Assembly: GCF_024808875.1 (NCBI RefSeq)
Contig: NZ_JANUCT010000017.1
Location: 1 to 54,710 of the forward strand
Reading direction: 5' to 3'
Length of the DNA: 54,710 nucleotides
Source: Methylohalomonas lacus
Lineage (GTDB): Bacteria > Pseudomonadota > Gammaproteobacteria > Methylohalomonadales > Methylohalomonadaceae
Below the pieces are notes generated by a model. The model had not been told where the DNA came from, ran no database searches, and saw only the letters and a program-made list of their open reading frames with translations. A program made the translations under genes and the position numbers. Numbering within the stretch: position 1 is the first letter of the stretch; the number at the start of each line of letters is the position of its first letter. Positions 1 through 54,710 of the stretch are shown here, in pieces.

Positions 1-40
1 GGACCGGGTCGAGCCCGTCGGCTTCAACCCGTTCGCATCA

Positions 41-90
41 AAAGTGTTACCCATGTCCTCGGAATAAAGTGTTACCGATGTGTCCGGTAA
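41..90. repeat. Tandem 25-bp repeat, insertion-sequence-end-like
   Basis: Two consecutive 25-bp units (41-65 and 66-90) both begin AAAGTGTTACC and share ATGT and CGG further in. A related pair lies at 3901-3949. From memory, motifs of the type TGTTACCCATGTCC-CGG occur at the ends of some IS481-like elements, so this may be an IS remnant next to a tRNA gene. No transposase is visible in the window, so the assignment is inference. Confidence 0.5.
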
Positions 91-105
91 GCACCTATGG
101 AGAAA

Positions 106-181
106 TGGTGGGTCGTGTAGGATTCGAACCTACGACCAATGGATTAAAAGTCCACTGCTCTACCGACTGAGCTAACGACCC
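106..181 (-). tRNA. tRNA-Lys (anticodon UUU)
   Basis: The minus strand folds into a complete tRNA. The acceptor stem is GGGTCGT/ACGACCC, the D arm contains AGTCGGTA, the anticodon loop is CTTTTAA with anticodon TTT, and the T arm contains TTCGAAT. The CCA end is encoded (106-108). The 5' end is at 181. An IS-end-like tandem repeat lies immediately downstream and a hairpin array lies immediately upstream. Confidence 0.96.
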
Positions 182-192
182 GTTTTTCTGTC

Positions 193-337
193 GGCAGCGG
201 ACGTCCTGTCCGCTGCCTGATACACTCAGCCCGAAGTGAATTCGGGCTTCGCTTCGCAAAGGCTGAGAGCCTTTGCGCCGTGCCTCCTGCACGGGTGAGC
301 TTTGCGCTACACGAGCTGCTCCGGACGGGCGTCCGGA
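193..337. other. Array of five consecutive hairpins
   Basis: Five perfect inverted repeats follow one another: 193-217 (10-bp stem, 5-nt loop), 229-247 (7-bp, 5-nt), 255-277 (10-bp, 3-nt), 278-294 (6-bp, 5-nt) and 320-337 (7-bp, 4-nt). Read on the minus strand, two loops are AGGAC and AGGAG, which resembles the GGA-in-loop arrangement bound by CsrA/RsmA proteins. The array sits between tRNA-Lys and fmdB and could be a structured RNA on either strand, a leader of the fmdB operon, or a cluster of palindromic repeats. The rest of the gap to 502 shows only two GGTATTTTTG direct repeats near 399 and 418. Confidence 0.6.
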
Positions 338-502
338 CAAGGCGGGGAAGTTTACCCAACTCGAGCGCCGACGAAAACCCGGATTTGCCGCCTGATCGGT
401 ATTTTTGGCGGTTTGCCGGTATTTTTGCCGCCGGCGGGCTTGAAATTCCTCTTGTTGCACCGCATATTCCCTGCATTCTTAAGTATTTATGGGGACTCTA
501 CT

Positions 503-889
503 GTGCCAATTTACGAATATCGTTGTTCCGACTGCGGCCATGAGCTTGAGGCGCTGCAGAAAATCAGCGATCCGAAACTCACCACCTGCCCGCAATGCGG
601 TGCTGAGGCGCTGAGCAAGCTGGTTTCGGCCTCGGCCTTTGTGCTCAAGGGTACGGGCTGGTACGCGACCGATTTCCGCGACAAGGACAAGGGCAGCAAC
701 GCCAAGAGCAAGTCCGCCGGCGAGTCCGGCGACGGCGCCAAGGCGGATGCCGGCGAGTCGAAGTCCGAAAACAAGGCCGACAAGTCGGGCGACAGTAAGC
801 CGGAAAGCAAGACCGATAACAAGAAGTCCGAATCCAGTGACAGCGGCAAGGCCGACAGCAAACCCGCCAAGAAAGCCGCGGCCGAATAG
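503..889 (+). CDS. FmdB-family zinc ribbon protein
   Basis: The 128-residue product starts MPIYEYRCSDCGHE at a GTG codon, the usual FmdB/CxxC_CXXC_SSSS beginning. Two CxxC pairs (CSDC near residue 7 and CPQC near 32) form a zinc ribbon, followed by the family's SAFVLKGTGWY stretch. The remaining half is a low-complexity tail rich in Lys, Ser, Asp and Glu, longer than in many relatives and probably disordered. The family is linked to transcription regulation by name only; its biochemical role is not established. It precedes a DUF502 gene and aspS on the same strand, a common gammaproteobacterial order. Confidence 0.88.
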   Translation: MPIYEYRCSDCGHELEALQKISDPKLTTCPQCGAEALSKLVSASAFVLKGTGWYATDFRDKDKGSNAKSKSAGESGDGAKADAGESKSENKADKSGDSKPESKTDNKKSESSDSGKADSKPAKKAAAE

Positions 890-898
890 CCCCGGTCC

Positions 899-1558
899 AT
901 GTTGTCACTGCGCAAGTATCTGATCGCCGGATTGCTGGTCTGGCTGCCGATCGCCGCCACGGTGTTCATCATCCGGCTGTTTTTGACACTGCTCGACAAC
1001 ATGCTCCTGCTGTTGCCCGCCGCCTGGCGGCCGGAGGCGGTGCTCGGCTTCGAGATCCCCGGCTTCGGCCTGGTGATGGCGGTCGCCATTCTGCTGCTGA
1101 CCGGGGTGTTCGCCGCCAACCTGTTCGGCCGCAAGCTGGTCGACTTCTGGGAGGGGCTGGTCAACCGCATCCCGCTGGTGCGCAGCATCTACGTCAGCGT
1201 TAAGCAGGTCACCGAAACGCTGCTGGCCGACGGCAACCAGTCATTCCGCAAGGCGGTGGCGGTGGAATACCCGCGCAAGGGCATACTCAGTCTCGGTTTC
1301 ATGACCGGCCGCGCGCTGCGCACGGTCAACCGCCAGACGAAGCAACCGCTGGTGTCGGTGTTCATTCCGACGACCCCGAACCCGACCTCTGGTTTCATCA
1401 TCATGGTGCCGGAAGAAGAGGTGCACGACCTCGACATCAGTGTCGAGGAGGCCTTCAAGTACATCATTTCGCTCGGCGTCATCAGTTCCGAGGACAATGG
1501 CGAGGCGGCCGCGCCGCCGCCCGACAGCGTTGCCGGCGCAGACAAACTTGCCAGATAA
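899..1558 (+). CDS. DUF502 family membrane protein
   Basis: This 219-residue protein has two strongly hydrophobic segments near residues 8-30 and 50-75, then a soluble region with the conserved stretches NRIPLVRSIY and VFIPTTPNPTSGF that mark DUF502 proteins. The function of the family is unknown. It is an inner-membrane protein with a cytoplasmic or periplasmic C-terminal domain. It starts 10 bp after fmdB and precedes aspS by 90 bp, so the three are likely transcribed together. The C-terminal tail is rich in Ala and Pro and is probably unstructured. Confidence 0.88.
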   Translation: MLSLRKYLIAGLLVWLPIAATVFIIRLFLTLLDNMLLLLPAAWRPEAVLGFEIPGFGLVMAVAILLLTGVFAANLFGRKLVDFWEGLVNRIPLVRSIYVSVKQVTETLLADGNQSFRKAVAVEYPRKGILSLGFMTGRALRTVNRQTKQPLVSVFIPTTPNPTSGFIIMVPEEEVHDLDISVEEAFKYIISLGVISSEDNGEAAAPPPDSVAGADKLAR

Positions 1559-1648
1559 CCAGTCGCCTCGTAACATTCCGCGCTTTACCCACGCTCCTCG
1601 CGCCCGGACCGGGTTCCGGCCGGCGCCCCTGACGACGAACTGAAAGAC

Positions 1649-3430
1649 ATGCGCACACACTATTGCGGCGAACTGAACGCCGGACACATCGACCAGGAAG
1701 TCACGCTTTGCGGCTGGGTCCAGCGCCGGCGCGACCACGGCGGCGTCATCTTCATCGATCTCCGCGATCACACCGGGGTCAGCCAGGTGGTGTTCGATCC
1801 GGACCGTGAAGACTCCTTTAATGTCGCCGACAGCGTGCGCAACGAATTTGTGCTCAAAATTCATGGCCGCGTGCGTGCGCGCCCGGAAGGGACCGTCAAC
1901 CCGGATCTGCCGACCGGCGAGGTCGAGGTGCTCGGCTATGACATCGAGATCCTGAACCGTGCCAAGACACCGCCGTTCCAGCTCGACGACGACCATATCC
2001 ACGAAGACGTGCGCCTGAAGTACCGCTACGTCGATCTGCGTCGGCCGGAAATGCAGCGCACCCTGCGCCTGCGTGCCAGCGTGCTGAAGGCGCTGCGCAG
2101 CTACCTTGACGACCACCACTTCGCCGAAGTCGAGACACCGATCCTGACACGGGCGACACCGGAAGGCGCGCGCGACTACCTGGTACCGAGCCGCGTCCAC
2201 CAGGGCGAGTTCTTCGCGCTGCCGCAGTCGCCGCAGCTGTTCAAGCAGCTGCTGATGATGGGCGGCATGGATCGCTACTACCAGATCGCGCGCTGCTTCC
2301 GCGACGAGGACCTGCGCGCCGATCGCCAGCCGGAATTCACCCAGCTCGATATCGAGACCTCGTTCATGGACGAGGACGGCATCACCGCGATCATGGAAGA
2401 CATGATCCGGCAGCTGTTCAAGACTGTACTCGACGTCGACCTGCCGGACCCGTTCCCGCGCATGGCCTATGACGAGGCGATGACCGTCTACGGCAGTGAC
2501 CGCCCGGACCTGCGCAACCCGCTGAAGCTCATCGAGGTCGGTGACCTGATGGCCAACGTCGAGTTCAAGGTGTTTGCCGAACCGGCAAGGAACGACGACA
2601 GCCGCATCGCCGCGCTGCGCCTGCCGAACGGCGCCGAGCTGACGCGCAAGGAAATCGATGACTACACCAGCTTCGTCGGCCGCTACGGCGCCAAGGGTCT
2701 GGCCTACATCAAGGTAACCGAGAAGGCGAAGGGCAAGGACGGCCTACAGTCGCCGATCCTCAAGTTCCTGCCGGACGACGTCGTCGAGGCCATTCTCGAA
2801 CGCACCGCTGCCGCCGACGGCGACCTGGTGTTCTTCGGCGCCGACAAGACCAAGGTCGTCAACGACGCCCTCGGCGCGCTGCGCCAGAAGCTGGCCGTCG
2901 ACCGCGGCCTGCTCGAAGGCGAGTGGGCGCCGTTGTGGATCATCGACTTCCCGCTGTTCGAATACGACGACAAAGAAAAGCGCTGGTACGCGGTCAACCA
3001 CCCGTTCACCGCGCCGCGCAGCGACGACCCGCAGGCGATCAAGGCCGACCCGGGCGCGCAGCTCGCCCGTGCCTACGATATGGTGTTGAACGGCAACGAG
3101 ATCGGCGGCGGCTCGGTGCGTATCCACAACCCGGACATGCAGTTCGCCGCGCTCGACGTGCTCGACATCGACGAGCAGGGCGCACGCGACAAGTTCGGCT
3201 TCCTGATCGACGCCCTGCAGTACGGCGCGCCGCCGCACGGCGGCATCGCCTTCGGCATCGACCGGCTGGTGACGATCATGGCGAACAAGGATTCGATCCG
3301 CGAGGTCATCGCCTTTCCGAAAACCCAGACCGCCAGCTGCCTGCTCACCGAGGCACCCAGCACCGCCGATCCGAAGCAATTGCAGGAACTCGGCGTGCGG
3401 CTGGCCAAGCCGGCGGCCAAGTCGGAATAG
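1649..3430 (+). CDS. aspS: Aspartyl-tRNA synthetase
   Basis: The 593-residue length and domain order match bacterial AspRS: an N-terminal anticodon-binding OB fold ([14 protein letters not shown]), class II motif 2 ([18 protein letters not shown]), the bacterial GAD insertion (about 290-420), and motif 3 ([10 protein letters not shown]). It attaches aspartate to tRNA in the cytoplasm. The residue after RRRD is His (H30), and Gly follows RPE. These correspond to His31 and Gly83 of Pseudomonas aeruginosa AspRS, residues linked to relaxed tRNA choice, so the enzyme may also charge tRNA-Asn with Asp for later amidation by GatCAB. In many relatives yebC follows closely; here about 13 kb intervenes. 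Confidence 0.97.
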
Positions 3431-3466
3431 GCAACATGGCCTGAACCGATCGGGCCGAACGTTACA

Positions 3467-3871
3467 GTGAGCACATACAGCTACAGCAGCGACCAGCCAC
3501 TGACAGCCGAGCAGTTCATCGAGCTGTTGCAGCGATCCGGCCTGGCCGAACGCCGCCCGGTCGATGATCGTGGCTGCGTGGCCGCCATGCTCGAACACGC
3601 AAACCTGCTCGTCACCGCCTGGGATGGCGATCGGCTGATCGGCGTGGCGCGTTCAGTCACTGACTTCAGCTACTGTTGTTACCTCTCCGATCTCGCCGTC
3701 GACCGCGACTACCAGGGCCGCGGCGTCGGTCGCGCACTCATCGACCACAGCCGCCGGCAGCTTGGCCCCAAAGCCAGGATCATCCTGCTGTCCGCACCCG
3801 CCGCCGCCGACTATTACCCGCACATCGGCTTCAGCAAACACGACGGCGCCTGGATTCTGAAAAACGACTGA
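3467..3871 (+). CDS. GNAT family N-acetyltransferase
   Basis: The 134-residue product begins at GTG (MSTYSYSSDQ), 36 bp after aspS. The acetyl-CoA binding motif is DRDYQGRGVGRALI, preceded by the beta strand YLSDLAVD, and the C-terminal part has the YYPHIGF stretch common in GNAT enzymes. It would transfer an acetyl group from acetyl-CoA to an unknown amine. A weak start context and the absence of clear partners leave the substrate open. It is the first gene of the stretch that separates aspS from yebC. Confidence 0.85.
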   Translation: MSTYSYSSDQPLTAEQFIELLQRSGLAERRPVDDRGCVAAMLEHANLLVTAWDGDRLIGVARSVTDFSYCCYLSDLAVDRDYQGRGVGRALIDHSRRQLGPKARIILLSAPAAADYYPHIGFSKHDGAWILKND

Positions 3872-3900
3872 CGCCGGCGATCCTTGCCGATACCCACAAA

Positions 3901-3949
3901 CGTAAACCATGTACCCGGTTTATTCTGTAACCCATGTCCCCGGTTTGCA
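3901..3949. repeat. Second IS-end-like tandem repeat
   Basis: Two 24-25 bp units (3901-3924 and 3925-3949) share the pattern GTAA-CCATGT-CCCGGTTT with the repeat at 41-90, in the same orientation. This copy starts 29 bp after the GNAT gene. It may be the other end of a decayed or lost insertion sequence. The origin is inference. Confidence 0.5.
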
Positions 3950-3958
3950 CCCTTCTTT

Positions 3959-4057
3959 CCCTCCCCCTCGACGGGGGAGGGTCAGGGTGGGGGTGATTGA
4001 ATTATCGAGGCTGTTTAACTCACCCCCATCCGTACCTTCCCCCATCAAGGGGGAAGG
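3959..4057. repeat. Composite palindromic intergenic element
   Basis: Two hairpins flank an inverted core. The left stem CCCTCCCCC/GGGGGAGGG (3959-3981) has loop TCGAC, and the right stem CCTTCCCCC/GGGGGAAGG (4035-4057) has loop ATCAA. Between them GGTGGGGGTGA (about 3986-3996) is nearly complementary to TCACCCCCATCC (about 4020-4031). The design resembles REP/BIME-type elements that lie between genes in many bacteria. No coding capacity is seen in 3872-4264. Confidence 0.7.
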
Positions 4058-4090
4058 AACAAAAGATACGCTCCCTCAATCCCTCCAAGC

Positions 4091-4118
4091 ATTTGCGTTA
4101 ATTCGCGTTCATTTGCGG
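4091..4118 (+). repeat. 10-bp-period dispersed repeat, copy A
   Basis: Three 10-bp units ATTTGCGTTA, ATTCGCGTTC and ATTTGCGG follow one another. The same family, generalised as (ATTCGCGTTN)n ending in ATTCGCGG, recurs at 16393, 18552, 18735, 18828 and 19034. This copy lies in the gap between the GNAT gene and the nrtR-type gene. Confidence 0.7.
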
Positions 4119-4213
4119 TTTTTTTCAGAATGCCCAGCCAGCAGACATAAAGACAGCAGTAAGCACTAACTTTTTAAACCGCGCCCACGCAACTTAAACA
4201 AATTCCAATTGCC

Positions 4214-4258
4214 TAAGTGTTCAGAAAACACTAAGCTTTAGTGTAGAGGTAACACTTA
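4214..4258. promoter_or_regulatory. Two palindromic operators before nrtR/nadA
   Basis: Two copies of TWAGTGT-N7-ACACTWA are present: TAAGTGT-N7-ACACTAA at 4214-4234 and TTAGTGT-N7-ACACTTA at 4238-4258. Equivalent positions are 24 bp apart, and the second copy ends 6 bp before the ATG at 4265. A protein bound here would block transcription or translation initiation. The adjacent regulator gene makes NrtR autoregulation, with control of the downstream nadA, the simplest reading. The symmetry is seen directly; the regulator assignment is inferred. Confidence 0.72.
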
Positions 4259-4264
4259 GCTGCC

Positions 4265-4930
4265 ATGTACACCTACGAACATCCGCATCCGGCCGTGACC
4301 ACCGACGTGGTGGTGTTCACCATCCGTGACGAGCGCCTGCAGGTGCTGCTGGTCAAGCGACGCAATCCGCCGTTCACCGGCTGCTGGGCACTGCCGGGCG
4401 GTTTCGTGAATATCGATGAGGACATCGAGGCTTGCGCGCTGCGCGAGTTGCAGGAGGAGACCGGCGTCAGTGGCGTGTTCCTGGAGCAGCTGTACACTTT
4501 TGGCGCGCCGGATCGCGATCCGCGCGAGCGGGTGATCACGGTCACCTACTATGCCCTGGTACCGCATGATCATATACGCATCGAGGCCGCCAGCGACGCC
4601 AGCGCGGCAACCTGGTTCGACTGCACGGATCTGCCGGCGCTGGCATTCGATCATGACCAGGTGATCGCCACGGCGCTGAAGCGCCTGCGCGCGAAACTGC
4701 AGTACTCGACGGTGGCGTTCCAGTTTCTGCCGGACAAGTTCACGCTCAGCGAACTGCAGCGGGTCTACGAGATCATTCTCGATCAGACCCTGGACAAGCG
4801 TAACTTCCGTCGCCGCATGCTGAGCTACGGCCTGCTGGCGGCAACCGAGGAAAAGGTCCGCAACGGCAATCACCGGCCGGCGCGGCTGTACCGGCCGCAG
4901 ACACCGGGCCGGGTTGAATTCATCAAGTGA
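4265..4930 (+). CDS. nrtR: NrtR-type Nudix transcriptional regulator
   Basis: Residues 1-140 form a Nudix domain with an intact signature (G-x5-E-x7-REL-x-EE-x-GV, in GGFVNIDEDIEACALRELQE and following). Residues about 150-221 form a winged helix (FLPDKFTLSELQRVYEIIL, DKRNFRRRM) of the kind found in NrtR. NrtR proteins repress NAD biosynthesis genes and release DNA when ADP-ribose or a related NAD derivative binds the Nudix domain. The complete catalytic signature means hydrolase activity may remain. nadA starts 25 bp downstream and two palindromic sites lie just upstream. It could alternatively be a plain ADP-ribose pyrophosphatase, but the C-terminal domain argues against that. Confidence 0.88.
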   Translation: MYTYEHPHPAVTTDVVVFTIRDERLQVLLVKRRNPPFTGCWALPGGFVNIDEDIEACALRELQEETGVSGVFLEQLYTFGAPDRDPRERVITVTYYALVPHDHIRIEAASDASAATWFDCTDLPALAFDHDQVIATALKRLRAKLQYSTVAFQFLPDKFTLSELQRVYEIILDQTLDKRNFRRRMLSYGLLAATEEKVRNGNHRPARLYRPQTPGRVEFIK

Positions 4931-4955
4931 GGAGCCACCTTGAGTGGAGAGAACC

Positions 4956-6038
4956 ATGACCAGTGCAACACAGACAATCGAACTCAAGGACTGGCGCCTG
5001 TCGCCGGAACAGATCCCGCCGACCGTCGAACCGCAGTTTGACGCCGACGAGCGCGACACGCTGCGCGAACGCATCAAGCAACAGCTCAAGGCACAGGACG
5101 CGGTCATGGTGGCGCACTACTACACCGATCCGGATCTGCAGCAATTGGCCGACGAGACCGGCGGTCATGTGTCCGACTCGCTGGACATGGCACGCTTCGG
5201 TCACGACGCCAGCGAACAGACGCTGGTGGTCTGCGGCGTGCGCTTCATGGGTGAAACCGCCAAGATCCTGAACCCGGAAAAGCGCGTGCTGATGCCGGAT
5301 CTGGAAGCCAACTGTTCGCTGGACATCGGCTGTCCGCCGGACGAGTTCGCGGCGTTCTGCGATGCGCACCCGGACCGCACCGTGGTCGTCTACGCCAATA
5401 CCAGCGCCGCGGTGAAGGCACGCGCCGACTGGATGGTCACCTCCGGCAGCGCCATCGACGTCGTCCGTCACCTGCAGGCGCGCGGCGAGAAGATCATCTG
5501 GGCGCCGGACAAGTACCTGGGCGAGTACGTGCAGAAAGAAACCGGCGCCGACATGCTGCTGTGGCAGGGTTCATGCGTCGTGCACGAGGAGTTCAAGGGT
5601 ATCGAGCTGGCCGATCTCAAGCGCCAGCATCCCGAAGCGCGGGTGCTGGTCCACCCGGAGTCGCCCGCCAGCGTAGTCGAACAAGCCGACGTGGTCGGTT
5701 CAACCTCGGCACTTATCAAGGCGGTGCACGAGATCGACGCACCGGAATTCATCGTCGCCACCGATCGCGGCATCTTCCATAGAATGCAGCAGGCGGCACC
5801 GGGCAAGCGCCTCATCGAGGCACCCACCGCCGGCAAGAGCGCAACCTGCAAGAGCTGCGCGCACTGCCCATGGATGGCGATGAACAGTCTCGACAAGCTG
5901 GCTCATGTCCTCGAGACCGGTGCCGGCGAGATCTACGTCACCCCGGACATCATCGAGCGCGCCCGCCGGCCGATCGAACGACTGCTCGAGTTCACCGCCG
6001 CGCGCAACCAGCAGGTACTGGGCAACAACGACGCCTGA
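4956..6038 (+). CDS. nadA: Quinolinate synthase
   Basis: NadA condenses iminoaspartate with dihydroxyacetone phosphate to quinolinate, the first committed step of de novo NAD synthesis after NadB. The 360-residue protein carries the three cluster-binding regions: NCSLDIGC near residue 110, GSCVVHEEF near 205, and the [10 protein letters not shown] segment near 300. The chosen ATG at 4956 has GGAGAGA eight bases upstream; an in-frame GTG at 4944 lies within that ribosome-binding region. It follows the NrtR-type gene on the same strand. nadB and nadC are not in the window. Confidence 0.96.
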
Positions 6039-6042
6039 CGGG

Positions 6043-6077
6043 GTGCCCGGGCGGCCCGCGCCCGACTGAACGGGCAC
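6043..6077 (+). terminator. Hairpin after nadA
   Basis: GTGCCCG (6043-6049) pairs with CGGGCAC (6071-6077), with further GC-rich pairing inside. It lies 5 bp after the nadA stop. There is no T tract, so an intrinsic terminator is uncertain. Confidence 0.35.
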
Positions 6078-6151
6078 GGAAAAATGCGCCGGAACTGCTA
6101 TCTTTAGGGAGACAGGCAGTCAAAACGCGCCCCACGCGCTGGAGAACCCTC

Positions 6152-6673
6152 ATGAGAAGACTTTACTTTCTCACCGGGTCCATCGACAGCGCCCGCCGGA
6201 TTACCGACGAGCTGCTGCTCGAGCGGATACCTGAAACGCATATCCATATCGTCACACACACCGACGAGTTGCCCGAGGACCTGCCGGAAGCCACCAGTAA
6301 CGAGCTGTCCGACTTTTTCCCCGGCCTGTTCAAGGGCCTGGGACTCGGCGCCCTGGCCGGTCTCGTCGCCGCCCTGGCACTGGCTTTTATCCCCTGGTTC
6401 GGGCTCGGCCCGGCGATGCTGATCAATACACCGTTGTTGCTTGCCATCGTCGCGTTCGGTGCGTTGCTGGGCGCATTCGCCGGCGCCATTACCGGTATCT
6501 CGGTGCCCAACCACGCCCTCGATCGTTTCGACCCTGAACTGGATAACGGCCGCATACTGGTGATCGTCGACGTGCACCGCGACCAGGCCGACGAAATTCG
6601 CCGCCGGGTGACCAAAGTGGTACCGGACACCCGTTACTGCGGTGTGGAACCGCTGAAACCGGCGTTTCCCTGA
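6152..6673 (+). CDS. Membrane protein, paralogue 1 of a pair
   Basis: The 173-residue product begins MRRLYFLTGSIDSAR after GGAGAA. A soluble N-terminal part (1-55) ends in an acidic stretch (TDELPEDLPEA). Two Gly/Ala-rich membrane segments follow (about 58-82 and 90-112), then a soluble C-terminal part (ISVPNHALDRF onward) closing with EPLKPAFP. It is clearly related to the product of 7156-7671; about two thirds of the first 60 residues are identical by eye. The hydrophobic pair resembles glycine-zipper membrane segments. I do not recognise a characterised family; DUF1269-like proteins have a similar plan. A dodecin gene lies between the two copies. Confidence 0.8.
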   Translation: MRRLYFLTGSIDSARRITDELLLERIPETHIHIVTHTDELPEDLPEATSNELSDFFPGLFKGLGLGALAGLVAALALAFIPWFGLGPAMLINTPLLLAIVAFGALLGAFAGAITGISVPNHALDRFDPELDNGRILVIVDVHRDQADEIRRRVTKVVPDTRYCGVEPLKPAFP

Positions 6674-6695
6674 GCCGTTCGTCGGCCGGGTTGCA

Positions 6696-6731
6696 GCGGC
6701 CCCGCGCGGACGATCGGCCACGCGGGGCCGC
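6696..6731. terminator. Strong hairpin between convergent genes
   Basis: GCGGCCCCGCG (6696-6706) and CGCGGGGCCGC (6721-6731) form an 11-bp perfect stem around a 14-nt loop. It sits exactly between the stop of the 6152-6673 gene and the stop of the dodecin gene, so it could end transcription in both directions. No T tract follows on either strand. Confidence 0.6.
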
Positions 6732-6736
6732 GGGGC

Positions 6737-6946
6737 TTACTTGTCGAGCGTGAAGCCGACCTTGATGACAACCTGCCAGTGATCGATGGCGTTGTTCTCG
6801 ATGTGGCCGCGCGTCTCGGTAACTTCAAACCAGCGCATGTTGCGCACCGTCTTGGCGGCAGTTGCGAGTGCGTTCTCTACTGCCGGTTCGATACCTTTTG
6901 CCGATGAACCGGTCAGTTCGATGGTTTTATAGACATGTTCGCTCAT
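6737..6946 (-). CDS. Dodecin family flavoprotein
   Basis: The 69-residue product matches dodecins in length and sequence pattern: [11 protein letters not shown] near the start, [16 protein letters not shown] in the helix, and a Trp (RWFEV) in the position used to stack flavin. It ends with the usual WQVVIKVGF strand. Dodecins assemble into hollow dodecamers that store or scavenge flavins and bind CoA in some species. AAGGAG is placed well before the ATG. It lies on the strand opposite to its two flanking membrane-protein paralogues. Confidence 0.95.
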
Positions 6947-7155
6947 CCTCTTCTCCTTATGTTTTATATTTTAATGCCTTCAGGTTCAGCGTAGCAGGCC
7001 AGCGTCATCACCGTCAGCAAAACATGCCACCGGTCTGCGTTCAGGAACACGCTGACGATCTTTATTGTCGGCTTTTATTAAGAGAAATAAATTTATTGCC
7101 AATAGCTATTCTGCCTGGCCGCGGAATGGTTATTCATTAACCCGGGAGGTGTGCA

Positions 7156-7671
7156 ATGCAGAGACTGTATTTTCTCACCGACTCCAACGACAGCGCTCGC
7201 AAGCTCACCGATCGGCTGTTGCTGGAGCGCATTGAAGAAGATCACATCCACATCCTGGCCAACGCCGACGACCTGCCCGATGACCTGCCCGAGGCGACGC
7301 CGGACGAGAACTCCGATTTCTGGCCGGCGCTGGGCAAGGGTTTCGGCATCGGCGCCGTGACCGGTTTGCTGTTCGCCATATTGCTGGCGCTGTCATCACT
7401 GCTGCCGGGCGGCATCGCCGATCAGGCGCCGGTCATTGCCCTGATCACGATCTTCGGCAGCGTGGTCGGTGCGTTCGGCGCGGCGATCGTCGGTATTTCG
7501 GTACCAAGCACGTTGCTGGAACGCTTCCGCCAGGAGCTGGCGCGCGGCCGACTGGTGGTCATGATCGACGTACCCGCCGAAAAGGTGCAGGACGTTTACA
7601 ACGCGATCCGCCAGAACGTGCCGCGCACGCAGTATTGCGGCATCGAACCGTTACAGCCGGCGTTCCCGTAA
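7156..7671 (+). CDS. Membrane protein, paralogue 2 of a pair
   Basis: The 171-residue product (MQRLYFLTDSNDSAR) has the same plan as the 6152-6673 gene: an N-terminal soluble part, an acidic DDLPDDLPEAT stretch, two membrane segments (about 58-82 and 90-112), and a C-terminal part with GRLVVMIDVPAEKVQDV and the final EPLQPAFP. GGGAGGT precedes the ATG closely. Both copies keep YCG(V/I)EPL near the C terminus, including one cysteine. The soluble ends might pack together as one domain interrupted by the hairpin of membrane helices; that is inference. The stop lies 12 bp from the convergent formate dehydrogenase operon. Confidence 0.8.
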   Translation: MQRLYFLTDSNDSARKLTDRLLLERIEEDHIHILANADDLPDDLPEATPDENSDFWPALGKGFGIGAVTGLLFAILLALSSLLPGGIADQAPVIALITIFGSVVGAFGAAIVGISVPSTLLERFRQELARGRLVVMIDVPAEKVQDVYNAIRQNVPRTQYCGIEPLQPAFP

Positions 7672-7683
7672 ACCGCTGACCGA

Positions 7684-8748
7684 TCAGGCCTGCGGCGGTC
7701 GCTCGTGGCGGGGCGGGGCGGCTGCGGCGGCGGTCGTCTCCTCGAGGTGCTTCACTTTCTCGTACCAGAGATCGTGATGCTGGCGCGCCCATTCGCTACT
7801 GACCCGGCCGCTGGTCATGCCGCAGATGGCACCCTCGGTACCGAGCGTACCGATGTAGATGTGACCGAAGGCGACGCTGATCCAGAGGATCGCCAGCGCA
7901 CCGTGGATCATGTTGGCCAGCTGCATGGTGTCGCGCCACTGGCCGAAGTTGGGAAAGTCGAGCACAAAACCGGAGGCGACCACCGCCACGCCGACCGAGC
8001 AGATGATCCAGAACCAGGCCTTCTCGCCGCCGTTCATGCGGCCGGCGTGCGGGTGCGTCTCACCGACCATGCCGCCGCTTTGCTTGAACCATTCCCAGTC
8101 GGTGCGGTTGGGGATGTTGTCCTTGATCCACAACACGATCATCAACGCGATGCCGATCGAGAAGAACGGTCCAACGTAGTTGTGCGTATACATCGCCAGC
8201 TCGGCATAGCCGGAGAACCAGTGCGGCCCGAGCAGCGGGATCAACACGGCACGGCCGAACAGCAGGCTCAGACCGGTAATGGCGAGAATGATGAACAGGA
8301 TCGCCGTGTACCAGTGCAGTACACGTTCGCCCAGCGCCCAGCGCGGCACCGTGCGACCGGACTCGGTTTCATTGATGCGGATACGGCCGCGCCAGATGTA
8401 GAACGCCGCGATCGCACCGAGCATCAGCGCCATGATCCAGGGACCGAAATTGGCGATCCAGCCGTTGCGGATCTGGCGCCAGTTCTGACCGCCGTTCTGA
8501 ATGAGAATACCGCGCTCCTGCCCCTTGACGGCGCTGTAGCCCTGCGTGCCTTCACGCACCTCGCGCCAGTAGTTGGAACGCGGGTTGGTGTCGGTCACCG
8601 GCTGGGCGAAGGTCTCCGGCATCAGCTGCGTCACGGACCAGTAGGCCATCGGCAGGAGCATGGCGCTGAGCAGCATGACCAGCAACGAGCCGCTGATTAT
8701 GCGCCGCAGGCGCCTTTTGCGATTGGGATCTGTCGTCTTCATCGTCAT
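7684..8748 (-). CDS. Formate dehydrogenase gamma subunit, cytochrome b
   Basis: The 354-residue membrane protein belongs to the FdnI/FdoI cytochrome b556 family, which carries electrons from the iron-sulfur subunit to quinone. It has an extra N-terminal membrane segment (about 17-38), then a soluble stretch, then a core starting RWALGERVLHWYTAILFIIL with His residues suitable for heme b. Later helices contain AMYTHNYVGPFFSIGIALM and ALAILWISVAFGHIYIG. The N-terminal extension is usual for longer FdoI-like subunits. It is the last gene of the minus-strand operon that starts at 15344. Confidence 0.93.
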   Translation of the reverse strand: MTMKTTDPNRKRRLRRIISGSLLVMLLSAMLLPMAYWSVTQLMPETFAQPVTDTNPRSNYWREVREGTQGYSAVKGQERGILIQNGGQNWRQIRNGWIANFGPWIMALMLGAIAAFYIWRGRIRINETESGRTVPRWALGERVLHWYTAILFIILAITGLSLLFGRAVLIPLLGPHWFSGYAELAMYTHNYVGPFFSIGIALMIVLWIKDNIPNRTDWEWFKQSGGMVGETHPHAGRMNGGEKAWFWIICSVGVAVVASGFVLDFPNFGQWRDTMQLANMIHGALAILWISVAFGHIYIGTLGTEGAICGMTSGRVSSEWARQHHDLWYEKVKHLEETTAAAAAPPRHERPPQA

Positions 8749-8752
8749 CCCT

Positions 8753-8923
8753 CTAGCGATCCGTCTGGCCGCGCTCGGCGCGGTCGATCAGCTGGCGCTG
8801 TGTTTCCGGCGAGCGATTGCGCTCGTCGGCAAGCTGCTCCGGACCGCTGACCCAGGGGTCACCGATCCAGTCGCAGCCGGCCAGCGTGAGCAGTAAAGCA
8901 CACGACAGGGCGACGGCCTTCAT
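8753..8923 (-). CDS. Small predicted lipoprotein (56 aa)
   Basis: The product starts MKAVALSCALLLTLAGCDWI: a lipoprotein signal peptide with lipobox LAGC, leaving a mature chain of about 40 residues. It ends RGQTDR, the same last six residues as the preceding small lipoprotein (8920-9120). The start overlaps that gene's stop as ATGA, so translation is probably coupled. It lies between the electron-transfer subunit and cytochrome b genes of formate dehydrogenase. I know no characterised function. The mature part is short and polar and could be a membrane-anchored accessory peptide. Confidence 0.75.
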   Translation of the reverse strand: MKAVALSCALLLTLAGCDWIGDPWVSGPEQLADERNRSPETQRQLIDRAERGQTDR

Positions 8924-9120
8924 CGATCCGTCTGCCCGCGCGCCAGGCGCTGTTGCAACTGTTCCTGATGCTCGGGATCCGCTGCCTTTTCCAGGAACGG
9001 ATCGTCCGGACCCTTGTATTCACCCGGTTCGTGCAGGGTTACGTCCGGCGATTCGTAGCAGCCGCCGAGCAACAGGGTGACCGTCAGTACGGCACCCGCT
9101 CTTCGGATCAGCTGCGCCAT
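8920..9120 (-). CDS. Small predicted lipoprotein (66 aa)
   Basis: The sequence MAQLIRRAGAVLTVTLLLGGCYESP gives a signal peptide with lipobox LGGC and a mature region of about 46 residues (LHEPGEYKGPDDPFLEKA). The C terminus is RLARGQTDR, sharing RGQTDR with the next gene. Its start overlaps the stop of the beta-subunit gene as TAATG, so it is part of the formate dehydrogenase operon. EYKG and PDDPF look like short linear motifs more than a folded domain. The function is unknown. It may have arisen together with the 56-residue gene by duplication and divergence. Confidence 0.8.
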   Translation of the reverse strand: MAQLIRRAGAVLTVTLLLGGCYESPDVTLHEPGEYKGPDDPFLEKAADPEHQEQLQQRLARGQTDR

Positions 9121-9713
9121 TACGACTCACCCTCCTTGTAGGCGGTCTCCCAGCCCCAGGTTTGCGGCCGGCCGCCGCGTTTCATGACGCGCTGGCGGTA
9201 GATGTCGGCGATCTCGTCGCCGTCGCCACCGAGCAGCGCCTTGGTCGCGCACATCTCGGCGCACAACGGCAGCTTGCCCTCGGCGATGCGGTTCTTGCCG
9301 TACTTCTCGAACTCCTCGGCGGAGTTGTCCTCGCCCGGACCGCCGGCACAGAAAGTGCACTTGTCCATCTTGCCGCGCACGCCGAACGCCTGCTGCTCGG
9401 GATACTGCGGCGCGCCGAACGGGCAGGCATAGAAACAGTAGCCGCAACCGATGCAGATGTCCTTGTCATGCAGAACGATGCCGTCGTCGGTGGTATAGAA
9501 GCAGTCGACCGGGCAGACCGCCGCGCACGGGGCGTCAGTACAGTGCATGCAGGCGACGGAGACCGACTTCTCGCCCTGTTCGCCGTCCTTCATGGTGACA
9601 ACGTGGCGGCGGTTGATGCCCCATGGCACCTCGTGCTCGTTGTTACAGGCGACAACACAGGCGTTGCACTCGATGCAGCGTTCGGCGTCACAGAGAAACT
9701 TCATACGTGCCAT
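9120..9713 (-). CDS. Formate dehydrogenase beta subunit, 4Fe-4S protein
   Basis: The 197-residue protein carries four cysteine clusters typical of FdnH/HybA-like electron-transfer subunits: CIECNACVVACNNEHEVPWG, CMHCTDAPCAAVCPVDC, CIGCGYCFYACPFG, and a split cluster with CTFC and CAEMC near the C terminus. It links the molybdenum subunit to cytochrome b in the periplasm. It lacks the C-terminal membrane anchor found in Escherichia coli FdnH and lacks its own export signal, so it presumably travels with the Tat-exported alpha subunit. The gene lies 13 bp after the alpha-subunit gene. Confidence 0.94.
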   Translation of the reverse strand: MARMKFLCDAERCIECNACVVACNNEHEVPWGINRRHVVTMKDGEQGEKSVSVACMHCTDAPCAAVCPVDCFYTTDDGIVLHDKDICIGCGYCFYACPFGAPQYPEQQAFGVRGKMDKCTFCAGGPGEDNSAEEFEKYGKNRIAEGKLPLCAEMCATKALLGGDGDEIADIYRQRVMKRGGRPQTWGWETAYKEGES

Positions 9714-9726
9714 TGGATACTACCTC

Positions 9727-12597
9727 CTAGCCCGCACGCTCGATCTGACAGAGCGTGGGTTTGACTTCCTGCATCTGGGTGACGATATCGTAACCATAGG
9801 TGGTCGCAGTATTGCAGGACTCGCCGCGCACCCAGGGCTCGGTACCCTTGGGATACTTGTCGACGAGATCGACGCCCTGGTACCAGCCACCGAAGTGAAA
9901 TGGTGTCCAGACGACACCGCGGGTCACGCGCGGCGTGATCATGGCCTTGATCCTGATGCGACCGCCATTGGGCCCTTCCAGCCAGACCCACTCGTCGTCG
10001 CGGATACCGCGATCGTTGGCATCGGCCGGGTTGATCTCGACGAACATCTCCTGCTGCAGCTCGGCCAGCCAGTGATTCGAGCGCGTTTCCTCACCGCCAC
10101 CCTCGTATTCAACCAGCCGGCCGCTGATGAAGATCAGCGGGTACTTCTGCGAGTAGTCGATTTGCTGGATCGAGGCATACTTGATCGGCACCCTCCAGTA
10201 GCTTTTGATGTCCTCGTAGGTCGGATATTTCTCGACCAGGTCGCGACGCGGCGAGTGCAGCGGTTCGCGGTGGACCGGCACCGGGTCGGGGAACGTCCAC
10301 ACCACGCAGCGTGCCTTGGCATTGCCGAACGGCGCACAGCCATGCTTGATGGCAACGCGCTGGATACCGCCGGACAGATCCGTTTTCCAGTTGCGGCCGT
10401 CGGCCTCGCGTTTTTCCAGCGGCGTCAGGTCGTCCCACCAGCCGAGCTGCTTGAGCATGTCGGCGGTGAACTCGGGATAGCCGTCCTTGATCTCGGAGTC
10501 CTTGCTGTAGACGCCGTCGGCCAGCAGGCTGTCGCCGTCGCGTTCGGTGCCGAAGCGGGCGCGGAACGTCAGGCCGCCCTCGGCCACGGACTTCGACGTG
10601 TCGTACAGGATCGGCGTGCCCGGGTGGCCCATCTCCGGCGTCCCCCAGCACGGCCACGGCAGGCCATAGTATTCGCCATCGCAGGGACCGCCCTCGGCCT
10701 TCAATGTGGTGGTATTGAATGTGTGCCGGTTTTCGGCGTGCAGCTTGAGCCGCTCCGGGCTCTGACCGGTATAGCCGATGGTCCAGCTGCCGCGGTTGAT
10801 CTCGCGCAGCGTGTCCTCGATGCTCGGCTCATCGTCGACCACCTTGATGTGCTTGAACATCTCCTTGTCGAAACCGAGCTTGCGCGCCAGCCGGTATAGC
10901 ACGACGTGATCCGGCAGGGTCTCGAAGATCGGGTCGATGACCTTGAAGCGCCACTGCAGCGAGCGGTTCGACGCCGTCACCGAACCGTAGGTCTCGAACT
11001 GACTCGCCGCCGGCAGCAGGTAGACACCGTCGGTGCGATCCGACACGACCGCCGCGTGGGTCGGGTAGGGATCGTTGATCACCAGCATCTCCAGCTTCTC
11101 CAGCGCCTCCTTCAGCTCCGGTCCGCGCGTCAGGCTGTTCATGGCGTGGCCCTGGAAGAAGGCGACGCGGAAATTGTCCTTCTGCGACAGGTCGGCCGGG
11201 TCGGCAAGCACGCCGTCGATCCAGCGCGACACCGGAATGCCGGGCAGATTGCGCGCCGGCTGCATGTCGCCGGTATCACTCAGATAGGATTCGGCGTCGA
11301 AACGGCCCTTGAGCCAGTCGGGGTCGACATCCCAGACCCGCGCCCAGTGGCTCCAGGCGTCGTCGGTCAGCCCGTAATAGCCGGGCAGCGAATGGCTGTT
11401 CGGACCGACGTCGGTGGCACCCTGGACGTTGTCGTGGCCGCGGAAGATGTCGGCACCGCCGCCGGCCTTGCCGATGTTGCCCAGCGCCAGCTGCACGATG
11501 CAGTAGGCGCGCGTGAAGTTGTTGCCGATGTGATGCTGGGTACCGCCCATGCACCAGACCAGCGAGCCCGGCCGGTTCTTCGCCATGGTCTCGGCAACCT
11601 CGCGCACGTCGGCCTCGGCGACGCCGGTGACGCGCTCGACCTCGTCCGGGGTCCAGCTGGCGACTTCCTTGCGGATCTCGTCCATGCCCCAGACACGCTG
11701 GCGGATGTATTCTTCATCTTCCCAGCCATTCTCGAAGATGTGCCAGAGCATGCCCCACATGAAGGCGACGTCAGTGCCGGGACGTAGCGACACGTACTTG
11801 TCGGCATGCGCGGCGGTGCGCGTGAAGCGCGGGTCGACGACGATCATCTTGGCGCCGTTTTCCTTGCCGCGCAGGATGTGCTGCATGGCGATCGGGTGCG
11901 CCTCGGCCGGGTTCGAACCGATGAACAGCATCGACTTGGCCACATGCATGTCGTTGAACGAGCTGGTCATCGCGCCGTAGCCCCAGGTGTTGGCGACGCC
12001 GGCGACCGTGGTCGAGTGACAGATGCGCGCCTGGTGGTCACAGTTGTTGCTGCCCCAGAAGGCGGCGAACTTGCGCTGCAGGTAGGCCTGCTCGTTGCTG
12101 GCCTTGGACGAACCGCAGAAGAACAGCGAATCGGGACCGGATTCGGCGCGCACCTCTTGCAGTTTGTCGCCGATCTCATCGATCGCCTGTTCCCAGCTGA
12201 TGCGCTTCCACTTGCCGCCGGTCAGCTTCATCGGGTACTTGAGGCGCTTCTCGCCATGGCCGTGGTCGCGTACCGAGGCACCCTTGGCACAGTGCGCGCC
12301 GAGGTTGATGGGCGAGTCGAAATCCGGTTCCTGGCCGGTCCAGACGCCGTTCTGCACTTCCGCGAGCACGCCGCAACCGACCGAACAGTGGGTACAGACG
12401 CTCTTGCGGATCTCGGTATCGACGCCGGGCTTCGGTGGATTGACCTTGTCCTGCGCCTGGGCGCGCTGAACCATGGTCAGCGGCAGGCTGCCGGCAAGTA
12501 CGCCGCCGCCGACCGCCAGGCCGGAGCGCTGCAGGAAGGTACGGCGGTCGACCACACCGCCCGGACGTTCGCTTTTACGATACAGCTTCATGGGCAA
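9727..12597 (-). CDS. Formate dehydrogenase alpha subunit, Mo/W enzyme
   Basis: The 956-residue subunit oxidises formate to CO2 at a bis-molybdopterin centre. A Tat signal (DRRTFLQRSGLAVGGG) marks periplasmic export. The N-terminal 4Fe-4S motif is CTHCSVGCG with a later GAHCAKGA. The metal-ligand position is cysteine in ARICHSTTVAG, so no selenocysteine is used. The C-terminal molydopterin dinucleotide-binding domain includes SGRLVEYEGGGEETRSNHW. Length and order fit the membrane-bound FdhABC type. Upstream genes encode the Tat peptide, chaperone and ferredoxin. The fdhD and fdhE maturation genes are not in the window. Confidence 0.96.
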   Translation of the reverse strand: MPMKLYRKSERPGGVVDRRTFLQRSGLAVGGGVLAGSLPLTMVQRAQAQDKVNPPKPGVDTEIRKSVCTHCSVGCGVLAEVQNGVWTGQEPDFDSPINLGAHCAKGASVRDHGHGEKRLKYPMKLTGGKWKRISWEQAIDEIGDKLQEVRAESGPDSLFFCGSSKASNEQAYLQRKFAAFWGSNNCDHQARICHSTTVAGVANTWGYGAMTSSFNDMHVAKSMLFIGSNPAEAHPIAMQHILRGKENGAKMIVVDPRFTRTAAHADKYVSLRPGTDVAFMWGMLWHIFENGWEDEEYIRQRVWGMDEIRKEVASWTPDEVERVTGVAEADVREVAETMAKNRPGSLVWCMGGTQHHIGNNFTRAYCIVQLALGNIGKAGGGADIFRGHDNVQGATDVGPNSHSLPGYYGLTDDAWSHWARVWDVDPDWLKGRFDAESYLSDTGDMQPARNLPGIPVSRWIDGVLADPADLSQKDNFRVAFFQGHAMNSLTRGPELKEALEKLEMLVINDPYPTHAAVVSDRTDGVYLLPAASQFETYGSVTASNRSLQWRFKVIDPIFETLPDHVVLYRLARKLGFDKEMFKHIKVVDDEPSIEDTLREINRGSWTIGYTGQSPERLKLHAENRHTFNTTTLKAEGGPCDGEYYGLPWPCWGTPEMGHPGTPILYDTSKSVAEGGLTFRARFGTERDGDSLLADGVYSKDSEIKDGYPEFTADMLKQLGWWDDLTPLEKREADGRNWKTDLSGGIQRVAIKHGCAPFGNAKARCVVWTFPDPVPVHREPLHSPRRDLVEKYPTYEDIKSYWRVPIKYASIQQIDYSQKYPLIFISGRLVEYEGGGEETRSNHWLAELQQEMFVEINPADANDRGIRDDEWVWLEGPNGGRIRIKAMITPRVTRGVVWTPFHFGGWYQGVDLVDKYPKGTEPWVRGESCNTATTYGYDIVTQMQEVKPTLCQIERAG

Positions 12598-12606
12598 CCT
12601 CCGGGT

Positions 12607-12816
12607 TTAGAAGCGGGCCTTGTCGTAATACTTGCGCACGTGTGCGGTCTCGGCATAACCGCGCTTTTCGGCGGGCGCCGGTGTCTCGGCCGCCGGCGCG
12701 GTGTCCTTGCCGGACTGCGGCCGGAGGACAGCCGCGGCGCCGATTGCGCCGAAGACGGTGGCAACACGGCCGAAGAAACGGCGCCGGTTCGGTGTGGTCT
12801 GGTCATGCTTGCTCAT
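12607..12816 (-). CDS. Formate dehydrogenase-region Tat peptide
   Basis: The 69-residue product begins MSKHDQTTPNRRRFFGRVA, with a twin-arginine-like motif followed by a short hydrophobic stretch (TVFGAIGAAAVL). It ends in a charged tail containing YAETAHVRKYYDKARF. This is the pattern of the small 'formate dehydrogenase region Tat target' family found directly upstream of alpha-subunit genes. Its start lies inside the end of the TorD-like gene (14-bp overlap). The role is unproven; assembly or export of the enzyme is the usual proposal. Confidence 0.9.
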   Translation of the reverse strand: MSKHDQTTPNRRRFFGRVATVFGAIGAAAVLRPQSGKDTAPAAETPAPAEKRGYAETAHVRKYYDKARF

Positions 12817-13432
12817 GCGATTGCCCCTCACGCTTGTGACTGCGGGTCGGAATACTGTCGATTGCCAGGAATTGCTGTTCAAATTCGAGAAAGGCCAGGC
12901 CGAGCGCGGCGACGGCGCGGTAGAAGTCCGCCGTTTCCGCCTGCTGCAGATCGCTGAAGAAGCGACCCAACCAGGGCGCCAGGTGCTGGCTGACAAACGC
13001 CTGCTGCGGCTCGATCTCGGTGGTATCGGCGCACAGCAATGCCATCGCCTGGCACAGTGCGGCGGCGTGGTCCTCGGGTTCGCTGACTGCCATGCGGCGC
13101 TCGATGCCGAGGCGCTGCAGGTCGCGGCGCAGATCGGCCAGCGGCTGTTCCATCAGCAGCCCGGTCAGATACCAGGACGCGTACGGCACCAGTTCACCGC
13201 GCCCCAGACCGATAAACAGCGCGTGGTATTCGTCGTCCAGCGCTTCCGGATCGGCGCTGCGGGCGGCGGCAGACAGTCCGCGCCAGGCACGCGGCAGCGG
13301 CTCGTCAGCCGCGCTGTCGGTCTCGACCGCGGCCAGGCGTTGCAGCAGTTCCGCCGACGGCGGCCCCGCCAGCAGATGGCCGAGCAGGCCATAGACACGG
13401 CTGCGCAGTTCCTGCGGTTCCGGTGTGCTCAT
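12803..13432 (-). CDS. TorD-family molybdoenzyme chaperone
   Basis: The 209-residue, mostly helical protein matches TorD/DmsD-like chaperones that bind the Tat signal of molybdoenzymes until the cofactor is inserted. Features include an N-terminal helix (RSRVYGLLGHLLAGPP), the central DDEYHALFIGLGRGELVPYASWYLTG stretch, which corresponds to the E-Y-x-x-L-F-x-G motif with a following PY-S-Y pattern, and a C-terminal helical part. Its start overlaps the upstream ferredoxin stop as ATGA. The client is almost certainly the alpha subunit encoded two genes downstream. Confidence 0.9.
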   Translation of the reverse strand: MSTPEPQELRSRVYGLLGHLLAGPPSAELLQRLAAVETDSAADEPLPRAWRGLSAAARSADPEALDDEYHALFIGLGRGELVPYASWYLTGLLMEQPLADLRRDLQRLGIERRMAVSEPEDHAAALCQAMALLCADTTEIEPQQAFVSQHLAPWLGRFFSDLQQAETADFYRAVAALGLAFLEFEQQFLAIDSIPTRSHKREGQSHEQA

Positions 13433-15081
13433 GATCGATCGCCCCCCTTGCCGCCGGGCTGTTCGCCACGACGCGGCCAGACACGACTTTCCCTCACTGC
13501 CTGCAGGCCGGCCTCGTCCGCCAGTGCGTCGCGCACGCGACAGTCTTCGCACATCTTCAACCGCTGGCGGGCGCGTTCGTCCTGGAACATCCAGTGGTCC
13601 GTCAACCGGCCGAGCATGGTCTCGATCATCTTCGCCGTGGCGAACGGCTTGCCGCAGCTGGTGCAGGCAAAGGCCTGTGCTTCATGCAGGCTGCGGCGGG
13701 TCCGCGCCTGCTCGTGGTCGAATACCAGCCGCGGCTTGAGGCTGACGGCATCTTCCGGGCAGGCAACGTCGCACAGGCCGCACTGCACGCAATTGGCCTC
13801 GATGAAATTCAGGACCGGCTGATCGCCGCCGGCTTCCAGGGCGTTCGCCGGACAGACGCCGACGCAGGTCATGCACAGCGTGCAGGCATCGGCGTCGACC
13901 TCGACCGCACCGAACGGCGCCCCGGCCGGCAGGGCGGTCTCGCTGACCGGCCGACCGCAGCCGCGATACAGGTGATCGATGGCCAGGTTCAACTGCTCGC
14001 GCTTGTTGGCGAGACCTATAAAACCGGCCAGCGGCCAGTCGGGCTCGTTGAGCGGCTCGGCCAGCGTTGCCTGCAGATCGTCGCTTTCATGGATCTCGAC
14101 CACGGCAAGGCGGGCCGTCGGGATGCCGAGCGCAGCGAGAATAGTATGGGCGTAGTCAAGCTGGCGGTTGAGCTCCTGGCGCGTGCACTGCGGCAGCTGC
14201 GGGCCGCCGGCCAGCAGCACGCGCGCGGCGCCAAAGGCCAGCGCCGACAGCCACGCTTCCAGGCCGACCGAACCCAGGTCCTCGACAGCGTACGGCAGCA
14301 GGCCGGGGGCTGCGGCCGGTGCCCGATCCGGGCGGTCGTGCAGCAGCAGGGTCAGCGGCTGACCGTCGCTGCGGTGCTGCTGGATCGCGCCGCGCAGGTC
14401 ATCGACCAGGCTGACGCGGTCCGGGTAGTTGTAGCTGACCGCGCCGGTCGGGCAGGCCGTGGCACAGGCGCCGCAACCCTGGCACAGATACGGATCGATG
14501 CTGATCGTGTCGCCCGCCGAGCTGATCGCCTCGGCGGCGCAGACGTCGAGGCAACGGCTGCAGCCGCGCTGGCCGCTGTCGCCGTGGGCGCAGATCGACG
14601 CGTCATAGAGAAAGTACTTCGGCTTTTCGAACTCGCCGAGCATCTGCGGCAATTCCGCCAGCGCCCGTTCCAGCGCGGCATTGTCGCTCGGCGCGTAGTA
14701 GCCGGGCGGCAGGACCTCGCGCCGCAGGTGCGGCTCGGTGCTGATGTCCAGCACCAGGTCGAATTCACGGCGCTCGTGGCCGAAGCGCTCGGCGACATTG
14801 CTGGCCGCGGCCTCGGCGCCGATCTGTGCGTTTACCGCGAAGGCACCCATGTAACCGCTTACTTCTGTCAGTCGACCACGCATATGCGGCGGTCGCGGTT
14901 CGGCGGTGTCACGCGGGTCGGGCTCACCGTCGGTCAGCAGGCTGCAGTTGAGCGTCGCCGCCAACCGCCGGCCGCAGGCCAGCGCCGCGTCGGCTGGCCC
15001 GACGATCAGCAGATCGCCGGCGGAGCGGTATTCGACCGCGCCGGGCGCCGACGCCATCAGCGTGTCCGGTGCCGCGCTCAT
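13429..15081 (-). CDS. Polyferredoxin of the formate dehydrogenase operon
   Basis: The 550-residue cytoplasmic protein starts MSAAPDTLMASAPG, overlapping the preceding stop as ATGA. Four iron-sulfur binding regions are visible: CSRCLDVC (about 172), CQGCGACATACP (about 197), CTLCMTCVGVCP (about 405) and CVQCGLCDVACP (about 440). Two more CxxC pairs (CTSCGK and CEDC) near the C terminus could bind zinc or iron. The region between clusters 2 and 3 resembles the hydrogenase-linked domain of HdrA/MvhD-like proteins only weakly. Such proteins recur upstream of torD-like genes in formate dehydrogenase operons; a role in electron supply or maturation is inferred. Confidence 0.85.
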   Translation of the reverse strand: MSAAPDTLMASAPGAVEYRSAGDLLIVGPADAALACGRRLAATLNCSLLTDGEPDPRDTAEPRPPHMRGRLTEVSGYMGAFAVNAQIGAEAAASNVAERFGHERREFDLVLDISTEPHLRREVLPPGYYAPSDNAALERALAELPQMLGEFEKPKYFLYDASICAHGDSGQRGCSRCLDVCAAEAISSAGDTISIDPYLCQGCGACATACPTGAVSYNYPDRVSLVDDLRGAIQQHRSDGQPLTLLLHDRPDRAPAAAPGLLPYAVEDLGSVGLEAWLSALAFGAARVLLAGGPQLPQCTRQELNRQLDYAHTILAALGIPTARLAVVEIHESDDLQATLAEPLNEPDWPLAGFIGLANKREQLNLAIDHLYRGCGRPVSETALPAGAPFGAVEVDADACTLCMTCVGVCPANALEAGGDQPVLNFIEANCVQCGLCDVACPEDAVSLKPRLVFDHEQARTRRSLHEAQAFACTSCGKPFATAKMIETMLGRLTDHWMFQDERARQRLKMCEDCRVRDALADEAGLQAVRESRVWPRRGEQPGGKGGDRS

Positions 15082-15344
15082 GCCTGTCGCTTCGGCCCGA
15101 TGCGTGCGCCGGTGTGAACCAGGCGATAGTCCTCGTCGTAGTCGTCGAGACCATCGCGGCGATTGAATTTGGGCTTGTGGAACAGTGTCCGCAGCGCCTG
15201 GCGACGCACGTCTTCGGAGACGTCGGCACACAGGAAGCGGCTGACGTCGTCATTTTCCTGGATGTCTTCGACCGCGGGACAGGCGTCGGCCGGCGTCGCC
15301 GGGTCCTGTGTGCGCCGCGACCAGCGTTTGAGTTTACTCAGCAC
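15078..15344 (-). CDS. DUF3306 family protein
   Basis: The 88-residue product starts at GTG with GGAG eight bases upstream; a nearby ATG is out of frame. The stretch FLCADVSEDVRRQALRTLFHKPKFNRRDGLDDYDEDY matches the DUF3306 pattern seen at the head of formate dehydrogenase operons. The role is unknown. In other genomes a DUF3305 gene usually precedes it. None is found here in 15345-15747, so either the operon is reduced or its partner is elsewhere. It is the first gene of the minus-strand operon. Confidence 0.85.
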   Translation of the reverse strand: MLSKLKRWSRRTQDPATPADACPAVEDIQENDDVSRFLCADVSEDVRRQALRTLFHKPKFNRRDGLDDYDEDYRLVHTGARIGPKRQA

Positions 15345-15747
15345 AGCGTTTCTCCATCATAACGGACACTCTGGCGGCGTCCTGTGGATCAGCGGGCGGC
15401 GTGGCAAACCGCCATTTTCTGTAGACTCGCATGGCACCGGTCGGCCACCGGAGTGTGATCAGCGCCGCGACAATCCGTGCCGGTAATGGCTGCTGATCAG
15501 CCTGTCATCCCCGTCTTTAGCCGGTCCGGGCTTTAGCGCCCGTGGGCCAACGCGGAAGATGCGGGCTCGGCTACAGTAATTTTTTAGCTACCTTAAACTT
15601 ACTCTAGGGCGTTGCGGCGTAACATGCAATGCCATGCCGTTTTTCATCGCCTACGTCATTTACCCCGCACCATTCGATCGATATAGATTGTCCAGCTTGT
15701 GTCGCAGCGATTTGCCGTCAACCGAAGGACATGATTAGCTGAACGCC
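15345..15747. other. Intergenic region before the formate dehydrogenase operon
   Basis: About 400 bp between divergently transcribed genes. It should contain the promoters of the minus-strand formate dehydrogenase operon and of the plus-strand hydrolase. A small hairpin (CGGGC-TTTA-GCGCCCG near 15527) is visible. I recognise no molybdenum-cofactor riboswitch, DUF3305 gene or insertion element. Confidence 0.4.
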
Positions 15748-16431
15748 ATGAACGCAAGAGCGGGCGCGCGCGAGCCGGTAATACTGGTGCACGGCTTATG
15801 GATGCCGGGATTCGACATGACATTGCTGCGGCGGCGGCTGCAGACGCAGGGCTATGAAGGCCATGTATTTCGCTACGCCAGTCTGCGGCGGACACCGCGC
15901 GACAATGCTGTACGCCTGGCCGCATTCGCCGAGCGCTTCGATACACCGTTGCTGCACTTTGTCGGTCACAGCCTCGGCGGCCTGGTCATCCGCCACCTGT
16001 TCGACTACCAGCCGCAGCGGCCGGGCCGGGTGGTCACCCTGGGCACGCCGCACCGGCCCAGCCACACCGCACAGCTGATGTACCGTGCCGCGCTGCTGCC
16101 GCTGCTCGGCATGAGCATCGACCAGGGCCTCATAGGCGGCGCACCGGCGTGGACCGGCTCGCACCCGCTGGGCTCGATCGCCGGCACGCTGGGGATAGGC
16201 CTCGGCCGCCTGCTGCCGGGCCTGGCCAAGCCCAACGACGGCACGGTGGCGGCCGGCGAAACTGAGTGTCCCGGCATGACCGATCACCTGTGCCTGCCGG
16301 TGACCCATACCGGTCTGCTGTTTTCATCTACGGTCGCCGAACAGACCGCCACCTTCCTCCGGGAAGGCCGTTTCCAGCATCAAGGCGGCAATCCGCCAAT
16401 AAACGCGAATAATGGCTTTGCATGCCTGTGA
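15748..16431 (+). CDS. Alpha/beta hydrolase (lipase/esterase type)
   Basis: The 227-residue product shows the oxyanion-hole stretch VILVHGLWMPG and the nucleophile elbow GHSLGG (Ser near residue 75). LGTPHRPSHTA follows, as in PGAP1/lipase-like hydrolases. A likely acidic residue is in NDGTVAAGETE and a histidine in LPVTHTGLLF. It probably hydrolyses an ester or amide; the substrate is unknown. The last 15 or so residues (GGNPPINANNGFACL) are encoded by a copy of the dispersed 10-bp-period repeat, so the original C terminus has probably been extended or replaced. Confidence 0.86.
   Translation: MNARAGAREPVILVHGLWMPGFDMTLLRRRLQTQGYEGHVFRYASLRRTPRDNAVRLAAFAERFDTPLLHFVGHSLGGLVIRHLFDYQPQRPGRVVTLGTPHRPSHTAQLMYRAALLPLLGMSIDQGLIGGAPAWTGSHPLGSIAGTLGIGLGRLLPGLAKPNDGTVAAGETECPGMTDHLCLPVTHTGLLFSSTVAEQTATFLREGRFQHQGGNPPINANNGFACL
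16393..16410 (-). repeat. 10-bp-period dispersed repeat, copy B
   Basis: On the minus strand this reads ATTCGCGTTT followed by ATTGGCGG. It lies inside the 3' end of the hydrolase reading frame and near the right edge of the block between aspS and yebC. Confidence 0.65.
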
Positions 16432-16500
16432 GTCCGGCATGGGGCAGATTACACGGTGCTGGTCGGCTCACGGCACATTAGTTTGACGCGCCGCTTTTTC

Positions 16501-16528
16501 GAGATACGAGATACAAGGTACGAGATAC
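16501..16528. repeat. Four tandem 7-bp units (GAGATAC)
   Basis: Positions 16501-16507, 16508-16514 and 16522-16528 are GAGATAC; 16515-16521 is AAGGTAC. The array lies between the hydrolase and yebC, with no gene in it. It could vary in copy number through replication slippage. A different 7-bp array follows polA. Confidence 0.7.
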
Positions 16529-16598
16529 GCGTCAGGCATGCCCCATGATAAAATTCCGACTCGGAAATCAACCTGAACGGAAATCCCCAGAGTAACCA

Positions 16599-17345
16599 AT
16601 GGCCGGACACAGTAAGTGGGCGAACATTCAGCACCGCAAGGGCAAGCAGGACGCCAAGCGCGGCAAGCTGTTTACCAAGCTGATTCGCGAGATCACAGTC
16701 GCCGCGCGCCTGGGCGGTGGCGATGCCGACACCAACCCGCGCCTGCGTGCCGCGATCGACAGCGCGCTGGGTAACAATATGCCCAAGGACACGGTGGAAC
16801 GCGCGGTACGTCGCGGCAGCGGCGAAGAGGGTATCGATCCGGTCGAGGAAGTCCGCTACGAGGGCTACGGGCCGGGTGGCGTCGCCGTCATGGTCGACTG
16901 CATGACCGATAACCGCAATCGCACCGTCGCCGACGTGCGTCATGCCTTCAACAAGTGCGGCGGCAATCTCGGTACCGACGGTTCGGTCGCCTACCTGTTC
17001 AGCAAGATCGGCGTGATCAACTTCGCCGCCGGCGTTGACGAGGACCGGCTCATGGAAGCGGCCATGGAGGCCGGTGCCGAGGATATCGTCAGCAACGACG
17101 ACGGCTCCCTGGAAGTGTTGACGCGGCCGGACGAGTGGCTCGACATCAAGAACCGCCTGGTGGACGCCGGCCTGGAGCCGGAATCAGCCGAGGTCACCAT
17201 GCGCGCGGCAACCGACGTCCGCGTCGAGCGGGATGACGCCGAAAAGATTCTGCGGCTGTTCGACATGCTTGACGACCTGGATGACACGCAGAACGTCTAT
17301 TCCAACGCCGATCTGCCCGACGAGGTTCTGGCCGAGCAGGCCTGA
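16599..17345 (+). CDS. yebC: YebC/PmpR family protein
   Basis: The 248-residue product starts [15 protein letters not shown], the invariant opening of the family, and contains the conserved stretch [23 protein letters not shown]. Members were described as transcription regulators; more recent work on some bacterial YebC proteins points to a role in translation through difficult sequences. It is followed by ruvC on the same strand, the standard gammaproteobacterial arrangement. The start codon ATG at 16599 has only a weak ribosome-binding site. Confidence 0.97.
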
Positions 17346-17438
17346 ACCCGTCATGCCTATACGCTTCGAGAATCCGGCAATATTCGAGTCTATTGAGCAA
17401 TGCTTTCAATCGCGGATGATAATCCGCTCCCACGGTTT

Positions 17439-17954
17439 ATGATCCGCGTCGTCGGTATCGATCCCGGCTCGCGCATCACCGGCTTCGGCATCATCGACTG
17501 CGAGGGCAACCATCTGCGCCACGTCGATCACGGCGCAATCCAGGCCGGTGACGGCGAGCTGGGCGAGCGGTTGCGGCGTATATTCAGCGAGTTGGGCGCG
17601 GCGATCGACCGCCACGCGCCCGCCGAGGCGGCAATCGAGCGCGTTTTCATGAACAAGAATGCCGACTCGGCCATCAAGCTCGGCCAGGCGCGCGGCGTGG
17701 CCATTGTCGCCGCCAGCCTGCAGGACGTGGCGGTGCATGAATACAGCGCCAACCAGATCAAGCAGGCACTGGTCGGCCGCGGCCACGCCACCAAGACCCA
17801 GATTCAGCACATGGTGAAGATATTGCTCAACTTGCGCGAGACACCCCAGGCCGACGCCGCCGACGCGCTCGCCGTCGCCGTCTGCCATGCGCACACGCGC
17901 GCCAGCCTGCAACGCATCCCCGGCCGGACGAGCCGGGCCGGACGGGTGTCATGA
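17439..17954 (+). CDS. ruvC: Holliday junction resolvase RuvC
   Basis: RuvC cuts Holliday junctions in recombinational repair. The 171-residue product starts [17 protein letters not shown], with the first catalytic Asp in GIDPG; later acidic residues lie in AIERVF and [15 protein letters not shown]. An in-frame ATG at 17400 would add 13 residues not typical of the family, so the start at 17439 is preferred. Its stop overlaps the ruvA start as ATGA (17951-17954). Confidence 0.97.
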
Positions 17955-18547
17955 TCGGCCGCCTGCACGGCGTCATCGTCGAGAAACAGCCGCCGCACCT
18001 GCTCCTAGAGGTCGGCGGCGTCGGCTATGAACTCGAGGCACCGATGACGACCTTTTACGATCTGCCGGAAACCGGCAGCACGGTCACGCTGTTTACCCAC
18101 CTGGTTGTACGCGAGGATGCGCACCTGTTGTTCGCTTTCGGCAGCGAACGCGAGCGCCGCCTGTTCCGGACCCTGCTGAAGGTCAACGGCGTCGGTGCGC
18201 GGCTGGCGCTGGCGATTCTGTCGGGCATGGATGCGGAGGACTTCGCCCGCGTCGTCCACGACAACGACGCCAGTGCGCTGACCCGGCTGCCGGGGGTCGG
18301 CAAGAAGACCGCCGAGCGGCTGATCATGGAAATGCGCGACCGGCTCAAGGACTGGCAGCCGGCAACCGCCAGCGCCGGCAGCCCGGCCGGCGGCACCAGC
18401 GACGACACCAGCAACGACGCCATCAGCGCCCTGATCGCGCTGGGCTACAAACCCCAGGAAGCGAGCAAGTACGTCTATGCGGTGGCCGAACCCGGCATGA
18501 GCAGCGAGGCATTGATCAAGGCGGCCTTGAAGGCTTCCGTTAAATGA
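17951..18547 (+). CDS. ruvA: Holliday junction branch migration protein RuvA
   Basis: RuvA binds four-way junctions and loads RuvB. The 198-residue length, the N-terminal OB domain ([20 protein letters not shown]), two helix-hairpin-helix motifs ([15 protein letters not shown] and [16 protein letters not shown]) and the C-terminal three-helix domain ([15 protein letters not shown]) are all present. It is normally followed directly by ruvB. Here 1.4 kb with repeats and an inverted PfpI gene intervene. A dispersed repeat starts 4 bp after its stop. Confidence 0.97.
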
Positions 18548-18551
18548 TGGA

Positions 18552-18580
18552 CCGCCAATTAACGCCAATTAACGCAAATA
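18552..18580 (-). repeat. 10-bp-period dispersed repeat, copy C
   Basis: Positions carry CCGCCAATTA, ACGCCAATTA and ACGCAAATA, the reverse complement of the (ATTNGCGTTA)n-ATTGGCGG form. It begins four bases after the ruvA stop. Confidence 0.7.
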
Positions 18581-18734
18581 AAGATTTATAGGCGGACATT
18601 GATGGTTTGCCCGCGTCATTGCTCACTGCATACCGGCGTGCAGTCTTTCACCAGCATCACCACGAGATAAGCCCTGGAACCGGCAAGCCCCTGTTCGTAA
18701 GCCCCGGACCTATTCAGACCGCTTTAATGGCTGT

Positions 18735-18770
18735 ATTCGCGTCCTTCGCGTTCATTCGCGGTCCATTATT
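18735..18770 (+). repeat. 10-bp-period dispersed repeat, copy D
   Basis: The units are ATTCGCGTCC, TTCGCGTTC and ATTCGCGGTCCATTATT. Together with copy E (18828-18853), in opposite orientation, it forms a long inverted repeat in the ruvA-to-pfpI gap. Confidence 0.7.
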
Positions 18771-18827
18771 AACCCACCCAATTAACCCACCCAGCGGGCG
18801 GCACTGAAGGCTTCGGCTAAACGAAGT

Positions 18828-18853
18828 CCGCGAATGAACGCGAAGAACGCAAA
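18828..18853 (-). repeat. 10-bp-period dispersed repeat, copy E
   Basis: CCGCGAATGA, ACGCGAAGA and ACGCAAAT follow one another, the inverse orientation of copy D about 60 bp away. The sequence between the two copies includes the duplicated AACCCACCCA stretch. Confidence 0.7.
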
Positions 18854-18907
18854 TGCAAGACCCGGTCAGGAGGCTTATGCCATGTCCAAGCGGCAGACAG
18901 CTGCTGG

Positions 18908-18927
18908 ATTCCCGCTTGCGCGGGAAT
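18908..18927. repeat. dRS3-like inverted repeat
   Basis: The element has the form ATTCCC-N8-GGGAAT, with an 8-bp stem and TTGC at the centre, within TGGATTCCCGCTTGCG and continuing to GGGAATGACGG. It matches the dRS3 pattern known from Neisseria, where it serves as a target for phage and repeat insertion, and similar motifs occur in other proteobacteria. One copy is seen in this window. Confidence 0.7.
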
Positions 18928-19033
18928 GACGGCGATCCTCCCGGCAAAACCACCGGAGCAACACAGGAAAGCACCATTTGCAGAGCCAAGGCGGCAATCT
19001 GGCGGGTATCAAACTCCTTGAATCACGCTATTC

Positions 19034-19064
19034 ATTCGCGTTTATTGGCGTTCATTCGCGGTCC
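19034..19064 (+). repeat. 10-bp-period dispersed repeat, copy F
   Basis: ATTCGCGTTT, ATTGGCGTTC and ATTCGCGGTCC form a clean three-unit copy. It ends 5 bp before the stop codon of the minus-strand pfpI gene, so the GCGGTCC end faces the 3' end of that gene, as the matching end of copy C faces ruvA. Confidence 0.75.
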
Positions 19065-19069
19065 GTCAT

Positions 19070-19591
19070 TCACTCGCCCGACAATGCCGCAATGAAGATG
19101 CGGTTGAACTCCGGCAGGTCCTTCGGCACGCGGCTGGAAATCAAGTTGTCATCGCGTACACAGGCCTCGTCCAGCCATTCGGCACCGGCGTTGATCATGT
19201 CGTCCTTGATCGACCAGAACGAGGTGCAGCGCTTGCCCTTGACGATGCCGGCGGAGATCGCGACCCAGCCGGCGTGGCAGATGAAGCCCACCGGCCGCTT
19301 TTCCTCGAACAGCACGCGCACGAAATCGAGCAGTGGCTGGTGGGTGCGCATGTCATCCGGGGCATAGCCGCCGGGGATAATGACGCCGTGAAATTCCTCG
19401 CTGCTGGCGTCGGCGACGTTCATGTCCGGTTTGGCGGTAACGCCGCCCTTGGACGTATAAGCCTCCTTGCCGGTACCCAGGATCTGCACCTCGGCGCCCT
19501 CTTCCTGTAGCCGATAGTAGGGTACCCAGAGCTCACGCGGCTCGTAATTGTCTTCGACCAGGATGGCGACTTTCTTGCCGTTCAGCAGCAT
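19070..19591 (-). CDS. DJ-1/PfpI family protein
   Basis: The 173-residue product has the PfpI pattern: KVAILVEDNYEPREL at the start, the GVIIPGGYAPDDMR strand-turn, and the nucleophile elbow FICHAGW with the conserved Cys-His pair. Family members are described as proteases, deglycases or glyoxalases (YhbO, YajL); the specific reaction here is not determinable. GGAGGACACC lies before the ATG. It is transcribed against ruvA and ruvB and separates them, flanked on the left by four dispersed repeat copies. Confidence 0.92.
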   Translation of the reverse strand: MLLNGKKVAILVEDNYEPRELWVPYYRLQEEGAEVQILGTGKEAYTSKGGVTAKPDMNVADASSEEFHGVIIPGGYAPDDMRTHQPLLDFVRVLFEEKRPVGFICHAGWVAISAGIVKGKRCTSFWSIKDDMINAGAEWLDEACVRDDNLISSRVPKDLPEFNRIFIAALSGE

Positions 19592-19965
19592 GGTGTCCTC
19601 CTTGTGCTTACTTGATTAATCGATGAAACCACATTACGCCCCTTCGGGTGCCACGGTCGAGCGCGAGTTCCGCGCGCCATCGCAGCGCCTGCCGGTATTT
19701 TCGGAATAGCATCAAATATCGGCAAACAGCCGCAATCCGGCGACTAAGCAACCCGAAAAGCAGATATAAGGCGGCGCGCCCGACAATCTTGCCAGAGCAT
19801 TGCCAGATTCGGTCAGAATGTTGCCGCAAAATACCGATAAACTCACGATTTTCGCCGCTGCATGATTGCGACCGTACACGGATACAAGGACAATAGGCGA
19901 CCACTCGCCGCGCGCAACGGTATTCAAGCACGGGCATACCAACAATGACCCGTTAATGGTTCCCG
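19592..19965. other. Intergenic region before ruvB
   Basis: About 370 bp between the divergent pfpI and ruvB genes. The first part must hold the pfpI promoter and ribosome-binding site, and the right end the ruvB promoter. I see no coding sequence and no copy of the dispersed repeats in it. The stretch 19690-19860 has several decayed repeats of the kind CGGTATTTTCGG and AAAATACCG. Confidence 0.4.
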
Positions 19966-21012
19966 ATGGCTGACAACAACCCGATCATTTCAGCAGACAG
20001 TAGTGCCGAGGATTCCGCCGCCGATCGGGCGCTGCGGCCGAAGCAGCTCGCCGATTACGTCGGCCAGCCGGCGGTGCGCGAGCAGATGGAAATCTTCATC
20101 GGCGCGGCTCGCCAACGGCGTGAATCGCTGGACCACGTTCTGATCTTCGGACCGCCGGGTCTGGGCAAGACCACGCTGGCGCACATCATCGCCAACGAGC
20201 TCGGCGTCAACCTGCGCCAGACATCCGGGCCGGTACTGGAGAAACCCGGCGACCTGGCGGCGTTGCTGACAAATCTGGAACCGCATGACGTGCTGTTTAT
20301 CGACGAGATGCATCGCCTCAGCCCGGTGGTCGAGGAGGTACTGTACCCGGCAATGGAAGACTTCCAGATCGACATCATGATCGGCGAGGGACCGGCAGCG
20401 CGCGCCATCAAGCTCGACGTGCCGGCGTTCACACTGGTCGGCGCGACCACCCGCGCCGGCCTGCTCACCTCGCCGCTGCGCGATCGCTTCGGTATCGTCC
20501 AGCGCCTGGAATTCTACGGCCGCGACGACCTGGCCAGCATCGTCACGCGCTCGGCGCAGTTGCTCCATGCTGACATCGACAGCGCCGGCGCCGGCGAGAT
20601 CGCCAGTCGCTCGCGCGGCACGCCGCGAATTGCCAACCGCCTGCTGCGGCGCGTGCGCGACTTCGCCCAGGTCAAGGCGGACGGCCGTATCGGCGCCGAT
20701 ATCGCCGAGCGGGCGCTGGACATGCTCAACGTCGACACCCACGGCTTCGACATGATGGACCGCAAGCTGTTACTGGCGATCATGCAGAAATTCGACGGCG
20801 GCCCGGTCGGCGTCGACAGCCTGGCGGCGGCGATCGGCGAGGAGCGCGACACGATTGAAGACGTGATCGAGCCATTCCTTATCCAACAGGGTTTCATGAT
20901 GCGCACACCGCGCGGTCGCATTGTCACCCGCAATGCCTGGCTGCACTTCGGTCTCGATGCACCGGAACAGCCCCCCACCGAACCGGATCTGTTTGCGGAT
21001 GGCCCGGACTGA
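19966..21012 (+). CDS. ruvB: Holliday junction helicase RuvB
   Basis: RuvB is the AAA+ motor that drives branch migration with RuvA. The 348-residue protein contains Walker [14 protein letters not shown], Walker [11 protein letters not shown], the sensor region [18 protein letters not shown] with its arginine finger area, and the C-terminal winged helix ([18 protein letters not shown]). ATG at 19966 gives [13 protein letters not shown]. It must have its own promoter because ruvC and ruvA are 1.4 kb away beyond an inverted gene. Confidence 0.97.
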
Positions 21013-21050
21013 TGTCGATGTTGAGACACACGTCACGATGAAACCTGCCC

Positions 21051-21461
21051 ATGACGACTGAATTTCACTGGCCTGTTCGTGTCTATTACGAGGACACCGA
21101 CGCCGGCGGCGTGGTGTATCACGCCAATTATCTGCGCTTCATGGAGCGTGCCCGCACCGAGTGGCTGCGCAGCCTCGGCCACGAGCAGGACGTGCTGCGT
21201 GCCGAGGGCGTGATTTTCATCGTGCGTAGCGCCGCCCTTGAATATATTCAACCGGCGCGTTTCAACGACTTGCTGGATGTCAGCGTCAATATAAGAGAAT
21301 ATCGCGGCGCCAGTGTGGCTATTAAACAAACAATCAAGAACGAAAAAACCGGCGAGACACTGTGCGAGGGCAACATTCGCATCGCCTGTATCGATGCCGA
21401 GACGCTCAGGCCTCGCCCCATTCCCAAACACCTGTTTTCGGAGCTAAGCCATGTCGGCTGA
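21051..21461 (+). CDS. ybgC: Tol-Pal-associated acyl-CoA thioesterase
   Basis: The 136-residue hot-dog fold enzyme shows the YbgC signature YYEDTDAGGVVYHANYLRFMERAR with its catalytic Asp and Tyr/His positions. It hydrolyses short-chain or phospholipid-linked acyl-CoA thioesters in the cytoplasm and is regularly the first gene of the tol-pal operon. The end overlaps the tolQ start by 11 bp, so the two are translationally coupled. Confidence 0.96.
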   Translation: MTTEFHWPVRVYYEDTDAGGVVYHANYLRFMERARTEWLRSLGHEQDVLRAEGVIFIVRSAALEYIQPARFNDLLDVSVNIREYRGASVAIKQTIKNEKTGETLCEGNIRIACIDAETLRPRPIPKHLFSELSHVG

Positions 21462-22128
21462 TCTGTCCTATACCCATCTGATTCTTGAAGCCAGCCTGGT
21501 TGTACAGCTGGTCATGTTGATGCTGGTGCTCGCCTCGGTGGTATCGTGGTCAATGATCTTCAGCAAGCGGCTCATGCTGAAACGCGCCAACCGCGATGCG
21601 GACAATTTCGAGGAGCGCTTCTGGGCCGCCGAGGATCTGGGGCCACTGTACAGCCGCATCAGCGGCAGCCGGCACAAGCTCTCCGGCATGGAAAAGATCT
21701 TCGAGGCCGGCTTCAAGGAGTTCGCCCGCCTGCGCAAGCAGGAAGGCATCAGTCCGGCGGCGGTACTCGAGGGCGCCCAGCGCGGCATGCGCATCACGCT
21801 GAATCGCGAAATCGATTACCTTGAGACCAACTTGTCGTTTCTGGCGACGGTCGGCTCGACCAGCCCCTACATCGGTCTGTTCGGTACCGTCTGGGGCATC
21901 ATGAACAGTTTTCGCGCGCTCGGCCAGGTCCAGCAAGCAACCATTTCCATGGTCGCACCGGGCATTTCCGAGGCGCTGATTGCCACCGCCATGGGCCTGT
22001 TCGCGGCGATCCCGGCGGTAATCGCCTACAACCGCTTCTCCAACGACGTCGAACGTTTGATCAACCGTTACGACACATTCGTGGACGAGTTCTCATCCAT
22101 TCTGCACCGCTACGCCTATCACAAGTAA
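21451..22128 (+). CDS. tolQ: Tol-Pal protein TolQ
   Basis: TolQ with TolR forms the proton-driven motor of the Tol system in the inner membrane. The 225-residue protein has three membrane segments: about 15-37, 130-155 (LATVGSTSPYIGLFGTVWGIMNSF) and 165-190 (ISEALIATAMGLFAAIPAVIAYN), with a large cytoplasmic loop between the first two. The conserved GLFGTVWGIM and ALIATAMGLFAAIPA stretches identify the family. tolR starts 6 bp later. Confidence 0.97.
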   Translation: MSADLSYTHLILEASLVVQLVMLMLVLASVVSWSMIFSKRLMLKRANRDADNFEERFWAAEDLGPLYSRISGSRHKLSGMEKIFEAGFKEFARLRKQEGISPAAVLEGAQRGMRITLNREIDYLETNLSFLATVGSTSPYIGLFGTVWGIMNSFRALGQVQQATISMVAPGISEALIATAMGLFAAIPAVIAYNRFSNDVERLINRYDTFVDEFSSILHRYAYHK

Positions 22129-22134
22129 GCCGTT

Positions 22135-22569
22135 ATGCTGAACCGCGACCGCAAACGCAAGAAGCAGATGGCCGAGATCAACGTCGTGCCGTATATCGAC
22201 GTCATGCTGGTCCTGTTGATCATCTTCATGGTGACGGCACCGCTACTGACGCAGGGCGTCAACGTCAGCCTGCCGCAGGCCGACGCCGAACCCATACAGA
22301 ACCGCGACAACGAGCCGGTGGTGGTCAGTGTTGATCGCGAGGGCCGCTACTATGTCGACTCCGGCGAGAATCCCGACGAACCGGTCGAGCCTGACGTTCT
22401 GGTTAACCGGGTCGCCGCGTTCATCCGCAACAATCCCGAGCAACCGGTCTACATCAAGGGCGACAAGGACGTGCCCTATGGCCGGGTGGTCACCGCCATG
22501 GCGCTGCTGCAAAAAGCCGGCGTACCCAATGTCGGCATGCTCACCGATCCCGCGAACACCGATAATTGA
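22135..22569 (+). CDS. tolR: Tol-Pal protein TolR
   Basis: The 144-residue product has a short basic cytoplasmic N terminus, one membrane helix (VVPYIDVMLVLLIIFMVTAPLL) with the essential Asp (residue 22), and a periplasmic domain of ExbD type (PVYIKGDKDVPYGRVVTAMALLQKAGV). It pairs with TolQ as the proton channel. The 17-bp spacing to tolA fits an operon. Confidence 0.97.
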   Translation: MLNRDRKRKKQMAEINVVPYIDVMLVLLIIFMVTAPLLTQGVNVSLPQADAEPIQNRDNEPVVVSVDREGRYYVDSGENPDEPVEPDVLVNRVAAFIRNNPEQPVYIKGDKDVPYGRVVTAMALLQKAGVPNVGMLTDPANTDN

Positions 22570-22586
22570 TCGTGGACCGATAATTA

Positions 22587-23648
22587 ATGGCGATGCGCGG
22601 TAGCTGGTTCGACAAATTCCGTTCCTTCGGCCTGTCCGTGATCATGCACGTCGTGCTGCTCGGACTATTGCTGGTCGGGCTGGACCTTAATGTCGAGGCA
22701 CCACCGTCACCGCCCGGCAGTGGCAATGTCATCAACGCCGTCGCCGTGGAAGAGCAGCCCGTCGAACAGGAACAGGAACCTGTAGAGGAGCGCGAGCGCC
22801 AGGAAGCCGAGCTTGAGCAACAGCGCCAGGAAGAAGCCGAGCGCCAGGCCGAGCAGGAACGCCAGGAACGCGAAGCCGAGCAGGAACGACTGGCCGAACT
22901 CGAAAAACAGCAGAAGCAGCGTGAGCAGGAACGCCAGGCCGAGCAGGAACGGCTCGAACAGCTGAGAAAGGAACAGGAAAAGCTCGAACAGCAGCGCCAG
23001 GAAGAAGAGCAGCGCCTGCAGGAAGAACGCGAACGCCAGAAGGAACTCGAGCGCCAGCGCAAGAAAGAGCAGGAACGTCAGGCCGAGCTTGAGCGCCAGC
23101 GTGAAGAGGAAAAACGCAAGGCCGAAGAAGAACGCAAGAAGCGCGAGGCCGAAGAGGAACACAAGCGCCAGGAGGAAGAGGCGCGCAAGAAACGCGAGGC
23201 GGAGGAAGAGCGCAAACGCAAGGCCGAGGAAGAACGCAAGCGCCAGGAGGAAGAAGCCCGCAAAAAGCGCGAGGCGGAGGAACGCGCACGTGCCGAGCAG
23301 GCCCTGCAGGAGCAGCTTGCAGCCGAACAGTCAGCGCGCCAGGCAGAACAGGATCGCTCACTGCTGGCGCGCTATACTGGCATTATCAAGCGCCAGGTTG
23401 CCGCGAATTTCAACAAGCAGGGCATGTCCACCGGGCTTGAGGCCGTGCTGCAGGTACGCCTGGCACCCAACGGCGATGTGCTTAATGTCGCGGTTGTCAA
23501 TTCCAGCGGTAACAGCCTGTTCGACCAGCGCGCCGTGGTCGCGGTGGAGAAATCATCACCATTACGGGTACCGGAAGACAACGACACTTTCCAGCGTCTC
23601 GGCTTCCGGCAGTTCAATTTCCGTTTTACCCATCCGGATGCCAACTAG
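22587..23648 (+). CDS. tolA: Tol-Pal protein TolA
   Basis: The 353-residue protein connects the inner-membrane TolQR motor to TolB and Pal. One membrane helix near residues 15-35 (SVIMHVVLLGLLLVGLDL) is followed by a long Glu/Arg/Lys/Gln-rich coiled coil (about 55-250, with repeated EEERKRKAEE-like units), and then a C-terminal TonB-like domain (YTGIIKRQVAANFNKQGM through FRQFNFRF). The coding bias of the coiled coil creates long open frames on the opposite strand that are not genes. Repeat number in this region may vary between strains. Confidence 0.96.
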   Translation: MAMRGSWFDKFRSFGLSVIMHVVLLGLLLVGLDLNVEAPPSPPGSGNVINAVAVEEQPVEQEQEPVEERERQEAELEQQRQEEAERQAEQERQEREAEQERLAELEKQQKQREQERQAEQERLEQLRKEQEKLEQQRQEEEQRLQEERERQKELERQRKKEQERQAELERQREEEKRKAEEERKKREAEEEHKRQEEEARKKREAEEERKRKAEEERKRQEEEARKKREAEERARAEQALQEQLAAEQSARQAEQDRSLLARYTGIIKRQVAANFNKQGMSTGLEAVLQVRLAPNGDVLNVAVVNSSGNSLFDQRAVVAVEKSSPLRVPEDNDTFQRLGFRQFNFRFTHPDAN

Positions 23649-23659
23649 GATCAGCCGTT

Positions 23660-24961
23660 ATGAAACCAATTCGATCAGCACTCACCATCACCGTTATCTT
23701 TCTCGGGCTTATGCTGAGCAAGACAGCGTCGGCTTTTGAAATCGTCATCGACGAGGGTGTGGAAAACGCGCTGCCGATTGCCATCGTGCCGTTTGGCTGG
23801 AACCAGTCGGCCGCCATGCCGCCCACGGATGTCGCCGAGGTCATTCGCCAGGACCTGGCGCGCAGCGGCCACTTCAACGCCCTGCCGCCGGCCGACATGC
23901 CGGCCAAACCGACGTCGTTCGATGCCATCAACTTTGCCGACTGGCGCCGGCTCGGCATGGAGCATGTCGTCGTTGGCGAGCTGAAACAACGTGACGATGG
24001 CGGCTTTGAAGTTAGCTTCCGACTGGTCGATGTTTATCGCGGCAGCCAGGTCGCCGGTTACAGCATCCGCACGCGCAAGGAGCAGCTGCGCTATACCGCC
24101 CACCAGGTGGCCGACATCATCTATGAAGAGCTGACCGGTAACCGCGGCGCTTTCGCCACCCGAATCGCCTATATCACCGTCAACAAAAAGAACGATAAAA
24201 AAGTCCACAAGCTCGAAATCGCCGATGCCGACGGCCATGGCGCCCAGGTCCTGCTGACCTCGCCGGAACCGCTGATGTCGCCGCGCTGGTCGCCGGACGG
24301 CCGGCGTCTCGCCTATGTTTCGTTTGAAGGCCGCAACTCGGCCGTTTACATCCAGAACGTCTATTCCGGCCAGCGCAAGGAGGTTGCAAGTCATTCCGGC
24401 ATCAACAGCGCACCGGCCTGGTCGCCGGACGGCAACAAACTGGCCATGACGCTATCCAAGGACGGCAGCCCGGACATTTACGTGATGGACATCGACAGCG
24501 ACCGCCTGCAGCGGGTGACCAACAGCTCGTCGATCGATACCGAGGCCGCCTGGTCTGCAGATGGCGACATGCTGTACTTCACCTCGGATCGCGGCGGCAG
24601 CCCGCAGATTTACAAAGTTGCCGCCAGTGGCGGCACGCCAAAGCGGGTGACCTTCGACGGCGGCTATAACGCCCGGCCGGCGCTGTCGCCGGATGGCGAA
24701 AAGCTGGCAATGGTGCGCGGCGGCGACGGCTATCGCATCGCCGTCCAGGATCTGGACAGCGGCCGCTCGCAGGTGCTGACGGACGGCAGCCTCGACGAAT
24801 CGCCGAGCTTTGCCCCGAACAGCGGCATGATCATCTATGCGACCACGGTGGGTGAAAGCGGCGCGCTGGCTGCGGTTTCGGTCGACGGCCAGGTCAAGCA
24901 GAAGCTCGAGGCCACCCGCGGCGATGTACGCGAACCGGACTGGGGACCGTTCCAGGACTGA
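23660..24961 (+). CDS. tolB: Tol-Pal protein TolB
   Basis: The 433-residue periplasmic protein begins with a signal peptide (MKPIRSALTITVIFLGLMLS, cleavage near ASA), then an N-terminal alpha/beta domain, then a six-bladed beta propeller with repeated WSPDG and LSPDGEKLA motifs. It binds Pal and TolA and is needed for outer-membrane constriction at division. tolA ends 11 bp upstream. Unusually, 340 bp separates it from pal. Confidence 0.97.
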   Translation: MKPIRSALTITVIFLGLMLSKTASAFEIVIDEGVENALPIAIVPFGWNQSAAMPPTDVAEVIRQDLARSGHFNALPPADMPAKPTSFDAINFADWRRLGMEHVVVGELKQRDDGGFEVSFRLVDVYRGSQVAGYSIRTRKEQLRYTAHQVADIIYEELTGNRGAFATRIAYITVNKKNDKKVHKLEIADADGHGAQVLLTSPEPLMSPRWSPDGRRLAYVSFEGRNSAVYIQNVYSGQRKEVASHSGINSAPAWSPDGNKLAMTLSKDGSPDIYVMDIDSDRLQRVTNSSSIDTEAAWSADGDMLYFTSDRGGSPQIYKVAASGGTPKRVTFDGGYNARPALSPDGEKLAMVRGGDGYRIAVQDLDSGRSQVLTDGSLDESPSFAPNSGMIIYATTVGESGALAAVSVDGQVKQKLEATRGDVREPDWGPFQD

Positions 24962-25301
24962 TAGCGGGGTCATTACGAGACCGCCTCGACAGACTTTGTA
25001 CAGACATATTCAACCGGACTGGTCAGGGGTGCTATGCTTGATGTTGCAAAGCAGCGAGCGTCCAGCGGGCATGGTGGCGGCACCACCGCGTCGCTGTTTG
25101 TTTGCACGGCGAAGCCGGGGCATCCCGGCAACAGGTTCAAGGCCACGGCAAGACACCGACAGACGTACGCAACCGGCAGGGCAGGTACGGATTGAATGTC
25201 GTTTAACGACCGGAATGCAGGGCAATCGCGGACCGGTTATGACCCGAAAATGTTGTAGCAGGACATTTTGATTTAACGAACCTTCTCAGGAGAAGTTCAC
25301 A
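24962..25301 (+). other. Long tolB-pal intergenic region
   Basis: This 340-bp gap interrupts an operon that is usually compact. It contains a small hairpin GCCGGG-GCAT-CCCGGC (25114-25129) and a wider inverted pair ACCGG...CCGGT near 25209-25236, and ends with CAGGAG as the pal ribosome-binding site. I recognise no gene, riboswitch or mobile element. A separate pal promoter or a structured leader is plausible. Confidence 0.4.
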
Positions 25302-25850
25302 ATGAAATCTTTGCAAGTCAGACATCTGTTGCTGCTGTTGGTTATCGCGCTTGTCGCCGGCTGTGGCGGCACCCAGGAAAAGGACGAACGCTCCGCCGAA
25401 GTTGTTGACGGTACCGACAGCGGCGAAAGCATGGACGGTGACGCCGAAGGCGGCGCCTCGGCCAGCGGTGCGGGCGAAGCCGGCAAGTTCAGCGGCGACG
25501 CCCTCGACGATCCGTCCAGCCCGCTGTCGCAACGCAGTATCTATTTCGACTATGACAGCAGCGAGATCCGTTCCGAGTACCGGCCGATCATCGAGGCCCA
25601 TGCCGAATACTTGGCCCAAAACTCGGATACGCGGGTCACCCTGGAAGGCAATACCGACGAGCGCGGCTCACGCGAATACAACCTCGCGCTGGGTGAGCGC
25701 CGTGCCGAGTCGGTCAAGCGCCAGATGGTCCTGCTGGGTGCCTCCGCCGGCCAGATCAAGGTCGTCAGCTACGGTGAGGAACGCCCGGTGGCCGATGGCC
25801 ATGACGAGGAAGCCTGGCGCCTGAACCGTCGCGTCGACATCGTATATTGA
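25302..25850 (+). CDS. pal: Peptidoglycan-associated lipoprotein Pal
   Basis: The 182-residue outer-membrane lipoprotein has the lipobox LVAGC at the end of its signal peptide and a Gly/Ser/Asp-rich linker. Its C-terminal OmpA domain (YFDYDSSEIRSEYRPIIEAHAEYL, then GNTDERGSREYNLALGERRA) binds the diaminopimelate of peptidoglycan. GGAGAAG lies before the ATG. Its stop overlaps the following cpoB start as TGATG. Confidence 0.97.
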   Translation: MKSLQVRHLLLLLVIALVAGCGGTQEKDERSAEVVDGTDSGESMDGDAEGGASASGAGEAGKFSGDALDDPSSPLSQRSIYFDYDSSEIRSEYRPIIEAHAEYLAQNSDTRVTLEGNTDERGSREYNLALGERRAESVKRQMVLLGASAGQIKVVSYGEERPVADGHDEEAWRLNRRVDIVY

Positions 25851-26668
25851 TGATGTCATCCGGTCTGTATAAATCCGTATGGTGGTTGCCGGTCGTCTGC
25901 CTCGCCCTGCCGGGCGTTGCAGCGGCCGGCAATGCCGCACCCGTCGTTTCGCCGGTTTCCGAGGATGTGGTCGAACGGCTGGAACGCATCGAACGCACGC
26001 TGAACAATCAGAGCCTGCTGGATCTCTACAACGAGGTACAAAGCCTGGAGGAGCAGGTGCAGAGCCTGCGTGGCCAGCTGGAGAGCCAGCAGCATCTGAT
26101 CGAGGAGATGCGCCAGCGTCAGAAAGAACTCTATGCCGACGTTGACGAACGTCTGCAGACCATAGAGGACGGCAGCGAACGTGGCGCTGGCGGCGAGGAT
26201 CAGTTCAGCGATGACTTCCGTGTCGATGACAGCCTGGCCGCCGATGACAGTGACGCTGCTGATAGTGACGCCGCCAGCGACGTCCCCACCGGCAGCGACG
26301 ATGCCCGGGCCGACTATGACGCCGCCTTCGACATGCTGAAGGCCGGCCGCTATGACGATTCGATCAAGGCGTTCGAGCAATTCCTCGACAACCACCCGGA
26401 CAGCGAATACGCCGGCAATGCCGGTTACTGGCTGGGCGAGGCGCACTACGTCAATCGCGACTTCGAACAGGCCATCGCCGCCTACCAGCGCGTGCTGGAT
26501 GATTATTCGGACAGCGCAAAGGTACCCGATGCACTGCTCAAGCTGGGCTACAGTCAGCAGGAACTGGGCAACAAGGAACAGGCACGTAACACGCTGCAGG
26601 ATCTTCGCGAGCGTTACCCGGAAACCACTGCAGCCAGTCTCGCCCGGGACCGTCTGCAACAGCTGTAA
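25850..26668 (+). CDS. cpoB: Cell division coordinator CpoB (YbgF)
   Basis: The 272-residue periplasmic protein has a signal peptide ending near AAAGNA, a coiled-coil trimerisation segment (VERLERIERTLNNQSLLDLY), an acidic linker (about 110-150), and a C-terminal TPR domain (YDAAFDMLKAGRYDDSIKAFEQFL and two further repeats). CpoB links Tol activity to peptidoglycan synthesis during septation. Two ATG codons (25850 and 25853) are equally possible; the first overlaps the pal stop. Confidence 0.94.
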   Translation: MMSSGLYKSVWWLPVVCLALPGVAAAGNAAPVVSPVSEDVVERLERIERTLNNQSLLDLYNEVQSLEEQVQSLRGQLESQQHLIEEMRQRQKELYADVDERLQTIEDGSERGAGGEDQFSDDFRVDDSLAADDSDAADSDAASDVPTGSDDARADYDAAFDMLKAGRYDDSIKAFEQFLDNHPDSEYAGNAGYWLGEAHYVNRDFEQAIAAYQRVLDDYSDSAKVPDALLKLGYSQQELGNKEQARNTLQDLRERYPETTAASLARDRLQQL

Positions 26669-26697
26669 TCCCTGTCGCTACCGCGACTTCATGCACG

Positions 26698-27387
26698 ATG
26701 ACAGCCTCAACACTTACCACCACCCAGCCGCTGCCGGATCTGAACGCCGCGCAGCTGCGCGTCAACGAGATTTTCCTGTCGCTTCAGGGTGAGAGTATCA
26801 AGGCGGGGCTGCCGACCGTGTTCATCCGGCTCACCGGCTGTCCGCTGCGCTGCCATTACTGCGATACCGAGTATGCGTTTCACGACGGCGACAAACACTC
26901 GGTCGCGGGCGTGATCGACCAGGTCCGCGACTACCGGACGCCACATGTTTGCGTGACCGGCGGCGAGCCACTGGCACAGCGTGCCTGCCTGAGCCTGCTT
27001 ACGGCACTATGCGATGCCGGCTACCAGGTATCGCTGGAAACCAGCGGCGCCATGGATATTGCCGCGGTGGATACGCGTGTGATGAAGGTGCTCGATCTGA
27101 AAACGCCCGCTTCCGGCGAGTCGGATCGAAACCTGTATGGCAACCTCGAACAGCTCGGCGCCAGCGATCAGATCAAGTTCGTGATTTGCGACCGCGGCGA
27201 TTACGACTGGGCACGCGAGCAGATCGCCGGTCGCTGCCTGGATCGGATTTGCCAGGTGCTACTGTCACCCAGCCACGAACAGTTGTCACCGCGGGTACTC
27301 GCTGACTGGATACTGGCGGATCGCCTGCCGGTCAGACTGCAACTGCAGCTGCATAAATACCTGTGGGGTGATGGGCCTGGCCACTGA
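26698..27387 (+). CDS. queE: 7-carboxy-7-deazaguanine synthase QueE
   Basis: QueE is a radical SAM enzyme that contracts the ring of carboxytetrahydropterin in the queuosine precursor pathway. The 229-residue product has the cluster motif [14 protein letters not shown] and the substrate-region motif [17 protein letters not shown] follows at about residue 85. It ends with LHKYLWG, typical of the family. Its 3' end overlaps the queC start region by 17 bp. Confidence 0.95.
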
Positions 27388-28063
27388 CGGGCACAATCGC
27401 CGCGCGGTCGTATTGCTGTCCGGTGGGCTGGACTCCGCCACCACACTGGCCATGGCCGGCGCCGAGCACTTCGACTGTTACGCACTGAGTTTCGACTATG
27501 GCCAGCGGCATGGTCCGGAACTCAAGGCAGCCGGGCACGTCGCCGATCATTGCAACGCCCGTGAGCACCGTGTCATCACCATGGACCTGCGCCAGTTCGG
27601 CGGCTCGGCCCTGACCGACGACGCACTCGCGGTGCCGGCACACGGCGGCGACGGTATACCGATCACCTATGTACCGGCACGCAACACGATCTTTCTTTCC
27701 TACGCGCTGGGCTGGGCCGAGGTGCTCGGTGCCAACGATATTTTCATCGGCGTCAACGCTGTCGATTATTCCGGCTATCCCGACTGTCGGCCGGAATACA
27801 TCCACGCTTATGAAACGCTAGCCAATCTCGCGACCAAACGAGCGGTTGAAGGCGAAACATTGCGACTGCATGCGCCGCTCATCGACCTCAGCAAGGCAGA
27901 CATCATTCGCCGGGGTGTGGCGCTTGGCGTCGATTATGCGCTAACGGTGTCGTGCTACCAGGCTGATGCCGAGGGGCGCGCCTGCGGCAATTGCGACTCC
28001 TGCCATTTTCGTGTCGAAGGATTCAGGTCGGCCGGCATTCCCGACCCCACCCGTTACCAGTAA
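27371..28063 (+). CDS. queC: 7-cyano-7-deazaguanine synthase QueC
   Basis: QueC converts the QueE product to preQ0 with ATP and ammonia. The 230-residue protein has the PP-loop [15 protein letters not shown] and the zinc site with Cys residues in [20 protein letters not shown]. The conserved [15 protein letters not shown] and [16 protein letters not shown] stretches are present. ATG at 27371 lies inside the end of queE; a GTG one codon earlier is also possible. Tol-Pal genes followed by queE and queC is a common gammaproteobacterial order. Confidence 0.96.
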
Positions 28064-28146
28064 GCGCCGGGCAGGTATTCGTGAAGAGCGCATTTCCACG
28101 TCCCGGGTCGCAGTTCGCGGCAGCCGGGGTCTGAACGGGCCGTATC

Positions 28147-28773
28147 GTGCTTTCAAATCTGACGGCTCTATTCATCATCATGGCGTTACTCGCCGCGGTG
28201 CCAGGCGCCAGCGTCGTGACCATCTCGGCACGAGCGGCGGGTGCCGGCTTTGTGCACGGAGCGGTAACCACGTTGGGGGTCGTTGCCGGCGATCTCCTGT
28301 ATATCCTGCTGGCGATACTCGGCCTGACGCTGCTGGTGGAAACGCTCGGCCCGGCGCTTTCTGTCATGAACTATCTGGGTGCCGTACTGCTTATCGGGCT
28401 CGGCATCTGTCTGTGGGTAACAACAACACGTCTGCAGGCGGCAAGGCATGCCGACAAGCAAGATGGCAGTGCTTCACTACTGGCCAGTTTCACGGCCGGC
28501 CTGCTCATCACTCTGGCCGATCAGAAAGCGATCCTGTTCTACCTCGGTTTCCTCCCAGCCTTTATCGATCTCGCGACGCTGACGCCAGCCCAGATCATCC
28601 TGATAATGGCCACCAGTGGCACGGCGGTTGGCGGCGTCAAGCTGGTATACGCGTGGCTCGGGGCACGTGCCGGCAACGTTTGTCGGCCGGAACACGGCAG
28701 CGTCATCAAGCGCATTGCGGCGATCCTGCTTATCATCTCGGGCGTATTCATTCTGCTGACGAACTCGCTGTGA
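28147..28773 (+). CDS. LysE/RhtB family exporter
   Basis: The 208-residue inner-membrane protein has about six membrane segments and the family's opening PGASVVTISARAAGAGFVHGAVTTLGVVAGD. Members export amino acids such as lysine, homoserine or threonine, or related small molecules. GTG is used as the start. No cognate LysG/regulator is adjacent. It converges on the next gene with 16 bp between stops. The substrate cannot be told from sequence. Confidence 0.9.
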   Translation: MLSNLTALFIIMALLAAVPGASVVTISARAAGAGFVHGAVTTLGVVAGDLLYILLAILGLTLLVETLGPALSVMNYLGAVLLIGLGICLWVTTTRLQAARHADKQDGSASLLASFTAGLLITLADQKAILFYLGFLPAFIDLATLTPAQIILIMATSGTAVGGVKLVYAWLGARAGNVCRPEHGSVIKRIAAILLIISGVFILLTNSL

Positions 28774-28789
28774 ACGGGGATCCGCCGCG

Positions 28790-29191
28790 CTAGCGGCGTG
28801 CCAGCATGAACACGCCCCAGACACCGGCCATGCCGGGCACGACGGCTACCATCGCCACCAGCAGCCAGAACAGCAACGGTCTGGCATTCGCCGACATGAT
28901 CACATCACCCAGGCTCAACAACGACATCAGCAACGCCGCACCACCGAAAGCCAGTGCCGCATAAAGACCGGCATACAGATCGCGGCGCGCGCTCAGGGTC
29001 GATATCAGCAGATTGATGAATGCGCCCGCAAGCGCTACCAGCAGGATCAGGCCATCCATTTCATTCATCAGGCCAACCAGAAGAAAGAAGGTAGCAAGCG
29101 TACCGAGCAGAAACTGCAATACGGGCATGACAATTCGGAATCGTTTCTGTTTGCGGGTCATATTGTCATCCGGCTTTTTATAATGGACCAT
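28790..29191 (-). CDS. Small membrane protein of unknown function
   Basis: The 133-residue product has four hydrophobic segments: about 18-42 (IVMPVLQFLLGTLATFFLLVG), 45-63, 70-92 and 105-130. A basic N terminus (MTRKQKRF) suggests that the start may be at 29161 instead of 29191; neither has a good ribosome-binding site. I recognise no family. A downstream gene for a GCS2-type ligase and a zinc acylase lies on the same strand but upstream in transcription, separated by 47 bp from this gene, so a shared transcript is possible. Confidence 0.65.
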   Translation of the reverse strand: MVHYKKPDDNMTRKQKRFRIVMPVLQFLLGTLATFFLLVGLMNEMDGLILLVALAGAFINLLISTLSARRDLYAGLYAALAFGGAALLMSLLSLGDVIMSANARPLLFWLLVAMVAVVPGMAGVWGVFMLARR

Positions 29192-29238
29192 TCAGTGAGT
29201 GTGAATGGGACGGCAACCTGTTTAAAACCTCCGCCCGG

Positions 29239-30297
29239 TTACGAGCGCGGTGCCGCATCATTCCACAGCGGGGTTTCAGGCAGGGGCTTTTCGCCCCGAC
29301 TCGGATCGTAGCGTTCCATCAGGTAACACAGACAGTCCTGGCGCACGATGCGTTCATTCACGGTCAGCATGGATGGCATCAGCGCCTGGCGGGTCAGCAG
29401 GCGACCATCGTTGATTTCGAAGTAGGCAGCGCCGATATCACGACCGTCCTCGTCCATGACATTGAGCGGCATGGATGGGGTTGTCACGTCCGCCAGCCGG
29501 GTGCCGGCCGGAATCTCCTCGAAGTTGAGCTGCTCGATACCGCGTATGAAGCGCACATCGGCGACTTCACCGCTGAAGCTGATACTGATGTCATTCGGCA
29601 CCTTGGTTACCGCGACGGTATGGTAGAGGTCGATGTCGTCGATCAGTGCCGGATCACCCTGCAGACTGTCGGCTTCCAGCATCTGCCGGACCAGGCGTGT
29701 CGCCAGCTGAATGCCGATTTCATCACCGGGCTGGCCGCATTCCAGCGTGACCGCCGGGCACAGCCGGGCAAAGGCCAAGCTCTGTACGCCGCTCGGCCGG
29801 GTGAAATAGATGACCATGCGCGAGAAACGTCGCGCCAGTTCCAGGTAGCGCGGGTCAAGGCGGTTAACACAGGCATAGTGCGGATTGATGCCGGTGTTGT
29901 TATGAATGTCGATGCTGGCAAATACCTGCCGCTCGCGCATGCTGGCAAGCACTCCTCGCACCATGTCATGTTCGGGCGTGTCGCCGTCGGCGGCCCAGAT
30001 ACGATTGTAATCCGGCTGGCGTTCCAGCCGCCGCTTGCCGTATCGCGCCGCCCGGACGTTGCCGATGAAGATCGACAGTGCCCGCGGCAGGCGTTCGCCG
30101 TATTCTTCCAGAACGTTGCGGATGACGCGCCAGCCGGTGTCTTCGTTGCCATGCATGAGCACGGACACGAACAGCGGCTGCGGTCGATCGCCGGGCAGGT
30201 GGATCAGTGTCGGCCCGTCGAGGACCTCGAACAGCCTGGTCGCCGGCCGCCTGAGAACGTCCGCCGGCAGATCGTGACGGATGCTCAGCAGACTCAT
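29239..30297 (-). CDS. AstE/AspA-family zinc acylase
   Basis: The 352-residue product is a succinylglutamate desuccinylase/aspartoacylase-like M14 hydrolase. Likely zinc ligands are His and Glu in MHGNEDTG and a His in FASIDIHNNTG; the catalytic Glu is probably in VTLECGQPGDE. A C-terminal beta-rich domain follows (SFSGEVADVRFIRG onward). The chosen start overlaps the upstream GCS2-like stop as ATGA, so the two are coupled. It probably removes an acyl or peptide group from an amino acid or peptide. Confidence 0.85.
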   Translation of the reverse strand: MSLLSIRHDLPADVLRRPATRLFEVLDGPTLIHLPGDRPQPLFVSVLMHGNEDTGWRVIRNVLEEYGERLPRALSIFIGNVRAARYGKRRLERQPDYNRIWAADGDTPEHDMVRGVLASMRERQVFASIDIHNNTGINPHYACVNRLDPRYLELARRFSRMVIYFTRPSGVQSLAFARLCPAVTLECGQPGDEIGIQLATRLVRQMLEADSLQGDPALIDDIDLYHTVAVTKVPNDISISFSGEVADVRFIRGIEQLNFEEIPAGTRLADVTTPSMPLNVMDEDGRDIGAAYFEINDGRLLTRQALMPSMLTVNERIVRQDCLCYLMERYDPSRGEKPLPETPLWNDAAPRS

Positions 30298-31706
30298 AGC
30301 GGCCACTCGTGTACCGGCCGACCGGATTCCTGGTTTTCGTAACAGGCGCGCGTCAGTGCTGCCATATCACGTCCGTGCCGGGCCACCCATTGTCGCTGCC
30401 AGCCGGCACCATTGCGGCCACTGGCAACGCGCGCCTCAACCAGGCCGATGTAATGATCGATATCATCCGCAGCGATGGCCAGCTGTTGCAGGCCGGCACG
30501 TGCCTGCGGCAAAAGATCGTTCAGCAACAACGTCTGGATGCTGGAGTCGCGTCCATCCTGCCAGATGACATTGGCCTGCAATCCATGACGCGCGCATTGA
30601 TAGAAATTGCCACGTGCGGTCTGGAAGTCGATATGTTCGCTGAGCACTGTAGCGTCGCTGGCCCAGTACTGGACCAGACCGTAAAAGACCGCGGCATTGG
30701 CGATGCAGTCGACCACGCTCGGTCCGGCCGGTACCACGCGGTGTTCGATGCGCACGTGTGCCGGGTCCGTCTCGACACCGATCAACGGCCGGTTCCAGCG
30801 CCAGATCGTACCGTTATGGAAGCGCAGGTGCGGGTACGGCTCGCTGCTGTCCGCAAGATCGATCGGCACCAGTACCGGGTAAACGTCAAGATTTTCACGA
30901 AAGCATTCGTACAGGGATTCACGGGTATAGCCCTTGCCAAAGGTAACCCGGCGCTGCTTCGGTGAGCCAACCTCCACCGCCTGTTCGAACAACGCGATGC
31001 GTGTTTCGTCCCAGAGGTCATGGCCGAACAGGTAGGGCGAATTGGCCGCCAGTGCCACCATGGGGGCCGACAGGATCTGCGCCAGATTCATATAATCATG
31101 CGCACTGACGCTTGGCACCTGCAGGTGTATCTGCAAAGAGGTGGTGCCGGCCTCCAGCATGACATCGTGGTGCGTCAGTTGCAGTGTCTCGCGGCCATCG
31201 ATATGCAGATGTATCGGATCGCCATGACGCAACAGGAACACCTGTTCATTCAATGCCCGATAACGCGCCTGGGCCGACATGTTCCTCAGGCTCAGCTGCG
31301 TTTCCACCACGCTCGGCAGAATGCCGGTCATCAGCAACGCGGCATCGAGTGTGGCGGCCGTCTCCTGGCACGTGCGCCAAGTTGCCTGCAGCTCCCGCTC
31401 CATTGCCGACAGGGCATCGGCCTGCAGTTTGACTGGCCGGCTGTTGAGTTCAACATTGAAGGCCGCCAGTTCCGGCACGACCAGCGGGTTGTTGATGCGT
31501 TCCAGGAATTGCTGGTTGACCGCCGCAGGGTAACCATCACGATCGATCAGCCAGGCTTCGAGTTCAAAGCCACCGATATTCGCGTCCTGGGATAAGGTTT
31601 GTTGCTTGAAGTCCTCACCCAGTTGCCGGGTTTCCTCGTTCAAGCGATGCAGAAACCGGCTGAAATCCTGTGCGGTGAACCGGCTGGCTTTGATTTCCTG
31701 ACCCAT
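30294..31706 (-). CDS. GCS2-family glutamate-cysteine ligase-like enzyme
   Basis: The 470-residue product belongs to the carboxylate-amine ligase group that includes GCS2 and YbdK. Visible motifs are GGFELEAWLIDRDGYP near the start, FNVELNSRP (about 85), the metal-site stretch TTSLQIHLQVP (about 190), NSPYLFGHDLWDETRIALFE (about 235) and VRIEHRVVPAGPSVVDCIANA (about 335). It likely forms an amide bond to the gamma-carboxyl of glutamate using ATP. The coupled zinc acylase suggests opposing or sequential steps. A true GshA role is possible but not shown. Confidence 0.82.
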   Translation of the reverse strand: MGQEIKASRFTAQDFSRFLHRLNEETRQLGEDFKQQTLSQDANIGGFELEAWLIDRDGYPAAVNQQFLERINNPLVVPELAAFNVELNSRPVKLQADALSAMERELQATWRTCQETAATLDAALLMTGILPSVVETQLSLRNMSAQARYRALNEQVFLLRHGDPIHLHIDGRETLQLTHHDVMLEAGTTSLQIHLQVPSVSAHDYMNLAQILSAPMVALAANSPYLFGHDLWDETRIALFEQAVEVGSPKQRRVTFGKGYTRESLYECFRENLDVYPVLVPIDLADSSEPYPHLRFHNGTIWRWNRPLIGVETDPAHVRIEHRVVPAGPSVVDCIANAAVFYGLVQYWASDATVLSEHIDFQTARGNFYQCARHGLQANVIWQDGRDSSIQTLLLNDLLPQARAGLQQLAIAADDIDHYIGLVEARVASGRNGAGWQRQWVARHGRDMAALTRACYENQESGRPVHEWPL

Positions 31707-31762
31707 GTTCTGGCCCTGTCTGTCGATGCTGACAGGATAGCAAGCACATGCCGGTCAGGCGA

Positions 31763-34009
31763 TCAGGTATCGTGGCTTACGGCGCGACTGTCACGCGCAG
31801 CATACTGTGCCAGCCGGGTCAGGCGTACATAGCTGTGATAACGCGAACGGATCTCGCGCACGTAGGCGACCGGCTGACCGCAACTGCAGGTCGTGTCATT
31901 ACGCATGGTCAGCATGGCCTTTTCGACGTTATCGAACCAGCGGTTGGCATCCAGGCCCATTTCGCGAGCGCGTTGTCGGGCCTGTTCCACCCGGCTGTAG
32001 CCGGCATTGTAAGCTGCCAGCGACAACCAGATCCGATCTTCAAATGCCAGCGCCTCATCAAAACGCTTATACAGGTAGTTCAGGTAACTTACCCCGGCGT
32101 GGATGGACGATTCGGGCTGATATAATTCGGTGAAGCCAAGATCGTCGGCGGTTGTCGGCAGCAGCTGCATCAGGCCGATGGCACCGGCACTGGATTGTGC
32201 CGCCGGATCAAAACGGCTTTCCTGGTACATCTGCGCGACGATCAGACGCCAGTCGAAACCGAATTCGTCAGCGTAACGCCGGACCAGCTCGTCGTAGGGC
32301 GACAGTTCCCCGCCCAGCGCCAGCAGCCTGTCGGTGCTTTTTTCCAGCGGTGTGTACCTGATCGGTTGCTCGAAGTAGCGCGCATACAGAACATTATAAT
32401 CGCGGCTGCGATAGGTCTCGGCCAGATAGTCATTCACGGCCATCAGCAGCTGCTGATCATCGTCACGCATAAGCCAGCCATGCGGCAGCGGTTCGCTGAT
32501 CGGGAAGTGCGCCTGCGTTTCCTTGTCAGCCGCCAGCAGTGCCTGTGACTTGTGACTGTCGACCACGGTGAGATCATAAATACCTTTCGCCACCCGCTGC
32601 AGGATCTCGCCGAGAGACTGGTTGTCGTCGGCGGTGACGACGTCCACCGCGATACCGCGTTGCTGATAACGTTCCAGCAAGCGCTTGTGCGGGCTACCGG
32701 CCGGCAGGACGATACGCCGGCCATCAAGGTCGCGGGCATCAAGCAGCGTGTCGTCACTGTCGCGCCCCACGATCAATGGCGCGGCATAGTTATAGGGACG
32801 CGAGACACTCAGTTTCGGGTTGTTGCGAACGCTGGCCGCCGGTACCGACGCGGCGATCAGGTCACCGCGGCCTTCCAGCAACCAGCGCACCATATCCTGT
32901 TGTGACGGTGCCACGACAACCTCGACACGCAGGTCGTGCTCGCGGGCGAAGCGGCGAATCAGATCGTATTCAAAACCACGCAGTTCGCCGTTGTCGGCGA
33001 GATAGTAATTCGCCGGGCTCTGATAGGTGATGACGCGTAGCTGGCGCCGTTCGGTGATCCCCGGCAAATCGTCAAAGCGCACGTCCGCCACACTGCGCGA
33101 CAATGCTTCTCGACTCAGGTAACTGTCGATGGATTGACGCAGATCATCGGCCTCCGGGTGTACCGCCCAGGCCAGGTTCTGGGCCTCGGGCAGATCGAAG
33201 GCCACATCCAGCTGCGGCTGGTGCGGCAGGTAGTCGGCAAGCACGGCGCTGTCGGCAACGGCCATGTCGTATTCACCCTGCACAACCTTGCGCAGCATAT
33301 CGGTGGACGTTTGCCCGGTGTCAACGACAACTATGTCCAGTTCGGCATGCTCGGCGGCATGATTTTGCAGCAGCGGACGCGCCGGCGAACTCGCCGGCAC
33401 GGCAATACTGCCGGCGGTCAGCTCGGCCAGGCTGGCCAGCTCCGCGCCATCGCGATGTATCACCAGCCGCTGGCGTGACACGCTCCACGGCTGGGTTAGC
33501 TCGGCCGCGGTCAGCGTGCCCGTATTCAGGTATTCATGCTGGCCGGCGATCAGATCGCCTTGGCCGGATTGCAGGGCGGGCACCAGTTCGCTGGCGCTGT
33601 CGACCAGTATCCAGACCAGCTCACGATCGACCGCTGCGGCATAGTCTTCCAGCAGCTGGATTTCGCCGCCGGCAAGCGCCGGTTGTTGCGGTTGGCCGGG
33701 CCGGCGCTGTGCCAGCACGCGCAACCTGTCGTCCGCCGCTGCCAGCGCTGCCGTCACGAGCGGCAGGATACGGCCGGAAACCTGCGGCGGCTGGTGCCGG
33801 GCGTCATCGAGGCTGTTGGCGAAATTGCTGTGGGCGGCGGTTTTGGCGGTTGCGACCGAGCCCTCGGTATAGCTGCCGGTCGACAGCATGAGGCCAGCCT
33901 GACCCAGTGTCAGTACGATGCCGAGCAGGCATAGCGCAACGATCGGGCGAACGTGATCGTTCGGCACGAAGCGATGCAGCAGCTTATTTGTCAGATTGTT
34001 GCTCAGCAA
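31763..34009 (-). CDS. MltF-like lytic transglycosylase, two sensor domains
   Basis: The 748-residue product has one N-terminal membrane segment (about 25-45), then two consecutive solute-binding-protein type 3 domains (about 80-300 and 310-545), then a lysozyme-like SLT domain (about 575-715) with the catalytic Glu in QMYQESRFDPAAQ and the motif SAGAIGLMQLLPTTA. Classical MltF has one sensor domain. A TTG start at 34009 is preferred because GGAGGG lies just before it; an upstream TTG at 34051 is weaker. It cleaves peptidoglycan in the periplasm, probably under ligand control. Confidence 0.88.
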   Translation of the reverse strand: MLSNNLTNKLLHRFVPNDHVRPIVALCLLGIVLTLGQAGLMLSTGSYTEGSVATAKTAAHSNFANSLDDARHQPPQVSGRILPLVTAALAAADDRLRVLAQRRPGQPQQPALAGGEIQLLEDYAAAVDRELVWILVDSASELVPALQSGQGDLIAGQHEYLNTGTLTAAELTQPWSVSRQRLVIHRDGAELASLAELTAGSIAVPASSPARPLLQNHAAEHAELDIVVVDTGQTSTDMLRKVVQGEYDMAVADSAVLADYLPHQPQLDVAFDLPEAQNLAWAVHPEADDLRQSIDSYLSREALSRSVADVRFDDLPGITERRQLRVITYQSPANYYLADNGELRGFEYDLIRRFAREHDLRVEVVVAPSQQDMVRWLLEGRGDLIAASVPAASVRNNPKLSVSRPYNYAAPLIVGRDSDDTLLDARDLDGRRIVLPAGSPHKRLLERYQQRGIAVDVVTADDNQSLGEILQRVAKGIYDLTVVDSHKSQALLAADKETQAHFPISEPLPHGWLMRDDDQQLLMAVNDYLAETYRSRDYNVLYARYFEQPIRYTPLEKSTDRLLALGGELSPYDELVRRYADEFGFDWRLIVAQMYQESRFDPAAQSSAGAIGLMQLLPTTADDLGFTELYQPESSIHAGVSYLNYLYKRFDEALAFEDRIWLSLAAYNAGYSRVEQARQRAREMGLDANRWFDNVEKAMLTMRNDTTCSCGQPVAYVREIRSRYHSYVRLTRLAQYAARDSRAVSHDT

Positions 34010-34113
34010 AACTTGCCCTCCCTGCACGACCACGACCGCCAGCAGCTTCAATTCAGTAACGGATCGAACTGTGATAGCGGTCGGTACGAACGTGCGCCCT
34101 GGACTCTAGCGCT

Positions 34114-34150
34114 ATATATTGGGCATGCAGGTGTTAATTATACAATATAT
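34114..34150. promoter_or_regulatory. AT-rich inverted repeat upstream of mltF-like gene
   Basis: ATATATTG (34114-34121) and CAATATAT (34143-34150) are inverted copies 21 bp apart in the 237-bp gap between the lytic transglycosylase and murU. The surroundings are much more AT-rich than the rest of the window, as expected of a promoter region. The function is inferred. Confidence 0.3.
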
Positions 34151-34246
34151 TGAGAATACTGCCTAAACAGGGGCACAGCATAACAAGCTTTATGCTGCAC
34201 CGCAATGTAGACGTCTGTCTATGGGACAGGCCGACGGACGTTCGGT

Positions 34247-34933
34247 TCAGGCGGGTGGATCACCGGCGCGCAGGGCGGCATCCAGGCTGCGCAGGCGCTC
34301 TGGCGTGCCGACATCGATCCAGACACCGGCATAGTGCTGACCGCTGACCCGGCCGGTAGCGGCGGCCTCGCGCAGCAGCGGTGCCAGCGGGAAGGCACCG
34401 GCCGGCTGGTCGGCGAACAGCGCAGGCCGGTAAAGACCGATGCCGCTGTAGGTATAGCGGCGGCCGGGGACGTCCGCGGCGTACCCCACACGACCGTCGG
34501 CGAGCGCGAAATCGCCGGCATTGTTGTGGCCGGGATTGTCGACCAGCAACAGGTGCGCAAGCGTTTCGGCCGGCATGGCGAGCTCGGCGAACGGAAAATC
34601 CGTGTAGACGTCAGCGTTGACGACGAGGAACGGATCGCTGTCGATAAGCGCCAGCGCGTTGCGGATACCGCCGCCCGTTTCCAGTGGCTGGTCGCCCTCG
34701 GCAGAATAGTGAATGCTTACACCGAAAGCGTTGCCGGAGCCCAGTCGCGCCTCGATCTGATCACCGAAACGGGCGTGATTGATGATCAGATCGCGCACGC
34801 CGGCCGCCGCCAGGCGCTCGACGTGATACTGGATCAGCGGCTTGCCGGCCACCTCCAGCAACGGCTTCGGCGTCCGGTCGGTGAGCGGCCGCATACGCTG
34901 GCCGCGCCCGGCAGCAAGGATCAGCGCCTGCAT
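34247..34933 (-). CDS. murU: MurNAc-1-phosphate uridylyltransferase MurU
   Basis: MurU joins UTP to N-acetylmuramate 1-phosphate to give UDP-MurNAc, salvaging cell-wall sugar. The 228-residue product has the nucleotidyltransferase signature LAAGRGQRMRPLTDRTPKPLLEVAGKPL, metal-binding Asp in VVNADVYTDFP, and GVWIDVGTPERL near the end. The start ATG at 34933 overlaps the amgK stop. The amgK-murU pair is the standard salvage module in Pseudomonas and relatives. Confidence 0.94.
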   Translation of the reverse strand: MQALILAAGRGQRMRPLTDRTPKPLLEVAGKPLIQYHVERLAAAGVRDLIINHARFGDQIEARLGSGNAFGVSIHYSAEGDQPLETGGGIRNALALIDSDPFLVVNADVYTDFPFAELAMPAETLAHLLLVDNPGHNNAGDFALADGRVGYAADVPGRRYTYSGIGLYRPALFADQPAGAFPLAPLLREAAATGRVSGQHYAGVWIDVGTPERLRSLDAALRAGDPPA

Positions 34934-35946
34934 CAATGCACCGCGGGCAGGATGCGTTTCGCAAACAGTGCAGCCAGCGGCGCGAGCTCCGGGTAGCGCG
35001 GTGCCACCTGCAGGATGTACTCGAAAAAGCGCGGCGCGTCCTCGAGATACTGCGGCTTGCCGTCGCGGTGACGGATGCGGGCGAAGATGCCGAGCACCTT
35101 TAGATGGCGCTGCACACCCATCCAGTCGACGTCGACCTGGAAATCCGCGAAGCGCGGTGGCAATGGCACGCCGCGCGCGCGTCCCTGCTGCCAGTACTCG
35201 TGCAGCCAGTCGCTGACGCGCGCCGCCGGCCAGCTGATAAAGGCGTCACGGAACAGGCACACGGGGTCGTAACTGACAGGCCCGACCACGGCGTCCTGGA
35301 AATCGAGCACGCCCGGGTTGGGCTGACTGACCATAAGGTTGCGTGGCATGTAGTCGCGGTGCACGAACACCTGCGCCTGGGCCTGGGCACGCGTTATCAG
35401 CGCTTCGAACACGGCGGCCAGATCCGCGGCTTCGGCCGCGTCCAGCTCGATCTGCAAGTGACGACCGAGATACCAGTCGACGAACAGGTTCAGCTCGCGC
35501 AACAACAGCGCCCGGTCGTAGGCCGGCAGACCACTGGCATCGGCATCGGCCTGCATGGTCACCAGCGCGGCGATGGCATCGGCGAACAACGCATCGGCAT
35601 TGGCCTCGTTCAGCACCGCCAGATAAACCGTGGTGCCGAGATCGCCGAGCAGCAGAAAGCCGCGTTCGAGATCCGCGGCCAGTATCCCGGGTACGTGCAG
35701 GCCGGCGCGCTGCAGACGCGCGGCGATATCGACGAACGGCCGGCAGTCTTCGTGTTCCGGTGGCGCGTCCATGACGACATAGCTGCGGCCGCCCTGATGG
35801 AAACGGAAATAGCGACGAAAACTGGCGTCACTCGAAGCCGGTTCGAGCGTGACGATACCGAAGCGCGGCGCCAGCCAGTCATGCAGCGCGGCCAGGCGCG
35901 GGTCGGTTGCGGCGGTCGATTGCGGTGTTGCCATCATCGGCGACAT
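34933..35946 (-). CDS. amgK: Anomeric MurNAc/GlcNAc kinase AmgK
   Basis: AmgK phosphorylates MurNAc at the anomeric carbon, feeding MurU. The 337-residue aminoglycoside-phosphotransferase-like protein has the catalytic loop VFVHRDYMPRNLMV and the metal-binding VLDFQDAVVGPVSYD, as expected. GDLGTTVYLAVLN lies near residue 100. Transcription is divergent from the cation exchanger gene 104 bp away. mupP, the usual third member of the pathway, is not in the window. Confidence 0.94.
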   Translation of the reverse strand: MSPMMATPQSTAATDPRLAALHDWLAPRFGIVTLEPASSDASFRRYFRFHQGGRSYVVMDAPPEHEDCRPFVDIAARLQRAGLHVPGILAADLERGFLLLGDLGTTVYLAVLNEANADALFADAIAALVTMQADADASGLPAYDRALLLRELNLFVDWYLGRHLQIELDAAEAADLAAVFEALITRAQAQAQVFVHRDYMPRNLMVSQPNPGVLDFQDAVVGPVSYDPVCLFRDAFISWPAARVSDWLHEYWQQGRARGVPLPPRFADFQVDVDWMGVQRHLKVLGIFARIRHRDGKPQYLEDAPRFFEYILQVAPRYPELAPLAALFAKRILPAVH

Positions 35947-36050
35947 TATAAATTGTCACATCCATGAATGCGCCGGTTTTGCCGAATCGCCGGCATCTGG
36001 CATGATTGCGCCTCTTTCCGCCAGCCCGGTACTGGAGTCCGTAACCGACT

Positions 36051-37031
36051 ATGCTACTAGCCTGTCTCGCCGTCATCGCCGGCCTGGTGCTGCTGTCCTA
36101 CGGTGCCGACCGCTTTGTCCTCGGCGCTGCAGCCACGGCCCGCAATGTCGGCGTAACGCCGTTCGTGATCGGCCTGACCGTGGTCGGCATGGCCACCTCG
36201 TTACCGGAGGTGCTGGTTGGCTCGGTCGCCGCGCTGGACGGTCATATTGAAATCGCGATCGGTAATGCCATCGGCTCGAACATCGCCAATGTCGCACTGG
36301 TACTGGGCGCCAGCGCCGTGGTGCTGCCGATCGTCGTCACCTCCAACTCGGTACGCCGTGAATACGGACTGATGGCTCTGGCCATCGGTCTCGCCGGCCT
36401 GCTGTTGCTCGACCTCGACCTGACACGCGCCGATGGCCTGATCCTGATTGGCGCGCTGGTTGCCGTGATGGCCGCCATCATTTACATCGCCCGCCGCGTC
36501 GCAGTCAGCGGTGACGATGACCCGCTGATCGCCGAGAGCGACCAGGAATACCGTGCCGAGATGGCGCCGTTGCGCGCCGCCGTGTATCTGGGCATCGGCC
36601 TGTTGCTGTTGCTCGGCGGTGCTGAACTGTTGGTTCGCGGCGCAGTTTTCATCGCTGCAGCGTTCGGCATCAGCGACCTGGTCATCGGCCTGACGATCAT
36701 CGCCGTCGGTACCAGTCTGCCCGAGCTGGCGGCGTCAATTGCGAGTATCATGAAACGCGAGGCCGACATTGCGATAGGCAATATTATCGGGTCAAATATG
36801 TTCAACATGCTGGCCGTATTGGGCGTGCCAGCGCTGCTCAATCCGGACGCCTTTCAGGTCAGCGTCATCGCCCGCGATTTTCCGGTCATGGTCGGCTTAA
36901 GCGTATTGATGGGACTGATGCTATTCACAAGACAACGCGGCCGTATCGGCCGGCCGGAAGGCCTGCTGCTGCTTGCCTGTTTTATCGCCTATCAGGCCTG
37001 GCTGTTCATCGACCCGGGCACACACGTCTGA
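36051..37031 (+). CDS. yrbG: Calcium/sodium antiporter, YrbG family
   Basis: The 326-residue inner-membrane protein consists of two homologous halves, each with a cation-binding repeat: GLTVVGMATSLPEVLVGSVAAL in the first and GLTIIAVGTSLPELAASIASIM in the second. About ten membrane segments are present. It exchanges Ca2+ or similar cations for Na+ or H+. It heads the cluster yrbG-kdsD-kdsC-lptC-lptA-lptB-rpoN, an order shared with many gammaproteobacteria. Confidence 0.95.
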   Translation: MLLACLAVIAGLVLLSYGADRFVLGAAATARNVGVTPFVIGLTVVGMATSLPEVLVGSVAALDGHIEIAIGNAIGSNIANVALVLGASAVVLPIVVTSNSVRREYGLMALAIGLAGLLLLDLDLTRADGLILIGALVAVMAAIIYIARRVAVSGDDDPLIAESDQEYRAEMAPLRAAVYLGIGLLLLLGGAELLVRGAVFIAAAFGISDLVIGLTIIAVGTSLPELAASIASIMKREADIAIGNIIGSNMFNMLAVLGVPALLNPDAFQVSVIARDFPVMVGLSVLMGLMLFTRQRGRIGRPEGLLLLACFIAYQAWLFIDPGTHV

Positions 37032-37035
37032 CGCC

Positions 37036-38046
37036 ATGACCAGCAAGAACCGCGACCTCCGCCACCTGCACGAATTCGATGCCGAGCGCCTGATTACGCT
37101 GGGCCGGGCCGTGATCGAGACCGAAACCGCGGCCATCGCCGCGCTGGCACCGCGCATCGACGCCGAGTTCGCGCGCGCCTGCCGTTTCCTGCTCAACTGC
37201 CAGGGCCGCACCGTCGTCCTCGGCATGGGCAAGTCCGGCCATATCGGCGGCAAGATCGCCGCCACGCTGGCTTCCACCGGTACGCCGGCGTTTTTCGTAC
37301 ACCCGGGCGAGGCCAGCCACGGCGACCTCGGCATGATTACGCCCGATGACGTGGTGCTGGCACTGTCGAACTCCGGCGAAACCGACGAGATCGTCGCCCT
37401 GTTGCCGGTCATCAAACGCCTCGGCGTACCGCTAATCGCCATGACCGGCAAGCCCCGGTCAACGCTGGCCCAGGCCGCGGACGTCAGCCTCGACATCAGC
37501 GTCGACAAGGAAGCCTGTCCGCTGGGTCTGGCACCGACTTCAAGTACCACGGCAACGCTGGCCATGGGCGACGCCGTCGCCATCGCCCTGCTCGAAGCGC
37601 GCGAGTTCAGCGCCGAGGACTTCGCGCTGTCACATCCCGGCGGCACGCTCGGCCGGCGACTACTGCTGCATGTCAGCAATATCATGCATACCGGCGACGA
37701 AATGCCGGTAGTAACGGAAACCACCACGCTCAGGGAGGCGCTGCTGGAAATGACCCGCAAGGGGCTCGGCACCACCGCCGTGGTCGACGCCGACAATCGT
37801 GTCGCCGGCGTGTTCACCGACGGTGACCTGCGGCGCACCCTGGATGCCGGCATCGACGTGCGCAGCGCGCCCATTGCCGAGGTGATGACACGCCAGTGCA
37901 AGACCACACGCGCCGAGGCGCTGGCGGTGGAAGCACTGAGCCTGATGGAGGATCACAAGATCAACGCCCTGCTGGTGGTCGACGACCAGCAGAAATTGAT
38001 CGGCGTTCTCAATATGCACGACCTGCTGCGTTCGGGCGTCGTATGA
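37036..38046 (+). CDS. kdsD: Arabinose-5-phosphate isomerase KdsD
   Basis: KdsD interconverts ribulose 5-phosphate and arabinose 5-phosphate, the first step of Kdo synthesis. The 336-residue product contains an SIS sugar isomerase domain (VVLGMGKSGHIGGKIAATLAS and HPGEASHGDLGMI) and two C-terminal CBS domains (about 210-330). The start ATG at 37036 follows the yrbG stop by 4 bp. Its stop overlaps kdsC as ATGA. Confidence 0.96.
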   Translation: MTSKNRDLRHLHEFDAERLITLGRAVIETETAAIAALAPRIDAEFARACRFLLNCQGRTVVLGMGKSGHIGGKIAATLASTGTPAFFVHPGEASHGDLGMITPDDVVLALSNSGETDEIVALLPVIKRLGVPLIAMTGKPRSTLAQAADVSLDISVDKEACPLGLAPTSSTTATLAMGDAVAIALLEAREFSAEDFALSHPGGTLGRRLLLHVSNIMHTGDEMPVVTETTTLREALLEMTRKGLGTTAVVDADNRVAGVFTDGDLRRTLDAGIDVRSAPIAEVMTRQCKTTRAEALAVEALSLMEDHKINALLVVDDQQKLIGVLNMHDLLRSGVV

Positions 38047-38576
38047 ACACGGTGACCGCCAAGGCCGAACGCGTCAGGCTGGCGATCTTCGACGTCGACG
38101 GCGTGCTTACCGATGGCCGCCTGATCCTCGGCGACGACGGCACGGAACATAAGGCATTTCATGTGCGCGACGGCCTCGGCCTGGTGCTGATGCGCGAAGC
38201 CGGCCTCAAGGTGGCGATCATCTCCGCGCGCCAGTCCCAGGTTACCGCCGAACGCATGGCCGCGCTCGGCATCGAATACGTCTACCAGGGCAGCCAGGAC
38301 AAGGCGCAAACCTACAGCGCACTATTGGATGAACTGGACCTGCCGGCAGCGGACACCGCCTACGTCGGCGACGACCTGGTCGATCTGCCGGTACTGAACC
38401 GCGCCGGGCTGGCGGTGGCGGTCGCCGACGCCCACCCACTGGTACGCGAACGCGCCGACTTCGTCACAGCGGCCGCCGGCGGCCGCGGCGCGGTGCGCGA
38501 GGTGTGCGAACTCATCCTCGATGCCCAGCAACGGCTGGCGCCCCTGCTGGCGCGCTATACGGATGCCGCCAACTAG
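38043..38576 (+). CDS. kdsC: Kdo-8-phosphate phosphatase KdsC
   Basis: KdsC removes phosphate from Kdo 8-phosphate. The 177-residue HAD enzyme has the nucleophile motif IFDVDGVLTDG, motif II IISAR, and motif IV YVGDDLVDLPVL. It lacks a cap domain, as is normal for the family, which acts as a tetramer. Translation is coupled to kdsD through the ATGA overlap. lptC starts 17 bp later. Confidence 0.96.
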   Translation: MNTVTAKAERVRLAIFDVDGVLTDGRLILGDDGTEHKAFHVRDGLGLVLMREAGLKVAIISARQSQVTAERMAALGIEYVYQGSQDKAQTYSALLDELDLPAADTAYVGDDLVDLPVLNRAGLAVAVADAHPLVRERADFVTAAAGGRGAVREVCELILDAQQRLAPLLARYTDAAN

Positions 38577-38593
38577 GCGGATGCCGGGCAACC

Positions 38594-39205
38594 ATGTCGC
38601 TGCGCTGGCGCCTCATTCTTTTGCTCTTGCCGCTGACGGCGGTCAGTTTCTACGTTGTCTACCAGCTTGAGCACGACCAACAGGGCGACGAGCGTGCCGC
38701 CGAACGTGTGCCGGATTACACCATGACCGACCTCGACAGCCTGAACATGGACGTCGAGGGCGACCCGGAAACGCGCCTGCGCGCGGATTTTATGGCGCAT
38801 TTCGAGGACCAAGGGGAGACGGAACTGACTGGACCGCGGCTTGAGATGTTCCGGCCCGGCCGCCCGCCACTACACGTGCGCGCCGATCGGGGCTGGGTGA
38901 CATCCGGCAATGAGGTTATCCTGTTGCGTGACAACGTGCGTTTCTGGGAACCGGGTGAAGCCGACACGCCGGTGTTCGAGATCACGACCAGCGCGGCGAC
39001 GGTTTATCCCGAGCGCGACATGGCCGAAACCGACCAGCCGGCAACGCTGACCACACCCGAGTCGCGCACCGACAGCGTCGGCATGCGCGCGTACATGAAG
39101 GAAGGTCGCATCGAGATGCTGAGCCGGGTCAAGACCGTCCTTGAGGCCAGCCAGACCCGTCCGGATCGCGAGACCGGACGCAGCGAACAACCCGAACCGG
39201 AATAG
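38594..39205 (+). CDS. lptC: LPS export protein LptC
   Basis: LptC is the single-pass bitopic subunit that passes LPS from LptBFG to LptA. The 203-residue protein has an N-terminal membrane helix (LILLLLPLTAVSFYVVY) and a periplasmic beta-jellyroll domain (YTMTDLDSLNMDVEGDPETR). The C-terminal tail is polar and longer than the fold requires. lptA starts 3 bp after its stop. Confidence 0.93.
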   Translation: MSLRWRLILLLLPLTAVSFYVVYQLEHDQQGDERAAERVPDYTMTDLDSLNMDVEGDPETRLRADFMAHFEDQGETELTGPRLEMFRPGRPPLHVRADRGWVTSGNEVILLRDNVRFWEPGEADTPVFEITTSAATVYPERDMAETDQPATLTTPESRTDSVGMRAYMKEGRIEMLSRVKTVLEASQTRPDRETGRSEQPEPE

Positions 39206-39208
39206 ACT

Positions 39209-39772
39209 ATGAAATATATGACCGCCAAGCATTATGTGCCGTTACTCGGCAGCCTGCTGGCAACACTGTTGTGGCCAACCAGTCTGCCGGCACTGTCCTC
39301 CGATAGCGACAAGCCCATGGAAATCGTCGCCGACAGCGCCGAACTCGATGACCAGAAAGGCACCACGGTGTATCGCGGCGACGTCGAGGTCACCCAGGGC
39401 TCGCTGTTCATGTCCGGTCATACACTGACGGTGTATTACGATGAGAACAAGGAACTCGACCGCGCCATCCTTGAAGGCGACCGCGCCTACTACAAGCAGT
39501 TGCCCGACGACAGCGACGTCTACGACGAGGCCTGGGCGCAGCGCATGGAGCGCTACTTTAACGACGGCATGATCATTCTTATCGATGATGCCAAGGTGGT
39601 ACAGGAAGATGTCACCTTCACCGGCCGGCGTATCGAATACGACACCATCAACAGTCGCGTGGTCGCCAAGAGCACACCGGAAGGCAAGGACGCGCCGGTC
39701 ACGGAGGAGGGCGAAGACGGTCGCGTACGCGTGATCATCACGCCGAAAAAACAGTCCGGCGACAGTGAATAG
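39209..39772 (+). CDS. lptA: LPS transport protein LptA
   Basis: LptA forms the periplasmic bridge that carries LPS to the outer membrane. The 187-residue product has a signal peptide (cleavage near SLPALS) and the OstA domain with PMEIVADSAELDDQKGTTVYRGDVEVTQG-like strands. A short Gly/Asp/Lys-rich tail follows. It lies tightly between lptC and lptB. Confidence 0.95.
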   Translation: MKYMTAKHYVPLLGSLLATLLWPTSLPALSSDSDKPMEIVADSAELDDQKGTTVYRGDVEVTQGSLFMSGHTLTVYYDENKELDRAILEGDRAYYKQLPDDSDVYDEAWAQRMERYFNDGMIILIDDAKVVQEDVTFTGRRIEYDTINSRVVAKSTPEGKDAPVTEEGEDGRVRVIITPKKQSGDSE

Positions 39773-39775
39773 GCG

Positions 39776-40555
39776 GTGTCGGTGAGCCCAATGGCAGTCA
39801 GCGCCGAGGCCAGCGTGACCGCGGCGCCGGGCAGCGAACTGAGTGTTCGCAACCTGTCAAAAACGTTCAAGTCGCGGCCGGTGGTGAAAGACGTCAGCCT
39901 GAACGTGCACAGCGGCGAGATCGTCGGCCTGCTGGGGCCGAACGGCGCCGGCAAGACCACAAGCTTTCACATGATCGTCGGCCTGATCCCGGCCGATACC
40001 GGTAGCATTTTCCTCAACGACACCGACCTGAGCCGTCTGCCGATCGACCAGCGCGCGCAGCTGGGGCTGGGTTATCTGCCGCAGGAACCATCGATCTTCC
40101 GCAAGCTGACGGTTGCCGACAACATCATGGCGATCCTGCAGACGCGCCCCGACCTGAGCCCCGGCGACCGCGAGCAACGGCTTGAGGATCTGCTGACGCA
40201 GTTTCATGTCGCCCGTCTGCGCGACAGTGTCGGCGCGAGCCTGTCCGGCGGCGAACGCCGGCGCGTCGAGATCGCCCGGGCGCTGGCCATGGATCCATTG
40301 TTCCTGCTGCTGGACGAGCCGTTTGCCGGCATCGATCCGATATCGATCAGCGATATCCAGGCCATCATCCGGCGCCTGAGCGAGGCCGGTATCGGCATCC
40401 TGATCACCGATCATAATGTGCGCGAAACGCTGGGCACCTGCCACCGCGCCTATATTGTCAGCGATGGCCAGATCATCGCCGCCGGTGAGCCGGATGAAAT
40501 TCTCTCGAATAATCAGGTGCGTGAGGTCTACCTGGGCGAACACTTCCGGCTCTAG
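39776..40555 (+). CDS. lptB: LPS export ABC ATPase LptB
   Basis: LptB powers LPS extraction from the inner membrane. The protein of up to 259 residues contains Walker [17 protein letters not shown], the Q-loop [13 protein letters not shown], signature [15 protein letters not shown] and Walker [14 protein letters not shown]. The first about 20 residues are poorly conserved. GTG codons at 39776 and 39782 and an ATG at 39791 are all possible starts. rpoN follows after 43 bp. Confidence 0.96.
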
Positions 40556-40598
40556 AGTCACCTACAAGCGGTCGAATTTCAGTTAGAATAGTCAGTAT

Positions 40599-42092
40599 AT
40601 GAAACCCTCGCTGCAATTACGCATCGGCCAGAGCCTGACCATGACGCCGCAGCTGCAACAGGCCATACGCCTGTTACAGCTATCGAGTCTGGAGCTGCAG
40701 ACCGAGGTCCAGGAAGCACTGGAATCGAACATGATGCTGGAGCTGGACGAGGATGAGGGCGAGGAGGAAGCCCCGGCAACGAACGGCGAGGCGGAAACAA
40801 CCAGCAACAGCAGCGAAGCCGGGACTGAAGCCGAAAGCGGCCTGCAACAGGAGAATATTCCCGACGACCTGCCGGTCGACAGCGTCTGGGACGATATTTA
40901 CGACCCGCTCAGCTACCAGGGCGCCACGGGCAGTGCCGATCCGGATCTGAACGGCTACGACAATCAGAGCGGTCCGGGCGAATCACTGCATGACTACCTG
41001 CGCTGGCAGCTCAACCTGACCCCGACCAGCGAAACCGACCGCGCCATCGCGCTGGCCATCATCGACGCCCTCGACGACGACGGCTATCTCACCCTGAGCC
41101 TCGAGGAAATCCACGAATCCCTGAGCACGGACATCAAGGGCGAACCCGATGACGATAATACGGACACGCTCGGCCTGGACGAGGTGCGTGCCGTGCTGCA
41201 TATCATCCAGGCCATGGATCCGCCCGGCGTTGCCGCTACTGACCTGCGCGAATGCCTGCTGATCCAGCTGCACCAGCTGCCCGGCGATGTCGCCTGGAAG
41301 GACGCGGCGCACCTGGTTGTCGACCAGCACCTGCAGCTGCTCGCGGCGCACGATTACAATGCGCTGATACGTCAGACCCGGCTCAGTCGCGACGAACTGC
41401 AAGAGGTTCTGAACCTGATCCAGTCGCTCAACCCACGCCCGGGTGGCCAGGTACAGAACACACAGCCGGAATACATCATTCCGGACGTCTATGTGAAGAA
41501 GGACAAGGGCGTCTGGCGAGTGGAACTCAACGGCGAGGCAATTCCGCAACTGCGTATCAACAGCAGTTACGCGCAGATGGTTCGCCGCGCCGACAACAGC
41601 AACGACAACAATTCGCTGAAATCGCATCTGCAGGAAGCGCGCTGGTTCATCAAAAGCCTGCAAAGCCGTAGCGAGACGCTGTTACGCGTCGCCTCCGCCA
41701 TCGTCGAGCGCCAGCAGGCTTTTCTCGAACACGGCGAAGAGGCAATGAAACCGCTGGTCCTGCATGATATTGCCGAGGCCCTGGGCATGCACGAGTCGAC
41801 CATCTCGCGGGTAACAACCCGCAAGTACATGCATACGCCGCGTGGCATTTTCGAGCTGAAATACTTCTTCTCCAGCCACGTCAGCACGACCATGGGGGGC
41901 ACGGCCTCGTCGACCTCGATCCGCGCCCAGATCAAGAAGCTGATCAGCGAGGAACCCCCGCAGAAACCCCTGAGCGACAGCAAAATTGCCAGCATTCTTT
42001 CCGATCGCGGCATTGAAGTGGCGCGACGCACCGTAGCCAAGTATCGTGAGGCCATGTCCATACCGCCGTCGAACGAGCGCAAGCATCTATAA
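40599..42092 (+). CDS. rpoN: RNA polymerase sigma-54 factor
   Basis: The 497-residue product has the activator-interacting region I (LQLRIGQSLTMTPQLQQAIR), an acidic region II (about 45-115), the core-binding domain, the helix-turn-helix around LHDIAEALGMHESTISRVTTRKYM, and the RpoN box ARRTVAKYRE near the end. It directs transcription from -24/-12 promoters with enhancer-binding activators. Its place after lptB and before hpf, ptsN and the PTS genes is the usual one. Confidence 0.97.
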   Translation: MKPSLQLRIGQSLTMTPQLQQAIRLLQLSSLELQTEVQEALESNMMLELDEDEGEEEAPATNGEAETTSNSSEAGTEAESGLQQENIPDDLPVDSVWDDIYDPLSYQGATGSADPDLNGYDNQSGPGESLHDYLRWQLNLTPTSETDRAIALAIIDALDDDGYLTLSLEEIHESLSTDIKGEPDDDNTDTLGLDEVRAVLHIIQAMDPPGVAATDLRECLLIQLHQLPGDVAWKDAAHLVVDQHLQLLAAHDYNALIRQTRLSRDELQEVLNLIQSLNPRPGGQVQNTQPEYIIPDVYVKKDKGVWRVELNGEAIPQLRINSSYAQMVRRADNSNDNNSLKSHLQEARWFIKSLQSRSETLLRVASAIVERQQAFLEHGEEAMKPLVLHDIAEALGMHESTISRVTTRKYMHTPRGIFELKYFFSSHVSTTMGGTASSTSIRAQIKKLISEEPPQKPLSDSKIASILSDRGIEVARRTVAKYREAMSIPPSNERKHL

Positions 42093-42115
42093 CCAGTCCC
42101 CTAAAGGAGGCCGCC

Positions 42116-42439
42116 ATGCAAATCAATATCACCGGTCAGCAGATGGACGTCACACCTGCCCTGCGCGAGTATGTGGAAACCAAGTTCCAGCGCCTGGAGC
42201 GGCACTTCGATCAAATCACGAATGTGCATGTCATACTCAGCATCGAGAAAGAGCGGCACAAGGCCGAGGCCACCATCAGCGTCAGCCGCGGCGAGCTGTT
42301 CGCCAACACCGAGCAGGAGAGTATGTATGCTGCGATCGATGAGTTGATGGACAAGCTGGATCGGCAACTGAAAAAGCACAAGGAAAAAATGACCGACCAC
42401 CACCGCAGCGAAGGTGGCCTGAAATCCCAGAGCCTGTAA
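42116..42439 (+). CDS. hpf: Ribosome hibernation promoting factor
   Basis: The 107-residue product (MQINITGQQMDVTPALREYVE) is a short HPF/YfiA-type protein that binds the decoding region of 30S subunits and helps form inactive 70S dimers in stationary phase. A near-perfect ribosome-binding site AAAGGAGG lies before the ATG. It follows rpoN by 23 bp and precedes ptsN. Confidence 0.96.
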   Translation: MQINITGQQMDVTPALREYVETKFQRLERHFDQITNVHVILSIEKERHKAEATISVSRGELFANTEQESMYAAIDELMDKLDRQLKKHKEKMTDHHRSEGGLKSQSL

Positions 42440-42511
42440 CCCGAAGTGATATCATTCAAGGGATCGAGCAGGCGCATCGCAGACAGCCACATAAGCCACA
42501 ATGTAAGTCAC

Positions 42512-42958
42512 ATGCAAATCTCCGAAATACTCTCTCCCTCCCGTATCGCGGGCAATGTCGACGTCTCCAGCAAAAAGAGTGTCCTGGAGCTGCTCGCCAA
42601 CCTGATCGCCGACGATACGCCGGACCTGACGCAGACGGAAATATTCGACAGCCTGTGCGCGCGCGAACGGCTTGGTAGCACCGGCCTCGGTCATGGTGTC
42701 GCCATACCGCATGGCCGTCTGCGTGGCAGCAAGCAAACCCTGGGGGCCTTTATCCAGCTCAACGAGGGTGTCGACTACGATGCCGTCGATCAGCAACCGG
42801 TGGATCTGTTATTTGCCCTGCTGGTGCCGGAGGCGTCAACCGATGAACACCTGCAGGTGCTGGCACGACTGGCAGAAATGTTCAGTGACTCGGAGCTGGT
42901 CACCAGGCTGCGCCAGGGCGGGTCGAATACAGCGTTGTACGAACTGCTGAAAGAATAA
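42512..42958 (+). CDS. ptsN: Nitrogen PTS EIIA component PtsN
   Basis: PtsN is a phosphorylatable regulator of the nitrogen-type phosphotransferase system. The 148-residue product has the phosphorylation site in GHGVAIPHGR (His67 probable) and follows the fructose-type EIIA fold. The ATG at 42512 is preferred over an upstream in-frame start at 42446. Substrates are other proteins such as potassium transporters and kinases in better studied bacteria. No permease component is fused or adjacent. Confidence 0.95.
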   Translation: MQISEILSPSRIAGNVDVSSKKSVLELLANLIADDTPDLTQTEIFDSLCARERLGSTGLGHGVAIPHGRLRGSKQTLGAFIQLNEGVDYDAVDQQPVDLLFALLVPEASTDEHLQVLARLAEMFSDSELVTRLRQGGSNTALYELLKE

Positions 42959-42970
42959 ACGGGTGCCGCC

Positions 42971-43993
42971 ATGACCGACCAGATTAGCGTCACCGACCTG
43001 TTCAATAATCATGCACAAAAGCTGATGCTTGAATGGGCCGCTGGTCAGGAAGGTGGCAAACGCATTATCACACCGGAAGAGTCCAGCCTACGGCCGCAGG
43101 ACTATGCTGCCGACGAATTCGACACGCATGGCAACAATCAAGGCCCCCGGATCAAGACGCCCACTAACAAGTCACTGGTCGGTTATCTCAACCTGATCCA
43201 CCCGCACCAGATTCAGGTGCTCGGCAAGATCGAACTGAACTATCTCGAAAGCCTGCGCGACATCTCGCGCCAGGACGCCATCCGCCAGTTGTTCAGCCAT
43301 CAACCGGCATGCCTGGTCATCGCCGAATCACAGATACCGCCGACCCTGCTCAAGCGTCGCTGTAATGAACAAAGCATCCCCATGTTCACGACGCCATTGT
43401 CGAGTACCAAGCTGACCGAGTCGCTGCATTATTACCTCAGCAACCTGTTTGCCGATGTCGTCGTATTACATGGCGTATTCATGGAGGTCATGGCGATCGG
43501 GGTATTGATCACCGGCCCCAGCGGCATCGGCAAGAGCGAGTTGGCACTGGAACTCATCACCCGTGGTCACCGGCTGGTGGCCGACGACGCGCCGCAGTTC
43601 TCGCGCATCGCGCCGGACATCATCAATGGTTATTGCCCGGAGTTGCTGACCGATTTTCTTGAAGTGCGCGGACTCGGCATCATCAATGTACGCGAGCTGT
43701 TCGGCAACAACGCCATCAAGGGCAATAAATACCTGCGCCTTATCATTCGCCTCGAACCAATGGACAAGGACCGACTGCTCAAGCTTGATCGTCTCGAGGG
43801 CAGTTATCGCACGCAGCGTGTCCTGGAAGTGGATGTGCCGGAAATCACGGTGCCGGTGGCGCCGGGTCGCAACCTTGCTGTACTGGTCGAATGTGCCGCA
43901 CACAGTCATCTGCTGCGCATGAGCGGTTACAACGCCTCGCAGGACTTTGCCGATCGCCAGCGCCAGCTGATCCAGCAAACCGCCAGCAAGTGA
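42971..43993 (+). CDS. hprK: HPr kinase/phosphorylase
   Basis: HprK phosphorylates HPr on its regulatory Ser and reverses this with phosphate. The 340-residue product has the N-terminal domain, the LHGVF motif, Walker A GPSGIGKSELALELI, the paired Asp in VADDAPQF, and the family signature EVRGLGIINVRELFG. Compared with about 320 residues in Neisseria HprK, it has a hydrophilic insertion of about 20 residues near 33-58. The target Ser is present in the HPr encoded at 45341. Confidence 0.95.
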   Translation: MTDQISVTDLFNNHAQKLMLEWAAGQEGGKRIITPEESSLRPQDYAADEFDTHGNNQGPRIKTPTNKSLVGYLNLIHPHQIQVLGKIELNYLESLRDISRQDAIRQLFSHQPACLVIAESQIPPTLLKRRCNEQSIPMFTTPLSSTKLTESLHYYLSNLFADVVVLHGVFMEVMAIGVLITGPSGIGKSELALELITRGHRLVADDAPQFSRIAPDIINGYCPELLTDFLEVRGLGIINVRELFGNNAIKGNKYLRLIIRLEPMDKDRLLKLDRLEGSYRTQRVLEVDVPEITVPVAPGRNLAVLVECAAHSHLLRMSGYNASQDFADRQRQLIQQTASK

Positions 43994-44002
43994 GTCGCGA
44001 CA

Positions 44003-44875
44003 ATGACTGAGGCCAAGCAACGTCGAGTCATTATTGTCAGCGGCCTGTCCGGGGCCGGCAAGACCGTGGCGCTGAACACGCTCGAGGACCTGGACTACTA
44101 CTGCATCGATAATCTGCCAGCCAGCTTGCTGGTATCGATCCTTGATCGACTTGAACAGGGCTATCCGTTGTTTGCCAACCGCCTGGCGCTGGGTATTGAT
44201 GCACGCAACCCCGAACAGGAGTTGACCACGCTACCGGGTACCATTCAGTCCCTGCGTGAACACGGCATCAGCACCGAGCTGATCTTTATCGAAGCGACGG
44301 ATGACGTGCTTACCCGGCGTTTCAGCGAGACACGGCGCAAACACCCACTGTCTTCGAACCAGGTCAATCTCACCGAGGCCCTGCGCAAGGAGCGCGGCCT
44401 GATGGGGCCATTATCCGAGGCGGCCGACCTGCGTATCGACACCAGTCACACACAACTACATGAACTGCGTGACCTGGTCCGCGAACGTATTGCCCGGCGC
44501 GCGCCCAATGCGTTGTCCCTGCAACTGACCTCATTTGGTTACAAGCTCGGCCTGCCACGCGATGCCGACTTTGCCTTTGACGTACGTTGCCTGCCAAACC
44601 CGCACTGGAACCAGGAACTACGGCCCTATACCGGCCGTGATGATCCGGTGATCCAGTTCCTGGAGGCGCAGCCACAGGTCGAAACCATGCTGCAACAGAT
44701 ACGTGGGTTTCTGGAGACCTGGATCCCCCAGTTCGAAGCTGACAACCGCAGCTACCTGACGGTGGCTATCGGCTGCACCGGTGGCCAGCATCGTTCGGTC
44801 TACATGGTGGAAAAACTGTCACGTTTTTTCATGGAACAGGGTAAAACGACGCTGGTGCGCCACCGCGATATCTAG
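44003..44875 (+). CDS. rapZ: RNase adapter protein RapZ
   Basis: The 290-residue product has an N-terminal P-loop (VSGLSGAGKTVALNTLEDL) and the C-terminal domain with IGCTGGQHRSVYMVEKL, which in Escherichia coli binds GlcN-6-phosphate and GlmZ/GlmY RNAs. RapZ guides RNase E to small RNAs that control glucosamine synthesis. Whether those RNAs exist here is unknown. The gene lies 9 bp after hprK. Confidence 0.95.
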   Translation: MTEAKQRRVIIVSGLSGAGKTVALNTLEDLDYYCIDNLPASLLVSILDRLEQGYPLFANRLALGIDARNPEQELTTLPGTIQSLREHGISTELIFIEATDDVLTRRFSETRRKHPLSSNQVNLTEALRKERGLMGPLSEAADLRIDTSHTQLHELRDLVRERIARRAPNALSLQLTSFGYKLGLPRDADFAFDVRCLPNPHWNQELRPYTGRDDPVIQFLEAQPQVETMLQQIRGFLETWIPQFEADNRSYLTVAIGCTGGQHRSVYMVEKLSRFFMEQGKTTLVRHRDI

Positions 44876-44942
44876 TCCTGTTTATGATTTTATACTGGAT
44901 GAACATATGCCGGGGCTCTGTTGAGTCGTTCGGAGAAAAACC

Positions 44943-45344
44943 ATGAGTGTCGGCCTGTTAATCATCAGTCATAGCGGTATCGGTCCGGCGCTGCTCGGCA
45001 CGACCACGCACATGCTGGGCGGTTGCCCGATGAACGCCAAACTGTTAACGGCCTCGCGTGAAAGCGAACCGGAAGACCTCATGGCCGATGCACAGGAACT
45101 GCTCGATTTGCTCGATGAGGGAGATGGCGTACTGGTACTTACCGACTTGTTCGGTTCCACGCCCAGCAACATCGCCAACCGTCTGGGCGAGTTTCACCAG
45201 GTACGAATTATCAGCGGCATGAATCTGCCCATGCTGGTACGGGTACTCAACTATCCGCAACTGGATCTCGACGCACTGGCACAAAAAGCCGTGACGGGGG
45301 GGCGCGACGGCGTTTTCATGGCCAGGGATGATCATCAAGCATGA
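44943..45344 (+). CDS. Mannose-type PTS EIIA protein
   Basis: The 133-residue product starts MSVGLLIISHSGIGPAL with the phosphorylatable His10. The LTDLFGSTPSNIANRL stretch is typical of EIIA-Man domains. No EIIB, EIIC or EIID gene accompanies it, so the protein probably senses HPr phosphorylation in place of sugar transport. Its stop overlaps the ptsH start as ATGA. Confidence 0.93.
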   Translation: MSVGLLIISHSGIGPALLGTTTHMLGGCPMNAKLLTASRESEPEDLMADAQELLDLLDEGDGVLVLTDLFGSTPSNIANRLGEFHQVRIISGMNLPMLVRVLNYPQLDLDALAQKAVTGGRDGVFMARDDHQA

Positions 45345-45613
45345 CTGAAAAAACCCAGATCAATATCGTCAACAAACTCGGCCTGCATGCACGTGCAGCA
45401 GCGCGCTTTGTACAGACCGCTTCCGAATACCAAAGCGAAATAACGCTGATCCACAATGGCAGGCGTGTCAGTGGTAAAAGCATCATGGGCGTGATGATGC
45501 TGGCCGCAGGCAAGGGCAGCTGTATCGAGATCGAGGCCGACGGCAATGATGCCGAGGCAGCGCTCGAGGCATTGACCGAGTTAACCGAGAATCGGTTCGG
45601 AGAGTCTGAATGA
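45341..45613 (+). CDS. ptsH: Phosphocarrier protein HPr
   Basis: HPr passes phosphate from EI to EIIA proteins. The 90-residue product has the catalytic His16 in NKLGLHARAAARFV and the regulatory Ser47 in SGKSIMGVMML, the site acted on by HprK. Both phosphorylation sites are intact. Its stop overlaps ptsI as ATGA. In this setting it may serve as the nitrogen-PTS carrier as well. Confidence 0.96.
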   Translation: MTEKTQINIVNKLGLHARAAARFVQTASEYQSEITLIHNGRRVSGKSIMGVMMLAAGKGSCIEIEADGNDAEAALEALTELTENRFGESE

Positions 45614-47337
45614 GTTTTGCCTTGCACGGCGTTGGCGTATCACGTGGCATTGCCATCGGCAATGTGCATATCATCGAGCGCAACCAGCTCGAAATCCCCG
45701 AATACAACATCACGCCGGATGATGTAGAGGCCGAGGTCAAACGTTTCGAATCGGCCATCTCAAGTGCGCGCCAGCAGCTGCGTGCAATCCGTAATCATGT
45801 GCCGCGTGAAGTGGGTTCGGATATTGCCGCGTTCATCGATACGCACTTGTTGATGCTTGAAGACGTCGCGATTACCGAGGAACCCGGCAAACTGATTCGC
45901 GATATGCAATGCAATGCCGAATGGGCTTTGCGTATGCAGCGTGACGCGCTGGTCAATGTGTTCGAGGAAATGGACGATGCCTATCTGCGCACGCGCAAGG
46001 ATGATGTCGTTCATGTCATCAATCGTATCCAGCGCATCCTGCTCAAGCACACACCGTTGCGCCACGAGGAGCCGGATAGCCGCCTCAGTGGCTATATCGT
46101 CCTGGCTGATGACCTGACGCCAGCAGACACCGTGTTACTGCAGTACCAGGGTATCGTCGCATTTGCCACCGAGTTCGGTGGCCCGACCTCGCATACTGCC
46201 ATCCTTGCCCGTAGCCTGGGCATTCCCGCCATCGTTGGCGTTCACCAGGCGCGTCGTTATGTGCGCGAGGACGAGCAGCTGGTTATCGATGGCACCCGGG
46301 GTGTACTGCTTGCCAATCCCGACAAACGTACGCTGAACCATTACAAACGCCGTCAGCGCGAAGAAAAGCGTTATCTCACCGACCTCAAGAAGATCCGGCT
46401 GGCACCAACGGTTTCCCAGGACGGCGTTACTATCGACCTGCAAACCAACATCGAACTACCGCGTGATTTTGAAAACGTACGCGAGGTCGGTGCCAGCGGC
46501 GTCGGTCTTTACCGCACCGAGTTCATGTACATGAACCGCGAAACGCCACCGGACGAAGAAGAACATTATGAAACCTATGCCAGCGTCATTCGTATTCTCG
46601 ACGGCCTGCCGCTGACCATTCGCACTCTGGACCTGGGCGCAGATAAGCAGGTTGACGGCGGCCGTCAGAGCGGTCCGGTGCAGTCAAACCCGGCACTGGG
46701 TCTGCGCGCAATTCGGCTATGCCTGAAAGAACCAGCGCTATTCCGGCCGCAGGTGCGTGCGATCATGCGCGCCTCGGCACTCGGACCGGTACGCATGATG
46801 ATCCCGATGCTGTCGAATGTGCACGAGATGGAGCAGGTGTTGCAGATGGTCACTGAGCTCAAGCAGGAGCTCAGCGATAAGCGCATTCCGTTCGATCACG
46901 ATATCGCCGTAGGCGGCATGATCGAGGTACCTGCAGCGGCCGTGTGCGCCGATATCTTTGCCAAACACCTCGACTTCCTGTCCATCGGCACCAACGATCT
47001 GATCCAGTACACGATGGCCATCGACCGGGTGAATGAGGAAGTCAACTATTTATACGATCCGTTACACCCGGCTGTTTTGCGTCTTGTCCACCAGACGCTC
47101 CAGGCCGGTGAACGCGCCGGCATACCGGTCGCCATGTGCGGCGAGATGGCTGGTGAAACGGAATATACACGCCTGCTGCTGGGCCTGGGTCTGCGTGAGT
47201 TCAGTGTTCACCCGGCCGTGCTTCTGGAGGTGAAACAGATCGTCATGCACAGCCGTATTCGCGATCTGGAGAAGCTCGCACGCAAGGCGCTACAGGCCTG
47301 TAGTGGCGGTGATGTCCTGCAATTGATGCAAAGCTAG
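45610..47337 (+). CDS. ptsI: PTS enzyme I
   Basis: EI starts the phosphorelay from phosphoenolpyruvate. The 575-residue product has the HPr-binding N-terminal domain, the active-site His195 in GGPTSHTAILARS, the PEP-binding barrel with IGTNDLIQYTMAIDR, and the catalytic Cys in AMCGEMAGE. It lacks the N-terminal GAF domain of the PtsP (nitrogen) form, so a single EI probably feeds both HPr-dependent branches here. It ends the phosphorelay gene set; mgtE follows after 112 bp. Confidence 0.96.
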   Translation: MSFALHGVGVSRGIAIGNVHIIERNQLEIPEYNITPDDVEAEVKRFESAISSARQQLRAIRNHVPREVGSDIAAFIDTHLLMLEDVAITEEPGKLIRDMQCNAEWALRMQRDALVNVFEEMDDAYLRTRKDDVVHVINRIQRILLKHTPLRHEEPDSRLSGYIVLADDLTPADTVLLQYQGIVAFATEFGGPTSHTAILARSLGIPAIVGVHQARRYVREDEQLVIDGTRGVLLANPDKRTLNHYKRRQREEKRYLTDLKKIRLAPTVSQDGVTIDLQTNIELPRDFENVREVGASGVGLYRTEFMYMNRETPPDEEEHYETYASVIRILDGLPLTIRTLDLGADKQVDGGRQSGPVQSNPALGLRAIRLCLKEPALFRPQVRAIMRASALGPVRMMIPMLSNVHEMEQVLQMVTELKQELSDKRIPFDHDIAVGGMIEVPAAAVCADIFAKHLDFLSIGTNDLIQYTMAIDRVNEEVNYLYDPLHPAVLRLVHQTLQAGERAGIPVAMCGEMAGETEYTRLLLGLGLREFSVHPAVLLEVKQIVMHSRIRDLEKLARKALQACSGGDVLQLMQS

Positions 47338-47449
47338 CCGCGATTCGGGCACGCAAGATTTACTGACCCGGCGATTATTTCGCCACCGGGATCTTACCCG
47401 CCTTAAGTGCGCTTGCTACACTGCCAAGTTGCAAGCAACAGGGGTGATC

Positions 47450-48820
47450 ATGACCGATCCCGAAACCACATCCCAGGACACCATCGAACAGCCGACGCTC
47501 GAGCAGCTGCGCGAGGCGCTGGACAACGAGGATCCGGCCGCTATTCGCGAGTTGCTCGCGAATATCCACGCCTCCGAGGTCGCCGATCTGCTGGAAAGCC
47601 TGCCGAACCAGGATCGCCAGCGCGTCTGGTGGCTGATCGATCCGGATAGTGCCGGTGACGTCCTCGCGCATGCCCAGGAGTCCGTCCGCGTCAGCCTGCT
47701 GGAACTGATGCAGCCGCAGGAAGTGGTGGAAGCCACCCGCTCCCTGGATACCGACGACGCCGCCGACATTCTCCAGGACCTGCCGGAAGCATTGATCGAA
47801 AGCGTGCTGCTCGCCATGGACGAGCAGAATCGGCAGCGTCTGGCCTCGGTGATGTCCTACCCGGAAGACACCGCCGGCGGCCTGATGGACCTGGATGTCA
47901 TTCCGATACGGGCCGATGTCACCCTCGATGTGGTCAACCGTTTCCTGCGTCGGCGCAGCGAAATTCCCGATAACACCGACTCGCTGGTGGTTGTGGATCG
48001 CGACAACAGGTTTCTCGGCGTTCTGCCATTGACCGCAATGTTTCTGAACGATAGCGAACGCACTGTTGGCGAATGCATGAATACCTCGGCCGAGCCGTTA
48101 CCGGCAACGCTGCCTGCTGCCGAAGTGGCCAAAAAGTTCGAACAACGCGACTTTGTTTCGGCACCGGTAGTCGATGAGGAAAATCATCTGCTGGGGCGGA
48201 TCACCATTGACGACGTGGTCGACGTCATTCAGGAAGAAGCCGAACAGACGTTCAGGCGCATGGCCGGCATCGAGGAAAACGACCTGTTCGCACCGATCTG
48301 GTCAAGCACGCGCCGCCGCGCCGTCTGGCTGGGCATCAACATCATTACCGCCTTTGTCGCTGCCGCGGTTATCGGCCGCTTCGAGGCGACCATTCAGCAG
48401 CTTGTCGCCCTGGCCGTGCTGATGCCGATCGTCGCCAGCATGGGTGGCGTCGCCGGTAACCAGACCCTGACGATCATGGTACGCGGCCTGGCGCTGGGCC
48501 AGATCGGCAAATCGAACATCCAGCCCTTGTTGCGCAAGGAATTGATCATCAGCTTTCTGAACGGCCTGCTCTGGGCGCTGGTTGTCGGCGTGATCGCCTA
48601 CCTGTGGTTCGGCAATCACCTGGTCAGTCTGGTAATCGGCGCCGCAATGGTGATCACGCTGGCCTCCGGTGCACTGGCCGGTGCGCTGATTCCCCTGTTA
48701 CTGAAACGGATTGGCGTCGACCCGGCCATCGCCGGCGGTGTGCTGCTGACCACGGTAACTGATGTGGTGGGCTTTCTCAGCTTTCTCGGTCTGGCCGCGA
48801 TCGTGCTGGCACTGGTCTAG
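47450..48820 (+). CDS. mgtE: Magnesium transporter MgtE
   Basis: The 456-residue product has the cytoplasmic MgtE N domain (about 10-130), two CBS domains (about 135-265) that sense Mg2+, and a C-terminal channel domain of five helices (WLGINIITAFVAAAVIGRFEATIQ through FLGLAAIVLALV). ATG at 47450 with AGGGGTG upstream is preferred to the TTG at 47429. Its stop TAG shares the palindrome CTAG with the convergent gene, so the two coding regions overlap by 4 bp. Confidence 0.96.
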   Translation: MTDPETTSQDTIEQPTLEQLREALDNEDPAAIRELLANIHASEVADLLESLPNQDRQRVWWLIDPDSAGDVLAHAQESVRVSLLELMQPQEVVEATRSLDTDDAADILQDLPEALIESVLLAMDEQNRQRLASVMSYPEDTAGGLMDLDVIPIRADVTLDVVNRFLRRRSEIPDNTDSLVVVDRDNRFLGVLPLTAMFLNDSERTVGECMNTSAEPLPATLPAAEVAKKFEQRDFVSAPVVDEENHLLGRITIDDVVDVIQEEAEQTFRRMAGIEENDLFAPIWSSTRRRAVWLGINIITAFVAAAVIGRFEATIQQLVALAVLMPIVASMGGVAGNQTLTIMVRGLALGQIGKSNIQPLLRKELIISFLNGLLWALVVGVIAYLWFGNHLVSLVIGAAMVITLASGALAGALIPLLLKRIGVDPAIAGGVLLTTVTDVVGFLSFLGLAAIVLALV

Positions 48821-49200
48821 CCCCGGCGTCTGGCCCAACGCCGCCAGCGATCCAGGTCCCAGTCGCGCGGATCGATGAGATGCCGTCGGGCCTGTGGAAT
48901 GACGTACACATAGGCGCGCTGGCGGCCGGCTTCGCTGTCCACCTCCAGCAGACGGCGTTCGTAGCAGCTGTCTTCGTAACGATCCAGCGCCGCCAGCGTA
49001 CGCGCATCAACATCCAGCAACTGGCCGACGACCTCGGCACCGGGCTCGGCGACGATACCCGGGTAAGGGAGGTTACGCAGCCGGTAGCGCCGGTAATCAG
49101 GCAGTCGCGCCGGCGCTGCCGGCACCGACCGGCCGCAGACCTCGCAGCGCAGATCCGCATCGAGCAACGTGCCGTAGACAAAAACGCCGTAACGCGACAT
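48817..49200 (-). CDS. Gamma-glutamylcyclotransferase-like protein
   Basis: The 127-residue product starts MSRYGVFVYGTLLDADLR, the YGTL substrate-binding motif of the AIG2/GGCT fold, and has a likely catalytic Glu in LDRYEDSCYERR. Related enzymes release 5-oxoproline from gamma-glutamyl compounds or glutathione. The ATG at 49200 is preferred; upstream codons belong to the preceding gap. It follows thrB by 11 bp on the same strand. Confidence 0.88.
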   Translation of the reverse strand: MSRYGVFVYGTLLDADLRCEVCGRSVPAAPARLPDYRRYRLRNLPYPGIVAEPGAEVVGQLLDVDARTLAALDRYEDSCYERRLLEVDSEAGRQRAYVYVIPQARRHLIDPRDWDLDRWRRWARRRG

Positions 49201-49211
49201 CAAGAAGTCCT

Positions 49212-50177
49212 TCAGGCACTGACGGCGGTCTGCCACATGGCGCGCAACTCGTCATCGACGCCGATGCGGCTGGTGAGCACATCACGAAACACGTTCGGAT
49301 CCTTGATATGCGTGATCTCGCCGGGCCGCGGAAAGTGCATGTCCCGGAGGCGCGACAGCCAGAAGCGCAGGGCGGCACCGCGCAGCATCGCCGGCCAGAC
49401 ATCGATCTCCCGCGGCGTCACCGTACGGAAACGCTGATAACCGCCGAGCAGGTGCGCGGCATTGTCACTGTCGACAGCACTGTCGCCACTGTTACACCAG
49501 TCGTTGACCGTCACCGCCAGGTCATAAATCAGGTAGAAATTGCAGGCGTAGTAAAAATCAATGATACCGGTCAGGCGTTCGCCGACGAACAATGCGTTGT
49601 CACGAAACAGGTCGGCATGGATGATGCCGAACGGCAGATCACGCGTGTCGACGGCGGCCTGGAATTCCAGCTCGGCCCGGAGCAGGGCCTGGTCCGAGTG
49701 GCTCAGCTTCGGCATCACCTCGGCAGCTGTAGTAACCCACCATTTCGGTCCGCGCACCGGGTCGCGGTGCATGCCGAACTGATCGCAAGCGACATGCATG
49801 CGTGCCATCTGTTCGCCAATGGCGCGGCACTGCGTCGGCGTCGGCAAATCCACACTGGCACCGTTGAGCCGCTGCACCAGCGCCGCCGGCTTGCCGTTGA
49901 GCCGCTGCAGATACATACCGTTGCGATCCGGTACCGGGTGCGCGCTGGGGATATCATGCTCGGCCAGGAACGCCATCAGTTCGAGAAAATAGGGCAGCTC
50001 GTCGGCCTGCAGAACCTCGAACAGCGTCAGAACGTAATCGCCGGTGCTGGTGGTGACAAAGTAATTGGTATTTTCTATACCGTTGCTGATGCCGACGAAC
50101 TGTTCGAGTTCGCCCAGATCATAGCCGGCCAGGAATTGCTTGAGTTGTTCTGTCGTTACGACCGTATAAACGGACAT
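49212..50177 (-). CDS. thrB: Homoserine kinase, type II
   Basis: The 321-residue product belongs to the choline-kinase-like homoserine kinases of Pseudomonas type. It has the nucleotide-site stretch GIENTNYFVTTSTGDYVLTLFE, the catalytic loop GIIHADLFRDNALF and the metal-binding LTGIIDFYYA. It phosphorylates homoserine on the path to threonine. Its closeness to the DUF2782 gene and polA is a familiar gammaproteobacterial order. Confidence 0.94.
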   Translation of the reverse strand: MSVYTVVTTEQLKQFLAGYDLGELEQFVGISNGIENTNYFVTTSTGDYVLTLFEVLQADELPYFLELMAFLAEHDIPSAHPVPDRNGMYLQRLNGKPAALVQRLNGASVDLPTPTQCRAIGEQMARMHVACDQFGMHRDPVRGPKWWVTTAAEVMPKLSHSDQALLRAELEFQAAVDTRDLPFGIIHADLFRDNALFVGERLTGIIDFYYACNFYLIYDLAVTVNDWCNSGDSAVDSDNAAHLLGGYQRFRTVTPREIDVWPAMLRGAALRFWLSRLRDMHFPRPGEITHIKDPNVFRDVLTSRIGVDDELRAMWQTAVSA

Positions 50178-50356
50178 GCTGCGATCGCCGTCAACAAGCC
50201 AGTCCGGTGGTAGACCGGGCGGCGTGATTAGTTATTTTAATGGTTAAGCCCCGTAACCGCTGCTGCCACACCGGATTTCGTCCCGGTATGGCCACATGGA
50301 CGCATGGCTGTCCGTCTATTGTGCCCGCTGGCGCCGGCGGCGTGAAGTTTTAACCG

Positions 50357-50848
50357 CTACCAGCTGAAAATCACCCATTGCGGCACGATGGGATCGTCCT
50401 TGATGCCGCTGATGCGCGATTCCATGTGGCCGTCACCGTCGCGATCGACCAGGTAATAGACCGGCCCGTTGCTGGGCTTGACCTTGACCATGTACAGCCG
50501 GCCGTTGACGCGGTATTCCTCGATCTCGGCATCCTCGCGCTGGATGATCGTCACCTCCGGCTCGATCGGCTCGCCGCTTTCCATGCGCTCCGGCAGTTCC
50601 GGCGGCGCCGGTACCGCCGCGGCGCCATCATCATCACCGGCTTCCTGCCGCTGGCGGGCCTGTTCTTCCTGCTGCGCCTGCCGCGCTTTCTCTTCCTCCA
50701 CCCGCGGCGGCGGCTTGGGTTCGGCCATGGCCGGATCCTCTGGCATGCCCGGCACTTCGCCGGTCTGCGCCAGTGCGGGCATGTGCCATACCAGCGCCAG
50801 GCTCAGGGCGAATAATGTTCGCAACATCGTCTTGGTCTCCTGCATCAT
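50357..50848 (-). CDS. DUF2782 family exported protein
   Basis: The 163-residue product has a signal peptide (LRTLFALSLALVWHMPALA), a long Glu/Gln/Pro-rich linker (about 30-90), and a C-terminal DUF2782 domain (VTIIQREDAEIEEYRVNGRLYMVKV then PVYYLVDRDGDG). Two adjacent ATG codons follow GGAGG; the first is given. Function is unknown. It lies 28 bp after the LOG-family gene. Confidence 0.88.
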   Translation of the reverse strand: MMQETKTMLRTLFALSLALVWHMPALAQTGEVPGMPEDPAMAEPKPPPRVEEEKARQAQQEEQARQRQEAGDDDGAAAVPAPPELPERMESGEPIEPEVTIIQREDAEIEEYRVNGRLYMVKVKPSNGPVYYLVDRDGDGHMESRISGIKDDPIVPQWVIFSW

Positions 50849-50876
50849 GAATCCTCCGGGCCTGCCGCGCACCTCA

Positions 50877-51602
50877 CTACAGGTGCAGCTGCTTTTCCTG
50901 TTCCTCGGCTGTTGGCTCGAAACCGCGCTGTTCATAGTAACGAAAAATCTCTTCGAGCACCTGCTGCGGCTCGCTGACGATCTGCAGAATATCGAGGTCG
51001 TCACGGTCAATCATACCCTCTTCGACCAGCGTATCGCGGAACCAGTCCACAAGTCCTTCCCAGAATTCGGGGCCGACCAGAATGACGGGAATGCGGCGGC
51101 TGGTGCCGGTCTGAATCAGGGTCAGGATTTCAGCCAACTCATCGAGCGTGCCGAAGCCGCCCGGCAGCACCACGTAGGCGGTCGCGTACTTGACGAACAT
51201 CACCTTGCGGGCGAAGAAGTGTTTGAAATAGAGGGCAATATCCTGGTAGGCATTGCCGCTCTGTTCGTGCGGCAACTGGATGTTCAGGCCAATGCTCGGC
51301 GCGCGCCCGGTCACCGCACCCTTGTTGAACGCCTCCATCAGGCCCGGACCGCCGCCGCTGACCACCGAGAAACCGGCGTTGGACAGGCGCCCGGCGATGT
51401 CCTCGGCCAGCGCGTACCAGGGATGATCCGGCGGCAAGCGGGCCGATCCGAACATGCTCACCGATGGCCGGATGCCGGCAAGCTTCTGGAAGCCCTCGAC
51501 GAACTCGGCCATGATCTGGAACACCTTCCAGGATTCACGCGTTAGCGCGGCGTCATCGGCTTCGGTACGAACATGATGTGAAGTTGTCGGGCGATCATTC
51601 AT
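50877..51602 (-). CDS. LOG-family (TIGR00730) nucleotide hydrolase
   Basis: The 241-residue product has the family signature VVLPGGFGTLDELAEILTLIQTG and the upstream GGGPGLMEAFNKGA. LOG proteins release cytokinin-like bases from nucleoside monophosphates and, in bacteria, act as nucleotide 5'-phosphoribohydrolases (PpnN-like, shorter form). The ATG at 51602 is preferred. It is transcribed away from polA with 115 bp between the two starts. Confidence 0.93.
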   Translation of the reverse strand: MNDRPTTSHHVRTEADDAALTRESWKVFQIMAEFVEGFQKLAGIRPSVSMFGSARLPPDHPWYALAEDIAGRLSNAGFSVVSGGGPGLMEAFNKGAVTGRAPSIGLNIQLPHEQSGNAYQDIALYFKHFFARKVMFVKYATAYVVLPGGFGTLDELAEILTLIQTGTSRRIPVILVGPEFWEGLVDWFRDTLVEEGMIDRDDLDILQIVSEPQQVLEEIFRYYEQRGFEPTAEEQEKQLHL

Positions 51603-51717
51603 AATGGGCAGGCTTCCGGCGCAACGCGCCGGCCGATTCAGGCTTGTTATCGAGCAAGCGTTCATTGTTGCACAGTTGGCCCGGCGCCAACAGCACGACG
51701 CATCAGTATCCATCGCC

Positions 51718-54516
51718 ATGACCCAGCGCAAGACCCAGTCCCGCAAGGCCCGCGCCAGCGACAATACGCTGGTGCTGGTCGACGGTTCCTACTACATTTT
51801 TCGCGCCTACCATGCCCTGCCGCCGCTGACCAATCCGCAGGGCGAACCGACCCACGTGGTCTACGGCGTCGTCAACATGCTGCGCAAGCTGCGCCGCGAC
51901 TACGAAAGTGCGTATTTCGCGGTCGTCTTCGACGCCAGCGGCAAGTCGTTCCGCAACGATCTCTACGCCGAGTACAAGGCCAACCGACCGCCGATGCCGG
52001 ACGACCTGAAGGCGCAGATCGAACCGCTGCACCGGCTGATCAAGGCACTCGGCATTCCCATGCTGGTGATCGACAACGTCGAGGCCGACGATGTCATCGG
52101 CACGCTGGCCAGACAGGCCACCGACGCCGGCATGCACACGGTCATCTCGTCCGGCGACAAGGACCTGGCGCAGCTGGTCGACGACTCGATCACGATCGTC
52201 AACACGATGAACAGTGCCGTCTACGACGAAGCCGGCGTACGCGAGAAGTTCGGCGTCAGTCCGAACCAGATTATCGACTATCTCACCCTGGTGGGCGACA
52301 GCATCGACAACATCCCCGGCGTGCCCAAGGTCGGACCGAAGACGGCGGCCAAGTGGCTGGACCAGTACGGTTCGCTGGACGCAATCATCGAACATGCCGA
52401 CGAGATCAAGGGCAAGGTCGGCGAGTACCTGCGCGCCTCGCTCGATCAGCTGCCACTGTCGCGCGAGCTGGTCACGCTCAAGTGTGACGTCGAACTCGAT
52501 TTCCGGCCGGCGGACCTGATGCCGGGCGAACCGGATCCGCAGACCATCCGGCCGCTCTACGAGCAGCATGGTTTCAACGCGCTGCTGCGCGAGATGGACA
52601 GCGGCGACGCGCCGGAACAGCCCGACCACGGGGGCGGCGACAGCAAGACCGGCACAGGCGATTCCAGCAGCGACGCGCAACAATCGGCGCGCCGCAGGCA
52701 GCAGCCGGCGCGAAATTACCAGACCGTCCTCGATCAGGCACTGTTCGATGACTGGCTGCAGCGCCTGCAAAAGGCGGAACTGTTCGCCTTCGATACCGAA
52801 ACCACCAGTCTCGACTACATGGCGGCACGCATCGTCGGCCTATCGTTCGCAATCCAGGCCGGCGAAGCCGCCTACGTGCCGCTGACGCACGACTATCCCG
52901 GCGCACCGGCACAACTTGATCACGACACGGTACTGCAACAGCTCAAACCGCTGCTGGAAAACACCGGCGCGGCAAAGGTTGGCCACAACCTCAAGTACGA
53001 CATGAACGTGCTCGCCAATCACGGCATCGAACTGACCGGCGTGCAGCACGACACCATGCTCGAATCCTATGTATTGAACAGCGTCGCCAGCCGCCACGAC
53101 ATGGACACGCTGGCCGAGGCCCATCTCGACACCCAGACTACCAAGTACGAACAGGTCGCCGGCAAGGGCGCCAAGCAGATCACCTTCGACCAGGTCGCGA
53201 TCGACGACGCCGCACCGTACGCCGCCGAGGACGCCGACATCACGTTGCAGCTGCACGAGACCTTCTGGCCGCAGCTCGAGGCCGACGCCGATCTGAAAAA
53301 CCTCTACGAAACGATCGAGATGCCGCTGGTGGTGGTACTGTCGCGCATGGAACGCAACGGCGTCGCTATCGACGCCGACCTGCTGAATACACAAAGCGCG
53401 GAGCTCGAGGACAAGATGCAGGCCATCGAGCGCCAGGCGCACGACGAGGCCGGCCAGGCGTTCAACATCGGCTCACCGAAACAGATCCAGACCATTCTCT
53501 ACGACAAGATGCAGATCCCGGTGACGGCCAAGACACCCAAGGGCCAGCCGTCCACCGCCGAGTCGGTACTCGAGGAACTGGCCGAGCAATACCGGCTGCC
53601 ACAGCTGATCCTGGATCACCGCGGACTCAGCAAGCTGCGCTCGACCTACACCGACAAGCTGCCGAAGCTGGTCAGTCCGGACACCGGCCGCGTGCATACC
53701 TCGTACCACCAGGCGGTCACCGCCACCGGCCGGCTGTCGTCGTCGGACCCGAACCTGCAGAACATCCCCATTCGCACCGAGGAAGGCCGCCGTATTCGCC
53801 AGGCCTTCATCGCGCCGTCAGGCTACAAGATCCTCGCCGCCGACTATTCGCAGATCGAGCTGCGCATCATGGCGCACCTGTCCGGGGACGAGGGGTTGCT
53901 GGAGGCGTTCGCCGCCGGCGAGGACATTCACCGGGCGACGGCCAGCGAGGTCTTCGATACCGCGCTCGACCAGGTCGACAGTGAGCAGCGCCGTGCCGCC
54001 AAGGCGATCAACTTCGGCCTTATCTACGGCATGTCGGCCTGGGGCCTGGGCCGGCAGCTCGGCATCGAGCGCAACGCCGCGCAGGCCTACGTCGATCGCT
54101 ACTTCCGCCGCTACCCCGGGGTCAAGCAGTTCATGGACAACACCCGCGCCCAGGCGCGCGACCGCGGCTACGTCGAAACCGTGTTCAAGCGCCGCCTGTA
54201 CCTGCCGGACATCCGCTCGAAAAACGGCAACCGCCGCCAGTACGCCGAGCGCACCGCGATCAACGCACCCATGCAGGGCACCGCCGCCGACATCATCAAG
54301 CGCGCCATGATCCGCATCGACGAGTGGATCGCCCGTTCGAAGCTTGACATACGCATGGTCATGCAGGTTCACGACGAGCTGGTGTTCGAGATCGCCGCGG
54401 GCGATGTCGACAGCGCCCGCTCACAGATCCGCAAGTTCATGACCGAGGCGGCCGAACTGCGCATTCCGCTGGAAGTCGAGGCCGGCGTCGGTGACAACTG
54501 GGACGAGGCGCATTGA
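51718..54516 (+). CDS. polA: DNA polymerase I
   Basis: The 932-residue product has all three domains: a 5' nuclease (about 10-290, LVDGSYYIFRAYHALP), an intact proofreading 3'-5' exonuclease (FAFDTETTSLDYM near 355), and a family A polymerase with motif A DYSQIELRIMAHLSG and motif C MQVHDELVFE. A low-complexity linker (about 300-335) joins the first two. It removes RNA primers and fills repair gaps. An in-frame start at 51604 is less likely than the ATG at 51718, since that would overlap the divergent LOG gene. Confidence 0.97.
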   Translation: MTQRKTQSRKARASDNTLVLVDGSYYIFRAYHALPPLTNPQGEPTHVVYGVVNMLRKLRRDYESAYFAVVFDASGKSFRNDLYAEYKANRPPMPDDLKAQIEPLHRLIKALGIPMLVIDNVEADDVIGTLARQATDAGMHTVISSGDKDLAQLVDDSITIVNTMNSAVYDEAGVREKFGVSPNQIIDYLTLVGDSIDNIPGVPKVGPKTAAKWLDQYGSLDAIIEHADEIKGKVGEYLRASLDQLPLSRELVTLKCDVELDFRPADLMPGEPDPQTIRPLYEQHGFNALLREMDSGDAPEQPDHGGGDSKTGTGDSSSDAQQSARRRQQPARNYQTVLDQALFDDWLQRLQKAELFAFDTETTSLDYMAARIVGLSFAIQAGEAAYVPLTHDYPGAPAQLDHDTVLQQLKPLLENTGAAKVGHNLKYDMNVLANHGIELTGVQHDTMLESYVLNSVASRHDMDTLAEAHLDTQTTKYEQVAGKGAKQITFDQVAIDDAAPYAAEDADITLQLHETFWPQLEADADLKNLYETIEMPLVVVLSRMERNGVAIDADLLNTQSAELEDKMQAIERQAHDEAGQAFNIGSPKQIQTILYDKMQIPVTAKTPKGQPSTAESVLEELAEQYRLPQLILDHRGLSKLRSTYTDKLPKLVSPDTGRVHTSYHQAVTATGRLSSSDPNLQNIPIRTEEGRRIRQAFIAPSGYKILAADYSQIELRIMAHLSGDEGLLEAFAAGEDIHRATASEVFDTALDQVDSEQRRAAKAINFGLIYGMSAWGLGRQLGIERNAAQAYVDRYFRRYPGVKQFMDNTRAQARDRGYVETVFKRRLYLPDIRSKNGNRRQYAERTAINAPMQGTAADIIKRAMIRIDEWIARSKLDIRMVMQVHDELVFEIAAGDVDSARSQIRKFMTEAAELRIPLEVEAGVGDNWDEAH

Positions 54517-54520
54517 TGAC

Positions 54521-54549
54521 GGGTGATGGGTAATGGGTGAATGGTGATT
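54521..54549. repeat. Tandem 7-bp array after polA
   Basis: GGGTGAT, GGGTAAT, GGGTGAAT and GGTGATT follow one another directly after the polA stop. The array is imperfect and non-coding. Another 7-bp array with a different unit lies at 16501-16528. Confidence 0.6.
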
Positions 54550-54562
54550 GGCTGGGCCTGAT

Positions 54563-54581
54563 GATGGGGCCGGGCCCCATC
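54563..54581. terminator. Palindrome after polA, possible terminator
   Basis: GATGGGGCC and GGCCCCATC flank a single central base, giving a stem of about 7 bp with a 5-nt loop in RNA. It lies 46 bp after the polA stop. No T tract follows, so it may also be a protein site or a repeat. Confidence 0.45.
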
Positions 54582-54676
54582 CCGCCCGATGGTTCGCGGA
54601 TTTCAACCCGTTTCCGAGCCTGTAAATCAAATTGTGTAACTGCCCATTGGTGCTAGTGTACAAGAGGAGCCCATCA

Positions 54677-54710
54677 ATGGCAGAGACAATGGATCAGGAC
54701 AAACTGAAGG
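54677..54710 (+). CDS. Start of a coding region, cut by the window
   Basis: An ATG with GAGGAG seven bases upstream opens a frame reading MAETMDQDKLK before the window ends. Eleven residues are too few for a family call. The short acidic start with DKLK would fit several proteins, including RecA, but no LexA-like box was seen upstream, so I give no name. Confidence 0.5.
   Translation, partial: MAETMDQDKLK

Follow-up and report, generated by a model that had tools for sequence, protein, structure and literature searches.

Five perfect hairpins follow one another within 145 nt (positions 193–337) between the tRNA-Lys(UUU) gene and the divergently oriented fmdB gene in the stretch of 54,710 nucleotides from Methylohalomonas lacus that was analysed here and is called the window throughout. 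The array lies beside the tRNA gene and upstream of a conserved fmdB promoter, and two of its loops fit the CsrA consensus; loops of this kind are concentrated near tRNA genes in this genome. Moreover, the orthologous leaders of 2 out of 22 relatives (L038 and L082) are also longer than the others and bear hairpins. The best explanation for these observations is that the array resembles in general type the hairpin-array elements that accompany tRNA genes in many members of the Gammaproteobacteria. As judged from its sequence, our preferred but tentative reading is that it constitutes a hairpin insertion specific to this lineage, situated in the tRNA-Lys(UUU) 5′ leader and read from the minus strand, and that it possibly acts as a small CsrA decoy.

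Structure of the hairpin array

The five hairpins had been described in an earlier note on this DNA and all of them are present, the sole correction being that the second stem comprises 8 bp and not 7. On the minus strand, h1 (193–217) has a perfect stem of 10 bp and an AGGAC loop closed by a C-G pair (CAGGACG); it is separated by 11 nt from the mature 5′ end of the tRNA. It is followed, moving away from the tRNA, by h2 (228–248; perfect 8-bp stem, loop TTCAC), h3 (255–277; perfect 10-bp stem, loop CTC), h4 (278–294; perfect 6-bp stem, C-G closed loop AGGAG) and h5 (320–337; perfect 7-bp stem, loop GCCC). The loops from h1 to h5 thus measure 5, 5, 3, 5 and 4 nt, and the successive spacers 10, 6, 0 and 25 nt, with h4 directly abutting h3.

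The same note had maintained that random GC-rich DNA would rarely yield such a block, and this is borne out: none of 5000 dinucleotide shuffles attained the array's total of 41 stem bp over 145 nt (the best shuffle reached 25), while the runner-up 150-nt cluster in the 854,710 bp of the genome that were scanned (the window plus forty 20-kb stretches) has 27 stem bp. Folded as RNA, the array has z values of -5.4 for the plus and -5.9 for the minus strand, with 0/200 shuffles of equal stability. In the predicted fold of the leader joined to tRNA-Lys, all five hairpins are kept together with the acceptor stem and the cloverleaf helices of the tRNA. Three ORFs run across the array, none of which has a Pfam match.

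The window holds several other features. At the very start of the contig, the sequence AAAGTGTTACCsATGT occurs twice (41–81), a repeat pair reminiscent of an IS481-type end. Two hairpins at 3959–3981 and 4035–4057 (CCCTCCCCC...GGGGGAGGG) are of a type that recurs in the genome (L110 14155, L142 430). A tRNA-SeC gene is located at 18377–18468, and selenocysteine is therefore probably used.

Promoters and leader length at the tRNA-Lys/fmdB locus

The tRNA-Lys(UUU) gene, with its CCA encoded, occupies 106–181 on the minus strand and adjoins the array. On the other side, fmdB, which encodes a zinc-ribbon protein (PF09723), extends on the plus strand from a start at about 503 to 889. The same divergent arrangement is found in RIFCSPLOWO2_12_47_11 (L038), CS3-C001 (L039) and more genomes of one order; a further search of 398 genomes of the phylum revealed no relative that is nearer. 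The fmdB promoter TTGATTTTAT...CCTATTTT, or a near variant of it, is kept in 22 relatives and aligns with TTGAAA-17-CATATT at 440–468 (plus strand) of the window.

This conserved promoter is situated downstream of the array, which therefore is not the leader of fmdB. The earlier note had offered a 5′ leader of the fmdB-aspS transcript as an alternative. The hairpins do fold equally well on the plus strand; however, their position ahead of the promoter at 440–468 makes it highly improbable that they form the plus-strand 5′ leader of an fmdB-DUF502-aspS transcript. A plus-strand sRNA ending at terminator-like sites at 386–419 was also considered and rejected: the stems of these sites are weak (5–6 pairs) and no plus-strand promoter-like site lies upstream of the array.

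Each of the 22 relatives carries TTtACC/TTGCCA-N16/17-GGTATyAT (GGTATGAT in L090) on the minus strand, with a G+C-rich stretch after it; the -10 elements were chosen via a pattern search. The tRNA-Lys promoter inferred for M. lacus (349–377, minus strand) consists of a -35 element TTTTCG at 377–372, a 17-nt spacer and a -10 element TAAACT at 354–349, and then continues with TCCCCGCC. Its placement agrees with that in the relatives, and the distance of 154 nt between the tRNA-Lys -10 and fmdB falls within their range. The matrix score of 1.6 (matrix built without L090 and L080) lies below the 95% null value of 2.7 and is not significant by itself. With the inferred promoter placed at 377–349, the array would fill the tRNA-Lys leader; position and spacing fit this arrangement, while the promoter score is weak.

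The leader, measured from the inferred -10 to tRNA-Lys, spans 167 nt in M. lacus and 33–68 nt in 20 of the 22 relatives, the other two being L038 with 307 nt and L082 with 132 nt (L078 and L083, whose contigs are identical to those of L038 and L039, were left out of the leader tables). Perfect stems account for 41 bp of the long leader here, 38 bp in L038 and 16 bp in L082, values that were reached in 0/1000 shuffles in each case. Among the 20 short leaders, only that of L103 has a perfect stem of at least 6 bp.

GGA loops and CsrA

The minus-strand loops are exactly those to which the earlier note had drawn attention, AGGAC in h1 and AGGAG in h4. In their C-G closed forms, C[AGGAC]G and C[AGGAG]G, both match the sequence of a CsrA site, and a complete CsrA is encoded in this genome. 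The minus strand of the region 182–345 contains five GGA in total, two of them inside loops, and two of the five array loops thus carry the triplet.

C-G closed hairpins with an A(N)GGAN loop and a perfect stem of at least 5 bp are scarce: there are nine in 800 kb of the M. lacus genome, both strands considered. In comparison, the 20 kb that flank its 41 tRNA genes hold five of the same C[A(N)GGAN]G type where 0.23 would be expected. Two of the five belong to the array, one each lies upstream of tRNA-Gln(UUG) and of tRNA-Asn, and one is antisense and downstream of tRNA-Val(GAC); the hairpin at tRNA-Gln(UUG) is counted in both the flank and the genome set. When C-G closed hairpins with loops of 5 or 6 nt are considered, GGA is present in 5/92 in the flanks and in 9/2122 in the genome (Fisher p 0.00017), in a test that was prompted by the array, which itself provides two of the five flank hairpins and leaves three without it. 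Every other triplet occurs at most twice in the flanks. Antisense to and 3′ of tRNA-Val(GAC) (L156, 1415–1490), CCGCACAGGAGGTGCGG forms an h4-like hairpin with two compensatory pairs and precedes a long hairpin with the loop CATGGA.

The earlier note had likened these loops to those of CsrB/RsmY/RsmZ-type RNAs. The presence of GGA in the loops is confirmed at the level of sequence, but an RNA of this type is not supported. No Rfam match is obtained for the array even at E 10. No GacA/UvrY box is found near it either, the three matches in the window to the consensus of this box all lying beyond 31,700. The array has only five GGA, two in loops, and its stems far exceed in length those of most hairpins selected by CsrA (PMC7652899); moreover, there is no minus-strand terminator between the array and the tRNA. 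It is thus very unlikely that the array represents a free-standing sRNA of this type under GacA control, even though CsrA is encoded in the genome and the CAGGACG of h1 corresponds to the CsrB repeat CAGGA(U/A/C)G given in PMC7652899. CsrB/CsrC and RsmX/Y/Z share with the array the presentation of GGA in hairpin loops and the CAGGACG motif, but they display many such loops, whereas the array has two, carried on long stems in what would be a tRNA leader.

PMC7652899 also gives RUACARGGAUGU as the selected CsrA consensus, ascribes 22 GGA to CsrB and states that most hairpins selected by CsrA have four or fewer contiguous pairs. This last feature disfavours tight CsrA binding by hairpins of 10 bp.

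Copies of the array and palindromic repeats

REP/BIME, MITE and similar palindromic repeats form hairpin clusters in intergenic DNA, and the earlier note had named many scattered copies of the block as the sign of a repeat element. The exact sequence of the array is single copy; however, other tRNA sequences of this genome are adjoined by four arrays of the R2 type (see below) and by one more hairpin of the C[AGGAG]G form. No copy of the array exceeds chance-level matches in the rest of the genome or chance in 55 further genomes of the class, where one 29-nt match outside the array was obtained, in G029 (E 7e-4, query 257–285). The multiple copies typical of a REP-type dispersed repeat were thus not found in either search. 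The array is likewise missing from the plasmids and phages searched, and two of its hairpins gave nothing against viral contigs. With window positions 1–900 as query against plasmids, all of the 10 matches listed (out of a result with 382 more records) fall within 26–174, i.e., on the tRNA side. The array resembles REP, BIME and MITE elements in that its hairpins cluster between genes; unlike them, it exists as a single copy, and its tie to other arrays consists of architecture and loop motif.

Hairpins and duplicated tRNA ends upstream of tRNA genes

Perfect stems of at least 7 bp occur in the 60 nt preceding 6/41 tRNA genes of M. lacus, 3/39 of G404, 2/27 of G369 and 3/40 of G034, with 0.5–0.8 expected. 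The idea that pre-tRNA hairpins are unique to M. lacus was dropped, as an excess over shuffles exists in all four genomes tested. The stem preceding the M. lacus tRNA-Cys gene resembles an upstream terminator. Small heptamer repeats occupy tRNA leaders in G404 and G369; in G404, very similar heptamer-type palindromes such as AGCTATTAGCTAATAGCT are located 6–30 nt upstream of tRNA-Phe, tRNA-Lys and tRNA-Pro (L203, L216 and L230).

RNase P cuts the leaders off tRNA precursors, and tRNA leaders should for this reason tolerate inserts. The chief rival explanation sees in the array a palindromic insertion, decayed or composite, that came to lie at a tRNA flank and has no function of its own, which we regard as quite possible. 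It accommodates the excess of pre-tRNA hairpins in 4/4 genomes, the heptamer repeats at the equivalent place in G404 and G369, the unique sequence of the array and the fact that the R2 copies of this genome are mostly devoid of GGA. However, five stems without a single mismatch are unlike the outcome of neutral decay, and the C-G closed consensus has been kept in both GGA loops.

Some tRNA leaders also contain copies of the tRNA itself. In G369, the genome of L038, the first 18 nt of the tRNA are duplicated (≤3 mismatches) 130–228 nt upstream of 11/27 tRNA genes, as opposed to 3/77 control pairings with the leader of another tRNA. Applied to the other genomes, the same criterion yields 3/39 in G404, 1/41 in M. 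lacus and 0/40 in G034. The M. lacus case is tRNA-Met (L146), where a copy of the 5′ end with 0 mismatches lies 191 nt upstream and is followed by several perfect hairpins. Upstream of its tRNA-Phe gene (L160) there are two tandem repeats of ~103 nt, each of which begins with the first 10 nt of the tRNA. The tRNA-Lys 5′ end has no such copy, the best match having 7 mismatches in 18.

Two families of hairpin elements at tRNA genes

R1 is a structured element that separates a duplicated tRNA 5′ end from the intact tRNA; its hairpins covary and its GGA loops are invariant. Alignment A1 (9 elements) has 26 pairs, 18 of them compensatory, and alignment A2 (7 elements) has 27 pairs, of which 14 show compensatory change, together with invariant GGA in two loops. 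Both exclude the tRNA-Phe and tRNA-Ala elements, the first copies at tRNA-Arg and tRNA-Asn and the T-loop type at tRNA-Gly(CCC); A2 further excludes the tRNA-Met and tRNA-Cys elements. The R1 model derived from A2 matches 16/53 genomes of that order, and 14 of the 28 distinct loci that were fetched (L305 and L315 being left out as repeats) have a tRNA at most 100 nt downstream on the same strand. R1 loci include L038, L191, L204, L215, L270 and L271, and tandem copies are present in G389 and G388. In L038, the covarying R1 element occupies the orthologous tRNA-Lys leader, the same place as the array in M. lacus.

R2 is an RNA element of four hairpins (hpA-hpB-hpC-hpD) that emerged from a scan for GGA hairpins directly abutting another hairpin. 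Alignment A4 contains 12 copies, none from M. lacus and with one second copy of L275 excluded, and has 22 pairs, 15 of which are compensatory. The R2 model matches at least 163/369 gammaproteobacterial genomes with E 0.001 or better; as only 13 candidates were scored per genome, this figure is a lower bound. In 42 distinct copies from 30 fetched loci (L318–L347), 97.6% of cells pair, compensatory changes affect 20/22 pairs and the covariation score is 0.609, compared with 0.172 for shuffled and ≤0.078 for slid alignments; this alignment, which was fitted to the model, is biased in its favour. GGA is present in loop A of 41 and loop D of 39 of these copies, and in loops B and C of 5 and 3, respectively. 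Loop D is mainly a C-G closed ANGGAN, often C-ARGGAU-G, which is the core of the CsrA consensus.

A tRNA gene or piece lies within ~250 nt of 16/30 R2 loci, and 14/30 have none. The sequence TCGA directly precedes 18/43 copies, in 11 cases as a T-loop-like TTCGA, and several copies interrupt a 3′ tRNA copy in the form GGTTCGA[R2]ATCC...CCA. Of the 14 cases in which a neighbouring tRNA gene or long tRNA piece sets a direction, R2 shares its strand in only 10, which weighs against our preferred reading of the array. M. lacus itself has four R2-type copies (E 0.0013 or better), each at a tRNA 3′ piece (tRNA-Thr, -Leu, -Arg and -Gln), in which GGA has mostly been lost. A scan of six loci with R1 and R2 copies found no Rfam family for either element, the lines below threshold being unconvincing. 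In the literature, no title, abstract or sequence string matched R1 or R2, in a search that left most subscription journals uncovered and so is not proof of unpublished status.

Relationship of the array to R1 and R2

The R1 model does not match the array. The R2 model gives 6.2 bits in an unfiltered search and R3, a model made from A5, gives 9.9 bits (E 0.79, rank seventh in the window), neither of which is significant. The order of the array is nevertheless R2-like: h4 with its GGA abuts h3, a GCGA linker leads to h2, and GAGTnnnTCA leads to h1 with the second GGA. When the GGA loops of h4 and h1 are set against loops A and D of R2, the counterpart of hairpin D is ambiguous.

Genuine but diverged membership of the array in R2 would be compatible with the best explanation, and we consider it rather unlikely. 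The unbiased scan from which R2 emerged picked up the array beside the R2 copies, the unfiltered R2 search aligns it according to the shared order of hairpins and linkers, and the core of h1, GGACAGGACGTCC, is similar to hpD of L197, GGACAGGATGTCC. However, the model scores are at background, R3 favours a different alignment of the array, and no tRNA piece marks its border. Since R1 misses the array, R2 and R3 score low and a tRNA-Lys piece is lacking at the border, only a likeness of place and loops is claimed here and not membership. R1 and R2, for which the models were made in this work, resemble the array in lying beside tRNA genes and in having adjacent hairpins and GGA loops, but neither model detects the array at a significant score, and homology to R2 is thus not proven by the models.

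A putative CsrA decoy released from a tRNA precursor

If the array is indeed an insertion in the tRNA-Lys leader with a role as decoy, it would be transcribed from the predicted tRNA-Lys promoter together with the tRNA, and RNase P would then free a stable RNA of ~160 nt. The two C[AGGAN]G loops may bind CsrA and could hold one CsrA dimer, in which case the freed RNA would be a small decoy for CsrA whose supply is coupled to tRNA synthesis. A parallel is provided by 3′ETS-leuZ, a tRNA-precursor spacer that works as an sRNA sponge (Lalaouna 2015, as cited in PMC8383071). Both would be non-tRNA parts of a tRNA precursor that titrate a regulator. However, 3′ETS-leuZ is a 3′ spacer with an sRNA target, whereas the array would be a 5′ spacer with a protein target and a putative function.

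In its broadest and most speculative form, which we deem unlikely, the proposal is that the Gammaproteobacteria possess a class of mobile or formerly mobile, tRNA-targeted RNA elements with paired CsrA-binding hairpins, which would be co-transcribed with a tRNA, released by processing and couple the titration of CsrA to tRNA synthesis; the array would then be a diverged example in a tRNA leader. Should GGA-loop arrays at tRNA genes indeed bind CsrA, very many Gammaproteobacteria would possess a large set of decoys of the Csr system that are linked to tRNA transcription and have so far gone unlisted. Leaving CsrA aside, R2 covaries as an RNA element, occurs in at least 163/369 genomes, had no match in the Rfam scans of this work and marks tRNA genes as preferred landing sites.
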